A stretch of DNA of 64,000 bases from Glycomyces artemisiae. Its GTDB lineage: Bacteria; Actinomycetota; Actinomycetes; Mycobacteriales; Micromonosporaceae. A model generated the notes under the pieces. The model did no database searches and was not told the origin of the DNA. It saw nothing but the letters and a program-made list of their open reading frames with translations. Below, one piece after another: positions 1-64,000 of this stretch. Numbering within the stretch: the first letter of the stretch is position 1; every line of letters begins with the position of its first letter. The position numbers were made by a program, and so were the translations under genes. The stretch lies in assembly GCF_003002955.1 (NCBI RefSeq), contig NZ_PVTJ01000006.1, positions 1 to 64,000 of the forward strand. Reading direction: 5' to 3'.

Positions 1-42
1 AGAGTTCAAGGTCGTTTCCTGCTTTCTGCTAGCGGAGAGCAC

Positions 43-77
43 AAAGCCCGGACCAGGGTCTAGCTGGTCCGGGCTTT
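43..77. terminator. Bidirectional hairpin terminator at the end of the element's leftward operon
   Basis: A perfect 13-bp inverted repeat (AAAGCCCGGACCA at 43-55, TGGTCCGGGCTTT at 65-77) with a 9-nt loop. It lies just past the stop of the last leftward gene (100-552), so it probably ends that operon. The A/T ends would also let it work for transcripts arriving from the left. Confidence 0.8.
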
Positions 78-99
78 CGCGTGCGGGATCGGTTGTGGC

Positions 100-552
100 T
101 CAGGCAGTGACGGCGAGCAGGACCGTGGCGAGAGCCAGGAGTCCGGCGACGCCGGTCAGCGCCATAGCGGTGCGGAGCCACCGGAACTTGAGAGCGGCGA
201 TGCGCTCGATGCGGAACGCCTCAGCGGCGGCGCTGTTCACGTCCGTCGTTTTGTTGGTGAGCGATTCGATGAGTTGCGCCGGAGTCGAGGGTCTAGCGGT
301 GGGGTCCGTGCGGGGCCACAGGACGACCCCAAGCAGGGCGACGGCAAGGGCCGCAACAAAGGCGGCGGTGGCCCCGGTGACGGCCGCAGGGCCGTGGAGG
401 TCAGCGAACGCGCCCGCAGCGACGCTGGCGGCGATCGAGGGCACGAGCCCGGAAGCGAGCGTCTGCGCCTTGGTGTCAGCCAATACGGTCAGATCGCGGG
501 ACTTCCTTCCGTGGGAGGCCAGATCGGTCATGACCTTGGGGGGCAGGTTCAT
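100..552 (-). CDS. Three-helix membrane protein resembling PycTM (Pycsar effector) family
   Basis: A 150-residue protein with hydrophobic helices at about 33-50, 56-79 and 127-149. Two features recall the PycTM family: an LADTKAQTL segment at 24-32 just before the first helix, and a basic ERIAALKFRWLR segment at 116-127 before the last. Members of that family act as membrane-disrupting effectors in Pycsar anti-phage systems, but many sit on actinomycete mobile elements with no known role. No uridylate or cytidylate cyclase gene is visible next to it, so a complete Pycsar system is not shown here. Its ATG overlaps the stop of the upstream gene (ATGA), which implies translational coupling. Family assignment is from recalled pattern only. 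Confidence 0.6.
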   Translation of the reverse strand: MNLPPKVMTDLASHGRKSRDLTVLADTKAQTLASGLVPSIAASVAAGAFADLHGPAAVTGATAAFVAALAVALLGVVLWPRTDPTARPSTPAQLIESLTNKTTDVNSAAAEAFRIERIAALKFRWLRTAMALTGVAGLLALATVLLAVTA

Positions 553-1184
553 GCGTCGTCGCCTTCGCTGATGGCGATGATGCGGCGGGCGGCGGCGGCC
601 CAGTCGGTCACGGTCGGGTCGGTGGTGTCGATGTCGAAGATGGTCACGGCGCCTTCGGGATGGAGCTGGACCTTGACGGTGTCGGCAGAGACATAGACCT
701 CGGTGAAGGCCGTGCCGTCGGCCCGCATGGCGGGGATCGCGGAGTGGTCGAGGGTGAGCTTGGCGCCCTGGTGGTGCAGGTGCTCGCGGATCATGTGGAC
801 CGCGATCGGGTCGCCGTAGAGGTAGTGGCGGTTGCGGTGGCGGTGGGTCTTGCGGTACTTGGCAACGCGGCCCTCGATGTCGCGGATGCCCAGGTCGCCC
901 CAGCCTTCGAGATGGGCGCGGATGAGCATGGCGGCCAGCTTGCCGTCAATGGCGCCGCCGGGCCCGATCGGGAGCGTGACAGTCATCGGCAGCGTGCCGG
1001 GGAAGTCCTCGATGTGGGCGGTGTCGCCGCCGTGGTAGGTGATGGCGGCGTACTCGGCAGAGGCGATGGCCGCGGCAGCCTCGGGGGTCTCGGGGGCGAT
1101 GAACTCGTAGTGGTTGGACTCGAACTCGTCGCGGATGGCCTCACGGAGGTCCGGGAGGCCGGTGTAGATCACGGGATAGACCAT
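549..1184 (-). CDS. Hypothetical protein, cargo of the integrative element
   Basis: A 211-residue soluble protein that I do not recognise. It has no signal peptide or membrane helix and carries a His-rich stretch (RKTHRHRNRHYLYGD) near the middle. The ATG at 1184 is preferred because AAAGGAA lies six bases upstream; a further in-frame start at 1217 has no comparable site. It is the second-to-last gene of the leftward operon and is coupled by an ATGA overlap to the PycTM-like gene, so the two products may act together. It has no nucleotide-cyclase motif that I can see. Confidence 0.6.
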   Translation of the reverse strand: MVYPVIYTGLPDLREAIRDEFESNHYEFIAPETPEAAAAIASAEYAAITYHGGDTAHIEDFPGTLPMTVTLPIGPGGAIDGKLAAMLIRAHLEGWGDLGIRDIEGRVAKYRKTHRHRNRHYLYGDPIAVHMIREHLHHQGAKLTLDHSAIPAMRADGTAFTEVYVSADTVKVQLHPEGAVTIFDIDTTDPTVTDWAAAARRIIAISEGDDA

Positions 1185-1223
1185 GATGGGTTCCTTTCGC
1201 GGATGTGGTTGGGGCATAGCGGG

Positions 1224-1721
1224 TTACCGGACGTAGGGGGTGGGGTCGGCGGCGGCGAGGCGGGTGATCCGCTGCGCGGTGAACCCGGCGAACTCCCAGG
1301 AGCGGAGGCCGCCGCGCGCGTCGATGAAGGGCGCCGCGTCGATGAAGTGGGGGCGGGCCTTGTAGTAGAGGGTCAGGTCGTGACCGCGGGGGCTGGACTC
1401 AACCCACACCTCGTGCGACCACAGGTCATCGCCCGGCCCGGGTTCGGCGGCCCAGTCGATGAGGTTGGCCGTGTCGTCCTCGACCCTGGAGCACAAGACC
1501 TCGTCGGTGAGGCCCACGAGCAGGCCGCGGAGCTTCGCCGGGCGGCCGTGCTTGCCGGAGGCGGCAGGGCCGGTCGGCGGCGGGGCCGGGGTGCGCGGCG
1601 GCGGTGCGCCGTGGAAGTGACTGGTAGCGCCCTCGCCGATGGCGCCGATGGTGACCGGCCCGGCCGGGTTGACCGCGCCGATGGTGACGTTTCCGGATTC
1701 GCCGAAGCTGTACTTCGACAT
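1224..1721 (-). CDS. Hypothetical protein with N-terminal VTIGA repeat
   Basis: A 165-residue protein of unknown function. The N-terminus holds two copies of a GNVTIGAV/GPVTIGAI unit (about residues 10-28), followed by a Pro-rich linker (about 38-55) and a mixed alpha/beta region of about 105 residues. Short repetitive glycine-rich N-termini of this style occur in some bacterial conflict proteins, but this is a weak analogy. The start at 1721 has AAAGGA seven bases upstream. The large reading frame that continues upstream is rejected because it only mirrors the SpdB-like gene in another frame. It sits in the operon between the spd-like gene and the two cargo genes. Confidence 0.6.
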   Translation of the reverse strand: MSKYSFGESGNVTIGAVNPAGPVTIGAIGEGATSHFHGAPPPRTPAPPPTGPAASGKHGRPAKLRGLLVGLTDEVLCSRVEDDTANLIDWAAEPGPGDDLWSHEVWVESSPRGHDLTLYYKARPHFIDAAPFIDARGGLRSWEFAGFTAQRITRLAAADPTPYVR

Positions 1722-1786
1722 AGGTTGTCCTTTCTGGATCAGGGCCGGGCGGGAGCGGGTCAGCGGCTCCCGCCCGGCGGTCGGGT

Positions 1787-2725
1787 CTACGCCGGGTGTG
1801 CGGCGGCGTAGTACTTCGCGGCCTGCTCGGCCATGGCGGCGGGCAGGGCGATGAGGGCCTGGACATCGGCGGCGGTGATGGCCCGTCCGGCGGCGGCGAG
1901 TTCGGCGGCGCGGGATTCGACGGTGTGAGCCACGGCGGTGGGGAGCTTCGGGCGCGGCAGGTTGACCGGCGGCGTCGGCTCCGGCGACCGCGGCGCGACC
2001 GGCGGCAGGGCCGGGGAGACCGCCGCCGGAGCCCGGTCGAAGTCCTCGGCGAAGTCGGCGACGGTGACCGGCGAGGAAACGGCCGGCGCCGTCACTGCCG
2101 GAGCGTCTTTCGCCTGGTCGGCCTCGCGTTCGGCCTCTTCGGCGGCGAGGTGCGCGGCGATTTCGGCCAGGATCTTCGCCCGTGCCCGCCCGAACCGGTC
2201 TTGCACCACGGGCATGACCTCGGCGAGGCAGAACACGAGCGCCGGGAAGATGACGTGCAGGACGACCTCCACGACCGCCCCGCCGATCGAGGAGAGCACG
2301 TTCATCACCAGCGTGGACAGCAGCAGCGCCCACTTCGTGATCGAGACCCACCGGGACTCGATGCGGATGCCGCGGATGAGCATCGCCGCCTCCCACCGGA
2401 GCACGGTGATGAGCATCCCGGCGAGAGCGGGCTCGACGGCCCAGGCGCCCCACCACATCGGATCGGTGATCGAGGCGCCGTGGGCGATGAACCGCTGGAC
2501 GCCGACCGTGGTGTAGGCCAGGCCGACCGAGAGGAAGAACCACAGCGCCCCGGTGATCGAGGAGCGGAGCGCGTCCAGTTCCACGACCTTCAGGTACGGG
2601 TCGTCGGCGATGGCGTGGACCTGCCGGGCGACCCCGAGCCGCTTGCGCAGCTTCTGGACCTTCTTGGCCTCTTCCTCGTCCTCGTCGCCGGTCGTCTTCT
2701 TGATGCTCTGTTTCGTTGCAGCCAT
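1787..2725 (-). CDS. DUF2637/SpdB-like conjugal spread membrane protein
   Basis: A 312-residue membrane protein with a charged, probably coiled N-terminus (about 17-31), four hydrophobic helices (about 57-77, 92-110, 128-149, 152-172), a Pro-rich segment (about 240-262) and a C-terminal helical tail. The layout matches DUF2637/Spd proteins, which in Streptomyces elements help spread transferred DNA along mycelial compartments after TraB moves it between hyphae. It lies directly downstream of the translocase gene, as is usual. ATG 2725 is chosen because AAAGGAGG lies ten bases upstream; an alternative ATG at 2752 is only four bases past the translocase stop. Confidence 0.75.
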   Translation of the reverse strand: MAATKQSIKKTTGDEDEEEAKKVQKLRKRLGVARQVHAIADDPYLKVVELDALRSSITGALWFFLSVGLAYTTVGVQRFIAHGASITDPMWWGAWAVEPALAGMLITVLRWEAAMLIRGIRIESRWVSITKWALLLSTLVMNVLSSIGGAVVEVVLHVIFPALVFCLAEVMPVVQDRFGRARAKILAEIAAHLAAEEAEREADQAKDAPAVTAPAVSSPVTVADFAEDFDRAPAAVSPALPPVAPRSPEPTPPVNLPRPKLPTAVAHTVESRAAELAAAGRAITAADVQALIALPAAMAEQAAKYYAAAHPA

Positions 2726-2755
2726 GAGGGTTGCCCCTCCTTTCTCGGTCATGGC

Positions 2756-4150
2756 TCAGGCGACGAGGCGCAGGTGCGCGCCGCCCTGCTCATCGGATTC
2801 GGCGCGCTCATCGAGCACGAACTTGACGAGGGCCTTCAGGTCCTCGTCAGTGGCGAACGCGGCGCGGACGCGGACGGGGGTGCGGGTGCGCTCGACCACC
2901 TTGAAGCCGATGCCCGCCGTCTCGCCGACGTTCGGAATCTCGTCCGCGAGGGCCCCGCGGGTGCGGGCGCCGTCGCCGAGCACCATCTCGGGGTGGACGG
3001 CCGCGGTGACCCGCAGGCACACCCGGAGCGTGAACAGGTCGCGGACCGGGACGGTGTCCTTCGTGGGCTCCTGGACCGCGCCCCACATCAGGTGGCCGGT
3101 CGCGCGCCCCTGGGAGCCGACGAGCGCCATGCCCTGCCGGTTGCGGGCCATGCGCATCCGGTCCGAGGCGTAGGCCAGGACCGCGCCCAGCTCATCCACG
3201 ATGAGGATGTTCAGCGGCGTTTCCACGCTCGGGGTGAACTTCCGCAGGCCCTGTTCGTGGAGTTTCGCCTGCGTGGCCTGCTGGTCTTCGAGGAACTCGG
3301 AGACGACTTCGGCGGACGCTTCCTCGCCGGAGGCGTACCGGTAGGCGATCGGGGCGGCCACGTTCAACTCGACCTGCTTGGGGTCGCACAGCCACAGCCG
3401 GACCGAGCCCGCCGCGATCATCGGCGCGAGCGTGAACAGCGGCGCCCACAGCACCGAGTTCTTGCCCGAGCCTGACGCGCCCGCGACGAGGAGGTGGTTG
3501 TTGACCACCGATTCAGTCCATTCGCGACCGAACTCGTCGTAGCCGAAGTGGACCGAGCCCAGGTCGACCTCCTCGACCGTGGCCGGGATCGCCGGGGCGG
3601 GGATCGTGTACGTGAACGGCTCGCGCCGCTGCACGACCAGGGCGACCCTGGTCGGGGCGATCTTCTCGACGGTGACCCGCTCGGCATTGAAGCACGCGGC
3701 GAGCACTTCGGCGGCGTCGATCCAGTGTTTGAGGGTCTGGCCCTTCAAGGTCTTGACCCACACCGTCTCCACGGCCGCGGAGTAGGACCGCAGGCGCAGA
3801 ATCCGCGGCACCAGCAGCTCGCCAGTCGAGGGGTGCTCGCGGACCAAGTTCGCCTCGCGCATGTTCCGCCGCCAGCCGGGGCCGGTGTAGGTGGTCGACA
3901 GCCACCGCCGCCGGACGTTGCGCAGGTGGGGCAGGACCAGGTGATCGAAGGAGTCGGGGTGGGCCCGGCCCCAGGCGATGGCCGCGGCGAGGCCGGTTCC
4001 GGCGACCGCGGCGGACAGCTCGGGAGCGGTCGCGGCGGCGTAGCCAAGGGCAGGGACCCCGGTCGAGATGAGCGGGTGCCGGGCGGCCCAGGCGGCGGCG
4101 CGCCATTCGCGACCGGTCTTGCGCTTGGACTTCGAGTGGTTTTCGGACAT
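2756..4150 (-). CDS. FtsK/SpoIIIE-type DNA translocase, TraB/TraSA-like conjugative transfer protein
   Basis: A 464-residue protein that would move double-stranded element DNA between mycelia, the single-protein conjugation mechanism of actinomycetes. A hydrophobic segment lies at about 35-60. The P-loop is GASGSGKN at 224-231, where Asn replaces the usual Ser/Thr, followed by SVLWAPL. The Walker B strand is LNILIVDEL (313-321). A short C-terminal winged-helix-like domain would recognise clt-type repeats. ATG 4150 has GGAGGTA six bases upstream. It is followed by the spd-like gene, an order typical of AICE transfer modules. A chromosomal FtsK is excluded by the small size and the context. Confidence 0.85.
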   Translation of the reverse strand: MSENHSKSKRKTGREWRAAAWAARHPLISTGVPALGYAAATAPELSAAVAGTGLAAAIAWGRAHPDSFDHLVLPHLRNVRRRWLSTTYTGPGWRRNMREANLVREHPSTGELLVPRILRLRSYSAAVETVWVKTLKGQTLKHWIDAAEVLAACFNAERVTVEKIAPTRVALVVQRREPFTYTIPAPAIPATVEEVDLGSVHFGYDEFGREWTESVVNNHLLVAGASGSGKNSVLWAPLFTLAPMIAAGSVRLWLCDPKQVELNVAAPIAYRYASGEEASAEVVSEFLEDQQATQAKLHEQGLRKFTPSVETPLNILIVDELGAVLAYASDRMRMARNRQGMALVGSQGRATGHLMWGAVQEPTKDTVPVRDLFTLRVCLRVTAAVHPEMVLGDGARTRGALADEIPNVGETAGIGFKVVERTRTPVRVRAAFATDEDLKALVKFVLDERAESDEQGGAHLRLVA

Positions 4151-4224
4151 GACAGATACCTCCCGCCTATCGGCGTGATTCGTTGCGTGCGTTAAGGATT
4201 CGTTCGATTCGGCGGATGTGACCG

Positions 4225-4252
4225 CCCCCTCGGACCCCGTGTCCCGAGGGGG
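4225..4252. other. Intercistronic hairpin upstream of the translocase gene
   Basis: A perfect 9-bp inverted repeat (CCCCCTCGG at 4225-4233, CCGAGGGGG at 4244-4252) with a 10-nt loop in the 121-bp gap before the translocase start. No T run follows on either strand, so it is more likely an RNA processing, stabilising or attenuating structure than a simple terminator. Confidence 0.55.
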
Positions 4253-4271
4253 GATCAGACCGGCCGAAGCG

Positions 4272-4487
4272 CTAGAGGAAGCTCAGGAGATCGTCCCCGT
4301 CCGGGTTGAACCGGGCCGCCTCATCGAGCAGGACCGACAGGACCGCGGCGGAGCCGACGAACCGGCGGTGCGCGGCGTTGAGTCCCAGCCCCCGATCGGG
4401 GACCTTCTTCATCGAGTCGCGCAGGTTGGACATGGCGAGGTCGAGGGCCCCGTTGAGTTCCTCGACCTTGTTCTGCGTCAGTGCCAT
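4272..4487 (-). CDS. Small hypothetical protein (71 aa) of the transfer operon
   Basis: A 71-residue, predominantly helical, soluble protein that I do not recognise. The first 30 residues look amphipathic (LNGALDLAMSNLRDSMKKV). The ATG at 4487 is supported by AAAGGAA seven bases upstream. It lies between the translocase gene and a 90-residue gene with the same orientation. A regulatory or accessory transfer role is only an inference from position. Confidence 0.6.
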   Translation of the reverse strand: MALTQNKVEELNGALDLAMSNLRDSMKKVPDRGLGLNAAHRRFVGSAAVLSVLLDEAARFNPDGDDLLSFL

Positions 4488-4513
4488 TGGTGGTTCCTTT
4501 CTCTCCGGGAGCC

Positions 4514-4786
4514 CTACAGGCTCCACTCCCAGGTCTTGAGCTGCGATTCGTGGCGGACGATGGCGACCCGCAGCGACGCGAGGTCCTCGTAGACCGCCTG
4601 GAGGGCCTGCTTGAGGACCTCCTTTTCGATCGCCTGCCAGGCGCCCGAGGTGTTCTCCGGGACGTAGTCCACGATCGCCTTGTCGATGTCTTCGAGGACG
4701 AAGCGGACGCCGTCGAGGTTGCCCATGAGGGCGGCGTACTTCTTGGCGGATCGGGCGTTGATCCCGAGCCAGTCGATCTTTTCCAT
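4514..4786 (-). CDS. Small hypothetical protein (90 aa) of the transfer operon
   Basis: A 90-residue soluble, helical protein of unknown function that starts MEKIDWLGIN. The ATG at 4786 has GGAGG upstream at suitable spacing; the longer reading frame beginning near 4837 runs into an upstream hairpin and has no ribosome site. It is 26 bases upstream of the 71-residue gene, so the two are likely co-translated from one message. Confidence 0.6.
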   Translation of the reverse strand: MEKIDWLGINARSAKKYAALMGNLDGVRFVLEDIDKAIVDYVPENTSGAWQAIEKEVLKQALQAVYEDLASLRVAIVRHESQLKTWEWSL

Positions 4787-4830
4787 CGGCGTTGACCTCC
4801 AGTTGTCTCGCCGGACTGGGCACCGGTCGG

Positions 4831-4877
4831 TGACCACAAACCCCCACCACCCGGCGTCCGGGTCGATGGGGGAATGA
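4831..4877 (-). repeat. Copy A of a repeated hairpin element (two-part stem)
   Basis: On the plus strand the element reads CACAAA, then CCCCCA (4841-4846), ACCCGG (4849-4854), a CGT loop, CCGGGT (4858-4863), TGGGGG (4867-4872) and AATGA. The two perfect 6-bp arms stack across a small internal loop. In the transcribed (minus) sense it begins TCATT and ends in GGGGGTTTGTG. Copy B at 5913-5964 keeps the same outer sequence. Both sit before a small gene, so a role as an intercistronic RNA structure (attenuator or protein-binding site) is likely. Confidence 0.6.
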
Positions 4878-4891
4878 CGCCACCGCGGCGT

Positions 4892-4996
4892 CTAGGCGCG
4901 AAAGATGAACCGCGCCCACGCCCGGCGGATGAACCAGACGTTCAGCGACAGCGACGCCAGCAGCGCCAGACACAGCACCACCACGAACAGTTCCAT
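4892..4996 (-). CDS. 34-residue single-span membrane peptide
   Basis: A very short gene: MELFVVVLCLALLASLSLNV followed by WFIRRAWARFIFRA. Residues 3-23 form one hydrophobic helix and the C-terminus is strongly basic, so the tail should stay in the cytoplasm. The evidence for translation is an unusually strong ribosome site (AGGAGGTGA) six bases before the ATG at 4996. It lies in the same operon between the 117-residue gene and hairpin copy A. The function is unknown; small membrane peptides in such elements may help transfer, act as holin-like toxins, or modify the Spd complex. Confidence 0.6.
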   Translation of the reverse strand: MELFVVVLCLALLASLSLNVWFIRRAWARFIFRA

Positions 4997-5031
4997 CCAC
5001 GCTCACCTCCTCTCTGTGTTGTTGCGGCCCT

Positions 5032-5385
5032 TCACAACAGGCCGTCCGGATTGAGCCGGAACCAGGTCTCGGCCTCGCGCTGATCGGCGACGCACTCGAC
5101 ATGGACCGTGTGCCCGGCCAGCAGGTGCCGGGCGTACAAGATGACTTCCGGGGGCGGACCGAACTCGAACCCAGGGTCAGCGCCCGTGGCCTCGCACCAG
5201 TCCGCGAAGTCCCGCACCGCCCCGAACCCCTCGAACACCCCGGTCAGCTCGCGACCGGCGATCCACCGCGGTTGCACCGTCCCGGCGGGCAGCACCTCAG
5301 CGAGGGCCCGCCGGAACAGCGCATCAACCTCGGCAGGGTCGCGACCGGCGACGATGCGCGCTACTTCGGCGGCAGCTACCGCCAC
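5032..5385 (-). CDS. Hypothetical protein (117 aa) of the transfer operon
   Basis: A 117-residue acidic soluble protein with no domain that I recognise. It starts with GTG at 5385, just after AGGAGGAG. The start lies inside the 3' end of the upstream 88-residue gene (10-bp overlap), so translation is probably coupled. Tryptophans at 41 and in the DWCE and WFRLNPDG segments suggest a folded domain rather than noise. Confidence 0.6.
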   Translation of the reverse strand: MAVAAAEVARIVAGRDPAEVDALFRRALAEVLPAGTVQPRWIAGRELTGVFEGFGAVRDFADWCEATGADPGFEFGPPPEVILYARHLLAGHTVHVECVADQREAETWFRLNPDGLL

Positions 5386-5642
5386 CGCTCCTCCTCGGCC
5401 TCGCGCCGACGAACGTCGTAGTCGAGGTCAACGCCGCGGTGCTCGCAGTGCTCCAAGACCATCCGTGCGCCGCCGCCGACCGAAATCCGCGGCAGTTCAC
5501 CACGATCAGCGCACCGCTCGCACAACGTCAGGCAGATGACGCCGACGACGGTGTCGGCCTCGTAGACGGCGAGGTCGCCTCCCTTCGAGCAGGAAGCGCA
5601 CTCGTCATCGACGGGGCAGTCCAGCGTCCCGCGATCGATCAC
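5376..5642 (-). CDS. CxxC mini-protein 2 (paralogue of neighbour)
   Basis: An 88-residue protein with two CxxC pairs (ECASC, CERC) and the landmark CADRGELP. It shares the order DCPV, ECASC, L-V-E, TxCExC-ADRGELP and a C-terminal EH with the adjacent 76-residue protein, so the pair is a tandem duplication. The four cysteines could form a small zinc ribbon. The start GTG at 5642 overlaps the stop of the upstream copy (GTGA), which fixes it. DNA- or RNA-binding is possible but not shown. The longer in-frame extension lies over the first copy in another frame and is rejected. Confidence 0.65.
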   Translation of the reverse strand: MIDRGTLDCPVDDECASCSKGGDLAVYEADTVVGVICLTLCERCADRGELPRISVGGGARMVLEHCEHRGVDLDYDVRRREAEEERWR

Positions 5643-5869
5643 GACCTCACCCCCGCAAGCCCGAGATGGGCGCGGTGCGCCTCGACGCACATCGGCGCGA
5701 CGAACGGACTGACCGGCGGCAGCTCGCCGCGGTCGGCGCAGGACTCGCAGACGGTGACACAGGCCGCGCCCGCGTCCGTCTCGACCTCGCGGACCGTGAG
5801 CTTGCGCCGCCGTCCACAGGAGGCGCATTCTGAAGCCACGGGACAATCCCGCGTCTCGATTGAAAGCAT
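5639..5869 (-). CDS. CxxC mini-protein 1 (paralogue of neighbour)
   Basis: A 76-residue protein beginning MLSIETRDCPVASECASC. It has the same two CxxC pairs (CASC at about 15-18, CESC at about 41-44) and the CADRGELP landmark as the next gene. ATG 5869 is preferred because AAAGAGGTGG lies immediately upstream. It is the first of the tandem pair and is coupled to the second by a GTGA overlap. A zinc-ribbon fold is inferred from cysteine spacing only. Confidence 0.65.
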   Translation of the reverse strand: MLSIETRDCPVASECASCGRRRKLTVREVETDAGAACVTVCESCADRGELPPVSPFVAPMCVEAHRAHLGLAGVRS

Positions 5870-5912
5870 TTCCACCTCTTTCCCTGTGACCCGCACATCG
5901 ACGTTCGACGTG

Positions 5913-5964
5913 CACAAACCCCCACGGAGATGCGTCTCCTTTCCTTGCGCCCGTGGAGGAATGA
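5913..5964 (-). repeat. Copy B of the repeated hairpin element
   Basis: The outer sequence CACAAACCCCCAC and the distal GGAATGA match copy A at 4831-4877. Two alternative stems exist: CCCCCACGG (5919-5927) with CCGTGGAGG (5951-5959, one bulge), and GGAGA (5926-5930) with TCTCC (5935-5939). They share bases 5926-5927 and are therefore mutually exclusive. The element lies 44-95 bases upstream of CxxC mini-protein 1. The rest of the 317-bp gap 5870-6186 holds nothing else I can support. Confidence 0.55.
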
Positions 5965-6186
5965 ACCCGGCGACCGCGACACGATGTGTCTATTGCGGAC
6001 GGCGAGTCAGCCCGGAAAAAGGCAAGCTCAAACACCCTGTTGAATTCAGTGACAACTCACCAGCGAAGGGACCCGCGCGACATCCCGTCAGCGCCGACCG
6101 CACCTCACCGGTCTCGCGCCCTCGCCGGACTCAAACCGGCCGCCCCGTCAAAACCCGGGGGAAGGGCCACCAAGCAGCGCCAGCCG

Positions 6187-6552
6187 CTAGCCCTTGGGCG
6201 CAGGAACCAGGCCCTCAGCCTGGAACTTCTGCGAGACGAAGGTCCGGCCCTTGTCGTTGGTGAACTCCGAAACCGAGACCGAAGCGCGATCGAGCTGGAT
6301 GTACATGCCCTCGTCGAACTCCTGGTCCGGCTCGCGGGTGAACTCCACCTTGATCTCTTCGCCCTTGAGCCGCTTGCCGAACGCGGACTTCTGGAGCGGC
6401 TTCGCGAAGACGCTGACCACGTAGATGGGCTCATCCGTGTCGAAAGTCTTCGCGGTCACCATCTGGCCGTCCTTCTCGAACATCTTCAGCTCAGGCATCT
6501 CAGTGACCATGAGCGAGTAGCCAGTCAGGTTGATCGGGAGCTTCTGAAGCAT
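6187..6552 (-). CDS. SCO3933-like regulatory protein of an integrative element
   Basis: A 121-residue, all-beta-looking protein. The pattern of an N-terminal PIN, a VTEMPELK strand, an acidic turn, EPIYVVSVFAK, and a closing QAEGLVPAPKG resembles small SCO3933-type proteins encoded next to KorSA-like repressors in Streptomyces elements. Their biochemical role is not established. ATG 6552 has AAAGAGG upstream. It is the first gene of the leftward operon, directly downstream of the GTATAC operator array, so it should be the gene most directly controlled by the GntR repressor. Confidence 0.65.
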   Translation of the reverse strand: MLQKLPINLTGYSLMVTEMPELKMFEKDGQMVTAKTFDTDEPIYVVSVFAKPLQKSAFGKRLKGEEIKVEFTREPDQEFDEGMYIQLDRASVSVSEFTNDKGRTFVSQKFQAEGLVPAPKG

Positions 6553-6616
6553 GTGTAGAACCTCTTTCCGTTGCCCTCACCAGGACCTTCCCGGAGAGCC
6601 ACCGTCGATTCGGTGT

Positions 6617-6671
6617 GTATACCCACTAGCGTATACCCATCTGTGTATACCTAGCAAGCCTCTGGGTATAC
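6617..6671. promoter_or_regulatory. Array of four GTATAC operators over the transfer-operon promoter
   Basis: GTATAC occurs at 6617-6622, 6631-6636, 6645-6650 and 6666-6671, with start-to-start distances of 14, 14 and 21 bp. A leftward promoter candidate, TTGCTA (6657-6652) and TATACG (6635-6630) with a 16-bp spacer, lies within the array, so bound repressor would block it. Two more GTATAC copies with the same 14-bp spacing precede the GntR gene (8311-8330), which makes that protein the likely binder. Confidence 0.7.
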
Positions 6672-6679
6672 ACAGATTG

Positions 6680-6695
6680 TGTGAAGCAGCTCACA
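6680..6695. promoter_or_regulatory. Perfect Crp/GlxR-type palindrome TGTGA-N6-TCACA
   Basis: TGTGAAGCAGCTCACA is an exact match to the TGTGA-N6-TCACA consensus of the Crp/Fnr family (E. coli Crp; actinobacterial GlxR and Crp). It lies between the GTATAC array and the methyltransferase start, 53 bases before its ATG and about 23 bases upstream of the leftward promoter candidate. Whether it works cannot be told from sequence. Confidence 0.5.
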
Positions 6696-6747
6696 TGTTT
6701 GGGCGTTCGGTGACCCCGATTTGCCCGAAGGCGACAGTTAGGCCAAA

Positions 6748-7596
6748 ATGGCACCCATGCTTGAGCTTTCCCCGCAGCGCCGACAGGAGCTACTCCAACT
6801 GCTGGATGAGCCAGAGCGAATGAAAACCGAGTACCCCTTGCTTGCCCGCTACTCGGAGACGGCTCCGTTTCTTGCTGGCACGGGGAACGACGAGGTAGAC
6901 GCGTCCTTCGAGCTTCGCTTCCTTCACTACATGTCGGCAGCCGCACCAACAGACCCCTATTGGTCCATCGTTTCGCCACTGGTGTCGCGGATCGAGGGCC
7001 GCCGGGTCCTAAATGGCGGCTCGCCGGACGGCAGCCCTCGGCTTGGGTTCGCGCAGACCGTCCTCCAGGAGGCGTTCGCGTATGCCGTTCCATCACCCGA
7101 GACGATTTCCTGGATTCGAGCAATCACACAGGGGCGCAAGGTAATCGAGGCCGGAGCCGGAAGAGGGTACTGGGCACATCAGATGCGGTCGCAAGGCATC
7201 GATGTCCTCGCGTTCGATGTCGAACCTCCGGACGCCGCCGACAATGCCTCGTTCTCGCCTCCAGGTCGGCAGCCACAAACATGGCACGAGGTGGAGAAGG
7301 CTGGACGCCTAAGCCAGCTTGCCCTTGACGCCACCGACGCCGTGCTGTTCCTCTGCTGGCCTCCTGGATGGGGTAACACCATGTCGTCCGAATCCCTTGA
7401 CGATTTCGTGAACTCGGGAGGTAGCAGGCTCATCTACGTGGGCGAGCCAAAGGGCGGAAAGACCGGTGACCACCAGTTCTTTTCCGCCCTATCGGATTCC
7501 TGGGACCTAGAGTCCACAGATGATGAATTTGTCTCTTGGTGGAACTTGAACGACCAAGCTCAGTTTTGGGTTCGGAAGTCCGGGTCCCTGAACTGA
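6748..7596 (+). CDS. SAM-dependent methyltransferase-like protein of the element
   Basis: A 282-residue protein with an N-terminal helical region and a Rossmann-type methyltransferase core. The SAM motif is VIEAGAGRGYWA (about 131-142), followed by DVLAFDVEPP and a CWPPGWGN strand-loop. Streptomyces carries similar proteins of unknown substrate. The CWPP loop resembles the position of (D/N)PPY in DNA methylases but lacks the Asp/Asn and Tyr, so DNA methylation is not supported. GC looks lower than in the flanking chromosome. No clear ribosome site precedes ATG 6748; ATG 6757 is an alternative. Its end overlaps the convergent repressor gene by 37 bases. Confidence 0.65.
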   Translation: MAPMLELSPQRRQELLQLLDEPERMKTEYPLLARYSETAPFLAGTGNDEVDASFELRFLHYMSAAAPTDPYWSIVSPLVSRIEGRRVLNGGSPDGSPRLGFAQTVLQEAFAYAVPSPETISWIRAITQGRKVIEAGAGRGYWAHQMRSQGIDVLAFDVEPPDAADNASFSPPGRQPQTWHEVEKAGRLSQLALDATDAVLFLCWPPGWGNTMSSESLDDFVNSGGSRLIYVGEPKGGKTGDHQFFSALSDSWDLESTDDEFVSWWNLNDQAQFWVRKSGSLN

Positions 7597-8273
7597 TCGC
7601 TGTCTATCGGACCAAGCGCCATTCGAAACACGAACGCGTCGTAGCGATCCGGCGGATACGACACGTCCGAAACCATCAGTGTTTGTCCGTCGCGCGTACT
7701 CCATCGCTGGTGAACCTTCTTCACCAGTGTGCCGATACCGACTCCCAACCAAGCGCGATGTACGGGATTTGCCATGTCATCCCTCCACGTCTCTTCCAGC
7801 CAGTAGGCTCCATCCGTGCCATTCCGGCCAATGGGTTGATACGTATCCGAAATGGATGCGGGCTTACCATCATCCGACGCCCTCGTGACCGTGTGCGTCA
7901 CGGCGTCTCCCTCGGAGAGCTTGAACTCGTCGCGCAACCAAGGGCTCGCGAGGATGTCGTTGACTTCGCGCTCCACCTTGATGTTACCGTTCGATTCGTG
8001 ACGGTAAGTCTCCTCCGCGCTTTCCATCTGGCGCTCAGGAGAAACGCGAATGAGCCTCGTCTGGCTAGAAACGAAAACGCCCTTTCGAGGCATCCTTTTT
8101 ACCAGCCCCTGAAGCTCCAGCAAGTCGATCGCGCGACGAACAACGATGTTCGACACTCCGTATGCTGCCTCAAGATCGCTGTAGCTCGGGAGCCGAAGCC
8201 CAGGCGGATACTCACCGCTTCGGATTTTGCTAGCAAGGTCCGCAGACATATCCACGTATGCGGATTCAGCCAT
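7560..8273 (-). CDS. GntR-family (HutC/UTRA type) repressor, KorSA-like
   Basis: A 237-residue regulator. Residues 1-75 form the GntR winged helix (DLASKIRSGEYPPGLRLPS, then LEAAYGVSNIVVRRAIDLL), and about 90-235 a UTRA effector domain. In pSAM2-type elements the equivalent KorSA represses transfer and replication genes and its own gene. The autoregulation model fits two GTATAC operators just upstream (8311-8330) and four at the transfer promoter. ATG 8273 has AAAGGGGG eight bases upstream; a longer frame from 8318 would start inside the operators and is rejected. GC is lower than in the chromosome around it. Confidence 0.85.
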   Translation of the reverse strand: MAESAYVDMSADLASKIRSGEYPPGLRLPSYSDLEAAYGVSNIVVRRAIDLLELQGLVKRMPRKGVFVSSQTRLIRVSPERQMESAEETYRHESNGNIKVEREVNDILASPWLRDEFKLSEGDAVTHTVTRASDDGKPASISDTYQPIGRNGTDGAYWLEETWRDDMANPVHRAWLGVGIGTLVKKVHQRWSTRDGQTLMVSDVSYPPDRYDAFVFRMALGPIDSDQFRDPDFRTQN

Positions 8274-8310
8274 CTTTGCAACCCCCTTTCTAGTTTCGGT
8301 TGCTATCTCA

Positions 8311-8330
8311 GTATACACAGCTTAGTATAC
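8311..8330. promoter_or_regulatory. Two GTATAC operators before the GntR repressor gene
   Basis: GTATAC at 8311-8316 and 8325-8330, 14 bp apart, each followed by ACA. On the minus strand each reads TATACT within a possible -10 region for the repressor gene, which suggests autorepression. Spacing and core match the array at 6617-6671. Confidence 0.65.
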
Positions 8331-8340
8331 ACAAGGAACC

Positions 8341-8942
8341 CCCGAGTCTAGTTACGTTCAACTCTCCCATTACCCGCCTAATGCGATCTTTTCTCCCCTT
8401 GTCCCACTGCGCCCAATCGTCATTGCTCGCCTTCCTCTCCGCTCGACGTTCCGTCTGGCTCGATCGTCCGGCGTCGACCAAGCTCCACCGGTTCAAACTT
8501 TCTATACGTCATCAAGGGCGCGCTGCGCGCGCCTGGCGCGCGCCGCCCGCCCAGGGCATGCGGCCTTCGGCCGGTCCCTGTGCGGCGGCGGGCGCCAGCG
8601 AGGCGGACCAGGCGCGCGAACCGGCCGCCATCGCCACGACTACGAGCCGGGTGGGCGCAGGGGCGCCAGGGCAGCGACAGCGAGATTGTGGGGAGTGTCG
8701 CGATCTTCGAACATACGTACGTATGAATTGCGCGAGACTCCGGGCCCGATCCGAGCAGGACCGACACGAACGGCGTCCGGGCCCCCTTGGTCGAGGCCGT
8801 GGCGGTCAGCGTCACCACCGAAGGGACCAATTGCGCTACTTGCCGCCGCAAGCGTCGGCTGCGGCAAGGTGGCAAGTCCGTTCTGAGACAGGCCCATTGC
8901 GTCAGGTGTAGCGGTTGTGGCAATTGTGCGTAATACTGCGGC
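8341..8942. other. 602-bp gene-free stretch with a 14-bp palindrome
   Basis: No reading frame here has a ribosome site or convincing composition. The left third is relatively AT-rich. The middle (about 8515-8600) is a run of GCGCGC-rich inverted segments. A perfect palindrome CATACGTACGTATG lies at 8712-8725. The element boundary or an attachment site could be here, but I could not find a direct-repeat partner. A TAATAC hexamer at 8931-8936 sits six bases before the next gene's ATG. Confidence 0.5.
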
Positions 8943-10286
8943 ATGACATTCTGTGACCAATGCGGCCGAAAGCTCCCGCCGGGCACGGTCATGGCCTGCC
9001 CGTGGTGTCGGACCTCGCTCACTGGAGAGATGGCGCCAGAGCCGGTGGCGGGGCGACGGTGGGCGGGTCGTCCGGCGGCGGCCTCGATGGGACGGTGGCT
9101 GTGGTCAGCGATCAAGGCGCATCCGATGGGAACCACGGCGGCGGTCCTGTGCGCGTGGTTCGGGGTGCCCCTGGCGGTGCTGTTCGGCGCGGTCGGCGTC
9201 GTCGCCGGGGCGGTCCTCGGGTTCTTCTCGGGAACGCCCCTGGGCGGCCCGGTTACCGATCGGGTGTGGATGCTGCTGGACCTGGTGATTCCGCTGCCGG
9301 TGGCGGTGCCGGACCTCATCCCTGACATTGCGTGGCAGCTCGGCGCGATGCTGGGGCTCATCATCGGTGCCGTCTATGCCGGGGTCACGCTCGCGTGGTT
9401 GGGTCTGACCGGCTCGTGGCTGGTGTTGTTCGAGGCCGATCCGACGTGGCCGTTCTCCATGATGCTCGGGAACGTTGCCGCCGCCCTGGTCCTCGGTGCC
9501 GCCGTCACGTCGGTCATGGTCGCCGCGGAGCGGTGGCGCCTGACACGCTTTGGTGGCGCCCGCGAGGCGAGTGCGCGCGAGGCCGACATGCTCGCGCCCG
9601 CCGTCGCCGCCGCGGCCCGGACGCTCGGAGTCGCCTCGGTGCCGCATGTGCTGATCGCCGATGCCGGGCCCGCCGGAGTCCTCGCGCATGCGCGGCACCT
9701 GGTGGTCTCTCGGGCGCTCCTTGCCGAGTGTGCGGGTGATCCCGACCGGTTGACCGCGCGCATCGGCCGGGAGTTGATCCACTGGCGTGCAGGGCATCCG
9801 GTGACCAAACTGTGGGTCCAAGCGGTCGCGCTGCCGTTGACCGTGGTGTATGAAGTCGCCGCCCGTCTGCTGGCACCGTCGACCAACACCAGGGCCAGGC
9901 CCGCGACATTGGTGCTTTATCTGCTGCTGTGGCCGTTCGTGGTCACCGTGCGGCACATCATGGTTCCGATTCAAGCGGCCTGGTGGCGCCGGGCCACGGT
10001 CGAGGCCGACGCGATCGCCGCCGAGTGCGGTTGGGGCGCGGTGCTCGCCGACGTGCTCGCCGCCGCACCCGCACCCGAGGGCGCCGGTGTGGTGACGTGG
10101 CGGACCGCGTTCGACACCACCCCACCCGCTGAGACCCGGATAGACGCCCTGGAGCGCGCCGGAGTCCCCCGACGCGACCTCGCAGCCGACCTCGCCGAAG
10201 ACCAACCGAGAAACGGCCGGCACGGGCTGCCGATGACCGAACTTCCCCAGCTCAGACGCCAGGAGGTGCCCGCCGATGCCGACTGA
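8943..10286 (+). CDS. Zinc-ribbon membrane protein with degenerate M48-type peptidase domain
   Basis: A 447-residue protein. Residues 4-22 form a zinc ribbon (CDQC, CPWC). Hydrophobic helices follow at about 64-96, 132-160 and 172-195, with two more near 292-310 and 322-345. Between them is an M48-like domain: TARIGRELIHWRAGH (271-285) aligns with the HExxH helix, but the first His is Arg276, while Glu277 and His280 remain. EADAIAAECG (354-363) fits the third-ligand helix. Loss of one zinc ligand predicts an inactive or altered enzyme. No ribosome site precedes the ATG; TAATAC six bases upstream suggests a leaderless message. The gene overlaps the next by 11 bases. Confidence 0.65.
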   Translation: MTFCDQCGRKLPPGTVMACPWCRTSLTGEMAPEPVAGRRWAGRPAAASMGRWLWSAIKAHPMGTTAAVLCAWFGVPLAVLFGAVGVVAGAVLGFFSGTPLGGPVTDRVWMLLDLVIPLPVAVPDLIPDIAWQLGAMLGLIIGAVYAGVTLAWLGLTGSWLVLFEADPTWPFSMMLGNVAAALVLGAAVTSVMVAAERWRLTRFGGAREASAREADMLAPAVAAAARTLGVASVPHVLIADAGPAGVLAHARHLVVSRALLAECAGDPDRLTARIGRELIHWRAGHPVTKLWVQAVALPLTVVYEVAARLLAPSTNTRARPATLVLYLLLWPFVVTVRHIMVPIQAAWWRRATVEADAIAAECGWGAVLADVLAAAPAPEGAGVVTWRTAFDTTPPAETRIDALERAGVPRRDLAADLAEDQPRNGRHGLPMTELPQLRRQEVPADAD

Positions 10287-11541
10287 CCACACCCCCGACA
10301 CCGACACCGCCGAGGACGCCGCCGAGGTGTGTCGCCACGATGGCGCGCGCGCCGGGGCGCGGTTCTGTGCCTCCTGCGGTGCCGCCATCGCCGCGCCTGA
10401 TCCCGTTGCGCCCGTGGAGCCCGCACCGCGGGCGGGTATCCCGCACCGAGCCCCAGGGGCGCGGCGGCGGTTGCCGCGTCGTGTCGTGGTCCCCGTCGCC
10501 GCCGGGGCGGTGCTCGTGCTCGCTGCGGTCGGCGCGCTGTACCTCGTGCAGGGTGCGCGGTACTCACCCGAGCAGCCCGCCCGAGAGCTAGCCGAAGCCC
10601 TGGAAGCCGGTGACGGGCCCGCCGTGGCGGCGATCCTCGGCGTCGAGGCCACCGACCACCCGATGCTCGCCGCCGGAGCCCTCGACACCGGCTACGAGGC
10701 TCCGACCGGCGTCGAGGTCGTCGGCGTCGAGTACGACACCGCGGGACAGTGGGAGGGCACCGGAGACGGGACCTCGGTGCGCTGGGTCGAGGACTACACC
10801 CGCCGCCCGGACATGGACCACGCCACCGTGACACTCGCCTATTCGCTTGGGGGGCAGGCGTACACGGTGGACCTGGACGCGACGCGCGAAGGCACCGGAT
10901 GGGCGCGGCCCTGGAGCCTCAACCCCGCGCCCCTGGAGACGACGGTCAGAGCGTCGGCGACGCGGGCGGGTGCCGTGCAGCTCGCCGCCGCGAGCGTCAA
11001 CCAGACCGCCGAAGCCGCGCAGTGGGACGACGAGGACGACGCTCCCGGGCTCCTGGTGCTGCCGGGGGTCTACACCGCCACCGCAGCCGGGGACGGCCTC
11101 TGGAGCGACGCACAGACCACCGTCGCGGTGCCGCTCGGCGAGGACGTCGCCGCGGTCCTGTCGGCCGACATCCAGCCCGACGCCGAGGACGCCGTCACCG
11201 CCGCCGTGGTCGCGCACATCGATTCGTGCGCCGCGGCGGGCGGGTACCCGGACGCATCGTGCGGGTGGCGCGAGGACACCGGCTGGATGACGATCATGCC
11301 CGCGGACACGCCCTGGAGCGTCGAGACGTACCCCGCCGTCGAGGTCGCGCCCGACTACACCGGGGGCCTGGAGGTCACCACGGTGACGCCGGGGTCCGCG
11401 GTCGCGGAGTACGAGACGGCCGCCGGAGAGACACGGACCATCACCGCCGAAGTCCACGCCAACGGCGTCGCGATCCTCGGCGACGACGGGACGCCGGTCT
11501 ACACCCCGCAGGCGTGCGACATCGGCGCGTCCTACTGCTAG
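10276..11541 (+). CDS. Zinc-ribbon, single-span membrane protein with extracellular domain (TcaA-like layout)
   Basis: A 421-residue protein. The N-terminus carries a partial zinc ribbon (CRHDG, then FCASCG at about 31-36), a basic stretch, one membrane helix at about 69-91, and a long acidic extracellular region. The start of that region (SPEQPARELAEALEAGDGPA) resembles TcaA-type repeat domains. Cysteine pairs in the extracellular part (C316/C326; C413/C421) could form disulfides. ATG 10276 has AGGAGGTG nine bases upstream and lies inside the preceding gene, so the two are coupled. Both share the cytoplasmic zinc ribbon plus membrane arrangement and may form one complex. Function unknown. 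Confidence 0.6.
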   Translation: MPTDHTPDTDTAEDAAEVCRHDGARAGARFCASCGAAIAAPDPVAPVEPAPRAGIPHRAPGARRRLPRRVVVPVAAGAVLVLAAVGALYLVQGARYSPEQPARELAEALEAGDGPAVAAILGVEATDHPMLAAGALDTGYEAPTGVEVVGVEYDTAGQWEGTGDGTSVRWVEDYTRRPDMDHATVTLAYSLGGQAYTVDLDATREGTGWARPWSLNPAPLETTVRASATRAGAVQLAAASVNQTAEAAQWDDEDDAPGLLVLPGVYTATAAGDGLWSDAQTTVAVPLGEDVAAVLSADIQPDAEDAVTAAVVAHIDSCAAAGGYPDASCGWREDTGWMTIMPADTPWSVETYPAVEVAPDYTGGLEVTTVTPGSAVAEYETAAGETRTITAEVHANGVAILGDDGTPVYTPQACDIGASYC

Positions 11542-11688
11542 ACGATTGGGGGCGCGATCGGGGCGCGGGGCGCGCTGGGGGCGCTCCGGAGGGACCGTTG
11601 TTGACCAACAATGACCTACAACGCCTCGACGGATGCCCAGGTCAGCCGCTAGGTAGCGCGATCTAGCTGGGGTTGAGAAATCTCACGC

Positions 11689-11707
11689 CCGATACCCGGC
11701 GTATCGG
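11689..11707. repeat. Short inverted repeat CCGATAC/GTATCGG
   Basis: A 7-bp inverted repeat with a 5-bp spacer in the 184-bp gap between two converging genes. It could be a weak terminator or an operator. The gap also has GTTGTTGACCAACAA-like dyads but nothing else I can name. Confidence 0.3.
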
Positions 11708-11725
11708 CCATCTCGTTCCACCTGT

Positions 11726-12280
11726 TCAGGCCGAGGCCGGGGGCTCGTCGGCCGGGTCGCCTTCGGCGAGGGGGCCGAGTCCGTAGTGGGACAGGAGCTT
11801 CGCGGTCGCGCGGGTCATCTCGGGGAGGTCGTGGGCGGGGTGCCACCCGGCGTCCCAGACTTCATGGCCGTCGACGATGACCTCGGTGGTCTCGGGGTCG
11901 CGGACGAGGCGGAAGACGTTGTCGACCCAGCGGCCGTTGGTGTGGACCACCGCGTTGGGCGTCGCGGGGACGAGTTCGTCGAAGTCGGCTTCGATACCGG
12001 TCTCCTCGCACAGTTCGCGGCGGGCGCCTTCGATCGGCTGCTCGCGGCGGTTGAGGAGGCCCGCGGGGAGGGACCAGCGCTTGCCCGGGGGCTGCTTGAG
12101 CATCAGGAGCCGTGTGCGGTCCGCGTCCATGACGAGGACGACGGAGCCGAGCGTGTACGTGGGCGTCGCGATCCGCACGATCCGGCGGCGCACCGGGTGC
12201 GGGAGGCTGTAGAAGACCGTGCCCACGAAGCGCCGCAGCAGAGGCGCTTTCCGGCGCCGCACAGAGGGAGTCACGCCCAC
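11726..12280 (-). CDS. NUDIX hydrolase
   Basis: A 184-residue protein with a complete Nudix box: Gly, five residues, Glu, seven residues, REL, C, EE, T, GI (GLLNRREQPIEGARREL and CEETGI). It would hydrolyse a nucleoside diphosphate linked to another moiety, with Mg2+ bound by the REL-EE glutamates. The exact substrate cannot be read from sequence. A basic, weakly hydrophobic N-terminus precedes the domain. The start is GTG at 12280, with another GTG two codons later. It is monocistronic and separated from ctaF by a strong terminator. Confidence 0.85.
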   Translation of the reverse strand: MGVTPSVRRRKAPLLRRFVGTVFYSLPHPVRRRIVRIATPTYTLGSVVLVMDADRTRLLMLKQPPGKRWSLPAGLLNRREQPIEGARRELCEETGIEADFDELVPATPNAVVHTNGRWVDNVFRLVRDPETTEVIVDGHEVWDAGWHPAHDLPEMTRATAKLLSHYGLGPLAEGDPADEPPASA

Positions 12281-12296
12281 ACCCTACAGACGCGCG

Positions 12297-12327
12297 GAAG
12301 GCCCGGAGCGTGGCGCTCCGGGCCTTC
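12297..12327. terminator. Strong hairpin terminator after ctaF
   Basis: A perfect 14-bp stem (GAAGGCCCGGAGCG at 12297-12310, CGCTCCGGGCCTTC at 12314-12327) with a 3-nt loop, 12 bases past the ctaF stop on the minus strand. Confidence 0.85.
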
Positions 12328-12339
12328 AATGCACTGCGG

Positions 12340-12786
12340 CTACTGAGGGCCGAGCTTGCGCGTGCCCGTGTAGTACTCGTAGGTCAGGCCGCCGACGGCG
12401 AACAGAACCGCGACGATCCCGGCGGTGATGAGCCACGGGAGCCAGAAGACGAGGCCGAGGCCGGTGAGGACCGCGGCGAGCGCCAGGCCCAGGGGCCAGT
12501 AGGAGCCGGGGCTGAAGAAGCCGACCTCGCCCGCGACGTCGGAGATCTCGCCGTCGGGGCGGTCCTCCGGGCGCGGGTCGATGCGCCGGGAGATCACCCA
12601 GAACACGAGCCAGACCATGCCGGTCAGGAGGCCCGAGAAGATGAGGGCGATGGTGCCGACCCACTCGACCTGGCCCGGGTGCCCGTAGGCGGGGTTGTCG
12701 TTGAGGTAGGTCCAGTAGCCGTATCCGCCCGCGAAGATGAACATCGTGACGGCCACGATCGCGAACAGCTTGTTCTCGGTCTTCAT
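12340..12786 (-). CDS. ctaF: Cytochrome c oxidase subunit IV, actinobacterial type
   Basis: A 148-residue membrane protein with four hydrophobic helices (about 7-26, 41-65, 97-114, 117-134). It fits the CtaF subunit of the actinobacterial aa3 oxidase, which sits in the bc1-aa3 supercomplex. The N-terminal MKTENKLFAIVAVTMFIFAG and the charged loop with ISRRIDPRPEDRPDGEI are typical. It starts ten bases after the ctaC stop, so the two are co-transcribed. ctaD is not adjacent here. Confidence 0.85.
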   Translation of the reverse strand: MKTENKLFAIVAVTMFIFAGGYGYWTYLNDNPAYGHPGQVEWVGTIALIFSGLLTGMVWLVFWVISRRIDPRPEDRPDGEISDVAGEVGFFSPGSYWPLGLALAAVLTGLGLVFWLPWLITAGIVAVLFAVGGLTYEYYTGTRKLGPQ

Positions 12787-12796
12787 CGCTGGTCCC

Positions 12797-13717
12797 CTAG
12801 CTCGCTTCGCCCGAGGCCGGGTCGGTGTTGAACGGGTGCGTGGTGGTCGCGTACGGGTCCTGGCCGATGAGCTCCAGCGCCTCGGGGGTGGTCATCCCCT
12901 CGACGCGGGCGTTCACGAAGGTCTCGTAGTCCTCGGGGGAGACCACGCGCATCTCGAAGTTCATGAAGGCGTGGTAGGCGCCGCAGAGCTCGGCGCAGCG
13001 GCCCACGAAGGTGCCCTCGGAGTTGAAGTCGACCTCCCAGCGGGTGGTCTGCGCTTCGCTGCCGGGGATGAGGTCGCGCTTGAAGAGCAGGTCGGGGACC
13101 CAGAAGGAGTGGATGACGTCCTCGGCGTTGCCGACGAAGCGCACGTCGTCCTCGTTGGGGACCACGATGATCGGGATGTAGTCCGAGTCGCCGGTCTCGG
13201 TGACGGCCTGGCCGTCGGCGCCGGTGAGGGGCTCGCAGTTCTCGTCGGTGTAGGTGAACTGCCAGTTCCACTTGAACGCCGTGACCTCGGTGCAGGCCTG
13301 CGGCTGCTCGCTCAGCTCGGTGACGTTGTCCTGGACGACGACCGTGTAGTAGAAGAGGATGCCGATGAGCACGAACGGCAGGGCCGTGAAGGTGAGCTCG
13401 GCGGGGAGGTTGTACTTGGTCTGGCGGGGCAGCTCGGTGTCGCTGTCCTTCTTCTTGTAGGCGGCGACGCACCAGAAGATCAGGCCCCACACGATGACGC
13501 CGACGGCGAGGGCCGCGATCGTCGAGCCGATCCAGAGGTCGAACATCTGCTCGGACTGCGTGGTGGGGCGGGTCCGCGGCCAGCCGAAGTAGAAGGCGTC
13601 GTCAAGGCTGCACCCCGCGAGGACGATTGGGAGCAGCGCGGCGATCCCGGTGAGACCTATCGCGCGGCGGGCTCGGCCGCGACGTTCTCGGGACGGTGTT
13701 CCGACCACCTGTCTCAT
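12797..13717 (-). CDS. ctaC: Cytochrome c oxidase subunit II (CuA-binding lipoprotein)
   Basis: A 306-residue subunit that takes electrons from cytochrome c into the aa3 oxidase. It has a lipoprotein signal with LAGC (lipidated Cys36), two membrane helices (about 62-84, 106-126) and a cupredoxin domain. All CuA ligands are present: His203, Cys241, Glu243, Cys245, His249 and Met252 (IHSFW, GRCAELCGAYHAFM). ATG 13717 is chosen because it gives a normal signal peptide and follows AGAAAGG; an upstream in-frame start would add 18 atypical residues. Electrons would pass from this subunit to CtaD haem a. Confidence 0.9.
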   Translation of the reverse strand: MRQVVGTPSRERRGRARRAIGLTGIAALLPIVLAGCSLDDAFYFGWPRTRPTTQSEQMFDLWIGSTIAALAVGVIVWGLIFWCVAAYKKKDSDTELPRQTKYNLPAELTFTALPFVLIGILFYYTVVVQDNVTELSEQPQACTEVTAFKWNWQFTYTDENCEPLTGADGQAVTETGDSDYIPIIVVPNEDDVRFVGNAEDVIHSFWVPDLLFKRDLIPGSEAQTTRWEVDFNSEGTFVGRCAELCGAYHAFMNFEMRVVSPEDYETFVNARVEGMTTPEALELIGQDPYATTTHPFNTDPASGEAS

Positions 13718-13823
13718 GCCTTTCTCAGCGCTCGGCTCCGGGCGTCCGCCGCCGGGCAGGCGACATGGCACGGACTTGACGGCAAGAGCCTACTGCTTGG
13801 CTCGTGAAGCGGGGCGCAAGGGG

Positions 13824-13853
13824 TTGGGTTCGGGGACGCGCGTCTTCTAGATT
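13824..13853 (+). promoter_or_regulatory. Leaderless promoter of the cysteine desulfurase gene
   Basis: TTGGGT (13824-13829), an 18-bp spacer, then TAGATT (13848-13853), with the GTG start six bases later. The geometry places the transcription start at or next to the start codon. Confidence 0.5.
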
Positions 13854-13859
13854 GGAACG

Positions 13860-14978
13860 GTGACCGAGACCTACTTCGACGGCGCGACCGCCCAGCCGCC
13901 CCATCCGGCGGCCCGCGACGCCTATGCTGCGGCTTTGTCGGAGGGCTGGGCGGGGCCCGGACGTCTGTACACATTGGGCCGCCGGTCCCGGATGCTGCTG
14001 GAGGCGGCCCGCCAGTCGGCGGCGGCCTCGCTCGGCGTGAGTGCTGATGAGGTCACTTTCACATCGAGCGGGACACAGGCCGTGCACGCCGGGGTACTCG
14101 GCGTCATCGCGGCCCGCAGCGCCCCCGGCCCGCTCGTCCACAGCGCGGTCGAGCACTCGGCGGTGCTGCACGCGGCGCAGTGGCATGAAGCGCGCGGGGG
14201 CACCGTGGCGGTGGTCCCGGTGGACCGGCTCGGGCGGGTCGATCCCGATCCGCTGGCCGCGGTCGAAGGGGAGGCGTCGGTGCTCGCCGTGCAGTCGGCG
14301 AACCACGAGGTCGGGACCCGGCAGCCGATCGCGGAGATCGCGGCGAACTCCTCGGAGGTGCCGCTCGTGGTCGACGCGGCCGCGAGCCTGCCGTGGGAGC
14401 CGGTGCCCGAGGGCTGGTCGGTGCTGGCCGCGAGCGCGCGGAAGTGGGGCGGCCTGTCGGGTGCGGGGATCCTGGTGGTGCGCAGCGGGGTGCGCTGGCG
14501 CAATCCGTTCCCCGGGGAGGACTCGTCGATCCGGGAGGCGATCGGCGAGGTGGACGTGGCGGCGGCGGTGGCCGCGGCGGCGTCGCTGCGGGCGGTCGTC
14601 GCGGAGCGCGAGGAGCTGTCGGCGCGGATGCGGGTGCTCACGGACCGGATCCGGGAGCACATCGCCGAGACGGTCCCGGAGGTGGAGCTGCCGGGCGATC
14701 CGGTGGACCGGCTGCCGCACATCGTCACGTTCTCGTGCCTGGGGGTGGACGGCGAGGTGCTGCTGACGGAGCTGAACCGGGCCGGGTTCGCGGTGTCGTC
14801 GGGGTCGGCGTGCGCGTCGACGCGGCTGCGGCCCTCGCACGTGCTCCAGGCGATGGGGGTGCTGTCGCACGGGAACGTGCGGGTGTCGCTGCACCGGGAG
14901 ACGACCGAGGCCGAGGTGGAGCGGTTCCTGGAGGTCCTGCCGGAGATCGTGGAGTCGATCCGGCGCCTCGCAAGGTGA
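13860..14978 (+). CDS. Cysteine desulfurase-like aminotransferase class V enzyme
   Basis: A 372-residue PLP enzyme that would remove sulfur from L-cysteine for Fe-S clusters or thiolation. Visible landmarks are His99 in VEHSAV, Asp172 in the VDAAAS strand, the PLP lysine Lys195 in ARKWGG, and the persulfide-forming Cys318 in SSGSACAST. The length is slightly shorter than IscS (about 400), and the Lys motif is ARKWGG rather than SSHKIYGP, so it belongs to an actinobacterial side branch. It is divergent from ctaC. The GTG start is probably read from a leaderless message. Confidence 0.8.
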   Translation: MTETYFDGATAQPPHPAARDAYAAALSEGWAGPGRLYTLGRRSRMLLEAARQSAAASLGVSADEVTFTSSGTQAVHAGVLGVIAARSAPGPLVHSAVEHSAVLHAAQWHEARGGTVAVVPVDRLGRVDPDPLAAVEGEASVLAVQSANHEVGTRQPIAEIAANSSEVPLVVDAAASLPWEPVPEGWSVLAASARKWGGLSGAGILVVRSGVRWRNPFPGEDSSIREAIGEVDVAAAVAAAASLRAVVAEREELSARMRVLTDRIREHIAETVPEVELPGDPVDRLPHIVTFSCLGVDGEVLLTELNRAGFAVSSGSACASTRLRPSHVLQAMGVLSHGNVRVSLHRETTEAEVERFLEVLPEIVESIRRLAR

Positions 14979-15034
14979 TCGGGACTTAAGTCCTAAGACG
15001 ACAGGGATCACGGGGCGACCCGTGCGGCTTTCTA

Positions 15035-15051
15035 TTGCAAACGACTTGCAG
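15035..15051 (+). promoter_or_regulatory. Nur-type operator upstream of the superoxide dismutase gene
   Basis: TTGCAA-ACGAC-TTGCAG matches the Nur (nickel-sensing Fur-family) consensus tTGCaa-N5-ttGCAA at 11 of 12 positions. In Streptomyces coelicolor, Ni-Nur represses sodF through such a site. The site is 53 bases before the ATG, where it would cover the promoter. This is a pattern match only. Confidence 0.6.
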
Positions 15052-15103
15052 TTGTGAAACGGTGGCAACAGTGTTCGAACTGCCGCGATAGAGAGAGGCG
15101 ACG

Positions 15104-15706
15104 ATGACCGTCTACACGCTTCCGGACCTGCCCTACGACTACGGCTCGCTGGAGCCGCACATCAACGGCTACATCCTCGAACTGCACCACGACAAGCACC
15201 ACGCGGCGTACGTCAAGGGCGCCAACGACACCCTGGAGCGCATCGAGGAGGCGCGCGACAAGGGCGACTTCACGTCGATCGTGGGCCTTGAGAAGACCCT
15301 CGCGTTCAACGTCTCCGGGCACGTGCTGCATTCCCTGTATTGGGAGAACATGAGCCCCGACGGCGGGGACCGCCCCGAGGGCGACCTCGCCGACGCCATC
15401 AACGAGTACTTCGGGTCGTTCGAAGGCTTCCACGGGCAGCTCTCGGCGGCGACGACGCTCGTGCAGGGCTCCGGCTGGGGCGTGCTGTCGTACGAGCCGA
15501 CTTCCAAGCGGCTCATCGTGGAGCAGGTCTACGACCACCACGGGAACGTCGCGCAGACCTCGGTGCCGCTGCTCGCGTTCGACGCGTGGGAGCACGCGTA
15601 CTACCTCCAGTACAAGAACGTGCGCCCCGACTTCGTCAAGGCCATGTGGGAGGTCGTGAACTGGCGCGACGTGGCCGCGCGCTACGAGGCGGCCAAGGCC
15701 GCGTAA
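15104..15706 (+). CDS. sodF: Fe/Mn superoxide dismutase (SodF-like)
   Basis: A 200-residue cytoplasmic enzyme that dismutates superoxide. Metal ligands are His28 (ELHHDKHH), His76 (GHVLHSLYW), Asp160 and His164 ([13 protein letters not shown]). The sequence closely follows the SodF proteins of Streptomyces ([31 protein letters not shown]). The metal cannot be decided securely from these residues. The GAGAGAGG ribosome site lies six bases before ATG 15104. A Nur-like box upstream predicts repression by nickel and replacement by Ni-SOD, whose gene is not in this window. Confidence 0.9.
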
Positions 15707-15719
15707 GTCCGTTCGGTCT

Positions 15720-15760
15720 CCGGGCCGCGTCCGCTCACCCCCGTGGCGGCCGCGGCCCGG
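15720..15760. terminator. Hairpin between convergent genes
   Basis: A perfect 10-bp inverted repeat (CCGGGCCGCG at 15720-15729, CGCGGCCCGG at 15751-15760) with a 21-nt loop, lying between the stops of the superoxide dismutase and the convergent membrane-protein gene. Confidence 0.55.
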
Positions 15761-15767
15761 TCCCGTC

Positions 15768-16343
15768 TCAGAACGTGAAGTCGGCTTCGTCCTCGGCGCG
15801 GGCCCGCAGGCGCTCCGCGGCGAGGAGGACGGCGATGAGGGGGAGGCCCGCGGCGGCGGCGAGGAGCGGGAGCTGGTCGGCGGGGCCGAACCAGGACGGG
15901 GCGGCGTCCTTGAGGAGCGCGGTCAGCTCGTAGCTCGCCCAGTCGCCGAGCGGGAGGTCGCCCGCGACCTTCGCGATGCCGAACCAGGCGATGATCGCGG
16001 TGCCCGCGGCGCTGAGGCCCACGGTGGCGTGGACCGACCACTGGGGACCGAAGCGGATCGCGACCGCCAAGGCGGCGAACAGGACCGCGACGGCGAGGTA
16101 CGCGACCGCGGAGTCGGTGAACCGGAACCGGACGATCTCGTCGAGGTGCAGGAGGTAGACCTCCACGAAGTCGTCGCCGCGGGCCCGGAGGGCCTCGGCG
16201 GCCCCCGCGCGGGCCTCGGCCGCGGCGATCCACACCGCGACCGCGCACACCAGCGAGACGATCGCCACCGCCGCCGTCGTCAGGAAGGCCGCCCGCGAAC
16301 GGCGCGGGGCGGGGTCCGGGAGCCCGGTCAGCGGTCGGAACAT
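15768..16343 (-). CDS. Hypothetical four-helix membrane protein
   Basis: A 191-residue integral membrane protein with helices at about 20-42, 76-96, 103-124 and 157-176 and an extracytoplasmic loop at about 44-72. No family is recognised. ATG 16343 is preceded by CGGAG at seven bases. It is flanked by a convergent superoxide dismutase and a divergent YwqK-like gene, so it seems to be a single transcription unit with no functional hint from context. Confidence 0.6.
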   Translation of the reverse strand: MFRPLTGLPDPAPRRSRAAFLTTAAVAIVSLVCAVAVWIAAAEARAGAAEALRARGDDFVEVYLLHLDEIVRFRFTDSAVAYLAVAVLFAALAVAIRFGPQWSVHATVGLSAAGTAIIAWFGIAKVAGDLPLGDWASYELTALLKDAAPSWFGPADQLPLLAAAAGLPLIAVLLAAERLRARAEDEADFTF

Positions 16344-16442
16344 GGGAGTCTCCGATCATCGAGTGATATTCCATCCTACGAGGTCCCGGCCCGACGTGCC
16401 CGAACCGGCCCGTCCAGGCGTGAGCGCGCCTAGGGTGAGGGC

Positions 16443-16868
16443 ATGGGCGAATCGACAGCACCGCGGCCGGAGGACTGCCCCGACGAGCTCGACGCGCAGG
16501 GGCGCAAGACCGGCCTGTGGTCGGACCGGGACCAGCACGGCGGATACATGGTCGGCGAGTACGGCGAGGGCCGCCGCCAGGGCGTGTGGCGCCACTACGG
16601 CGACGACGGGCGGCTCAGATCCGAAGGGCCCTTTCAGGACGGGCTCGTCGCGGGCCGGTGGACCTGGTGGCGCGCCAACGGCGAACTGCTCCAGCGCGGC
16701 GGCTTCGACGACGCCGAGGCCAAGCACGGCCTCTGGGAGCGCTGGACCGCCGAGGGCGCGCCCCTCGACCGCGGCGAGTACGACCACGGCCGCAAGACCG
16801 GCGAGTGGACCGCGTTCAACCCCGACGGGACCGTCCGCAAGACCACGAGGCACCGGCCGCGGAAGTGA
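16443..16868 (+). CDS. MORN-like repeat protein (YwqK family)
   Basis: A 141-residue protein built of MORN-like units (GLWS, GGYMVGEYGEGRRQGVW, GPFQDGLVAGRWTWW, GLWERW, GEYDHGRKTGEW), about four to five repeats. YwqK-family proteins include antitoxins against YwqJ deaminases, but most are uncharacterised, and no toxin gene is next to this one. TAGGGT lies six bases before the ATG and no ribosome site is visible, so the message is probably leaderless. Confidence 0.7.
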   Translation: MGESTAPRPEDCPDELDAQGRKTGLWSDRDQHGGYMVGEYGEGRRQGVWRHYGDDGRLRSEGPFQDGLVAGRWTWWRANGELLQRGGFDDAEAKHGLWERWTAEGAPLDRGEYDHGRKTGEWTAFNPDGTVRKTTRHRPRK

Positions 16869-16884
16869 CCGCTAGCCTCATCCG

Positions 16885-17748
16885 ATGAGGGTTCTGCACC
16901 TTTCTGACACGCACCTGACCGGCGACGGTTCCTTGCACCGCACCGGCATCGACGCCAAGGCGGCGCTCGCCGGGCTCCTCGCGCACCTGGAGCCGCTGCG
17001 CCGCATCGACCTCGTCGTCGTCACCGGCGACATCGCCGACGACGGCGCGACGGGCGCTTACGAACTCGCCCGCGACCTCATCGGCGCCTACGCCGCCGAC
17101 CGCGGCGCGCCCGTCCTCTTCACCACCGGCAACGCCGACGACCGCCGGAACTTCACCGAGGTCCTCGGCAGCGGCCACCTCGGGCCCTCCGGCGGCCCGT
17201 GCGCGGTCGACGCCGTCGACGGCCCCGACCGGGCCGCGGCCACCGCCCGCGACGGCATCAGGTTCGTCACCCTCGACACGCTCGTCCCCGGGAAGGTCCA
17301 CGGCCGCATCGGCACCGCGCAGCTCGCCTGGCTCCGCGGCCTCCTCGCCGCCCCCGCCCCGCGCGGCACCGTCCTCGCCTTCCACCACCCGCCCATCCGG
17401 TTCCCCAACGCGATCCAGGAACCCCCGACGCTCATCAACCCCGGCGACCTCGCCGAGGCGATCGACGGCACCGACGTGCGCGTGATCCTCACCGGCCACT
17501 ACCACCTCCAGCTCGCCGGCAGGCTCGGCCCGGCCATGGTCTGGACCGGCCCCGCCGTCGTCAACCGCCGCGACCTCTCCTGCGGCGACGACGCCGTCAG
17601 GTACGTCGCCGGATCGGCGGCCACCCTCATCGACCTCGCCGACCCCGCGGCCCCCGTCTTCCACACCCTCCAAGCGGGCACGACGATCGCCGAGATCGGC
17701 GGCGAGCAGCTCCGGGAAGCCTTGCAGGGCACCAGCCCCGACGACTGA
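16885..17748 (+). CDS. Calcineurin-like metallophosphoesterase (CpdA/Icc-like) with altered GNHD motif
   Basis: A 287-residue predicted phosphodiesterase. The metal motifs are Asp8 and His10 (LSDTHL), Asp49 (TGDIAD), Asn83, His in FHHP and GHYH near the C-terminal half. The fourth motif is TGNADD, where Ala84 replaces the catalytic His of GNHD/E, so leaving-group protonation may be lost or done by another residue. The relatives cleave cyclic nucleotides or other phosphodiesters. TAGCCT is six bases before ATG 16885 (leaderless candidate), inside the end of the preceding gene. Confidence 0.75.
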   Translation: MRVLHLSDTHLTGDGSLHRTGIDAKAALAGLLAHLEPLRRIDLVVVTGDIADDGATGAYELARDLIGAYAADRGAPVLFTTGNADDRRNFTEVLGSGHLGPSGGPCAVDAVDGPDRAAATARDGIRFVTLDTLVPGKVHGRIGTAQLAWLRGLLAAPAPRGTVLAFHHPPIRFPNAIQEPPTLINPGDLAEAIDGTDVRVILTGHYHLQLAGRLGPAMVWTGPAVVNRRDLSCGDDAVRYVAGSAATLIDLADPAAPVFHTLQAGTTIAEIGGEQLREALQGTSPDD

Positions 17749-17750
17749 AC

Positions 17751-17795
17751 GCGGGACGGGAGGCCGGACAGGGGGGAACCGGCCTCCCGTCCCGC
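17751..17795. terminator. Strong bidirectional terminator
   Basis: A perfect 17-bp stem (GCGGGACGGGAGGCCGG at 17751-17767, CCGGCCTCCCGTCCCGC at 17779-17795) with an 11-nt loop, between the phosphoesterase and the last gene of the leftward peptide-transport operon. Confidence 0.85.
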
Positions 17796-17801
17796 AGCGG
17801 G

Positions 17802-18831
<1,030 letters not shown>

Positions 18832-18842
<11 letters not shown>

Positions 18843-19869
18843 CGGCGTAGACCTCCTCGGCGAAGTGGCAGCGGGAGCCGTGGAACTCCGCGGGCTCGGC
18901 CCACGGCGGCACCTCGGTCTTGCACTTGTCCTCCGCGGCGAAGCACCGCGGGTGGAACGGGCAGCCGCCCGGCAGCCGCGCCGGGTTCGGCGGCAGCCCG
19001 CCGATCACCTCCAGCTCCTGGCCCACCGTGTCCACGCGCGGGATCGCGCGCAGCAGCGCCTTCGTGTACGGGTGCGCCGGGCGCTTGAACACGTCCCGGA
19101 TGCCCGCCCGCTCCACGACCTCGCCCGCGTACATGACCGCCACCTCGTCCGCGACGTCGGCGACCACGCCGAGGTCGTGCGTGATGAGGATCAGGCCCAT
19201 GCGCCGCTCGGTCTGGATGCGCTTGAGCAGCCGCATGATCTGCGCCTGCACCGTCACGTCCAGGGCCGTCGTCGGCTCGTCGGCGATGAGGACCTCCGGG
19301 TCGAGCGCGAGCGCCATCGCGATCATCACGCGCTGGCGCATGCCCCCGGAGAACTGGTGCGGATAGTGCCCGACGCGGTTCTTCGCGTCGGGGATGCCCA
19401 CCTGGTCGAGCAGCTCGATCGCCTTGAGCCGGGCCTCCTTGCGGCTGGTGCCGCGGTGGACGCGGAACAGCTCGCCGATCTGGAAGCCGACCGACCACAG
19501 GGGGTTGAGCGCGGACAGGGCGTCCTGGAAGACGATCGCGATGTGGTTGCCGCGCACCGCCCTGCGGGTCTCCTCGTTCTGCTCAAGGAGGTCCACGCCG
19601 TGGAGGCGCACCGCCCCGCCGGTGATCTTCGCGGGCGGGGTGTCGAGGATGCCCATGATCGCCTGGGAGGTCACGGACTTCCCGGAGCCGGACTCGCCGA
19701 CGACGGCGAGCGTGCGGCCCTGCTCCAAGGTGAAGCTCGCGCCGCGCACGGCGGGGATGCGCTCGCCTCGCACCCGGAACTCCACGTGCAGTCCGTCCAC
19801 TTCGAGCAGCGGCGAGTTGAAGTCGGCGCCCGGGAGGGTGTCGCCGATGACGCGTACGGTCTCTGCCAC
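18832..19869 (-). CDS. Oligo/dipeptide ABC importer, ATP-binding protein (OppD/DppD type)
   Basis: A 345-residue ATPase partner of the downstream OppF-like protein. It has Walker [13 protein letters not shown]-loop [12 protein letters not shown], signature [15 protein letters not shown], Walker [14 protein letters not shown], His switch [11 protein letters not shown], and a Cys-rich C-terminal domain ([15 protein letters not shown]). GTG 19869 is chosen because GAGGTGA lies six bases upstream; GTG 19878, which overlaps the permease stop as GTGA, is an alternative that adds three residues. Confidence 0.9.
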
Positions 19870-19874
19870 CGCTG

Positions 19875-20795
19875 TCACCTCAGTTTCGGGTCGAGGGCGT
19901 CGCGCAGGGCGTCCCCGAAGGTCGCGAACGCGAACACGGTCAGGATGAGCAGGCCCAGCGGCCACGCGAAGAGGTAGACGTACCCGCCGCCGGCCCACTC
20001 GGTGCCCTTGGACAGCAGCACGCCCCAGCTGGTCGCGGGCGGCTGCACGCCGATGCCGAGCACCGCCAGCGCCGCCTCGGTGACGATGATGCCGCCGATG
20101 GTGGTGGGGACGACGGCCGTGACCGGGACGATCGCGTTCGGCAGGATGTGCTTGAACATGATCCGGCGGTCCGAGGCGCCCAGGCACTTCGCGGCGACCA
20201 CGTAGTCGAGATTCTTCGTCTCCAGCGTGGCCGCGCGCGTGTACCGGCAGAACTCCATCCACCCGAACAGCGAGAGGGCGAGGAACGGCACGGCGATCGT
20301 CTCGGCCAGCGTGTCGGTGGAGACGCGACCGCGGAACAGGCTCAGGATCAGGACCGCGCCCATGAGCATCGGGATCACGATGAACACGTCGAGCGCGCGG
20401 GAGATGAGCGTGTCGAGCCAGCCGCCGTAGTAGCCCGCCAGGATGCCCAGGATCAGCCCCACCACGACCGACGCGACGATGACGCTCAGCGCCAGCGCGA
20501 TGGTGGGCCGGGTGCCGTGGACGAGCGTCGCGGCGAAGTCGCAGCCGAACGCGTCGGTCCCCAGTGGATGCTCGCCGGTGAACCAGGTCCCGGGCCGCTG
20601 CTTGGCGTCGCGGCCGAAGCACACCGTGGGGTCCTGGTCGGTGAACAGGGAGGGGAACGCGGCCATCGCGAACACGAACAGCAGCACGAGGCTCGCGATG
20701 ATGACGTCGGGGCGCTTGCGCATGGTCCGGAAGGCGTCCGACCAGAGGGACGCCTGCCGCTCGGCGGTCGGCGTCGGGGCGGTCAGCTCACTCAT
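19875..20795 (-). CDS. Oligo/dipeptide ABC importer, permease (OppC/DppC type)
   Basis: A 306-residue inner-membrane permease with about six helices and the N-terminal OppC region. The EAA loop that docks the ATPase is visible as VVAAKCLGASDRRIMFKHILP. The extracellular loop after helix 1 holds two extra cysteines (TVCFGRD, FGCDFA). Its ATG overlaps the dppB-like gene by eight bases. Confidence 0.9.
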   Translation of the reverse strand: MSELTAPTPTAERQASLWSDAFRTMRKRPDVIIASLVLLFVFAMAAFPSLFTDQDPTVCFGRDAKQRPGTWFTGEHPLGTDAFGCDFAATLVHGTRPTIALALSVIVASVVVGLILGILAGYYGGWLDTLISRALDVFIVIPMLMGAVLILSLFRGRVSTDTLAETIAVPFLALSLFGWMEFCRYTRAATLETKNLDYVVAAKCLGASDRRIMFKHILPNAIVPVTAVVPTTIGGIIVTEAALAVLGIGVQPPATSWGVLLSKGTEWAGGGYVYLFAWPLGLLILTVFAFATFGDALRDALDPKLR

Positions 20796-21798
20796 AGCGG
20801 ATCCTCGGGTCGAGTACGGCGTAGAGCAGGTCGACGATCAGGCTCACGAACACCACGACCACCGCCGAGACCGTGAGGCCGACGATGACGAGGTTGCCCT
20901 CCTGGCGCTGCACCGCCTGGAAGATCATGCGGCCCATCCCGGGGATGCCCATGACGCCCTCGGTGAGGACGGCGCCGGAGAGCATGAACGCGAACAGGAA
21001 CCCGATGCCGGTGATGATCGGGATCATCGAGTTGCGGATGACGTGGACGATCGTGATGCGCAGCGGCTTGAGGCCCTTGGCCTTCGCGGTTCTCACGAAG
21101 TCCGAGCCGAGGTTCTCCAGCTGGCTGGCGCGGATCAGGCGCGTCATGGAGGCGAGGCCGACGGTGCCGACGATGATGCCCGGGATGATGATCGTCGTCC
21201 ACGGGTAGTCGGGGTTGTAGTTCGGTCTGAACACCTGGCCCATGAACGACTCGGTTCCCCAGATGTCCCTGGCCCACCGGGTGAGCGGCACCGCCACGAT
21301 GTACACGTAGGACAGCAGGATGAGGAAGACCGGGATCGAGTCGGCGAGGATCGTGGTGCCGCGCACGGTGTGGTCGATGAACTTGCCGCGGTGGCGGGCG
21401 GCCCAGGTGCCGAGCACCATCGAGACGGCCACCAGCGTGATCGTCGCGAAGATGAACAGCCGCAGCGTGTTCGGGATGTAGATCGCCAGGAGCTGGCCGA
21501 CGTCCCGGTTGCCGTTGAGGGTGGTGCCGAAGTCGCCCTGCACGAAGTTCTGGAGGCGGTCGACGAACGGGGCCAGGCACGGGTCGCCCGTGCGCTCGTA
21601 GCACTTGTTGTCGAGGCCGTAGAGGCGTTCGACCTGGGCGAGCATGCCCGGGTCGGGGGTGCGGTCGCCGCCGAAGAACAGCAGTGCCGGATTGCCCCTG
21701 ATCTGGACCGACAGCGCGGTCAGGTAGTGGAGGAGGAAGAGCACGATCCCCAGGGTGAGCAGGGCCTGGAGGAGTCGGCGGATCACATAGCGTCCCAT
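20788..21798 (-). CDS. Oligo/dipeptide ABC importer, permease (OppB/DppB type)
   Basis: A 336-residue permease that pairs with the OppC-like protein. It begins MGRYVIRRLLQALLTLGIV, typical of OppB, and has the EAA-type loop VRTAKAKGLKPLRITIVHVIRN. An extra segment with two cysteines (NKCYERTGDPC) sits in the first periplasmic loop. ATG 21798 has GGAAAG five bases upstream. A large hairpin separates it from the binding-protein gene. Confidence 0.9.
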   Translation of the reverse strand: MGRYVIRRLLQALLTLGIVLFLLHYLTALSVQIRGNPALLFFGGDRTPDPGMLAQVERLYGLDNKCYERTGDPCLAPFVDRLQNFVQGDFGTTLNGNRDVGQLLAIYIPNTLRLFIFATITLVAVSMVLGTWAARHRGKFIDHTVRGTTILADSIPVFLILLSYVYIVAVPLTRWARDIWGTESFMGQVFRPNYNPDYPWTTIIIPGIIVGTVGLASMTRLIRASQLENLGSDFVRTAKAKGLKPLRITIVHVIRNSMIPIITGIGFLFAFMLSGAVLTEGVMGIPGMGRMIFQAVQRQEGNLVIVGLTVSAVVVVFVSLIVDLLYAVLDPRIRYE

Positions 21799-21820
21799 TG
21801 GTTCTTTCCAGTTCCAGAAT

Positions 21821-21879
21821 CCGCCGGGCGGGGGCCGCCGCGGCGCGCTCTCGCGGCCGCGGCGGCTCCGCCCGGGCGG
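21821..21879 (-). other. Large hairpin between binding-protein and permease genes
   Basis: Inner perfect stem CCGCCGCGGC (21835-21844) with GCCGCGGCGG (21856-21865), and outer arms CCGCCGGGCGG (21821-21831) with CCGCCCGGGCGG (21868-21879), one base out of register. It lies 18 bases past the binding-protein stop. Such structures often protect the upstream message or partly terminate, which raises binding-protein level over permease. Confidence 0.65.
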
Positions 21880-21896
21880 TCTTCAGTTGTCGGGCG

Positions 21897-23570
21897 CTAC
21901 TCGGCGATCGTGACTTCGCGCAGCTCGCAGTCGCCGCCCGGTCCGCTGTAGATCGGGTGGACGTACACGTTCTCGAGCCGCTCGGTGTAGAAGTAGTTGA
22001 ACCGCTCGCCGAACACCGGGACGCTCGGCATGTCGTTGGCGAGGATGGCCTCGGCCTCGGCGTAGAGCGCGACGGCCTCGTCGAGGGTCGCGGCGGAGCC
22101 GGCCTCGGCGATCTTCGCGTCGTACTCGGCGTTCTCGTAGCCCTGGTCGTTGACCGAGGCGCCGCCGCCGTAGATCGGCTCCAGGTAGTTCTCGTTCAGG
22201 TTGTAGTCCGGGCTCCAGCCGGAGCGGAACGGGCCGTCGACGCCGTGCTCCTCGCGGGTGGCGAGGAACTCGGGGAAGTCGAGCGTGACGAGCTCGTACT
22301 CGATGCCCAGCGACTGGGAGATCGAGTCGCCGATGGCGCGGAAGATGTCCACGTTGTCGGCCGCGTCGTTGACCCAGATCTGCATCTTCTCGCCCTCGGG
22401 CCAACCGCCGGCCTCCTCCAGGAGCGCGGCCGCGGCCTCGGGGTCGTAGGTGCAGTACTCGCCGCAGGAGTGCGTGCCGCCGCCGAGGATCGATTCGGGC
22501 ACCCACTGGTCGAGCGCGTAGAAGCGCTCGGGACCGACGACGTTCGCGACGCCCTCGCGGTCGATCGCCATCGAGATGGCGCGGCGCACGTTGACGTCCT
22601 GGTACTGCGGGTCGTAGAGCGGGAACGCGAGCATGAGGATCGACGGGTCGTCCTGCTGGATGTGGCGCGACTCCAGGTCGGGGTCGTTCATCGCGTTCTC
22701 GTAGTCGGCCGCGGTCGGGCGGCAGACGTCGATGTCGCCGGTCAGGAAGTCCGCCCAGCAGTCGTCGCCTTCGAGGTAGACCTTCCAGTTGACGGCGTCG
22801 ATGTGCGCCGGCATGTCGCCCGCGTAGTCCTCCCAGCGGACGGCGGTGCCGCCGCTCTCGATGTCATAGGGCTCCTCGAACATGAAGGGGCCGTTGCCGA
22901 TCGGCTTGGCCTCGCAGGCTTCGAGGTCGGCCAGGCACTCCTCGGCGACCGGGTAGAACGCCTCGTAGCCGAGCATCGTCGGGAAGCCGATGAACGGGGC
23001 GGAGAGCTTGACCTCGATGGTGAGGTCGTCGACGGCGGTCACGCCGGAGAGGTGGGTGACGTCGATCGGGGCCCACTCGGGGACCTCCGGGTCGGCCCAC
23101 TGGTCCTCGGGCAGCGGGTCGGGGTTCATCTCCGCGTAGCCCTCGAAGGTCGCGAAGAAGTAGTTGAGCGGCAGGGAGTTGGACGCGAGGGCGGTCCGGT
23201 CCCAGGAGCGGATGAAGGCGTCGGCGTTCACCGGCTCGCCGTTCTGGAAGGTCAGGCCGTCCTTGATCTTGATCGTCCAGACCGTGTTGTCCTCCGAGGA
23301 GATGTCCTCGGCCACCAGGTTCTCCGGCTCGCCGGTCTCGCGGTCGTAGTAGACCAGGCCGTCGTAGACGTTCTTCATGATCCGGTAGCCCTCGGACTCG
23401 CCGGAGCCGCCTGGGACGAGGCTGCGGATCTCGCCGATCTGCATGTTGACGGTGCCGCCGCTGCCGCCGCCCTCGCCGTCGACATCGCTTTCATCGCCGC
23501 TACAGGCAGCGGTGGTTACCGCGAGCCCGGCGGCCGCAAGCGCGGCCACCGTCATTCGCATTCGTCGCAC
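21897..23570 (-). CDS. Peptide ABC importer substrate-binding lipoprotein (family 5)
   Basis: A 557-residue extracytoplasmic receptor. A lipoprotein signal (MRMTVAALAAAGLAVTTAAC) ends at the cysteine before SGDESD, followed by a Gly-rich linker. The SBP family 5 core shows EGYRIMKNVYDGLVYYD, WTIKIKDGLTFQNGEPVNADAF, and VRRAISMAIDREGVANVV. It captures an oligopeptide or similar solute for the four downstream genes. GTG 23570 follows CTGGAG at eight bases; upstream Met/Val codons would spoil the signal peptide. Confidence 0.9.
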   Translation of the reverse strand: MRRMRMTVAALAAAGLAVTTAACSGDESDVDGEGGGSGGTVNMQIGEIRSLVPGGSGESEGYRIMKNVYDGLVYYDRETGEPENLVAEDISSEDNTVWTIKIKDGLTFQNGEPVNADAFIRSWDRTALASNSLPLNYFFATFEGYAEMNPDPLPEDQWADPEVPEWAPIDVTHLSGVTAVDDLTIEVKLSAPFIGFPTMLGYEAFYPVAEECLADLEACEAKPIGNGPFMFEEPYDIESGGTAVRWEDYAGDMPAHIDAVNWKVYLEGDDCWADFLTGDIDVCRPTAADYENAMNDPDLESRHIQQDDPSILMLAFPLYDPQYQDVNVRRAISMAIDREGVANVVGPERFYALDQWVPESILGGGTHSCGEYCTYDPEAAAALLEEAGGWPEGEKMQIWVNDAADNVDIFRAIGDSISQSLGIEYELVTLDFPEFLATREEHGVDGPFRSGWSPDYNLNENYLEPIYGGGASVNDQGYENAEYDAKIAEAGSAATLDEAVALYAEAEAILANDMPSVPVFGERFNYFYTERLENVYVHPIYSGPGGDCELREVTIAE

Positions 23571-23694
23571 TGGGAACGCTCCAGGGTGTGAGTGGGTCGT
23601 GGGATAACTCACACGATGTCGCACAACACAACAGAATAAAAGAGTGCGTTGTGAAATCGTTACCTGTCGGACGGTAAGCAGAGACCTTGCACGT

Positions 23695-23738
23695 GCAGAC
23701 CTCTGACGGTCTGCCCGCCTATATCCCGCTTTGCGGGA
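23695..23738. terminator. Weak hairpins downstream of the PfkB-like gene
   Basis: GCAGACC/GGTCTGC (23695-23701, 23708-23714) and TCCCGC-TTT-GCGGGA (23724-23738) lie in the 205-bp gap before the binding-protein gene. Either could end the PfkB-like transcript; they could also form part of the peptide operon's leader. No confident promoter was found here. Confidence 0.35.
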
Positions 23739-23775
23739 GCGGAGTTGTCGTTGCGGGACAATACGACCCTTGAGT

Positions 23776-24480
23776 TCAATCCGGCAACAGGTATGCGGAC
23801 GCCTCGGCCGCCGCGGCGGGTCCGTAGGACTGCTCCAGGCGGTTCACGAAGTCCACGGGATTGACCGAGTAGCCCTGCGGGCCGACCGATTCGAGCGCCA
23901 GCGCGGTGAGCTGGCTGCCGACCTCGGAGGCGCGGCGCAGGCTCATGCCCCAGCCGAGCCCGGCGAGGAGCCCGGCGGTGAACGCCTCGACGCCTCCGGC
24001 GGGGTCGATGATCTCGCGGGCGCGGGCGAAGGGGACGCGCACGCGGTCCATGTCGTGCCCGGCGATCTCGACGCCGTCCTGGTCGAGCGTGGTCACGCGG
24101 ACGCGGACGCGCTCCAGGATCTCGTCGTCGGCGAGGCCGGTCGTGGCCTGGAGCAGGTGGTAGCGGTGCTCGCTGGTGACGAGGAACTTGGCGCCGGTGA
24201 GGAACTCGACGGCCTCCTCGCCTTCCAGGTCGCCGGGGTCGGCGCTGAACTCCAGGCCGAGGTCGCGGGCCTGGTCGGCGTAGGCGTGCATGGCCTTGGG
24301 CTCGGCCGGGCCGATGTGGATGAGCCCGAGGGACCCGCCGCGCTCCATGACCTCGATGAGGTCGAGCTCGTCGCCGCCGAGGACGACCGGGGACTGCCCG
24401 AGGCGGGCGAGGCCGGTGCCGACGGCTTCGGCGGTGGTGCCGGTGACGGCGGTCTTCATGCCTTGCACGACAAGTGCCAC
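23776..24480 (-). CDS. Degenerate PfkB-family sugar kinase-like protein
   Basis: A 234-residue protein whose fold order matches PfkB/ribokinase proteins (normally about 300-330 residues), but whose N-terminal third is shortened. The PfkB signature near the C-terminus reads DPAGGVEAF (159-167) where active enzymes have DPxGxGDxF, so the catalytic Asp is Glu165 and the anion-hole glycines are disturbed. The C-terminal helices (AGLLAGLGWGMSLRRASEVGS) are intact. It probably binds a ligand without phosphorylating it, or is a decaying gene. Neighbouring erpA and nadA are also beside a PfkB-type kinase gene in Streptomyces as I recall. GTG start at 24480 after GAGGA. Confidence 0.65.
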   Translation of the reverse strand: MALVVQGMKTAVTGTTAEAVGTGLARLGQSPVVLGGDELDLIEVMERGGSLGLIHIGPAEPKAMHAYADQARDLGLEFSADPGDLEGEEAVEFLTGAKFLVTSEHRYHLLQATTGLADDEILERVRVRVTTLDQDGVEIAGHDMDRVRVPFARAREIIDPAGGVEAFTAGLLAGLGWGMSLRRASEVGSQLTALALESVGPQGYSVNPVDFVNRLEQSYGPAAAAEASAYLLPD

Positions 24481-24583
24481 TGAGATGGTCCTCGCATCAG
24501 TCGGGGACTGGAAGATCGGAAAAGGAATTCGCGGGACGAAAGCGATGCGTCCGGCGGGGGGCGCTCAGCCTAGCGCACGGCGA

Positions 24584-24614
24584 AGCCCGGTCGGCGAAAG
24601 CGTCCGACCGGGCT
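24584..24614. terminator. Hairpin terminator after erpA
   Basis: A perfect 11-bp stem (AGCCCGGTCGG at 24584-24594, CCGACCGGGCT at 24604-24614) with a 9-nt loop, 20 bases past the erpA stop. Confidence 0.75.
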
Positions 24615-24634
24615 GCGCGAGTCTGGCCGGGGGC

Positions 24635-25015
24635 CTAGTGGAACGAGTCGCCGCAGGCGCAGGAGCCCTGGGCGTTCGGGTTGTCGATGGTGAAGCCCTG
24701 GGCGTCGATGCGGTCGGCGAAGTCGATGTTCGCGCCGATGAGGTACGGGATGCTCATCTTGTCGACGATGACGCCGAAGCCCTCGTAGTCCTGGACGATG
24801 TCGCCGTCGCGCACGTCGGTGTCGAAGTACAGGCCGTAGCGCAGGCCCGAGCAGCCGCCGGGGCTGACCTCGACGCGCAGGCGCAGGCCCTCTTCGCCTT
24901 CCTGCTCGATCAGGGCTTTGACCTTGGCGGCCGCGGCATCCGTGAGCACGACGCCGACCTTGGCGTCCTTGGCTTCGGTGGACTGCTCGGTGTCAGCCTG
25001 CTGAGTGGCGCTCAC
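24635..25015 (-). CDS. erpA: A-type iron-sulfur cluster carrier (HesB/IscA/ErpA)
   Basis: A 126-residue protein that receives an Fe-S cluster from the assembly scaffold and passes it to apo-enzymes. The three ligand cysteines are Cys55 (GGCSGLRY), Cys119 and Cys121 (GSCACG). A 20-residue polar N-terminal extension precedes the fold. The GTG at 25015 has AGGAGT six bases upstream. It is close to nadA, whose product needs a [4Fe-4S] cluster. Confidence 0.9.
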   Translation of the reverse strand: MSATQQADTEQSTEAKDAKVGVVLTDAAAAKVKALIEQEGEEGLRLRVEVSPGGCSGLRYGLYFDTDVRDGDIVQDYEGFGVIVDKMSIPYLIGANIDFADRIDAQGFTIDNPNAQGSCACGDSFH

Positions 25016-25162
25016 TTGCTACTCCTCTGATGTGTGCGAGACCCGGGTCGACCGGGTCGATTCGACCCGTCAACAGTACCCAACCGCATCGGAAGTGTTC
25101 CTATTCCCGAGATCACTCGGGGAGTGGAATGACTCGCCATAACGGCTGATGTCCGACGGTAC

Positions 25163-26266
25163 CTATTCCCGCCATTCCTTCGCCACCTTCTCGGCGAGCG
25201 CGGTGAGCCCCTCGACCGGTCTGGCCATGGCCTCCTTCGCGCTGCCGAGCAGTTCGGTGACGGAATGCACCCCGGCGAGGTCGGGGTGGGCGTCGACGTC
25301 GGAGCGCCCGGCCATGACGAGGCAGGGCCTGCCGTGGGCGGCGGCGCCGGAGGCGACCTCGGCGGCGAGCTTGCCGCGCAGGCTCTGGGAGTCGAAGGAG
25401 CCCTCGCCGGTGATGACGAGGTCGGCGGCGGCGATCTTGGCGTCGAGGCCGACGGCGTCGCAGGTGAGGCGGGCCCCGGAGGCGCGGGTGCCGCCGAGGA
25501 GGAACAGGGCGAACCCGAGGCCCCCGGCGGCTCCGGCGCCGGGGAGGTTCGCGGCGCCGACGTACCCGGTCGCGGGTTCGGCGGCCTGCGCGAAGTGGGC
25601 GACGGCCTGTTCGAGGAAGGCGACCTGCTGCGGGTCGGCGCCCTTCTGGGGGCCGAAGACGTGCGCGGCGCCGTGGGGGCCGAGGAGCGGCGAGTCGACG
25701 TCGGTGGCGGCGATGAACTCGGCGCCGCGGGTGCGCGGCTGCCAGTCGACGGACGCGGTCTCGGGGAGTCCCATGCCGCCGTAGGCGATCGGGCGGCCGG
25801 TGGCGTCGCGGAAGGTGCAGCCGAGGGCGGTGAGCATCCCGGCTCCGGCGTCGGTGGTGGAGGAGCCGCCGAGGCCGACGACGACGCGGCGGGCGCCGTG
25901 CTCGACGGCGTGGGAGACGAGCAGGCCGACGCCGTAGGTGGTGGCGCCGAGCGGGTCGCGCTCGCCGGGGCCGAGGAGGTGGAGGCCGCAGGCGGCGGCG
26001 GACTCGATGTAGGCGGTGTCGCCGTCGAGGAGGTAGTCGGCCTGCGTGGGGCGTCCGAGCGGGTCGTAGACGTCGACGGTCCGCAGCTGTGCGCCGGGCT
26101 TGGCGCGGGCGAGGACCTCGACGAACCCGGGCCCGCCGTCGGCGAGCGGCAGCGTCTCGGCGGTGTCGCCGGGGCGGGCGCGCAGCCAGCCTGCGGCGAC
26201 GGCGTCGGCGGCCTCGCCGGCGCTCATGGTTCCGGCGAACTTGTCGGGGGCTATGAGGATGCGCAC
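25163..26266 (-). CDS. Glycerate kinase (GlxK/GarK type)
   Basis: A 367-residue enzyme of the class I/II glycerate kinase family that phosphorylates D-glycerate. It starts MRILIAPDKFAGTMSA, the standard N-terminus, and holds LPLADGGPGFVE, GLGGSSTTDAGAGMLTALG and LVITGEGSFDSQSL. GTG 26266 is taken because TACCCT lies six bases upstream (leaderless pattern) and it gives the normal N-terminus. It is divergent from nadA, 108 bases away. Confidence 0.9.
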   Translation of the reverse strand: MRILIAPDKFAGTMSAGEAADAVAAGWLRARPGDTAETLPLADGGPGFVEVLARAKPGAQLRTVDVYDPLGRPTQADYLLDGDTAYIESAAACGLHLLGPGERDPLGATTYGVGLLVSHAVEHGARRVVVGLGGSSTTDAGAGMLTALGCTFRDATGRPIAYGGMGLPETASVDWQPRTRGAEFIAATDVDSPLLGPHGAAHVFGPQKGADPQQVAFLEQAVAHFAQAAEPATGYVGAANLPGAGAAGGLGFALFLLGGTRASGARLTCDAVGLDAKIAAADLVITGEGSFDSQSLRGKLAAEVASGAAAHGRPCLVMAGRSDVDAHPDLAGVHSVTELLGSAKEAMARPVEGLTALAEKVAKEWRE

Positions 26267-26374
26267 ACCTAGAGGGTAGTGGATGCCGCGGACGATGCGG
26301 TAACCGCTTTCCGGAATCCACATCGCGGATTCGAGGAGGCCGAAGCAGCCTCGGAAGCGACTACGATTGCGGCC

Positions 26375-27541
26375 ATGACGGGCTTCACTGAACCTGCGAA
26401 CACCCAGACCGCGCTCCTGCTCCTCGGCCGCGGCTCCGACGCCGGGTCCGAGCGCGGCGTCGACTGCCCCGGCGAGCTGCCCGCGCCCTCCGACCCCGAC
26501 CTGGTCGCGCGCGCGAAGGCCGCGAAGGAGGCCTTGGGCGGCAACGTGTTCGTCCTGGGCCACCACTACCAGCGCGACGAGGTGATCCAGTTCGCCGACG
26601 TCACCGGCGACTCCTTCAAGCTCGCGCAGCAGGCCGCCGCGCGGCCCGACGCCGAGTACATCGTGTTCTGCGGCGTGCACTTCATGGCCGAGAGCGCCGA
26701 CATCCTCACCGGCGACCACCAGCGGGTCGTCCTCCCCGACATGGCCGCGGGCTGCTCCATGGCCGACATGGCGACCGCCTCCCAGGTCGAGCAGTGCTGG
26801 GAGGACCTCCAGCGCGTCGGGATCGCCGACGTCACCGTCCCGGTCACCTACATGAACTCCACGGCCGCGATCAAGGGCTTCGTGGGCCGCGAGGGCGGCC
26901 TGGTCTGCACCTCCTCGAACGCCGAGCGGGCCCTGCGCTGGGCCTACGAGCACGGCGAGAAGGTCCTGTTCCTGCCCGACCAGCACCTGGGCCGCAACAC
27001 GATGGTCCGCGACATGGGCTACTCGCTCGACGACTGCGTGCTCTACAACCCGCACAAGCCGAACGGCGGGCTCACCGACGACGAGCTGCGGAACGCGAAG
27101 ATCATCCTGTGGAAGGGCCACTGCTCGGTCCACGGCCGGTTCACCCTCGAATGCGTCGAGGAGATGCGCCGCGTCGACCCCGAGGTGAACATCCTGGTCC
27201 ACCCCGAGTGCAAGCACGAGGTCGTCGAGGCCGCGGACTACGTGGGGTCGACCGAGTACATCATCAAGCAGCTCGAAGCGGCCGAGCCGGGCTCTTCGTG
27301 GGCCATCGGCACCGAGTTGAACCTGGTGCGGCGCTTGGCGAACCGCTTCCCGGACAAGAAGATCTCGTTCCTGGACAAGACGGTCTGCTACTGCTCGACG
27401 ATGAACCGGATCGATCTGCCGCACCTGGTGTGGGCGCTCGAAGAGCTCGTGGCCGGGCGCGTGCCGAACGTGATCACCGTCGACGAGCGGACCGCGTCGT
27501 ACGCGCGCGAGGCGCTCGACCGGATGCTCGCACTGCCGTAG
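26375..27541 (+). CDS. nadA: Quinolinate synthase
   Basis: A 388-residue [4Fe-4S] enzyme that condenses iminoaspartate and dihydroxyacetone phosphate to quinolinate in NAD synthesis. Likely cluster cysteines are Cys127 (AAGCSMAD), Cys250 (KGHCSVHGR) and Cys338 or Cys340 (VCYCSTMN). GHHYQRDEVIQFAD near residue 62 is a family landmark. ATG 26375 is preceded by TACGAT at seven bases with no ribosome site. nadB and nadC are not adjacent. Confidence 0.95.
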   Translation: MTGFTEPANTQTALLLLGRGSDAGSERGVDCPGELPAPSDPDLVARAKAAKEALGGNVFVLGHHYQRDEVIQFADVTGDSFKLAQQAAARPDAEYIVFCGVHFMAESADILTGDHQRVVLPDMAAGCSMADMATASQVEQCWEDLQRVGIADVTVPVTYMNSTAAIKGFVGREGGLVCTSSNAERALRWAYEHGEKVLFLPDQHLGRNTMVRDMGYSLDDCVLYNPHKPNGGLTDDELRNAKIILWKGHCSVHGRFTLECVEEMRRVDPEVNILVHPECKHEVVEAADYVGSTEYIIKQLEAAEPGSSWAIGTELNLVRRLANRFPDKKISFLDKTVCYCSTMNRIDLPHLVWALEELVAGRVPNVITVDERTASYAREALDRMLALP

Positions 27542-27805
27542 CGGCGCGGACCCGGAGTCGTTCGCCACAAAGACGTCCGCGAGGTGAACGGTTCCGGGTC
27601 CCCCGAACGTGTATTCCACGGAGCCGCGGGTGCGCATGATCACCGAGGGTTATACGGCTACCTGGGCGTTTTCCATGTGGCTATTCCGTTATCGTTGGTC
27701 CGCCAAGTCGATTCCCGGTGAACGAGACGTCTCCGCGGAACGAACTGTCGCATTGACGCTTCCCGGCTTCCGTAACCAGTACTCCCTTCCATCCGAGGAG
27801 ATCTG

Positions 27806-29167
27806 TTGAGCAGCACCGACGCCACCCCGCTTTCCGAGGACATGCTGATCATCCACGGCGGCACCCCCCTGGAAGGGGAGGTGACCGTCCGCGGGGCGAA
27901 GAACCTCGTCTCCAAGGCCATGGTCGCCGCCCTGCTGGGGACGTCGCCCTCGGTCCTGCGCTCGGTGCCCGCGATCCGCGACGTCGAGGTCGTCACCGGC
28001 CTGCTTCGCGTCCACGGCGTCGACGTCGAGCTCGACGGGGACACGCTGTACATGGACCCGACCTCGGTCGAGTCCGCGGGCGTCGAGGAGATCAACGTCC
28101 ACGCCGGGACCAGCCGCATCCCGATCCTCCTGTGCGGGCCGCTGCTGCACCGCCTCGGCCGCGCGTTCATCCCCGACCTCGGCGGCTGCAACATCGGCGG
28201 CCGCCCCATCGACTTCCACCTCGACGCGCTCCGCCAGTTCGGCGCGGTCGTCGAGAAGGACGCCTCCGGCACGCACCTGTCGGCCCCGAACGGGCTCCAC
28301 GGCATCCGCTACGAGCTGGAGTTCCCCAGCGTCGGCGCCACCGAGCAGGTCCTGCTCACCGCCGTCATGGCGAAGGGCACCACGGAGCTGCGGAACGCCG
28401 CGATCGAGCCGGAGATCATCGACCTCATCTGCGTCCTCCAGAAGATGGGCGCGATCATCAAGGTCCACACCAACCGGGTCATCGAGATCGTCGGCGTCGA
28501 CGAGCTCAAGGGCTACCGGCACCGCGCGCTCCCCGACCGCATCGAGGCCGCCTCGTGGGCGTCCGCGGCGCTCGCCACCGAGGGCAGCGTGTTCGTGCGC
28601 GGCGCGCAGCAGGCCGACATGATGACGTTCCTCAACGTGTTCCGCTCCATCGGCGGCGCGTACGAGGTCGACGACGACCCCGTCGAGGGCGGCATCCGCT
28701 TCTGGCACCCCGGCACCCCGCTCAAGCCGGTCGCGCTGGAGACCGACGTCCACCCCGGGCTCATGACCGACTGGCAGCAGCCGATCGTGGTCGCGCTCAC
28801 CCAGGCCGACGGCCTGTCGATCATGCACGAGACCGTGTACGAGAACCGCTTCGGCTACACCTCGGAGCTGCGCCGGATGGGCGCGAACATCGAGCTGTAC
28901 TCCGACTGCCTCGGCGGCACGCCGTGCCGGTGGGGCCGCCGCAACTTCCTGCACTCGGCCGTCATCGCCGGGCCCTCGAAGCTGCACGCCGCCGACCTCC
29001 AGATCCCCGACCTGCGCGCGGGCTTCAGCCACCTCATCGCGGCCATGGCCGCCGAGGGCACCTCCCGCGTCTACGGCGTGGACCGGTACATCACCCGCGG
29101 CTACGAGAACTTCGAGGAGAAGCTCCTCGGCCTCGGCGCGAAGATCGAGCGACCTGTCACGAAATAG
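27806..29167 (+). CDS. murA: UDP-N-acetylglucosamine 1-carboxyvinyltransferase
   Basis: A 453-residue cytoplasmic enzyme that adds enolpyruvate to UDP-GlcNAc, the first committed peptidoglycan step. Lys32-Asn33 (VRGAKNLVSKA) and the catalytic Cys128 (GGCNIGGRPID) are present, so it should be fosfomycin-sensitive. The start is TTG at 27806, supported by GAGGAG at five bases. A 264-bp non-coding leader precedes it; I found no clear promoter there. Confidence 0.95.
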   Translation: MSSTDATPLSEDMLIIHGGTPLEGEVTVRGAKNLVSKAMVAALLGTSPSVLRSVPAIRDVEVVTGLLRVHGVDVELDGDTLYMDPTSVESAGVEEINVHAGTSRIPILLCGPLLHRLGRAFIPDLGGCNIGGRPIDFHLDALRQFGAVVEKDASGTHLSAPNGLHGIRYELEFPSVGATEQVLLTAVMAKGTTELRNAAIEPEIIDLICVLQKMGAIIKVHTNRVIEIVGVDELKGYRHRALPDRIEAASWASAALATEGSVFVRGAQQADMMTFLNVFRSIGGAYEVDDDPVEGGIRFWHPGTPLKPVALETDVHPGLMTDWQQPIVVALTQADGLSIMHETVYENRFGYTSELRRMGANIELYSDCLGGTPCRWGRRNFLHSAVIAGPSKLHAADLQIPDLRAGFSHLIAAMAAEGTSRVYGVDRYITRGYENFEEKLLGLGAKIERPVTK

Positions 29168-29236
29168 GCGAAGTCCGGGACGTAGGTATGCTTGCAGGAG
29201 CACCGCCCGCAGCGAGTTGAGGAAGGCCGATCGTCC

Positions 29237-29887
29237 GTGGCCAAGAAGTCCGTCCAGGCAGCACCGGAAACCGAGGAACCGAAGCCGGTTTCGGCCACGG
29301 ACAAGAAGGGGAAGGCCACGCCCAAGCGGCCCAACCAGTCGAAGGCCCGGCCGCCGGTGAACCCGCCGCTCACGAACAAGGAGAAGCGGGAGGCCGCCAA
29401 GAAGGCCGGCCCGCTCACCAAGGAGCAGAAGAAGCAGGCGCGCGAGGACGTCAGGGCCGAGCGCGCCCGCATCGCCGAGGGCCAGTGGAAGGGCGACCCG
29501 CTCTTCGACAAGTACCACCTCCCGCGCGACCGCGGCGCCGAACGGCTGCTCGTGCGCGACATCGTGGACTCGCGCTGGTCGATCGGGCAGTACTACATGT
29601 TCGCGGCGTTCGCGATCCTCATCCTGTCCACCGGCTCGGTCCAGCTCCAGAGCTACCTGTTCATCGCGCTGCTGGTCCTCACCGCCGCGATCGTGATCGA
29701 GTCGGTGCTCCTCACCCGCCGCGTCAAGCGCATCGTCCTCAGGCGATTCCCGAAGACCACGCAGCGCATGGGCGGCCTGTACTGGTACGCGATCCAGCGG
29801 GGCATCATGCCGCGCTCGATGCGCAACCCGCGCGCCCGCATGAGCTACAAGGCCACCGAGGACGACCTCGGCAAGATCGTCAAATGA
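29237..29887 (+). CDS. DUF3043 membrane protein
   Basis: A 216-residue protein with a 75-residue Lys/Pro/Ala-rich disordered N-terminus, a charged helix (KEQKKQAREDVRAERARIAEG), LFDKYHLPRDRGAERLLVRD, two membrane helices at about 120-137 and 141-157, and a basic C-terminus. This order is that of DUF3043, found throughout actinobacteria and of unknown function. GTG 29237 follows GAGGAAGG. It lies 69 bases after murA in the same direction, so it may share its transcript. Confidence 0.8.
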   Translation: MAKKSVQAAPETEEPKPVSATDKKGKATPKRPNQSKARPPVNPPLTNKEKREAAKKAGPLTKEQKKQAREDVRAERARIAEGQWKGDPLFDKYHLPRDRGAERLLVRDIVDSRWSIGQYYMFAAFAILILSTGSVQLQSYLFIALLVLTAAIVIESVLLTRRVKRIVLRRFPKTTQRMGGLYWYAIQRGIMPRSMRNPRARMSYKATEDDLGKIVK

Positions 29888-29890
29888 CGA

Positions 29891-29912
29891 GGCGGGGCCG
29901 CCCGGCCCCGCC
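29891..29912. terminator. Hairpin terminator after the DUF3043 gene
   Basis: A perfect 9-bp stem (GGCGGGGCC at 29891-29899, GGCCCCGCC at 29904-29912) with a 4-nt loop, starting right after the stop codon. Confidence 0.7.
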
Positions 29913-30017
29913 GCTGCACGGCGATCGCGCCCGGGGTCGCTCGACTGTCCCTCCCCGGTCCCGATGGCTTACCCTCGATACTGACGTAGCCCTCTCTGAC
30001 CCCGGAAAGTAGTCAAC

Positions 30018-31097
30018 GTGGTTGATGTCGCGGCGGACTTGCGGGCGGGGCTGTTCCGCGCCCTCGGCCCACTCGATCGCGCCACCATGCGCCACGCCAT
30101 CGCCGACACCGTCGCCCTCCAGCAGATCCGCGAAGAGGCGACGCTCCGGCTCGCCCGCCACGCCGCCGAGGCCGACCAGTCGCGGCTGCTCGGGGTGCGG
30201 GCCGTCATCCTCCGCGTCCTCGGCGACTTCGACGGCGCCGAGGTCGACGCCGCCGCGGCCGTCAAGTACGCCGAGGCCGTCGGCGCCGACCTGCTCCTGG
30301 CCCCCGCCCGCGCCCGCCTCGCCCAGATCCTGCGCGTGCGGGGCCGCTACGAGGAGGCCGACCAGCTGTTCGCGCTCGCCGAGGCCGGGGAGCTGCCGCG
30401 GACCCTCACCGGGGCCGTCCGCGCCTACGCCGGGCTCTCGTGCATCGCGCAGGGCCGCATCACCGAATCGCTCATCCACGTGCAGCGCGCCTCCGAGCAG
30501 AACCCGCACGGGTTCGTCATGCAGATCGTCGAGACCGCCCTCAGCCTCATCGAGGAGCACGCCGCGAAGTACGGGTTCGGCGCCCCGCCGCGCGGCTGGG
30601 CCGAGCGCGCCGGGTACCCCGCGCCCGAGCGGTTCCAGGACCCGCAGACCGGCCGCTTCGGGTACCTCGGGCACGACGGGCGGCCGGTCGTGCAGGCCGC
30701 GTTCAGCCAGGCCGGGGACTTCCGCGGCGGCGTCGCCGCCGTCTGCCAGGCCGACTGGGGCGCCATCGACCGCAACGGCACCGTCGTCGTGCCGATGCTC
30801 TACGGGTCCATGGAGACCCCCACCGCCGACGGGCGCACCGTCACCGGGTTCGTCAACGGCGTCGCCGTCGCCGGGCAGCGCGGGCGCGTCATCGCCGTCC
30901 ACAAGACCGGCCGCGTCGTCGTCCCCCCGCGCTACCAGCGCGTCGAGGTCCACCCCGCGGGGTTCCTCGTCACCGACGGGTACTCGTGGGGCGCCCTCGG
31001 ATTCGACGGCAACGAGCTCCTGCCCGTGCGCGGCGACCGCGGCGAGTCGCTGCGGCACCTCGACGCGGCCGTCTCGATCGACGACGGGCCCCTGTAG
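30018..31097 (+). CDS. TPR plus WG-repeat protein
   Basis: A 359-residue protein. Residues about 20-185 are helical with TPR-like periodicity (RLLGVRAVILRVLGDFDGAE, RARLAQILRVRGRYEEADQL). The C-terminal part has WG-type repeats (GYLGHDGRPVVQAAF, GDFRGGVAAVCQADWGAID, WGALGFDGNELLP). Both are binding modules, so it is probably a scaffold; the partner is unknown. GTG 30018 has GGAAAG eight bases upstream. Confidence 0.7.
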   Translation: MVDVAADLRAGLFRALGPLDRATMRHAIADTVALQQIREEATLRLARHAAEADQSRLLGVRAVILRVLGDFDGAEVDAAAAVKYAEAVGADLLLAPARARLAQILRVRGRYEEADQLFALAEAGELPRTLTGAVRAYAGLSCIAQGRITESLIHVQRASEQNPHGFVMQIVETALSLIEEHAAKYGFGAPPRGWAERAGYPAPERFQDPQTGRFGYLGHDGRPVVQAAFSQAGDFRGGVAAVCQADWGAIDRNGTVVVPMLYGSMETPTADGRTVTGFVNGVAVAGQRGRVIAVHKTGRVVVPPRYQRVEVHPAGFLVTDGYSWGALGFDGNELLPVRGDRGESLRHLDAAVSIDDGPL

Positions 31098-31116
31098 CCC
31101 GTGTGATGACGGTTGC

Positions 31117-31146
31117 TTTCGCCGCTAGCCGCTCGGCAGGTAGGCT
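31117..31146 (+). promoter_or_regulatory. Promoter of the aldo-keto reductase gene
   Basis: TTTCGC (31117-31122), an 18-bp spacer, and TAGGCT (31141-31146). The ATG is eight bases past the -10 hexamer, so the message would have almost no leader. Confidence 0.45.
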
Positions 31147-31154
31147 CTGTACCC

Positions 31155-32150
31155 ATGGAATTCCGTCATCTCGGCCGCTCCGGCCTCGTCATCTCCGAAC
31201 TGGTCTACGGCAACTGGATCACCCACGGCGGGCAGGTGGAGGAGGACGCCGCCGTCGCGTGCGTGAACGCCGCCCTCGACGCCGGGATCACCACCTTCGA
31301 CACCGCCGACGTGTACGCGCAGGGCGCCGCTGAAGAGGTCCTCGGCCGGGCCCTCAAGGACCAGCGCCGCGACGGCATCGAGATCTTCACCAAGGTCTAC
31401 TGGCCGATGGGCCCGGGCAAGAACGACCGCGGCCTCTCGGCGAAGCACATCAAGGAGTCGATCAACAACTCCTTGACCCGTCTCCAGACCGACCGCGTCG
31501 AGCTGTACCAGGCGCACCGCTGGGACGTGGAGACCCCGCTCGAAGAGACCATGCAGGCGTTCGCCGACGTGGTCCACTCCGGGAAGGCCCACTACATCGG
31601 CGTGTCCGAGTGGACCGCCGAGCAGATCCGCGCCGCGGCCGCGCTCGCCAAGGAGCTGAAGATCCAGCTCGTGTCCTCGCAGCCGCAGTACTCGCTGCTG
31701 TGGCGGGTCATCGAGGAGGAGGTCGTGCCGGCGTCCGAGGAGCTGGGCATCGGCCAGATCGTGTGGTCCCCGCTCGCGGGCGGCGTGCTCTCGGGCAAGT
31801 ACAAGCCGGGCCAGGCGGCCCCGGCGGGCTCGCGCGGCGCCGACCCGAAGTTCGGGCGGTTCGTCGAGGGCTGGCTCAAGGACGAGGTCCTGGAGCGCGT
31901 GCAGCAGCTCGGCCCGATCGCCGAGGACCTGGGCCTGACCATCGCGCAGCTGTCGCTCGCGTGGGTCCTCCAGAACTCGAACGTCTCGGCGGCGATCATC
32001 GGCGCGACCCGCCCCGAGCAGGTCGTGGAGAACATCAAGGCCGTCGGCGTGAAGCTGCCCGAGGACGTCTACGCCCGGATCAACGAGCTGTTCGCGCCGG
32101 TGTCGGTCACCGACCCGAAGGAGACGACGGCGCCGAACCCGCGCGCGTGA
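31155..32150 (+). CDS. Aldo/keto reductase (Kv-beta-like)
   Basis: A 331-residue NADPH-dependent oxidoreductase. The catalytic tetrad is visible: Asp in FDTADVYAQG, Tyr in the same motif, Lys in IFTKVYW and His in YQAHRWD. FRHLGRSGLVISELVYGNW is the typical start of the Kv-beta/YghZ subgroup. The cofactor-binding C-terminus (ATRPEQVVENIKA) is intact. The physiological aldehyde is unknown. Its 3' end overlaps the convergent miaA gene by 44 bases. Confidence 0.9.
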   Translation: MEFRHLGRSGLVISELVYGNWITHGGQVEEDAAVACVNAALDAGITTFDTADVYAQGAAEEVLGRALKDQRRDGIEIFTKVYWPMGPGKNDRGLSAKHIKESINNSLTRLQTDRVELYQAHRWDVETPLEETMQAFADVVHSGKAHYIGVSEWTAEQIRAAAALAKELKIQLVSSQPQYSLLWRVIEEEVVPASEELGIGQIVWSPLAGGVLSGKYKPGQAAPAGSRGADPKFGRFVEGWLKDEVLERVQQLGPIAEDLGLTIAQLSLAWVLQNSNVSAAIIGATRPEQVVENIKAVGVKLPEDVYARINELFAPVSVTDPKETTAPNPRA

Positions 32151-33060
32151 CCGCCTTCTGATTCAGCTGGGGATCGGCCGCATCGAACCATTCGATGCGG
32201 CCGTCCCGTTTGAACCAGGAGCGCTGGCGGCGCACGAACCGGCGCGTGCCCTGCACGGTGAGCCGGAACGCCTCCTCCTCGGAGTACTCCCCCGCGAAGT
32301 GGGCGAGGACCTGCTGGTAGCCGAGGGCGCGTGAGGCGGTGCGGCCCTCGCGCAGGCCCTTCGATTCGAGGTCGCGGACCTCGTCGAGGAGCCCGGCGTC
32401 CCACATGTGCCGGACGCGCCGCTCGATGCGCTCGTCGAGGACGGGCGTGTCGAGGTCGACGCCGATGCGGACGGCCTCGATGTGGGCCTTCGGCTCGGGG
32501 AGCGAGGCGGTGAAGGAGCCGGTGAGCTCCACGACTTCGAGGGCGCGCACGACGCGTCGCCCGTTCGAGGGGAGGATCGCCTTCGCGGCCTCGGGGTCGC
32601 GGGCCTTCAGGCGCTCCCACAGCGCGGCGGAGCCGTCGCGCTCCAGGTCGGCTTCGAGGCGGGCGCGGATCGCGGGGTCGGTGCCGGGGAAGTCCATCTC
32701 GTCGAGCGCGGCCTGCACGTAGAGCCCGGAGCCGCCGACGAGGATCGGCCGGTTCCCGCGGGCGCGGATGTCGGCGATCGCCTCGCGGGCGAGGCGCTGG
32801 TATCCGGCGACGTCGGCCGCCTCGGTGACGTCGAGGACGTCGAACACGTGGTGGGGGACGCCGCGGCGCTCGGCCGCGGTGATCTTCGCGGTGCCGATGT
32901 CCATGCCGCGGTACAGCTGCATCGAGTCGGCGTTGACGACCTCCCCGCCCAGGGCCTCGGCGAGCGCGATCGACAGCGCCGTCTTCCCGGCCGCGGTGGG
33001 GCCTACGACGGCGATCACCGGCGGTTGTAGGGTTGGGTTGCCGCCGACTACGCTCCTCAA
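32107..33060 (-). CDS. miaA: tRNA dimethylallyltransferase
   Basis: A 317-residue enzyme that puts a dimethylallyl group on A37 of tRNAs that read UNN codons. The P-loop GPTAAGKTALS, the DSMQLYRGMDIGTAK motif and the C-terminal GYQQVLAHFAGEY/RQRSWFKRD segments are clear. The start is taken as TTG 33060, which has GGGGGT seven bases upstream; translation from further upstream would add an atypical Arg-rich stretch. Its product is the substrate of MiaB, encoded 6.8 kb away. Confidence 0.9.
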   Translation of the reverse strand: MRSVVGGNPTLQPPVIAVVGPTAAGKTALSIALAEALGGEVVNADSMQLYRGMDIGTAKITAAERRGVPHHVFDVLDVTEAADVAGYQRLAREAIADIRARGNRPILVGGSGLYVQAALDEMDFPGTDPAIRARLEADLERDGSAALWERLKARDPEAAKAILPSNGRRVVRALEVVELTGSFTASLPEPKAHIEAVRIGVDLDTPVLDERIERRVRHMWDAGLLDEVRDLESKGLREGRTASRALGYQQVLAHFAGEYSEEEAFRLTVQGTRRFVRRQRSWFKRDGRIEWFDAADPQLNQKAVTRAGSAPSSPSGR

Positions 33061-33175
33061 CTGAACGACCCCCTCGGTTCGCGCGGCCCCCACCCGGCTG
33101 GCGGCGACCCGCCGACCACCGTAAGGTACGGGAAATACGTCCCTAAGTTCGTGTGAAGGATTTGAGATTACCGCG

Positions 33176-34393
33176 ATGAGTGACCTCGGAGACTGGACCA
33201 GCTTCGGCCGCATCGACGCCGACGGCACGGTCTATGTGAAGACCTCCTCCGGCGAGCGCGCGGTCGGCTCGTGGCAGGCCGGCTCCACGGAAGAGGGGCT
33301 CGCGCACTTCGCGCGCAAGTACGCCGACCTCGTCGTGGAGGTCGATCTCATCGCCGCGCGCCTGAACTCGGAGTCCGCCGACGTCGAGCAGGCCGCCTCG
33401 CAGCTGCGCAAGCTCCGCGAGGGCCTGGACACGGCCGCGGTGGTCGGGGACGTCGAGGGCCTGGCGACCCGCCTCGACGGCCTCTCGAAGCACGCGGAGG
33501 ACAAGCTCGGCGAGTTCAAGGCCGCCAAGGAGACCGAGCGCGCCGAGGCCGTCGCCGCCAAGGAGGCCCTGGTGGCCGAGGCGGAGGACCTGGCGTCGCG
33601 CGACAGCCACTGGAAGGCGTCCGGGCAGCGCTTCAGCGAGATGATCGAGGAGTGGAAGGCGATCCACGGGGTCGACCGGAAGACCGATCAGAAGCTGTGG
33701 CGGCGCTTCTCGGCCGCGCGCGACACGTTCACGCGCCACCGCGGGGCCTACTTCTCGCAGCTCGACGCCGAGCGCAAAGTGATCGGCTCGAAGAAGGAAG
33801 AGCTCATCGCCCGGGCCGAGGCGCTGTCGACCTCCACCGACTGGGGGCCCACCGCCGACGCGCTCAAGGGCCTCATGGCCGAGTGGAAAGAGGCCGGGCG
33901 GCTCGCCCCCGACGCCGAGCAGAAGGCCTGGAAGCGGTTCCGGGCGGCGCAGGACGTCTTCTTCAACGCGCGCTCCGAGGTGTTCTCGGCCCGCGACGCG
34001 GAGCTGGAGGCGAACCAGGCCGCGAAGGAGGAGCTGCTCAAGCAGGCCGAGGCCCTCGACATCGAGGCCGACCCGAAGGCCGCGCAGAACGCGTTCCGCG
34101 AGCTCCAGGCCGGGTGGCACGACATCGGCACGGTCCCGCGCAAGAACCAGGCGAAGCTTCAGCGGCGCCTGCGCAACGTCGAGGACAAGCTCCGCGACGC
34201 GCTCGACACCGCGTGGCGCAAGGTCCCGGTCGAGGAGAACCCGCTGCTGCTCCAGATGCGCCAGCAGGTCGCCGAGGCCGAGGAGAAGCTCGCCCGCGCG
34301 AAGGCCGACGGGAACGCGGGCCGGATCAAGAAGGCCGAGGCCGACTTGGCGAGCAAGAAGCAGTTCCTTCAATTGGCCGAGGGCTCCAAGTAG
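33176..34393 (+). CDS. DUF349 coiled-coil protein
   Basis: A 405-residue, highly charged, almost all-helical protein. DUF349 units recur about every 75 residues (WKASGQRFSEMIEEWKAI, LWRRFSAARDTFTRHRGAYF, ALKGLMAEWKEAGRL, WKRFRAAQDVFFNARSEVF). The family is widespread in actinobacteria next to miaA/miaB and has no settled function. A coiled-coil tail closes the protein. It is divergent from miaA, 115 bases apart. Confidence 0.8.
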   Translation: MSDLGDWTSFGRIDADGTVYVKTSSGERAVGSWQAGSTEEGLAHFARKYADLVVEVDLIAARLNSESADVEQAASQLRKLREGLDTAAVVGDVEGLATRLDGLSKHAEDKLGEFKAAKETERAEAVAAKEALVAEAEDLASRDSHWKASGQRFSEMIEEWKAIHGVDRKTDQKLWRRFSAARDTFTRHRGAYFSQLDAERKVIGSKKEELIARAEALSTSTDWGPTADALKGLMAEWKEAGRLAPDAEQKAWKRFRAAQDVFFNARSEVFSARDAELEANQAAKEELLKQAEALDIEADPKAAQNAFRELQAGWHDIGTVPRKNQAKLQRRLRNVEDKLRDALDTAWRKVPVEENPLLLQMRQQVAEAEEKLARAKADGNAGRIKKAEADLASKKQFLQLAEGSK

Positions 34394-34546
34394 ACGGAAC
34401 CGGCTCTCCGGTGGACGGCGGTTTGGCGTTCGCGGACGGATCGGGATAATCGGATATGGGCTACGACGGCGTGGACCGCTACGGTCCGCGCCGTTCGCTC
34501 TGCCCCGCCCCCGACCGCGTCACCCCCGGACAGGAAGGCAGCCGCA

Positions 34547-35281
34547 ATGACCCTCGAACCGCTCCCCCGCCAGTTCATCGACGCCGACCGGATCTTCAAC
34601 CTCCGCGACCTGGGCGGCTGGGACGCCGCCGACGGCCGGAAGGTGCGGACCGGGCGGGTGTTCCGGTCCGACAACCTCGGCATGGTCACCGACGCCGACG
34701 TGGACCTGCTCGTGAACCGGCTCGGGATCAGGCACGTGATCGACCTGCGCCGGGGCGAGGAGCTGGAGGAGTACGGGCGCTTCCCCGAGACCGGCGGCGT
34801 CGAGTTCCACCACTTCGAGCTGCTGCACGTCAAGTGGGAGAACATCGGCAAGGACTACCCCGAGGGCGCGGACGTGGTGCCGTTCCTGCGGCAACGCTAC
34901 TCGGCGATGCTCGAATCCGGGTACCGGAGCGTGAAGGACTCCCTCGACGTGATCGCCTCGGGCGAGCCGGTCCTGTTCCACTGCATGGCGGGCAAGGACC
35001 GGACCGGCCTGATCGCGGCGGCGCTGCTGTCGGCGCTCGGCGTCGGCGAGGAGGACATCGCCGCCGAGTACGCGCTGACCGAGTTCGGGATCGACCGGTG
35101 GCGGGCCTGGCGGGACGCGAACCTGGGGAGGCCCGGGTTCGAGTCGGGCCTGCGCACGCCCCCGGAGGCGATGCTGGAGACGCTCGCGGAGATGAAGGCC
35201 CGCTACGGGTCGATGGTCGACTACATCGCCGCGATCGAGTTCGATCAGTCGGATTCCCTTCGCGCGCAACTACTTGAGTGA
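34547..35281 (+). CDS. Tyrosine-protein phosphatase (MptpB-like)
   Basis: A 244-residue phosphatase with the P-loop HCMAGKDRTG; Cys146 is the nucleophile and Arg152 binds phosphate. The NLRDLGGW, GRVFRSDNL and RHVIDLRRGEEL motifs match the Y_phosphatase3 group, which includes the triple-specificity enzyme MptpB. There is no signal peptide. ATG 34547 has GGAAGG seven bases upstream. It is followed by a 10-bp hairpin and then the ABC exporter. Confidence 0.9.
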   Translation: MTLEPLPRQFIDADRIFNLRDLGGWDAADGRKVRTGRVFRSDNLGMVTDADVDLLVNRLGIRHVIDLRRGEELEEYGRFPETGGVEFHHFELLHVKWENIGKDYPEGADVVPFLRQRYSAMLESGYRSVKDSLDVIASGEPVLFHCMAGKDRTGLIAAALLSALGVGEEDIAAEYALTEFGIDRWRAWRDANLGRPGFESGLRTPPEAMLETLAEMKARYGSMVDYIAAIEFDQSDSLRAQLLE

Positions 35282-35290
35282 CGGCGTGCC

Positions 35291-35324
35291 CCCACCTGCC
35301 GTCACTTACCGGTCGGCAGGTGGG
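35291..35324. terminator. Hairpin terminator after the phosphatase gene
   Basis: A perfect 10-bp stem (CCCACCTGCC at 35291-35300, GGCAGGTGGG at 35315-35324) starting ten bases past the stop codon and just before the exporter promoter. Confidence 0.7.
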
Positions 35325-35331
35325 AAATCGG

Positions 35332-35361
35332 TTGCACGATGTCACAGGCCGCTCGTAGGTT
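35332..35361 (+). promoter_or_regulatory. Leaderless promoter of the ABC exporter operon
   Basis: TTGCAC (35332-35337), an 18-bp spacer, TAGGTT (35356-35361), then the GTG start six bases later. This is the best sigma-70-like match of the leaderless set in the window. Confidence 0.65.
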
Positions 35362-35367
35362 TGAACA

Positions 35368-37167
35368 GTGGGCTCAGAGCGGTTGAAAACTCCAGAAGAA
35401 TCCGACAATCCCCCCGAACAGAAGTCGGCGCTGACGAACCTGTGGCGGATGAAGAAGTACCTGCATCCGTACCGGTACCGCCTCGCGCTGCTGTGGTCGA
35501 TGGTGCTCTTGAACATCGTCTCCGGCCTGGCGATCCCGCCCTTGGTCGGCCGTGCCATCGACGGGCCGATCGCGCACCGGGACATCCCCGGGCTGTGGGC
35601 GATCGTGGGCGTCATCGCCGTCCTCGGCGCCGCCGACGCGCTGCTCAACCTGGTGCGGCGCTACTTCCAGACCACCACCGCGATGGCCATCGAGGCCGAC
35701 ATCCGCGGCGCCCTGTACGAGCACCTCCAGGTGCTCCACACCGGGTTCCACGACCGGTGGCAGACCGGGCAGCTCCTCGCCCGCGTCACCTCCGACCTCG
35801 GCATGGTCCGGCGGTTCTTCGCCGGCGGCCTGGTCTTCGCGATCACCTCGGTCGGCATGATCGCCATCATCATGGGGCAGCTGCTGTTCATCGAATGGCG
35901 CCTGGCCCTCATCGTCCTCGCCACCGCGGTCCCGCTGCTCCTCATCGGCCGCAAGTTCTTCCGCGAGTACCTCCCCGCGGCCAGGTCCGAGCAGGACCAG
36001 TCCGGCGAGGTCTCCAGCGCCGCAGAGGAGTCGGCGCTCGGCATCCGCGCCATCAAGGCGCTCGGGCGCGGCCCGCTCATGGCCGCCCGCTTCGAGAAGG
36101 AGGCCGAGGAGCTGCGGTCCCGCTCGATCTTCAAGAGCATGATCGCGTCCCGGTCCTGGTCGGGCTACGACGCCATCGCCACCGCCGGCGTCGGCGGCGT
36201 CCTCGTGCTCGGCTCGACCATGGTCGCCGGCGGGTCCCTGTCCGTGGGCGACCTGACCGCGTTCATCATGCTCCAGCTCGCGCTCCTGTGGCCGATCGAG
36301 GCCTCGGGCTGGGTCATGGCCCACGGCAACGAGGCCATGACCGCCGCCGACCGCGTCTACGACGTGTTCGACACCGAGCCGGCCATCAAGGACCGCCCGA
36401 ACGCCAAGGTGATCGACCGCAGCGAGGTCCGCGGCGAGCTCGTCTTCGAGGACGTGCGGTTCGCGTTCGAGGACGACTCGCGCGAGATCCTCGCGGGCGT
36501 CGACCTGCGCGTCAAGCCCGGCGAGACCGTCGCCATCGCGGGCAAGACCGGCTCGGGCAAGACCACGCTCGTGTCCCTGCCCTCGCGCCTGAACGACCCC
36601 ACCGCCGGACGGATCCTCCTGGACGGCACCGACATCCGCGACCTCAAGCTGGAGAACCTCCGCTCGGTCGTGACCACCGCGTTCGAGGAGGCGACGCTGT
36701 TCTCCATGAGCGTCCGCGAGAACCTCGCCCTCGGACGCCCCGGTGCCAGCGAAGCGGACCTCGAAGAGGCCGTGCGCGTCGCCCAGGCCGAGTTCGTCTA
36801 CGACCTGCCGTACGGCCTCGACACCCGCATCGGCGAGCAGGGCCTGTCCCTGTCCGGCGGCCAGCGCCAGCGCCTCGCGCTCGCCCGCGCCGTCGTCGTG
36901 CGCCCCGCGGTGCTCGTCCTCGACGACCCGCTGTCCGCGCTCGACGTGCACACCGAGGAGCTGGTGGAGCGCGCGCTCGCGCAGGTCCTGCGGGACACGA
37001 CCGCGCTGGTCGTGGTCCACCGGCCGTCCACCGTGGCCCTGGCCGACAAGGTGGCGCTGCTCCACGAGGGCCGGATCGCGGCGTTCGGGAAGCACTCCGA
37101 GCTGATGGCGTCCAGTCCCGAGTACGTCGACGTGCTGTCGGCCGAGTCCGAGGAGGTTGCGGCGTGA
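35368..37167 (+). CDS. ABC exporter half-transporter, subunit 1 (non-canonical Walker B)
   Basis: A 599-residue protein with six membrane helices (about 40-325) and a C-terminal ATPase domain. Walker A is GKTGSGKTTL, the signature is LSGGQRQRLALARA, but Walker B ends LVLDDPLSALD, so Asp replaces the catalytic Glu. This is typical of the degenerate site of heterodimeric exporters such as BmrCD or TM287/288. It overlaps subunit 2 by GTGA. The substrate (drug, lipid or peptide) cannot be read from sequence. Confidence 0.85.
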   Translation: MGSERLKTPEESDNPPEQKSALTNLWRMKKYLHPYRYRLALLWSMVLLNIVSGLAIPPLVGRAIDGPIAHRDIPGLWAIVGVIAVLGAADALLNLVRRYFQTTTAMAIEADIRGALYEHLQVLHTGFHDRWQTGQLLARVTSDLGMVRRFFAGGLVFAITSVGMIAIIMGQLLFIEWRLALIVLATAVPLLLIGRKFFREYLPAARSEQDQSGEVSSAAEESALGIRAIKALGRGPLMAARFEKEAEELRSRSIFKSMIASRSWSGYDAIATAGVGGVLVLGSTMVAGGSLSVGDLTAFIMLQLALLWPIEASGWVMAHGNEAMTAADRVYDVFDTEPAIKDRPNAKVIDRSEVRGELVFEDVRFAFEDDSREILAGVDLRVKPGETVAIAGKTGSGKTTLVSLPSRLNDPTAGRILLDGTDIRDLKLENLRSVVTTAFEEATLFSMSVRENLALGRPGASEADLEEAVRVAQAEFVYDLPYGLDTRIGEQGLSLSGGQRQRLALARAVVVRPAVLVLDDPLSALDVHTEELVERALAQVLRDTTALVVVHRPSTVALADKVALLHEGRIAAFGKHSELMASSPEYVDVLSAESEEVAA

Positions 37168-39026
37168 CCGTCACCGAGACCGAGAAGCCCGACAAGCACG
37201 CGGCGTGGCGCGGGCGCGCGGAGTCCGCGGAGGCGGACCGCACCAGCGCCGAAGTGGACGACGCCGAGTCGATCAAGGAGCTGCGGCAGAAGAGCCGGGC
37301 GCTGCTGGGCTGGATGATGCGCCCGCACAAGAAGGGGATCGCGTTCCTGTGCGCGATCCTGGTGGTGCAGAACTTCACGAGCATGGCGACGCCGCTGCTG
37401 GTCATGTTCGGGATCGACAACGCGATCCCGGCGATATCCGAGCGCGGCGACTACACGATGCTCGTCGGGATCGCGGTCGTGTTCGCGCTCGTGTCGGTCC
37501 TGAAGTACGTGTGCGTGCGGCTGTACATCGCGCAGTCGGCGAAGGTCGGCAACGCGATGCTGTTCGCGCTGCGCAGCAGGGTGTTCCGCAAGTTCCAGGA
37601 CCTGTCGGTGTCGTTCCACGAGCGGTTCACGTCGGGGCGCGTGACGGCCCGGCAGTCCTCGGACATGGAGTCGATCCGGGAGATGACGGAGAACGGCGTC
37701 GACGACCTGGTGCTGGCGGCGTTGAACGTCGTGACGATCACGATCGTGATGCTGGTGATCGACCCGATGCTGGCGGCGGTGTCGCTGCTGACGTTCCCGC
37801 TGATGCTGCTGCTGGGCCGCTGGTTCAGCAAGGTGTCGGCGGTGGCGTACCGCAAGGCGCGCGAGACCGTGGCGCTCTTGATCGTGTACTTCGTGGAGTC
37901 GATGGGCGGGGTGCGCGCGGTGCAGGCGTACCGGCGCGAGCCGCGCGACCGGGAGCTGTTCGCGGGGCTGAACACCGACAACCAGTTCGCGCAGGCGAAG
38001 GGGCACCAGCAGAACGCGTTCATGTCGGGCGGGATGCGCGGCATCGGGCACCTGGCGACGGTGGTGGTGCTGCTGTTCGGCGGCTGGCAGGTCATGCAGG
38101 GGAACACCGAGCTCGGCGTGCTGGCGGCGTTCCTGCTGTACATGAAGCGGTTCTTCGACCCGCTGAACGAGCTGGTGCAGTTCTACAACGTGCTCCAGTC
38201 GGCGACCTCGGCGCTGGAGAAGCTCTCGGGCGTGCTCGACGAGCCGGTGGAGGTGCCGGAGCCGTTGGAGCCGAAGGCGATCGCGTCGCCGCGCGGCGAG
38301 CTGCGGTTCGACGCGGTGGAGTTCCGGTACCGGGAGGACCAGGTGGTCCTGCCGGGGCTGGACCTGCGCGTGCCGGGAGGGCAGACGCTGGCGCTGGTGG
38401 GCGCGACGGGCGCGGGGAAGACGACGATCGCGAAGCTGGTGAGCCGGTTCTACGACCCGGGTTCGGGGTCGGTGTCGCTCGACGGCGTGGACCTGCGGGA
38501 CCTGTCGGAGGCGGACCTGCGCGGGAACATCGTCATGATCACGCAGGAGAACTTCCTGTTCAACGGCACGATCGCGGAGAACATCGAGCTGGGGAGGCCG
38601 GGGGCGTCGCGGGAGCGGATCGTGGAGGCGGCGAAGGTCGTCGGCGCGCACGAGTTCATCGACGCGCTGCCCGACGGGTACGACACGCACGTGCGCAAGC
38701 GCGGCGGGCGCCTGTCGGCGGGGCAGCGGCAGCTGGTGGTGTTCGCGCGGGCGTTCCTGGCGGACCCGCGGGTGCTCATCCTGGACGAGGCGACGTCGTC
38801 GCTGGACATCCCGTCGGAGCGGCTGGTGCAGCGGGCGTTGCGCACGATCCTGGCCGACCGCACGGCGATCATCATCGCCCACCGCCTCTCCACTGTGGAG
38901 ATCGCGGACCGGGTGCTGGTCCTGGAGCACGGCCGGATCATCGAGGACGGCCGCCCCGACGAGCTGATCGACCGCGGCGGCGAGTACGCGACGCTGCACC
39001 GGCAGTGGGAGGACTCGCTGGTCTAG
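37164..39026 (+). CDS. ABC exporter half-transporter, subunit 2 (canonical Walker B)
   Basis: A 620-residue partner of subunit 1 with a charged 50-residue N-terminus, six membrane helices and an ATPase domain. It has Walker A GATGAGKTTIA, a slightly altered signature LSAGQRQLVVFARA and a complete Walker B LILDEATSSLD with the His switch IIAHRLSTVE. The GTG at 37164 overlaps the upstream stop and follows AGGAGG. The sequence that continues upstream in the same frame lies across subunit 1 and is not coding. Confidence 0.85.
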   Translation: MTVTETEKPDKHAAWRGRAESAEADRTSAEVDDAESIKELRQKSRALLGWMMRPHKKGIAFLCAILVVQNFTSMATPLLVMFGIDNAIPAISERGDYTMLVGIAVVFALVSVLKYVCVRLYIAQSAKVGNAMLFALRSRVFRKFQDLSVSFHERFTSGRVTARQSSDMESIREMTENGVDDLVLAALNVVTITIVMLVIDPMLAAVSLLTFPLMLLLGRWFSKVSAVAYRKARETVALLIVYFVESMGGVRAVQAYRREPRDRELFAGLNTDNQFAQAKGHQQNAFMSGGMRGIGHLATVVVLLFGGWQVMQGNTELGVLAAFLLYMKRFFDPLNELVQFYNVLQSATSALEKLSGVLDEPVEVPEPLEPKAIASPRGELRFDAVEFRYREDQVVLPGLDLRVPGGQTLALVGATGAGKTTIAKLVSRFYDPGSGSVSLDGVDLRDLSEADLRGNIVMITQENFLFNGTIAENIELGRPGASRERIVEAAKVVGAHEFIDALPDGYDTHVRKRGGRLSAGQRQLVVFARAFLADPRVLILDEATSSLDIPSERLVQRALRTILADRTAIIIAHRLSTVEIADRVLVLEHGRIIEDGRPDELIDRGGEYATLHRQWEDSLV

Positions 39027-39033
39027 GCCGGTG

Positions 39034-39837
39034 CTAGGAGGCGGTGACGACGTAGTAGTCGAGCCAGCCGTTCTCGTAGCAGCGCAGCAGGTTCCGGCCC
39101 CATGAGTCCTTGTACTCGGTCTGGGCGACCCAGCGGTCGAACTGGTGCCACACGTGGCCGCCGATGGATTCGGCGGCCACGTGCGCGAATCCGGCCCGCT
39201 CCAGGTCGGTGGTGAAGGCGCCGAGGGAGTGGACCACGTCGACGCCGGAGGCGACGGTCTCCAACAGGTCGGCGAGCGGGCCCTCGCCGGAGTCCACGGG
39301 CGCGAAGAACGTGGCGGACGCGAAGTGGCCGCCGGGCCTGATGACGCGGCGGGCCTCGCGGGCCACGGCACCGAGGTCGTCCACGTGCTGGAGGGCCTCG
39401 ACGGAGTAGGCGCCGTCGAAGGAGTCGTCGGGGAACGGCAGCTCGGTGGCCGAACCCTCCTGGAACGACAGGCGCCCCGAGAGCCGTTCGAGCGCTTCGG
39501 CGTTGGCGTCGGCGGCGCGGGCGAGCTGGGCCTTCGAGCGGTCGAGGCCCGTGGCGTAGGCCGCGTACTCGCGGGCGACGAGCGCGGTCCCCACGCCGAT
39601 GCCGCAGCCGATCTCCAGCAGCTGTACCCCTGGGGGCGTGGGGATCCGGGCGAGGGTCTGCCGGTACAGCTCGGCCTGGCTGGCGGTGCGCTCGGCGAGC
39701 GTGATGTCGCGGCCGGGCGCGAGATCGCCCCAGTACCCGTAGTTGATGAACGACCCCGAGAACAGCGACAGCGAACTCAAGTCCAGTTCGCCGTACATGA
39801 GGTCGCGCTTGGCCTGTACGTCGATTTCCTGTTCCAT
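39034..39837 (-). CDS. SAM-dependent methyltransferase (class I)
   Basis: A 267-residue methyltransferase. Motif I is LLEIGCGIGVGTALVA, followed by ATGLDRSKAQL, LPFPDDSFDGAYSVEALQHV and RRVIRPGGHF. FINYGYWGDL near the N-terminus is shared with small-molecule methyltransferases of the cyclopropane-synthase/RebM type, so a natural product or lipid substrate is more likely than DNA or protein. It converges on the exporter operon with only seven bases between the stops. CAGAAT lies six bases before the ATG. Confidence 0.8.
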   Translation of the reverse strand: MEQEIDVQAKRDLMYGELDLSSLSLFSGSFINYGYWGDLAPGRDITLAERTASQAELYRQTLARIPTPPGVQLLEIGCGIGVGTALVAREYAAYATGLDRSKAQLARAADANAEALERLSGRLSFQEGSATELPFPDDSFDGAYSVEALQHVDDLGAVAREARRVIRPGGHFASATFFAPVDSGEGPLADLLETVASGVDVVHSLGAFTTDLERAGFAHVAAESIGGHVWHQFDRWVAQTEYKDSWGRNLLRCYENGWLDYYVVTAS

Positions 39838-39894
39838 CGCCCGATTCTGGCACGGGCGGCCGACGGCCGCCTCATGCGCCGGGCCGGGAGCCGG

Positions 39895-41397
39895 TCAGCA
39901 GGTGCCGCAGCCGGGGGCGTCCTGCTTCGGCAAGGGCTTCTTGCCGATCGAGGGCATGCCGAGGCTGACGCCGGGGAGCTTGGTGGCCTTGCCGGAGGCC
40001 CACGCGTCGCCCGCCTTCGTCTTGCGGTGCTTGAGGACCGGGCCGTCGGCGACGAGGTGGTGCGGGGCGCCGTAGGTGACCGCGGTGGTGACGACGTCGC
40101 CGGGGCGCACGCCCTCGGCGTTCCCCGTCGGGTCCGATTCGGAAGGCGTGACGGTGAAGTGGACCAGGCGGCCGTCGCGGGCGCGGCCCGAGAGGCGGCC
40201 GGTGGCCTCGTCCTTGCGGCCGTCGCCGACGGTGACGAGCACCTCGACCTCGGCGCCTTCGAGCTTGCGGTTCTCCTCCCAGGAGACGCGCTCCTGGAGC
40301 TCGACGAGCCGCTCGTACCGCTCCTGGACGACGGCCTTGGGGATCTGGTCGGCCATCGTGGCGGCGGGCGTGCCGGGCCTGATCGAGTACTGGAACGTGA
40401 ACGCGCTGGAGAAGCGCGCTTGCTCGACCACGTCGAGGGTGGCCTGGAAGTCCTCCTCGGTCTCGCCGGGGAAGCCCACGATGATGTCGGTGGTGATGGC
40501 CGCGTCGGGCATCGCCGCGCGGACCTTGCCGAGGATCTCCAGGTACGCGGCCGACCGGTAGGACCGGCGCATCTCCTTGAGCACGCGGTCGGAGCCGGAC
40601 TGGAGCGGCATGTGCAGCTGGTGGCAGACGTTCGGGGTCTCGGCCATCGCCGCGATCACGTCGTCGGTGAAGTTCTTCGGGTGCGGGCTGGTGAAGCGCA
40701 CGCGCTCCAGGCCCTCGATCTCCCCGCACGCGCGCAGGAGCTTCCCGAAGGCGAGCTTGTCGCCGAACTCGACGCCGTACGTGTTCACGTTCTGGCCCAG
40801 CAGGGTCACCTCGGAGACGCCCTCGTCGACGAGCGCCTGGACCTCGGCGAGGATCTCGCCGGGGCGACGGTCCTTCTCCTTGCCCCGCAGCGAGGGCACG
40901 ATGCAGAACGTGCAGGTGTTGTTGCAGCCCACGGAGATCGAGACCCAGCCCGAGTAGGTCGAGTCGCGCTTGGTGGGGAGGGCGGAGGGGAACGTCTCCA
41001 GCGACTCCAGGATCTCCACCTCGGCGGCGCGGTTGTGGCGGGCGCGCTCCAGGAGGACCGGGAGCGAGCCGATGTTGTGCGTGCCGAAGACCGCGTCGAC
41101 CCAGGGGGCGCGCTTGACGATCTCGCCGCGGTCCTTCTGCGCCAGGCAGCCGCCCACCGCGATCTGCATGTCGGGGTTGGCGCGCTTCGCGGGCGCGAGG
41201 TGGCTCAGGTTGCCGTACAGCTTGTTGTCGGCGTTCTCGCGCACCGCGCAGGTGTTGAACACGACCAGGTCCGGCGCCGACTCCCCCTCGACCGGGACGT
41301 AGCCCGCCGCTTCGAGCAGGCCCCCGATGCGCTCGGAGTCGTGCACGTTCATCTGACAGCCGTACGTCTTCACCTGGTACGTCTTCACACCGTTCAC
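39895..41397 (-). CDS. miaB: tRNA-2-methylthio-N6-dimethylallyladenosine synthase
   Basis: A 500-residue radical-SAM methylthiotransferase that adds a methylthio group to i6A37 made by MiaA. The auxiliary-cluster cysteines are in YGCQMNV, NTCAVRE and GGCLAQ, and the radical-SAM cluster is in [13 protein letters not shown] domain follows, then a 45-residue tail ending GCGTC. Start GTG 41397 has GGGGGT six bases upstream; GTG 41403, exactly six bases after a TATCCT hexamer, is an equally possible leaderless start. Confidence 0.92.
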
Positions 41398-41514
41398 AGC
41401 CACACCCCCAGGATAGACGCGAGGCCGGTCACACGTTGAGGGCCGGGAGCGCGACGGCATGGTGACGCTCCGCAGTCGATCCACCGCCCACAGTGCACTG
41501 TCTTCCGTCCGCCT

Positions 41515-41561
41515 GTTCACAACCTTTCACAGAGTGCGCGATGTTCACCCTGATTGTTCAC
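41515..41561. repeat. Direct repeats GTGAAC upstream of the liv-type operon
   Basis: On the minus strand GTGAAC occurs at 41520-41515, 41548-41543 and 41561-41556, with GTGAAA at 41530-41525. They fall in the 320-bp gap between miaB and the binding-protein gene, upstream of a rightward promoter candidate TTGTGC (41603-41608) and TATAAG (41624-41629) with a 15-bp spacer. They could be activator or repressor half-sites. The last 90 bases of the gap form an untranslated leader with no clear fold. Confidence 0.4.
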
Positions 41562-41725
41562 GGTAAAGCCAGCAAGTCGCACAAACTTATTGTTGTCCGG
41601 TCTTGTGCGGCTCTCACCGTCCTTATAAGGTGGCCTGCGTGCCGCCTGATCCCCCACGAGACGGTGGCTTCCCCACCAAAGACCCCACGAGCCTCTCTTA
41701 TCATCATTTCCATTCAAGGAAGAAC

Positions 41726-42901
41726 ATGCGCCTCAAATCCACCACCGGCGCGGTCTTGGCCGCTGCCGCCCTGCTCGCGACCGGTGCCTGTGTCTCGGAA
41801 GACACGAACGAAGCCTCCTCCGACAGCGCCCTCTCCGGCTCGGGCACGGGAGCTGACTGCACCATCGACGAGACCGTCAAGATCGGCGCCGTCTTCAGCC
41901 TCACCGAAGCAGCCGCGTTCGCCGGCACCTATCAGCAAGAGGGCCTTGCGCTGGGCTTCGAAGAACTCAACGCCGCCGGGGGCATCACCTACGAGGTGAT
42001 CCAGGAGGACGACAAGACCAGCGTCGAGGACTCCGTCGCCGCGTTCGGGAAGCTCATCGACCGCGACGAGGTGTCCGCCATTGTCGGCCCGACCCTCTCC
42101 AACATGGCCTTCACGACCTACACCGACGCCGAGAGCGCCGGCGTCCCCGCGCTCGGCGTCTCCACGACCGCGGAGGGCATCCCGGAGATGGGCGACTACA
42201 TCTTCCGCGCCTCGCTGCCCGAGGAAGTGGCCCTCGCCGCGTCCATCCCCGCCGCCAAGGAGGCCCTGGGCCTGACCAAGGTCGCGGTCCTCTACGACAA
42301 CGCCGACGAGTTCACCACCTCCGCGGCGAACACGATCAAGGACGTCCTCAACGACGAGAACATCGAGATCGTCGCCGAGGAGACCTTCGAGACCGCCGAC
42401 ACCGACTTCGCGGCGCAGCTCACCTCCGTGCTCGAAGCCGAGCCGGACGCCGTCATCCTTTCGGCCCTGCCCGGCGCGACCGTCCCGCTCGTCAAGCAGG
42501 CCCGCAACCTCGGCATCGAGGCCCCCATCGTCGGCGGCAACGCCTTCAACTCCCCCGTCCTCGTCGGCGCCCTCGAAGACGCGTCCGAGGGCCTCATCGT
42601 CGGCGGCGCCTGGAGCGCGGCCTCCGACACCACCGGGAACGCCGAGTTCATCGCGAACTACACCGAGAAGTACGGCCGCGCGCCCGACCAGTTCGCCGCC
42701 CAGGCGTACACCGCCGCGTACCTCCTCGACCAGGCGATCCGCGCCGACTGCGACGCGAACCGCGAGGCCATCAAGGACAACCTCGGCCAGATCCTCGAAT
42801 ACGACTCCATCCTCGGCCCGATCTCGATCGACGAGGGCGGCGAGGTCACTCAGGAGCCCGTGGTCCAGATCGTCCACGACGGCGCCTTCACGCTGCTGTA
42901 A
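41726..42901 (+). CDS. Branched-chain amino-acid-type ABC importer, substrate-binding lipoprotein
   Basis: A 391-residue receptor with a lipoprotein signal (LLATGAC) and a periplasmic-binding fold of the LivJ/LivK class (VKIGAVFSLTEAAAFAGTYQQ, AIVGPTLSNMAFTTYTDAES, FRASLPEEVALAA). The ligand may be a branched-chain amino acid, amide or urea-like solute; the sequence does not decide. ATG 41726 has AAGGAAG five bases upstream; the in-frame extension would hide the signal peptide. It heads a rightward operon that ends with the sensor genes cvnA-cvnB. Confidence 0.88.
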   Translation: MRLKSTTGAVLAAAALLATGACVSEDTNEASSDSALSGSGTGADCTIDETVKIGAVFSLTEAAAFAGTYQQEGLALGFEELNAAGGITYEVIQEDDKTSVEDSVAAFGKLIDRDEVSAIVGPTLSNMAFTTYTDAESAGVPALGVSTTAEGIPEMGDYIFRASLPEEVALAASIPAAKEALGLTKVAVLYDNADEFTTSAANTIKDVLNDENIEIVAEETFETADTDFAAQLTSVLEAEPDAVILSALPGATVPLVKQARNLGIEAPIVGGNAFNSPVLVGALEDASEGLIVGGAWSAASDTTGNAEFIANYTEKYGRAPDQFAAQAYTAAYLLDQAIRADCDANREAIKDNLGQILEYDSILGPISIDEGGEVTQEPVVQIVHDGAFTLL

Positions 42902-42907
42902 CCGCTT

Positions 42908-42923
42908 CGCCGGGACCCCGGCG
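42908..42923 (+). other. Hairpin between binding-protein and permease genes
   Basis: CGCCGGG (42908-42914) and CCCGGCG (42917-42923) form a 7-bp stem just after the binding-protein stop, a placement like the hairpin after the peptide-binding gene at 21821-21879. Confidence 0.45.
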
Positions 42924-42958
42924 GACCCCCTTCCCCACCACTCCACAGGAATCCAGAC

Positions 42959-43837
42959 ATGCTGCAACAGTTGGCGAACGGCGTGTTCGCAGGCTCGATC
43001 TACGCGCTCTTCGCGATCGGCTTCACGCTCGTGTTCGGCGTGCTCCGACATCTGAACCTCGCCCATCCGGCGGTGTTCACGGCCGGGGCGTTCATCGGCA
43101 TCGAGGTCGCGGCGCGGACCGCGATCCCGATCTGGATCCTGTTCCCGGTGGTGGCCCTGTTCGGGGCGCTCGCCGGGGTCCTGGTGGAGCGCATCGCGTT
43201 CCGGCCGCTGCGCGGCCGGGACGACGAGCACTTCGCCGGCCTCATCTCCTCCGTCGCGCTCGGCGGCGTCGTCATCGCGCTCCTCCAGGCGCGCTACGGC
43301 ACCGACCCGCAGCACTTCGCGGCGGACTACTTCCCCAACCGGCTCTTCGAGGTCGCCGGCGTCAGGGTCACCCTGACGCAGCTGGTGACGCTCGGCCTCG
43401 CGCTGGTCCTCATGCTCGGCCTCGCCTGGCTCGTCTCGGCCACCTCGCTGGGCCGGTCCATGCGGGCCGTCGCGGAGAACCCGACCGCGGCGAAGGTCCT
43501 CGGCGTCAACGTGGGGCGGGTGACGGCGGGGACGTACGCGCTCTCGTCGGCGCTCGGCACCGTCGCCGGGGCCCTCCTCGCGCTCAACCTCGGCCAGGCC
43601 GGGCGCGACCTCGGCGCCTCGATCGAGCTGGTCGGCTTCGCCGTCATCATCCTCGGCGGCCTCGGCTCTTTGTGGGGCGCCATGGCCGCCGGGGTGGTGC
43701 TCGGCGTCGCCGAGGCCCTCACGATCCACCTGTTCGACTCCACCTGGAAGAGCATGGTCGCGTTCGCGCTGCTCTTCGCCGTGCTCGTGCTGCGCCCGAG
43801 GGGCCTCTTCGGCCACGTCAAGGTCAGGGAGGTCTGA
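42959..43837 (+). CDS. Branched-chain amino-acid-type ABC importer, permease LivH type
   Basis: A 292-residue permease with about eight membrane helices, beginning MLQQLANGVFAGSIYALFAIG, the standard LivH start. The ATPase-docking loop is SLGRSMRAVAENPTAAKVLGV. Its stop overlaps the start of the LivM-LivG fusion by one base (TGATG). Confidence 0.9.
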   Translation: MLQQLANGVFAGSIYALFAIGFTLVFGVLRHLNLAHPAVFTAGAFIGIEVAARTAIPIWILFPVVALFGALAGVLVERIAFRPLRGRDDEHFAGLISSVALGGVVIALLQARYGTDPQHFAADYFPNRLFEVAGVRVTLTQLVTLGLALVLMLGLAWLVSATSLGRSMRAVAENPTAAKVLGVNVGRVTAGTYALSSALGTVAGALLALNLGQAGRDLGASIELVGFAVIILGGLGSLWGAMAAGVVLGVAEALTIHLFDSTWKSMVAFALLFAVLVLRPRGLFGHVKVREV

Positions 43838-45511
43838 TGCTCGCCGGATACGACGCCCTCATCACCACGATCGCGCTCGGCGCGATCCTCGCCTACTCCT
43901 TCCACGTGGTCCTCATGGCCGGGCAGCTCAGCCTCGGCCAGGCCGGGTTCGCGTCCCTCGCGGCCTACGTCTCGACGCTCGTGGTCCCGACCGAGCCCAT
44001 CGCCGGATCGATCTCCCCCGTCATCGTGGGCCTGCCCATGGGGGCGCTCGTCGGCGCCGCCGCCGCGTTCGTCGTGGGCCTGCCGGTGCTGCGCCTGCGC
44101 GGCGTGTTCCTCGCTATCGCGACCATCGCGTCCGCGGAGATGATCCGCGTGCTCATCAACAACGCCGAGTGGACGAACGGCGCCCTCGGCATGCGCCTGG
44201 ACCGGTGGGTGACCTTCGACTTCGCGTGGGCCGTCGTCGCGGTCCTCGCGTACCTGTTCTGGCGGCTCGGGCCCTCCCGCTCGGGCCGCGCGTTCGCCGC
44301 CGTCCGCGAGGACGAGCTCGCCGCCGGGTCCATGGGCGTCGACGTCGCCCGCACCCGCATGGCCTCGTTCGTCGCCTCCGGCGCCATCGCCGGCGTCTAC
44401 GGCGTCATGTTCGCGTACTTCTTCGGCCGCATCACGCCCGTCTCGTTCGACTTCAGCCTCACCGTGAGCGGCCTCGTCACCGCAGTCCTCGGCGGCTACC
44501 TCGTGTTCTTCGGTCCCGTCCTCGGCGCCGTGTTCCTCGGCGCCGTCCCGGAAGTGCAGAACGCCCTCGGCCTCGAAGCGGGCTGGATCCACCCGCTCGT
44601 CACCGGCGTGCTCCTGCTCGCCGTGATCCTGTTCCTCCCCGGCGGCCTGTCGACCCTGTTCGCGCGGCTGCGACCCGCGCCGGCGCGGCCCGGCCCCGAC
44701 TACGCGCCCCTCGACGCCCTCGACCCGCTCCCCGACCCCGGGACGCCCCTCGCCTCCGTGACCGGCCTCGCCAAGAGCTACGGCGCCGTCAACGCCGTGC
44801 GCGGCGTCGACCTGGAGATCCGCGCCGGGGAAGTCCTCGGCGTCATCGGCCCCAACGGCGCCGGGAAGACCACCCTCGTCAACATGATCTCCGGCCTCGA
44901 ACCCCCCACTGCCGGAGAGGGAACCGTCCTCGGCGTCCCGATCGGCTCGCGCCCCCACCGCTTCGCGCAGGCCGGGGTGAGTCGGACCTTCCAGCACTCC
45001 AAGCTGTTCGAGCGCCTCACCGTCCTCGACAACGTCCTCGTCGGCACGCACGTCGTCAGCCGCTCCACGTACCTGCGCCGCCTCCTGTGGCTCCCCTCGG
45101 CCCGCCGCGACGAGCGCCGCGCCCTCGCGCTCGCCTGGGCCCAGCTGGAACGCGTCGGCCTCGCCGACCGCGCCGCCGCCCGCCCCGGCGCCCTCTCCTA
45201 CGGCGACCGCCGCCGCCTGGAGATCGCCCGCGCCCTCGCGGCCCACCCCACCCTGCTCATCCTCGACGAGCCCGCCGCGGGCATGAACCACGTCGAGGCG
45301 CTCGAACTCGCCGGGCTCATCCGCGGCCTCGCCGACGACGGCGTCACCGTCCTGTTCATCGAGCACAACGTGAAGATGGTCCTCGACGCCTGCACCCGCC
45401 TCGTCGTCCTCGACTTCGGCGAGGTCATCGCCGAGGGCGAGCCGCGCGAGGTCGCCGCCGACCCGCGGGTCGTCGAGGCGTACCTGGGCACCGAGCACGA
45501 GGAGTCCGAAC

Positions 45512-45519
<8 letters not shown>
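43837..45519 (+). CDS. LivM-LivG fusion: ABC importer permease joined to ATPase
   Basis: A 560-residue protein. Residues 1-275 are a LivM-type permease (MAGQLSLGQAGFASLAAYVS; docking loop GRAFAAVREDELAAGSMGVDV). A Pro/Asp-rich linker at about 280-310 leads to a LivG-type ATPase (Walker A GPNGAGKTTLVN, Walker B LLILDEPAAGMNHVEA, His switch FIEHNVKMV). The signature region reads ALSYGDRRRLEIARAL, the form usual in LivG. ATG 43837 has AGGGAGGT three bases upstream. Fusion fixes the stoichiometry of one permease with one ATPase. Confidence 0.9.
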
Positions 45520-46222
<703 letters not shown>

Positions 46223-46250
46223 CGCCGCGCCCGCCGAAGGAACCCCTGAG

Positions 46251-48779
46251 ATGAACGATGAGCTAGCCGAGTCCCCGCCTTCGCAGTCGAAGCGGCGCCC
46301 GCGCGGCGGCCCCTGGTCCCGCATGAGAATCCGGACCAAGCTGACGATCATGCTGCTCGTCCCGGCGCTCACCCTGGCCGGGATGGTAGCGCTCCGCCTG
46401 GTCGAGTCGGCGGACGAGGCGCGCGACATCGGCGCGACCGCCGACGCCGTCGAGCTCGCCCGGGACGTCAACGCCGTGATCGTCGCGATCCAGGCCGAGC
46501 GCAAGGACGCCGCCCGGCTCGTGTACCAGGAGCAGACCGGCGTCACCGACGTCGAGTCCATCCAGAACTCGTTCGCGGGCAACGAGACCGACACCGGCGC
46601 GGCGCTCGACGCGCTCGCCGCGACCCGTGCCTCCCTCGCCCTCGACGACGAGTCGGAGGCGCTCCTCGACCGCGCCGACGCGCCGCTGGAGCGGCTCGGC
46701 ATCGCCCGCGAGGCCGTCCGCGACGGCTCCGTCGCCGCCGTCCACCTCACGGTGTACAACTCCGTGGTCTCCCGCCTCGCGGCCGTCCTCGACCACGTCG
46801 TCGACCTCGCCGGGACCTCGGAGCTGACCCGGACCGTGCGCACCGCCGCGCTCCTGGCCGCGATCGACGAGTCCTCCGAGCAGATCCGCATGCTCGTGCT
46901 CTCGCTCGAAGACGGCCGCCCGCTCGCGGGCAAGCACCGGACCTTCATGCGGCTCACCGCCGCCCGCGAGGAGTCCCTCGCCGAGTACCGCCGCATGCTC
47001 GCCCAGACCGACCCCGACGCCGCCGTCTTCGAGGTGGGCGGCCTCGGCGCCGCCGACGCCCGCGAGGCCAACGCGTTCGAGAGCACCATCGCGGGCTCGC
47101 GATCCGACGAAGAGCAGGAGGTCGAGCACTACGCGCTCATGGCCGCGTACGACGCCCGCCACGCGGCGACCACGGAGCTCGTGACCGCCTCGTTCGACGA
47201 GGCGACCGCGGAGGCCGAAGCCGTCAGCGCCGCCGCGATCCGAAGGCTCGCAACGGAATCGATCATCGCGATCGTGGCGCTCGCCATCGCGTTCCTCATC
47301 GCGTTCACCATCGGCCGCTCGGTCACGCGGGGTCTGCGCGACCTGTCGGGCTCGGCCCGGCAGATCGCCATGGTCGACCTGCCGCAGGCCGTCAAGCGCG
47401 TCGACCAGCAGCAGGGCCTCGGCGGGCTCAGCCCGTTCGAGTACGCCGCCCGCACGACCCCGCCCATGCAGGTCCGCGGCGACGACGAGCTCAGCGAGGT
47501 CGGCGAGGCGTTCAACATCGTCCACCGCGAGGCCATCCGCGTCTCCGCGCAGCAGGCGCTCCTGCGGTACCACGTCGGCGCGATCTTCGTGCGCCTCGCC
47601 CGCCGCGGCCACTCGCTCACCGGGCGGCTCACCGCCGAACTCGACGCGGCGGAGCAGAACGAGCAGGACCCCGAGCGGCTCCAGCGGCTGTTCCGCCTCG
47701 ACCACCTCGCGTCGCTCATCGGGCGCGCCAACGACTCCCTGCTGGTCCTCGGCGGCTCCTCGGCCGCGAAGGTCCGCACCACCGACGCCTCGCTCGACGA
47801 CGTGCTCATCGCGGCCCAGAGCCGCATCGAGTACTACACGCGCATCGAGGCCGCGGCCGACGAGGGCGCGTGGGTCAAGGCCGACCACGTCGACGACGTC
47901 GTGCAGCTCCTCGCCGAGCTCATGGACAACGCCACCCGCTATTCGGAGTCGGCCGCCGAGATCACCGCCCGGGTCCTCACCGGGAAGGTCATCATCCAGG
48001 TGCGCGACCACGGCATCGGCATCGAGCCCGACCGGATGGAGCGGTTCAACGACCGCCTCCGCCGCGATACCCCGGTGGACCTGGAGGCCATGCAGGCCAT
48101 GGGGCTCACCGTGGTCGGCTTCCTCGCCGGGCGGCACGGCATCGAAGTCGAGCTGCGGCCCTCGATCGGCGGCGGCGTCGTCGCCGAGATCGCCGTGCCC
48201 GGCACGCTGCTCTCGTTCACCCCGCCGCCGCGCAGCCAGCGCCCGGAGAACCTCACGGGCACCGCGGCCGGGGCGCGGACCGTGCCGCTGCCGCGGCCCC
48301 GCCGCAACGCTCCGCTGTTCGGCCGCCCCGACGGCGCCGACGCCGCGCCGCCCCAGGTCCCGGGGCAGCGTCAGCCCGCCAAGCACGTTGCGCCCGAACC
48401 GAAGGCGCTCCCCGCGGGTCCGAGCCCGCGTGTCTCCGCTGTGGACGACACGCGCCCGCTCCCGGTACTCTCCTCCTCGACGACGGCCGTGCTCTCCGAG
48501 CTCCCGGAGATCAAGTTCGACGTGACCGTGGTGCACGCCGACCCGTCCCTGCGGGCCGGTCATGCACTGCCCCAACCGAAGAAACCGCCCGCGTTCGGGC
48601 CGAACGGCCTGCCGCGGCGGGACCCGATGACGAATCTGGTCCCCGGCGCGGTCGCCCCCAGCCCGGGTCAGGACGGCATGGTCATCGAGCGCAACCCCCG
48701 GAGCATCGGCGCGACGTACTCCGCGTACGCCCGCGGCCTTTCGAGCAGCAGGACCGCTGGACCCCAAAATGAGAAATGA
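46251..48779 (+). CDS. NIT-domain sensor histidine kinase-like protein (CvnA-like)
   Basis: An 842-residue membrane sensor. A helix at about 29-48, a large extracytoplasmic NIT (nitrate/nitrite-sensing-like) domain at about 50-330, a second helix at about 335-358, a HAMP-like linker and an ATPase domain with ELMDNATRYSE and DHGIGIEPDRM. The dimerisation region RRGHSLTGRL to RLDHLASLIGRANDSLLVLGG is the conservon type. A 200-residue Pro-rich tail follows. In Streptomyces conservons, CvnA works with CvnB, CvnC and the GTPase CvnD; only CvnB follows here. It is 28 bases after the ABC transporter genes, which suggests a shared transcript and signal. Confidence 0.85.
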   Translation: MNDELAESPPSQSKRRPRGGPWSRMRIRTKLTIMLLVPALTLAGMVALRLVESADEARDIGATADAVELARDVNAVIVAIQAERKDAARLVYQEQTGVTDVESIQNSFAGNETDTGAALDALAATRASLALDDESEALLDRADAPLERLGIAREAVRDGSVAAVHLTVYNSVVSRLAAVLDHVVDLAGTSELTRTVRTAALLAAIDESSEQIRMLVLSLEDGRPLAGKHRTFMRLTAAREESLAEYRRMLAQTDPDAAVFEVGGLGAADAREANAFESTIAGSRSDEEQEVEHYALMAAYDARHAATTELVTASFDEATAEAEAVSAAAIRRLATESIIAIVALAIAFLIAFTIGRSVTRGLRDLSGSARQIAMVDLPQAVKRVDQQQGLGGLSPFEYAARTTPPMQVRGDDELSEVGEAFNIVHREAIRVSAQQALLRYHVGAIFVRLARRGHSLTGRLTAELDAAEQNEQDPERLQRLFRLDHLASLIGRANDSLLVLGGSSAAKVRTTDASLDDVLIAAQSRIEYYTRIEAAADEGAWVKADHVDDVVQLLAELMDNATRYSESAAEITARVLTGKVIIQVRDHGIGIEPDRMERFNDRLRRDTPVDLEAMQAMGLTVVGFLAGRHGIEVELRPSIGGGVVAEIAVPGTLLSFTPPPRSQRPENLTGTAAGARTVPLPRPRRNAPLFGRPDGADAAPPQVPGQRQPAKHVAPEPKALPAGPSPRVSAVDDTRPLPVLSSSTTAVLSELPEIKFDVTVVHADPSLRAGHALPQPKKPPAFGPNGLPRRDPMTNLVPGAVAPSPGQDGMVIERNPRSIGATYSAYARGLSSSRTAGPQNEK

Positions 48780-48793
48780 CCCGGAGAACGATC

Positions 48794-49210
48794 ATGAACA
48801 CCACTAGTGCGCAACTGGACTTCCTTCTCAACGACTTCGTCGGCCGGGTGCCCCACGTGACGCACGTGATCGCCGTGGCCGCCGACGGCCTGCTCATCGC
48901 CTCGAACAACACGCTGCCGCGCGACGAGGCCGAGCGCCTCTCCGCCATCGCCTCGGGTCTGACGAGCCTCCTCGCCGGTGCGGCCCGGTCGCTCCAGGCC
49001 GACCCGGTCATCTCCAACCTCACGGAGATGAACGGCGGCTTCATGTTCTCGATGTCCGTGTCGAGCGGCGCCAGCATCCTCGCCCTCGCCGGCCTCAACT
49101 GCGACATCGGCCAGGTCGGCCACGAACTCGCCAACCTCATCAACCAGGTCGGCCCGGCCCTCACCCCCGCCGCCCGCCAGGTCTACGCCGCCCAATACCA
49201 GCAGCACTGA
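48794..49210 (+). CDS. Roadblock/LC7-domain protein (CvnB-like)
   Basis: A 138-residue Roadblock/LC7 protein (HVIAVAADGLLIASN, LSAIASGLTSLLAGAARSL, GGFMFSMSVSSGASILALA). In conservons this subunit bridges the sensor and the small GTPase. ATG 48794 has GGAG seven bases upstream; an ATG overlapping the cvnA stop at 48776 is less likely. A strong terminator follows, so no cvnC or cvnD belongs to this operon. Confidence 0.88.
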   Translation: MNTTSAQLDFLLNDFVGRVPHVTHVIAVAADGLLIASNNTLPRDEAERLSAIASGLTSLLAGAARSLQADPVISNLTEMNGGFMFSMSVSSGASILALAGLNCDIGQVGHELANLINQVGPALTPAARQVYAAQYQQH

Positions 49211-49222
49211 CCGACAAGCGAA

Positions 49223-49255
49223 GAGGCCGGAAGCCGCTCCGCGGCTTCCGGCCTC
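49223..49255. terminator. Strong terminator after cvnB
   Basis: A perfect 15-bp stem (GAGGCCGGAAGCCGC at 49223-49237, GCGGCTTCCGGCCTC at 49241-49255) with a 3-nt loop, followed by AGGTTTG. Confidence 0.88.
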
Positions 49256-49290
49256 AGGTTTGCAGGTCCACAGTTTTATGAACCACAGGC

Positions 49291-49521
49291 CTATAAGCGG
49301 TCAGGCGGCCTTCGAAAGCTGCGAGACGCGCTGTCAGGGGCCATGTGCCAGACGATGGCGATCGGTGCGGTATCGGCCTCGGCGACGCCGAGGCAGTCGA
49401 GGTAGTCGCGGACCATCTCCTCTGCGCCTCCAGCGGTGGTCGACTGGGTGACGCCAACACCGGGGACGTCGAGTTCCCACCGGCCGTGCACTCGCGTCGC
49501 AGTGACGGTGTATTCCTTCAT
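49291..49521 (-). CDS. HicB-like solitary antitoxin-type protein
   Basis: A 76-residue protein starting MKEYTVTATRVHGRWELDVP, with the partial RNase-H-like beta-beta-beta-alpha pattern of HicB antitoxins (AGGAEEMVRDYLDCLGV). No HicA toxin gene is adjacent, so it may be an orphan antitoxin or a regulator. ATG 49521 follows GGAGGAGGGG at eight bases. Confidence 0.65.
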   Translation of the reverse strand: MKEYTVTATRVHGRWELDVPGVGVTQSTTAGGAEEMVRDYLDCLGVAEADTAPIAIVWHMAPDSASRSFRRPPDRL

Positions 49522-49581
49522 CGCAACCACCCCTCCTCCAGGCATTCCATATGCCTGATGATGCTGGCACAGATGCCGGGA

Positions 49582-50013
49582 CTAGATGGTCTCGGTGTTC
49601 TCTGGCGGTCTCATGACTTCGATGTCGGTCCGGACGAAGTCGTCGCCGACGCAGAGGATCGGCCAGCCGAGTTCGGCGGCGATGCCGTAGACGATGCAGT
49701 CGCCGAAGTTCAGTTTGGCGGGATGTCGCCCTTTGCCGAACCGGCGCCATGATTCGAGCGCCCGTTCGGCCGACTTGGCCGTCACATCGACGATGTCGAT
49801 CTCCGCGTCGCGGACGAACCGAGCCGCGATTCCGGTCTCGCGCGGACCGAAACGGGACTCCAGGACCATGCTCAGCTCAAGATAGGTCGCCGCGGGCATG
49901 ACCGCCGCGGTCGTCTTCTTGAGCGCCTCGGCCAGCCAGTCGGCGCCTGGTTCGCCGCTCAGGATCGCGACCGCGGCGGAAGCGTCCACGACGAGGAAGT
50001 CTGCTTCGGTCAC
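49582..50013 (-). CDS. vapC: VapC-type PIN-domain toxin
   Basis: A 143-residue PIN-domain ribonuclease. The acidic metal-binding residues are Asp10 (FLVVDASA), Glu46 (YLELSMVLE), Asp105 (NFGDCIVYG) and Asp124/125 (VGDDF), so the active site is complete. It would cut tRNA or mRNA when free from VapB. Its start overlaps the vapB stop (ATGA), typical of TA pairs. Confidence 0.9.
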
Positions 50014-50264
50014 GTGGGCAGGCCGTTCTCGTCGTATCCCAGGATCTCGTCGGCGGTGCGGTCGTCGACCACCGGCAGTTCCCGCAGCTCGGCGCGCAGC
50101 GCGTCGAGTCGGTGGCCGATGCGTCGGGAGCGGGTGCCGTGCGTCTGCCGCTCCAGGCGTTCGCGGATCGCCTTCTCGACGGCCTCCGTCAGGGATTCGC
50201 CGGTGGCCGCGACCAGCTCGCGCGCGAGCCGGTCGGCCTCGGCGCTTTTGATGCTCAGTGCCAT
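50010..50264 (-). CDS. vapB: VapB-type antitoxin (Rv0623-like family)
   Basis: An 84-residue antitoxin. The N-terminal part ([20 protein letters not shown], then [18 protein letters not shown]) is a ribbon-helix-helix-like DNA-binding segment, and the C-terminal [16 protein letters not shown] is the toxin-neutralising tail. It precedes and overlaps vapC. A TAGAAT hexamer seven bases before the ATG suggests a leaderless transcript. Confidence 0.88.
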
Positions 50265-50271
50265 GTCTGGA

Positions 50272-50301
50272 ATTCTACCGCTGGTTCTCGAAATCTAGAA
50301 T
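50272..50301 (-). promoter_or_regulatory. vapBC promoter with inverted-repeat operator
   Basis: ATTCTA (50272-50277) and TAGAAT (50296-50301) form an inverted repeat 24 bp centre to centre. The proximal arm is the -10 hexamer on the minus strand. This layout suits autorepression by a VapBC complex. Confidence 0.5.
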
Positions 50302-50325
50302 CAATGCGCCGCGGCCTCGGAAACG

Positions 50326-50366
50326 CCGGTGGGCCGGGAGTCGCGAAGCGGCTCCCGGCCCACCGG
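50326..50366. terminator. Strong terminator after ilvC
   Basis: A perfect 15-bp stem (CCGGTGGGCCGGGAG at 50326-50340, CTCCCGGCCCACCGG at 50352-50366) with an 11-nt loop, 17 bases past the ilvC stop. Confidence 0.85.
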
Positions 50367-50382
50367 TCGAGGTGCTGAAAAC

Positions 50383-51934
<1,552 letters not shown>

Positions 51935-51935
51935 C

Positions 51936-53816
<1,881 letters not shown>

Positions 53817-53875
53817 GTCCTTCGTCCAATAGGGAGATGTGGCTGGTTCGACATGCGGCGTCGTTCCCCGGGCAG

Positions 53876-53937
53876 AAAAAATCGCCCGCGTGCTAGGACG
53901 CACGGGGCGAGCGCACCGTCAAGGAACGACGGTGCGC
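53876..53937 (-). terminator. ilvBNC attenuator: pause hairpin and rho-independent terminator
   Basis: On the minus strand, right after the leader stop, a perfect 10-bp hairpin (arms 53911-53920 and 53928-53937, 7-nt loop) is followed by a second hairpin (TCGCCC 53882-53887 and GTGC 53890-53893 paired with GCAC 53900-53903 and GGGCGA 53905-53910) and six T residues (53881-53876). ilvB starts 60 bases further on. This is the layout of a classic ribosome-mediated attenuator. The antiterminator pairing was not computed. Confidence 0.75.
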
Positions 53938-54020
53938 TAGGTAAGTACTACGACGAGCGGCCGGGCGGCGAGGGCCTCGGTCGCGTTCTGGTCGTAGTTC
54001 TGCTGCGGCACGCCCCCCAT
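53937..54020 (-). CDS. ilvB leader peptide (27 aa) ending LVVVLT
   Basis: A 27-residue reading frame, MGGVPQQNYDQNATEALAA followed by RPLVVVLT, from ATG 54020 to TAG 53939-53937. Five of the last six residues before the stop are Leu or Val (CTC GTC GTA GTA CTT), the products of the ilv pathway, so ribosome stalling here would report branched-chain amino-acid supply. The stop codon touches the first attenuator hairpin. TTGACT at 54047-54042 could serve as -35, but I found no good -10. Confidence 0.72.
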   Translation of the reverse strand: MGGVPQQNYDQNATEALAARPLVVVLT

Positions 54021-54043
54021 GATTCACGATTCCGGCCCGTGAG

Positions 54044-56761
54044 TCAACTTTTCTCAGACTCCGGGACGTCGCTCGGCGTGTCGCGGGGCCCGGGCACGTC
54101 GTACGGCCCGGACGGGAGGGCCCTGGGCTCCTCGGTGAGCCAGCGCGTCAGGTCGTCGGGGTCCATGGGCTTGGCGAGCAGGTAGCCCTGCACCAGTGGG
54201 GCTTCGGCGGCGATCATGGCGTTGAGCTGGAGGTCGGTCTCGACGCCTTCGGCGATGACCTCCATGCCGAGGATGCGGCCGAGGGCGACGGTGACGGCGG
54301 CGAGGGGGCCGACGCCGCCGTCGTCCTTGGCGATGAGGTCGCGGTCGATCTTGAGGATGTCGACGGGGAGGCGGTCGAGCTGGCCGAGGGAGGAGTACCC
54401 GGATCCGAAGTCGTCCAAGGCGATCCGCACGCCCGCGCCCCTCAGAGCGCCGAGCTGGGCGATGAGGGTGTTCATCTGGTGGGAGAAGTCGTGCTCGGTG
54501 ACTTCGAGCACGAGGCGCTTGGCGGGGACGCCCGCGGCGATGAGCGCGGTGTTGACCTCGGTGGCGAACAGGTGGGTGTGGAGCTCCTTGACGGAGACGT
54601 TGACGGAGATCCAGGCTTTGATGCCGCCGTTGGCCCAGGCGGCGAGCTGCTCGGCGGCGCGGTTGACGGTCCACACGGCGAGGTCCTGGGTGAGGCCGGA
54701 CTCGGTGGCGGCGGGGATGAACTCGGCGGGGCTGACATGGCCGAGCCGGGGGTGGTGCCAGCGCATGAGAGCCTCGGCGCCGACGATGGAGCGGTCGGCG
54801 GTGGAGAAGACGGGCTGGTAGACGAGGCGGAGCTCGTCGCGGAGGATGGCGCCGCGCAGCTCTTGGGACAGCTCGTTCTTGCGGCGCACGACGCGGTCGA
54901 ACTCGGCGTCGTAGGTGGCGTAGCGGTTCTTCCCGGCCTGCTTGGCGGCGCGCAGGGCGAGGTCGGCGTTGCGCAGGAGCAGTTCGGGGTCGCCGAGTCC
55001 CTCTGCGGCGGTGGCGATGCCGACCGAGCCGGTGACGAAGACGGTGGACTCGTCGTGGAACTCGTACGGCTCGCCGAGGCGGGCGACGAGCGCCTTGGCG
55101 GTGGCGACGGCCTCGGCCCGGCTGGCGCGCAGCAGTATCGCGAACTCGTCGCCGCCGAGGCGGGCGCCGACGTCGGTGGGGCGCAGGAGTTCCTTGATGC
55201 GGCGGGAGACCTCGACGAGGAGCTCGTCGCCGAAGTCGTGGCCGCGGGTGTCGTTGACGTTCTTGAAGCCGTCGAGGTCGAGCAGGAGCAGGGCGGTCTG
55301 GTGCTCTTCGGCGGCGACGCCGTCTTCGAGGCTCTGGAGGAGCGCCCGGCGGTTGGCGAGGCCGGTGAGGGGGTCGGAGTAGGCCATGCGGGCGAGCTCG
55401 GTCTCCAGGCTCCTGCGGGCGCCGACGTCCTCGACGCGGGCGACGAGGGCGCGCACCTGGGGGCGGCCGCGGAGGTCGGAGACGACGGTCTCGGTGTGGC
55501 GCCAGCGGCGGGAGGCGTCGCGGACGCGGACGTTCAGGGAGACCTGGCCGGTGTGGCTGAGGCCGTCGAGGAGGGTGCGCAGGTCCTCGGCGGTGTGGCG
55601 GCGGTCGTCGACGTGGACGAGGTCGAGGAAGGACTCGCCGAGGCAATCGCCCGCTTCGGTGGCGGGCCGCCACGCGGAGTCCTCGGGGTGCCAGGTGACC
55701 TTGAGCTCCTCGTCGAGGACGAGGACGGTGTCGGAGGCGACGCCGACGATCGCGGAGAGGCGGCGCTGCCGGGCCGCGGCCTCGCCGGTGACGCGTCTGA
55801 CGTCGAAGTAGGTGAGGACGAGGCGGGCGCCGAGGGCGCCGACGGCGGCGAGGCCGAGGAGGGCCGCGTCGAGCGGGAGCGCGCCGCGGGTGGCGCCGTT
55901 GATGAGGACGGTGGCGGCGGCGAGGGCGCCGGCCCCGGCCATGACGGTGTAGTGGACGCCGGGGTAGTTGGGCTTGTCGATCGGGGCGGGCTTGTGGCGG
56001 CGGGCGGCGAAGTAGGTGACGCCGAGGAGGGCCGCGCAGGTGGCGACCCAGGCGACGGACCACCACAGGACGCGCTCCTCGGGGCGCAGCCACTGCCAGG
56101 CCACGAACGTGGACAGGCCGGTGAAGTGGACGGCGAAGACGGCGAGGTACGCGGAGGCGTGGCGGCGGCGCCAGCGCTGGATGCGGAAGGTGGTGGTGAA
56201 GCCGACGCCGAGCATGACGATCCCCATCATGCCGGGGATGACGATGGCGAGGTCGCCTTCGCCGAGGGGGCCGCGCATCTGCGCGAACAGGGGGCGCGCG
56301 AACAGGGTCCAGGCGAAGAAGAGCACGCAGAGGCCGACGAAGGAGCCGTCGACGAGGCGCCGCTGGACCGCTTGCGGGGCCCAGCCGCGGTCGGGCAGGC
56401 GCAGGAGGGCGAGGGCCCAGAGGACGACCGCCGCGGCGAACCCGGACCCGGCGACGGCGTCCCCCGCGGGGTCGGGGAGCCAGACCGCGGCGGCGAAGGA
56501 CGCGGCCATGGTCTGGATGCCGGCGGCCATGAGCTGGTAGGTGGTGCGGCGGCCCGCCTCGATGCGGCGGGCGGCGCGCCACATGAGCGATCCGGCGCAG
56601 GCGGCGCCGATGGAGCCGAGGGCGGCGGCGGTCCCGGGTGCGATGGTCCCGAACGCGGTGTCGAGGGCGACGGCGACGGCCGCCGCGAGCACGGAGCACC
56701 ACACTGCGGCGGTCGCGGTCCACGACAGCGATTGCCGGACGCGACGGGGGGTTGGCGTCAT
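54044..56761 (-). CDS. Membrane-bound GGDEF-EAL cyclic-di-GMP protein
   Basis: A 905-residue protein with about ten membrane helices (1-320), a PAS-like domain (about 335-455), a GGDEF domain with intact LGGDEFAILL, preceded five residues earlier by an RPTD product-inhibition site, and an EAL domain with AEALMRW, NVSVKEL, DDFGSGYSSL and AEGVET. Both synthesis and hydrolysis of cyclic-di-GMP look possible. The tail is Pro-rich. In Streptomyces such proteins (CdgB/RmdA class) affect differentiation. It lies just upstream of the ilv leader in the same direction but is separated from it functionally. Confidence 0.9.
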   Translation of the reverse strand: MTPTPRRVRQSLSWTATAAVWCSVLAAAVAVALDTAFGTIAPGTAAALGSIGAACAGSLMWRAARRIEAGRRTTYQLMAAGIQTMAASFAAAVWLPDPAGDAVAGSGFAAAVVLWALALLRLPDRGWAPQAVQRRLVDGSFVGLCVLFFAWTLFARPLFAQMRGPLGEGDLAIVIPGMMGIVMLGVGFTTTFRIQRWRRRHASAYLAVFAVHFTGLSTFVAWQWLRPEERVLWWSVAWVATCAALLGVTYFAARRHKPAPIDKPNYPGVHYTVMAGAGALAAATVLINGATRGALPLDAALLGLAAVGALGARLVLTYFDVRRVTGEAAARQRRLSAIVGVASDTVLVLDEELKVTWHPEDSAWRPATEAGDCLGESFLDLVHVDDRRHTAEDLRTLLDGLSHTGQVSLNVRVRDASRRWRHTETVVSDLRGRPQVRALVARVEDVGARRSLETELARMAYSDPLTGLANRRALLQSLEDGVAAEEHQTALLLLDLDGFKNVNDTRGHDFGDELLVEVSRRIKELLRPTDVGARLGGDEFAILLRASRAEAVATAKALVARLGEPYEFHDESTVFVTGSVGIATAAEGLGDPELLLRNADLALRAAKQAGKNRYATYDAEFDRVVRRKNELSQELRGAILRDELRLVYQPVFSTADRSIVGAEALMRWHHPRLGHVSPAEFIPAATESGLTQDLAVWTVNRAAEQLAAWANGGIKAWISVNVSVKELHTHLFATEVNTALIAAGVPAKRLVLEVTEHDFSHQMNTLIAQLGALRGAGVRIALDDFGSGYSSLGQLDRLPVDILKIDRDLIAKDDGGVGPLAAVTVALGRILGMEVIAEGVETDLQLNAMIAAEAPLVQGYLLAKPMDPDDLTRWLTEEPRALPSGPYDVPGPRDTPSDVPESEKS

Positions 56762-56857
56762 CCACTGGTCCGATCGTAGGAAGCCTCGTGCATTACAGGA
56801 TGCCGCATGGTCCGCCGTTTCCGTCTCGGGCCCTCCGCGATTCCAGTCCGCGTCCGG

Positions 56858-58405
56858 TCAGTCGGCTCCGGGCAGGGCCTTGATGAGGCGTTCGAGGGCG
56901 GTCCGGTCGGCGAGATGGGCCGCGGCCGCCGCCTTGTCGGCCTCGGAGGCGTCGGCGCGGGCGGTGAAGAGCGCGGCGCGCAGGTCCGCCAGTTGCGCGT
57001 CGCGCTTCTCGGTCTCCTTGCGGGCCTTCTTGTCGTCGCCGCGGTACATGAGGACGGGGATGAGGACGGCGAGCGCGACGAACACGGCGGGGACCCACTG
57101 GCCGAACGCGGCGAGGGCCGCCGCGAGGGCGGCGATGACGGCGCCGGTGGCCGTGTACACGGGCTTGGAGGGGCCCTTCGTGTCGAAGTGCAGGCCGATG
57201 CGGTCTTCGAAGGCGGCGGCCTCGTCGGCGTCGTGCCCGGCGGCGGTGACGTCCACGGCACCGCCGCGGCGCTTGACGGTGACGACGGCGGGCGCGGGGG
57301 CCTCCATGGACTCCTGGAGGTGTTCGAGGCGGGCCCGCAGGAGCGGCGCGGCGAGGTCGAGTGCCAGGCGGCGCAGCGCGACCGGGGTCTCGGGCTCGAA
57401 GAGGTCGCGGCGGACGAGGGCCGCGACGGTCCCGGCGGGCTCGGCCCAGGTGGGGCGGGAGCGGTCGGGGCCGTCGTCGAAGCCGAGGGATTCGATCTCG
57501 CCGACGATCGGCAGCTCGGCGGGGCTGGGTTCCTCGATGAGCTCTTCGAGGTAGCGGCGCCAGCGGCCGTCGCGGCGGTCGAGGTCGGCGAGGTCGACCG
57601 GCTCGGGCTCGGCGGCGAGGTGGACGCGCAGGGCGTTGAACGCTTCGGCCGCAACGGTTCCCGTGCCGAGGATCGCCGCGTCCCAGGCGGCGGTCTCCTC
57701 GTCGTCGAGCTTCTCGGGGTCGAACAGCTCGCGCAGGCGCCCGGTGAGCTGGACGGCCGCGTTCGGGCCGAAGGCGCCGAGCGCGGCGTGCTCCCACAGT
57801 GCGCGCCAGGCGTTCGCGACCTGCCCGTCCTCGCATTCGCCGAGGTCGGCGGGGTCGGCGATGAGCCGCAGGAACGCGGCGTCGACGAGGACGGCCTGCC
57901 CGAAGCAGCGGCCGACGGCGAGGTTGAACAGCTCGGCGCGCACGGCGTCGCGCCCGCGCGCGGCGTCGAGGCCCGTGGTCAGGTTGGCGCCCTTGGCGTT
58001 CGCGCCGGGACGGCCGCGGAACACGAGCGGGAGGATCGCGGCGGCGGCGGGCGGCAGCCAGTACCCGGGCAGGTCCGGGAGCTCCGGGAAGCGCGCGGGG
58101 CGGCCTTCGGCGAGGGCGCGGAACGCGGAGCGGATCTCCCTGCGCGCCTGATACTCGTCGAGTTCGAGGACCTGGAACCGCAGGTCGGTCCAGGTGAGGA
58201 GGAGGTCGATCCGGTCGGCGACGGTGTCGAGGCGCGACCCGACCTGCTTGAGGCCCTGGCCGATCTCGCTCTGGACGGCTTCGAGTTCGCGGCGGCGGGC
58301 CCGGCGCTCGGCGCCGATGTCGTGGTTGAGCTCGTTGATCGCGGCGGTCTGGGACCACTCCTGGCCGAAATCCGTCCAGTTCCACTGGCTGACAGTGCGG
58401 GCCAT
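56858..58405 (-). CDS. Hypothetical coiled-coil membrane protein
   Basis: A 515-residue protein that I do not recognise. The N-terminus (MARTVSQWNWTDFGQEWSQT) leads into a coiled coil (about 28-70), then a helical region to about 395, two close membrane helices at about 425-460 and a charged C-terminal coiled coil. ATG 58405 is used. Its role, between the cyclic-di-GMP protein and ilvD, is unknown. Confidence 0.65.
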   Translation of the reverse strand: MARTVSQWNWTDFGQEWSQTAAINELNHDIGAERRARRRELEAVQSEIGQGLKQVGSRLDTVADRIDLLLTWTDLRFQVLELDEYQARREIRSAFRALAEGRPARFPELPDLPGYWLPPAAAAILPLVFRGRPGANAKGANLTTGLDAARGRDAVRAELFNLAVGRCFGQAVLVDAAFLRLIADPADLGECEDGQVANAWRALWEHAALGAFGPNAAVQLTGRLRELFDPEKLDDEETAAWDAAILGTGTVAAEAFNALRVHLAAEPEPVDLADLDRRDGRWRRYLEELIEEPSPAELPIVGEIESLGFDDGPDRSRPTWAEPAGTVAALVRRDLFEPETPVALRRLALDLAAPLLRARLEHLQESMEAPAPAVVTVKRRGGAVDVTAAGHDADEAAAFEDRIGLHFDTKGPSKPVYTATGAVIAALAAALAAFGQWVPAVFVALAVLIPVLMYRGDDKKARKETEKRDAQLADLRAALFTARADASEADKAAAAAHLADRTALERLIKALPGAD

Positions 58406-58466
58406 GCGGCTGCTCCGGGTGGCTTCGAGGGAATGAGGGCGGTTTCATTCTGCCCCGGGAACGCCG

Positions 58467-58500
58467 GCGGCGGAGCCCTCCGTTCGGAGGACCCCGCCGC
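58467..58500 (-). terminator. Hairpin terminator after ilvD
   Basis: GCGGCGG (58467-58473) pairs with CCGCCGC (58494-58500), with an inner CTCCG/CGGAG stem. It begins 12 bases past the ilvD stop on the minus strand. Confidence 0.6.
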
Positions 58501-58511
58501 GGCTTCTGTCC

Positions 58512-60356
58512 TCAGTCGACCTTGCGGACGGCTCCGTCGCTCGCGGGGGTCGCCATCGACGCGTACGCCTGGAGCGCCCGGGAGACGATGCGGTCGCGGT
58601 TCACGGGCGTGTAGGGCTGCTCGCGCTTCTCCTGCGCGACCCGGCGCTGCTGGAGCACCGCGTCGTCCACTTGGAGTTCGAGCTTGCGGTTCGGGATGTC
58701 GATCTCGATGATGTCGCCGTCCTCGACGAGGGCGATGAGCCCGCCGCCGGCCGCCTCGGGGCTGATGTGCCCGATCGACAGGCCCGAGGTGCCGCCGGAG
58801 AAGCGGCCGTCGGTGATGAGCGCGCACTTGCGGCCCAGGCCGCGGCCCTTCAGGAACGACGTCGGGTACAGCATCTCCTGCATGCCGGGGCCGCCCTTGG
58901 GGCCCTCGTAGCGGATGACGACCACTTCGCCCTCGACCACGGACTTGTCGAGGATGCCCTGCACGGCGTCCTCTTGGGACTCGAAGACGTGCGCGGGGCC
59001 GGTGAACGTCCAGTTCTCCTCGGGCACGCCCGCGACCTTGACGACCGAGCCGTCCTCGGCGAGGTTCCCGAACAGGACCGCCAGGCCGCCGTCGACGGTG
59101 TACGCGTGCTCGACGGACCGGATGCAGCCGTCTTCGGCGTCGGTGTCGAGGGTCTTCCAGCGGTTCGAGGTCGAGAACGCCTGCGTGGTGCGCACGTTCC
59201 CGGGCGCGGCGTGGAACAGCTCGACCGCTTCGGGCGCGGGCGATTCGGCGCGGATGTCCCACGCGCCGAGCCACTCGTCCACCGACGCGGAGTGGATCGT
59301 GCCGACCTCCTCGTGGAGCAGGCCGCCGCGGCGCAGCTCGCCGAGGATCGCGGGGATGCCGCCGGCCCGGTGCACGTCCTCCATGTGGTACTTCGCCGAG
59401 TTCGGCGCGACCTTCGCCAGGCACGGGACGCGGCGCGAGACCGCGTCGATGTCGGCGACGTTGAAGTCCAGCTCCGCTTCGCGCGCGGCGGCCAGGAGGT
59501 GGAGGATCGTGTTCGTGGACCCGCCCATGGCCACGTCGAGGGCCATCGCGTTCTCGAACGCCGACTTGGTGGCGATCGACCGCGGCAGGACCGATTCGTC
59601 GTCGTGCTCGTAGTAGCGGCGGGCCAGGTCCATCACGGTGCGCCCGGCCTGCTCGAACAGGGCCCGGCGGGCGGTGTGCGTGGCGAGGGTCGAGCCGTTG
59701 CCCGGCAGGGCCAGGCCCAGCGCCTCGGTCAGGCAGTTCATGGAGTTCGCGGTGAACATGCCCGAGCAGGAGCCGCAGGTCGGACAGGCCTGCTCCTCCA
59801 TCTTGAGCAGCTGCGCGTCCGACACGTCGTCGTTCGCGGCCGCGATCATCGGGTCGATGAGGTCGAGCTTCTGCGTGACGATCCCGTCGCTGTCGATCGT
59901 CTTCCCGGCCTCCATGGGCCCGCCGGAGACGAACACGACCGGGATGTTCAGCCGCAGCGCGGCCATGAGCATGCCCGGGGTGATCTTGTCGCAGTTGGAG
60001 ATGCACACCAGGGCGTCGGCGCAGTGCGCGTTGACCATGTACTCCACCGAGTCGGCGATGATCTCGCGCGAGGGGAGCGAGTAGAGCATCCCGGAGTGGC
60101 CCATGGCGATCCCGTCGTCGACGGCGATCGTGTGGAACTCCTTCGAGACGCCCCCGGCCTCCGCGATGGCCTCGGCGACGATGTCGCCCATGTTCTTGAG
60201 GTGGACGTGCCCGGGGACGAACTGGGTGTAGGAGTTGGCGATGGCCACGATCGGCTTGCCGAAGTCGGAGTCGGTCATACCGGTGGCGCGCCACAGCGCG
60301 CGAGCGCCCGCCATCTGGCGGCCGTGCGTGGAAGTGCGAGAACGAAGCGCTGGCAT
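58512..60356 (-). CDS. ilvD: Dihydroxy-acid dehydratase
   Basis: A 614-residue Fe-S dehydratase that makes the 2-keto acid precursors of valine and isoleucine. Cluster cysteines lie in [11 protein letters not shown] and [19 protein letters not shown]. The [16 protein letters not shown] start and the [16 protein letters not shown] motif are standard. CAGACT six bases before ATG 60356 and GGAA in between leave open whether the message is leaderless. It is 4.7 kb from ilvBNC and has its own terminator, so it is a separate unit. Confidence 0.96.
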
Positions 60357-60421
60357 GGTTCCAGTCTGCCACGTCTCGGATACCGGGACGACACGCCCGG
60401 TGGTTAGGATCGCCTATCCCG

Positions 60422-60847
60422 TTAGAAACCGTGCACCATCGTGCCGAAGATCATCTGCTCGGGGCACGGCCCGTGGCGGCGGGAGTCCTCGCCTTCGGGG
60501 TTGTCGCTGAGGAGGTAGTAGTGCCCGGCCGGGACTGCCCCATCGCCGCCGGGGACCGGGTCGCCGGGCCCGGCGGCGACGCGCTTGATCCACCACGGGG
60601 CCTTGAGCCGCCGGACCTCGGCCCAGCCGAGGTCCGGGTCCGGGGCGGCGACCACGACGACGTCGCCGACGGCGATCCGCCTGGTGCGCTTGGCGAGGAC
60701 CTCGCCGCCGTCCTTGAGCGCGGGCTCCATGGACCGGCCCTCGACCTTGACGAGGGTCCAGCGGCGCCGCAGCTGCCTGACGCTCTCGGCGACCAGCGCC
60801 GCGGCGGCGATGAGCAGGACCGGGAAGAGCCAGCTAGAAGAGCCCAT
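60422..60847 (-). CDS. Short S26-family signal peptidase
   Basis: A 141-residue peptidase with one N-terminal membrane helix (about 5-21), the nucleophile Ser39 in VEGRSMEPAL and the general base Lys88 in WWIKRVAAGPGD, and the closing motif LLSDNPEGEDSRRHG. At 141 residues it is shorter than type I signal peptidases (200 or more) and resembles dedicated processing enzymes such as the NiSOD maturation protease. It overlaps the upstream 64-residue gene by 14 bases and lies at the end of the haem operon, whose connection is unclear. Confidence 0.75.
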   Translation of the reverse strand: MGSSSWLFPVLLIAAAALVAESVRQLRRRWTLVKVEGRSMEPALKDGGEVLAKRTRRIAVGDVVVVAAPDPDLGWAEVRRLKAPWWIKRVAAGPGDPVPGGDGAVPAGHYYLLSDNPEGEDSRRHGPCPEQMIFGTMVHGF

Positions 60848-61028
60848 CGATGCCGTCGTCCTCCGGTTCCTCTTCGCGCTTCCCGCGGATCAGTCGCGCC
60901 ACGGAGAAGCTCGTCAGCCCGAGCAGCGCCGAGACGGCGAGGACGCCCCAGGCGAACAGCAGGAGCACGCCCCCGCCCATGAGGAGGTACATGAGCAGGA
61001 GGCCGCCGTCGGCGTTCACCTCGTCCAT
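60834..61028 (-). CDS. Small membrane protein (64 aa)
   Basis: A 64-residue protein with two adjacent hydrophobic helices (about 9-27 and 29-45), then a basic turn and an acidic tail (EEEPEDDGIDGLF). It starts nine bases after the hemQ stop and overlaps the S26 peptidase gene, so it is translated within the haem operon. It could be a partner of the peptidase. No family recognised. Confidence 0.6.
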   Translation of the reverse strand: MDEVNADGGLLLMYLLMGGGVLLLFAWGVLAVSALLGLTSFSVARLIRGKREEEPEDDGIDGLF

Positions 61029-61037
61029 TGGCGGCCC

Positions 61038-61751
61038 CTACGGCAGGTCGTTGATGATGTCGGTGATCGAGCGGCGCTTGCCGGTGAAGAACGGGATCTC
61101 CTCGCGCACATGGAGTCTGGCACGGGAGGCGCGCAGCTCGCGCATGAGGTCGACGATGCGGTGCAGCTCGTCGGCCTCGAACGCGAGGATCCACTCGTAG
61201 TCACCGAGGGAGAACGCCGGGACGGTGTTGGCGCGCACGTCGGGGAAGTCGCGGGCCATCTGGCCGTGCTCGCGCAGCAGGTCGCGGCGCTCCTCGTCGG
61301 GGAGGAGGTACCACTCGTAGGACCGCACGAACGGGTAGACGCTCACGTAGCCGCGGGGCTCCTCGGTGAGGAACGCGGGCAGGTGGCTGCGGTTGAACTC
61401 GGCGGGCCGGTGCACGGCCATGTTCGACCAGACGGGGGCCAGGTGGCGGCCCAGCGCCGAGCGGCGGAAGTCCGAGTACGCCTTCTGGAGGTCGTCGCTG
61501 CTCTCGGCGTGCCACCACACCATGAGGTCGGCGTCGGCGCGCATCCCGGTGAGGTCGTAGGTGCCGCGGACGGTGACGCCCTGGTCGCCGCAGTGCTTGG
61601 AGAAGAACGCCTCCATGTCGCTGGCGAGGTCCTGCCGGATCGACGGCATGGGCTCCTCGGCGCGGAACACCGACCACAGCGTGTACCGGATCGTGTCGTT
61701 CAGTTCCTTGATCCGCGCGGCGTTGGGGTTGTTGGACTGGCGTTCGGTCAC
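61038..61751 (-). CDS. hemQ: Coproheme decarboxylase HemQ
   Basis: A 237-residue chlorite-dismutase-fold enzyme that decarboxylates coproheme to haem b, the last step of the Gram-positive route. The catalytic Tyr is in [13 protein letters not shown] and the probable proximal His in [31 protein letters not shown] is a typical actinobacterial start. It follows hemY in the operon. Confidence 0.93.
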
Positions 61752-61763
61752 GGTGCGGCCCTT

Positions 61764-63164
61764 CTACTTCGGTGCGAGTTGCTGAGCGATGTCGTCGGCG
61801 GCGGCCTGGCCTGAGGCGATGCACGCGGCGATGCCGACGCCGTCGACGGCGGCCCCGGCGATGGCGACGCCGCGGTGGCGCGCGAGCGCGACCCGGGCGG
61901 CCGCGACGCGGGCGACGTGGCCCGGCGCGTACTGCGGGAGGGCCCCGCCCCACCGGTCGATGCGCTGCTCGACGGGCTCGGGCAGGCGCTGCCCGAGGTG
62001 CTCGCCGAGTTCGCGCAGGGCGGTCTTGGCGAGGGTCGCGTCGTCGTACTGGAGGAGCGCCTCCTCGCCGAGGCGGCCCATGGAGACGCGCACGATCTGG
62101 CGGCGGCGCCCCAGGTGCGGCCACTTCTTCGACGCGAAGGTCGCGGCCTTGACGGTCTTGCCTTCGGATGCGGGCGTGAGGAATCCGGAGCGCTCGGGGA
62201 GTTCGATGCCGTCGAAGGCGAACGCGGCCAGGGCGACCGAGGCGTAGGCGACTCCGGAGAGCGCGGCGGCGGCCTCGGGGGCGACGGCGCGCAGCAGCTC
62301 GGCGGCGGGGGACGCGGGCACGGCGACCACGACGGCGTCGGCGCGGACCCGGATCGGGTCGGGCACGGGGCCGGTGATGACCTCCCAGCCGTCGGGGGGG
62401 GTCTGGCGCAGCTCGCGCACGGTCATGCCGAGACGGATTTCAGCGCGGGCGGCGGCGGACGTGGCGGTCACGAGCCGGTCCAGGCCGCCGTCGATCGTCG
62501 CGAACACCGGTTTCCCAGTGGCGGGCCGCTTGATCTCGGCGACCGCTTCGGTCAGGCGCGCATGGCGTTCGAGCGCGGCGGCGAGCTGCGGCATGACGGC
62601 GCGCACGGAGAGGCGGTCGACGTCCCCGGCGTAGACGCCCGCGAGCATCGGGGACACGAGCCGGTCCAGGACCTCGTCCCCCAGGCGCGAACGCACCAGC
62701 GCGCCGACGGACATGTCCTGGCCCGCTTCGAGGATCGGGAGGCCGTTGTCGGGGCGCTCCTTCGCGTTCGCGATGGCGGCGACGTCGGCGGGGTCCCCGG
62801 GGATGCCCATCATGTGCCCGGCAGGGAAGTCGACGAGCTCGCCGCCGAGGCTCAGCGCGGGCTTGAGGGCCGCGGGATGGACGATCGCGTCGCCCAGGCC
62901 CACGGCTTCGGCGAGCCTGACGGCCTCGGGCCGGGCCGCGAGGAGCGATTCGGCGCCGGTCTCGACCGGGCGCCCGGCGAAGTCGGCGGTGCGGATCTTG
63001 CCGCCGAGGCGCATCGACTGCTCGGCGATGATGATCTCGGCGTCGGGTCCGAGGCGCTCGCGGAGCCGGTGCGCCGCGGCGACCCCGGTGATGCCGCCGC
63101 CCGCGACGAGGACCCGGGTGCGTCCCGGCGTGCCCGTGACGCGGGCGGGCGTCATGGGGCTCAT
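61764..63164 (-). CDS. hemY: Coproporphyrinogen III / protoporphyrinogen oxidase (HemY/CgoX)
   Basis: A 466-residue FAD enzyme. The FAD-binding motif is [17 protein letters not shown], followed by MRLGGKIRT, and a C-terminal [21 protein letters not shown] closes the cofactor site. In organisms with HemQ this protein oxidises coproporphyrinogen III. The ATG overlaps the hemE stop (ATGA). Confidence 0.92.
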
Positions 63165-64000
63165 CGGGCGGTGGTCTCGTGCACGCGGTCGACCACGAGC
63201 TTCAGCTTCGCGGGGTCGGAGTACGGGAGGACGCCGTGCCCGAGGTTGAAGATGTGGCCCTTGGCGGCCCGGCCCGCGGCGACGACCTTGTCGGTCTCGG
63301 CGATCAGCGCGTCGTCGTCGGCGAGGATGAGCGCCGGGTCGAGGTTCCCCTGGAGGACCTTGCCGGGCAGGCGCTTCGCGGCCTCGTCCAGCGGGGTGCG
63401 GAAGTCGACGCCGGAGATCTCGGCGCCGGTCTCGGCCATCGCTTCGAGCAGGTGCCCGGTGCCGACGCCGAAGTGGATGCGCGGCACCGACTCGGCGACG
63501 CCCGCCAGCGCGGCGGTGGAGTGCGGGAGGGCGAACTCGCGGTAGTCGGCCTCCGAGAGGGCCCCGGCCCAGGAGTCGAAGAGCTGCACGGCGTTCGCTC
63601 CGGCGTCCACTTGGACGCGGAGGAACTCGCCGCAGATGGCGGCGAGGCGGGAGGCGAGGGCGTGCCAGACGTCGGGGCGGGACTTCATGAGCGCCTTGGT
63701 CTTCGCGTGGTCGCGGGAGGGGCCGCCCTCGACGAGGTAGGACGCGAGGGTGAACGGGGCCCCGGCGAAGCCGATGAGCGGGGTGGCGCCGAGCTCCTTG
63801 CCGAGGAGGCCGACCGCCTCGGTGATGTAGGGGACGTCGCAGGGGTCGAGGTTGCGCAGGCGCTTGACGTCGGCCTCGGTGCTGAACGGCTCGGCGACGA
63901 CGGGGCCGACGCCGGGGACGATCTCGATGCCGACGCCGATCGCGGCGAGGGGGACGACGATGTCGGAGAAGAAGACCGCGGCGTCGACGCCGTGGCGGCG
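63161..64000 (-). CDS. hemE: Uroporphyrinogen decarboxylase, partial (N-terminus outside window)
   Basis: The last 279 residues of HemE, reading in frame to the right edge; about 70 N-terminal residues are missing. It decarboxylates uroporphyrinogen III to coproporphyrinogen III. Visible landmarks are [56 protein letters not shown] and [15 protein letters not shown]. The true gene starts beyond base 64000, so the internal Met at 63688 is not the start. Confidence 0.95.

Follow-up and report, generated by a model that had tools for sequence, protein, structure and literature searches.

A probable ribosome-mediated attenuator of compact layout in front of ilvBNC in Glycomyces artemisiae, with a complementary segment beyond its terminator

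The window analysed here is a 64,000-nucleotide stretch at the start of contig NZ_PVTJ01000006.1 of Glycomyces artemisiae, from a genome of 5.79 Mb. On its minus strand, a GGDEF/EAL gene, a promoter, a short leader and the genes ilvB, ilvN and ilvC follow one another in this order (Table 1). The attenuator candidate sits directly in front of ilvBN(C), as in actinobacterial ilvB leaders, and the IlvB encoded in the window shares 96% identity with the Glycomyces terrestris protein. An intrinsic terminator is located between the leader frame and ilvB, and 59 nt separate the end of its U-run from the ilvB ATG (53816). Two genes upstream, also on the minus strand, is ilvD (58512-60356). Its ATG is six bases past a CAGACT hexamer, so ilvD too may be leaderless; no attenuator was seen when its upstream region was inspected by reading. 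No Pfam match was obtained for two long open frames, one of 551 residues (56793-58448) and one of 554 (45425-47089), both minus.

Table 1. Features of the ilvBNC leader region in order of transcription (positions in the window).
Feature	Position	Strand	Basis
GGDEF/EAL gene, upstream of leader	54044-56761	-	
-35 hexamer TTGACT	54042-54047	-	same hexamer in 22/22 Glycomyces
-10 hexamer AATCAT, spacer 17 nt	54019-54024	-	nAnnnT at equal spacing in 23/23 Glycomyces rows (one duplicate record)
Putative leader peptide frame GTG...TAG, VPQQNYDQNATEALAARPLVVVLT, 24 residues	53937-54011	-	conserved start and stop
Control codons CTC GTC GTA GTA CTT (Leu Val Val Val Leu)	53943-53957	-	GTA GTA CTT in 22/22
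Hairpin A, 11 bp, 7-nt loop, begins in stop codon; proposed ribosome-gated antiterminator	53910-53938	-	folding; two-sided changes in the family
D partner CGTCGTTCCTTG: hairpin A loop with the upper part of its 5' arm and one base of its 3' arm	53920-53931	-	contiguous-helix test
Terminator hairpin, base 53910 common to hairpin A	53882-53910	-	folding
U-run of six (TTTTTT)	53876-53881	-	sequence
D element CGGGGAACGACG	53859-53870	-	complementary to 53931-53920, 12 bp
ilvB, acetolactate synthase large subunit	51936-53816	-	NF005860, 1097 bits
ilvN, acetolactate synthase small subunit	51413-51934	-	family search
ilvC, ketol-acid reductoisomerase	50383-51393	-	family search

Read on the minus strand, the leader frame ends CTC GTC GTA GTA CTT ACC TAG, with the stop codon at 53939-53937. 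A sequence-only reading of the window had proposed a 27-codon frame from ATG 54020 to this stop, ending in Leu-Val-Val-Val-Leu-Thr. The frame is present, and its start had to be moved: the ATG overlaps the -10 region and is found in 5 of the 22 Glycomyces genomes, whereas GTG 54011, 6-7 nt past the -10 hexamer, occurs in all 22 and gives a peptide of 24 residues. From this GTG, the Glycomyces frames are 21, 23, 24, 25 or 35 codons long, and all length changes are in-frame. The peptides mostly follow the form VPxQxY...LVVVL(T/I); LVVVL is found in 20 of the 22, and the other two carry LIVVL and LAVVL. When the related upstream regions were aligned, as that reading had proposed, GTA GTA CTT followed by one codon and TAG was identical in all 22 genomes, and the U-run hairpin was kept in each of them. 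An open frame alone is weak evidence, because another frame across the leader stretch is also open in 21 of 44 cases. The case for a translated leader rests on the conserved codons, start and stop, and the conserved codons together with the in-frame length changes indicate translation.

Codons were counted across six long frames within the window, namely ilvB, ilvN, ilvC, ilvD, the GGDEF/EAL gene and one 554-residue frame of no identified family. GTA accounts for 2 of 277 Val codons and CTT for 5 of 290 Leu codons. Both are scarce in these frames, yet GTA GTA CTT is invariant in the Glycomyces leaders. Rare codons with scarce tRNAs would sharpen the sensitivity of a sensor.

The conserved GTG is so close to the promoter that there is no space for a ribosome binding site, and the leader mRNA is therefore probably leaderless, with transcription starting at or next to GTG 54011. 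In Corynebacterium glutamicum, transcription is described as starting one nucleotide from the leader start codon (excerpts of PMC11857589), and a reannotation of Streptomyces lividans lists ilvL as leaderless (excerpts of PMC8079986). The -35 hexamer encloses the TGA stop (54046-54044, minus) of the upstream GGDEF/EAL gene. The 17 bases of the promoter spacer (54025-54041, minus; CACGGGCCGGAATCGTG) are nearly invariant among the 22 species and hold short inverted repeats such as CACG-N9-CGTG, and several relatives have CTCA-N5-TGAG there. The spacer may be an operator.

For comparison, we collected 154 ilvB upstream regions: 22 from Glycomyces, 52 from genomes elsewhere in the family and 80 from named loci, a set with some members of the family and a few duplicate records. 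The 52 come from 58 non-Glycomyces genomes, with G042, G051, G061, G066, G074 and G089 omitted because the match was weak or a contig ended there. Of the 154 regions, 146 yielded a leader and a terminator, namely 23 Glycomyces rows (one duplicate), 49 family leaders and 74 named leaders (including members of Glycomyces' own family). Eight regions gave no leader by our rule and were left out (L140, L143, L154, L038, L071, L084, L105 and L112); L071 and L084 have fewer than 60 bases upstream, and L105 has a branched-chain frame and no U-run by the rule. The total of 146 is slightly inflated because some named loci duplicate family genomes (L033=G008, L034=G062, L036=G065, L041=G077). Second DNA matches in Glycomyces (e.g. 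G000:C19, G018:C2 and G004:C32) were considered as a second leader and were treated as chance coding similarity. The second match in L032 carries a coding frame that we take to resemble the MetH cobalamin-binding region, and those in L002 and L028 read alike on the opposite strand.

We scored these leaders for a combined pattern: TTGACn and nAnnnT separated by 16-18 nt, then, 5-9 nt further on, a start codon that opens a frame with three L/V/I residues in a row. It was found in 122 of the 146 leaders (23/23 Glycomyces rows, 30/49 family and 69/74 named), with at least one of the 122 (L047) matching in the wrong frame, and in none of 2920 shuffled sequences. Counted by position and irrespective of frame, at least 69 of the 71 leaders from Glycomyces and the family have a stop triplet that includes the first base of hairpin A or lies directly next to it. 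Their peptides end, for example, in RVLI, LVVLT or LVVVLT directly before the stop, whereas the listed peptides of Streptomyces, Mycobacterium, Nocardia and Rhodococcus continue into hairpin A (e.g. ILVLGKRVG and LLVIGRRVVA). The terminal placement of the regulatory codons in the peptide, which had been thought unusual, is real and common to the relatives. Because the stop lies at hairpin A within the family and the frame reads into hairpin A in the other genera, the alignments mark terminal control codons as a character of the lineage that is not peculiar to the window genome. Nor is the leader unlike the known ones, as had been suggested: it has the same promoter-start spacing, CTCGTAGTACTT-like codons, and adjoining hairpin and terminator as actinobacterial ilvB leaders.

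The leader frame, hairpin A, the terminator and the U-run were all present in the 22 Glycomyces genomes by DNA match, the window genome included. Hairpin A is composed of AGCGCACCGTC, the loop GTTCCTT and GACGGTGCGCT, and its first base is the A of TAG. The sequence-only reading had described a 10-bp hairpin abutting the stop codon; the hairpin is real, with 11 pairs owing to an extra A-U, and it starts inside the stop codon. The second hairpin with six T before ilvB was found as described. Within Glycomyces and a single genome from another genus of the family (G049), hairpin A is nearly invariant and is therefore little informative; the terminator pairs are likewise invariant in this set, save for one unpaired cell. 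In the wider set of 71 leaders from Glycomyces and the family, two-sided changes preserve the pairing of hairpin A. For example, pair 8 is C-G in 32 and T-A in 27, and pair 9 is G-C in 35 and C-G in 22; about 10 of the 71 stems were mis-anchored in this count, which lowers the pairing counts.

The foot of hairpin A touches or overlaps that of the terminator in 127 of the 146 leaders (23/23 Glycomyces rows, 40/49 family and 64/74 named). Here we took the best hairpin 5' of the terminator among those ending no more than 4 nt from the terminator foot, and all 146 leaders had one. The gap is -1, that is one shared base, in 22 of the 23 Glycomyces rows and -5 in the remaining one; it is 0 in 50 of the 74 named leaders, and the 49 family leaders span -5 to +2. 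Of 245 shuffled sequences, 23 gave a hairpin of equal stability at the terminator foot, so the presence of hairpin A by itself is unremarkable; the two-sided changes in the family are striking. Some leaders have UUGCC or UUGGCC after the U-run. These bases are complementary to the 3' foot of the terminator, and read-through RNA could therefore unzip it.

We then have to consider how the ribosome may act on these two hairpins. In folding with a ribosome, its reach was set by assumption at 12 nt downstream, counted from the first base of the A-site codon. Hairpin A was predicted with the ribosome on the last GTA and was absent with the ribosome on the stop codon in all 12 leaders folded. At equilibrium, the outer pairs of the window terminator had a mean probability of 0.97 with the ribosome on GTA and of 0.96 with it on the stop, and they stayed at or above 0.87 at both positions in 10 of the 12 leaders. 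The values for G012 and Phytomonospora were 0.0 and 0.04 on GTA versus 0.93 and 0.79 on the stop; in these two, hairpin A removes only an extended terminator foot, and the core terminator is still predicted. In the folding check proposed earlier, hairpin A was thus predicted to be gated by the ribosome, and the terminator was kept in both positions. Since the outer-pair probabilities stay high both ways, hairpin A does not appear to displace the terminator by pairing. Neither the equilibrium folding nor the pairing of alternative stems gave a mutually exclusive antiterminator beyond the one shared base. The description of the attenuator as complete was therefore too strong. Equilibrium folding has little power here and cannot decide, because two Mycolicibacterium leaders gave 0.93-0.94 in both ribosome positions although the related M. 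tuberculosis attenuates.

Taken with the 22 of 22 conservation of its parts, the leader is likely, in our judgement, to control ilvBNC by ribosome-mediated transcription attenuation, with charged Val and Leu tRNA as the signal that is sensed, which agrees in kind with the sequence-only reading. A ribosome would begin directly on the leaderless mRNA end at or next to GTG 54011. With ample Val and Leu, it would reach the last codon or the stop and mask the 5' arm of hairpin A; the terminator could then close freely, and transcription would stop after the U-run. If Val or Leu tRNA were scarce, the ribosome would stall at the rare GTA GTA CTT. With a reach of 12 nt, a stall on a Val codon would leave most or all of hairpin A free, and a stall on the final CTT about half. 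Hairpin A would fold against the terminator foot, with its first base shared, and would hinder closure of the terminator at the RNA exit channel, so that RNA polymerase continues into ilvBNC. We take hairpin A as the ribosome-gated element and likely antiterminator, most likely hindering the terminator by contact. Homologues speak for attenuation of this kind, with the LVVI codons needed for induction in M. tuberculosis (PMC13236596) and a similar leader in C. glutamicum (PMC11857589); the codon changes reported as ineffective in Streptomyces coelicolor speak against it. The compact layout would offer a clean test of whether a hairpin at the terminator foot can block termination without base-pair competition.

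The main rival to a steric hairpin A accepts attenuation as real and takes hairpin A as a polymerase pause or anti-antiterminator hairpin. The timing between ribosome and polymerase would then decide, with a ribosome close behind the polymerase either repressing or releasing the terminator. The coexistence of hairpin A and the terminator at equilibrium is consistent with this possibility. In excerpts of the literature, the first hairpin of C. glutamicum is called both an antiantiterminator and a pause hairpin (PMC11857589), and E. coli ribosomes near stop codons are described as repressing close terminators (PMC4824070). The start of hairpin A in the stop codon and its contact with the terminator foot in most leaders fit a structural role better, and we regard a role in timing, in either form, as possible and clearly the less likely of the two. 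How the ribosome signals to the terminator is unsettled for actinobacterial ilvB leaders in general, the mode being called "unclear" in the excerpts of PMC1262725 and "underexplored" in those of PMC13236596.

It is improbable that the terminator is constitutive or partial and the short frame decorative, with a protein acting at the promoter. The nearly invariant spacer with its operator-like inverted repeats would suit such a protein, and codon changes in the Streptomyces coelicolor leader were reported to be without effect, as cited in the excerpts of PMC1262725. The invariant rare codons and the in-frame length changes argue against it, as does the codon-dependent regulation of the M. tuberculosis homologue, in which induction of ilvB1NC was abolished when the LVVI codons were changed to AAAA (excerpts of PMC13236596). 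A metabolite-binding riboswitch or T-box in place of a translated leader would suit a long and structured 5' leader and is scarcely credible, since codon conservation and length changes that keep the frame point to translation and an Rfam search of 53500-54400 returned no family at gathering score, with nine matches up to E 5 far below it.

The attenuator reading places the Glycomyces leader among known systems. M. tuberculosis ilvB1NC is alike in having, in front of an ilvB operon, a short translated frame with LVVI codons including GUA, an antiterminator masked by the ribosome at the stop, as is proposed for Glycomyces, and a U-run terminator (excerpts of PMC13236596). In the mycobacterial leaders that we compared, which do not include M. 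tuberculosis, the frame passes the control codons into hairpin A, whereas the Glycomyces peptide ends in its control codons with the stop in the hairpin foot. The ilvBNC (ilvB-II) leader of C. glutamicum, described as ilvB-II by Narunsky et al. (2023), likewise has a leader peptide, MTIIRLVVVTARRLP, and a terminator with an overlapping hairpin; it differs in that the peptide has 15 residues and the frame covers most of hairpin P1, and its antiterminator and terminator share a GCC trinucleotide whereas the Glycomyces hairpins share one base (excerpts of PMC11857589 and PMC10272879). Streptomyces ilvB leaders, such as S. lividans ilvL with MRTRILVLGKRVG, have the leaderless start that is probable in Glycomyces and the same branched-chain codons and U-run terminator (excerpts of PMC1262725 and PMC8079986); the Streptomyces peptide reads into hairpin A, whereas that of Glycomyces stops at the hairpin foot. 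Leader peptides and terminators of ilvB were predicted in Corynebacterium, Mycobacterium and Streptomyces by Seliverstov et al. in 2005 (excerpts of PMC1262725). In the open-access literature, to which our search was confined, we found no report of the Glycomyces version of the attenuator, nothing on a Micromonospora ilvB leader peptide and, as judged by title, nothing on attenuator elements downstream of the terminator. The Glycomyces leader is well conserved and probably an actinobacterial ilvB attenuator in a compact version, with one unexplained extra element, D.

The sequence-only reading had overlooked this segment, which begins five bases past the U-run and is complementary to hairpin A. 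An uninterrupted helix of 11-12 bp between D and hairpin A can be formed in 19 of the 22 Glycomyces genomes and one of 9 bp in G009; the helix is interrupted in G012 (7 pairs) and G003 (6 pairs). In G049, both strands differ from those of Glycomyces, yet 11 bp are formed in an unchanged register. Out of 2000 mononucleotide shuffles of D, the observed score was reached by 2 for the window, by 0-2 in six other Glycomyces, by 2 for G049, by 118 for G012 and by 391 for G003. Two-sided changes are seen at pairs 3 and 6 in G049 alone, and at pairs 8 (C-G, U-G, U-A and A-U) and 9 (C-G, U-G and U-A), and pairs 1, 6, 7, 10 and 12 are unpaired in 3, 1, 1, 1 and 6 of 23, respectively. Random re-pairing of the 13 distinct D strand pairs reached the observed score in 57 of 20000 trials, or 696 of 20000 when G049 was left out. 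These tests ignore relatedness, and their register was set by hand. The contiguous-helix test supports D, at the level of sequence, in Glycomyces and G049. By the same test, a D-like helix is missing in G050, five g21 genomes (scores 8-13.5) and Phytomonospora (9), where the shuffle tests of low scores cover G050, G041 and Phytomonospora. G085 has an 8-pair helix in a different register with a raw score of 19, taken without shuffle comparison.

A looser measure, the duplex energy beyond the U-run compared with shuffles, fell below p = 0.05 in 1 of 23 Glycomyces rows, 4 of 49 family leaders and 2 of 74 named leaders. Being no better than the shuffles, it fails to support D even in Glycomyces, and we rejected D as a general feature of ilvB leaders since the energies are generally at shuffle level. 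A switch at the ilvB ribosome site was rejected as well: blocking D raised the predicted openness by more than 0.05 in none of the 22 Glycomyces and lowered it in 7. A genome search for sites resembling the hairpin A loop gave 99 at up to 3 mismatches, the leader counted, and none of these was conspicuous.

D is transcribed only after the terminator has been passed and therefore can have no part in that termination event in cis. One doubtful idea is that D is a conserved anti-A element in the read-through mRNA, pairing in cis or in trans with the loop and upper 5' arm of hairpin A. If so, D in trans would let the ilvBNC mRNA bind hairpin A of new leaders, take away the antiterminator and raise termination, a feedback at the mRNA level; alternatively, the terminated leader would serve as a small RNA that targets its own mRNA. 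We know of no precedent for an attenuator with RNA-RNA feedback through a site past its own terminator. The rnTrpL RNA of Sinorhizobium is an attenuator RNA that acts in trans and would be a precedent if the terminated Glycomyces leader paired with D on other mRNAs, which is hypothetical here. The excerpts of the M. tuberculosis ilvB1NC report make no mention of a D element (PMC13236596). The pairing of D with hairpin A can exist only after read-through, and standard attenuation models need no such element. We consider D the part most worth following. In an Actinoplanes leader (L036, identical to L137), the bases past the U-run, GCTCAAGTACTGGGAC, are complementary to the region of the control codons and not to hairpin A; the stretches concerned lie roughly 105 to 55 bases ahead of the U-run and in the 30 bases that follow it.
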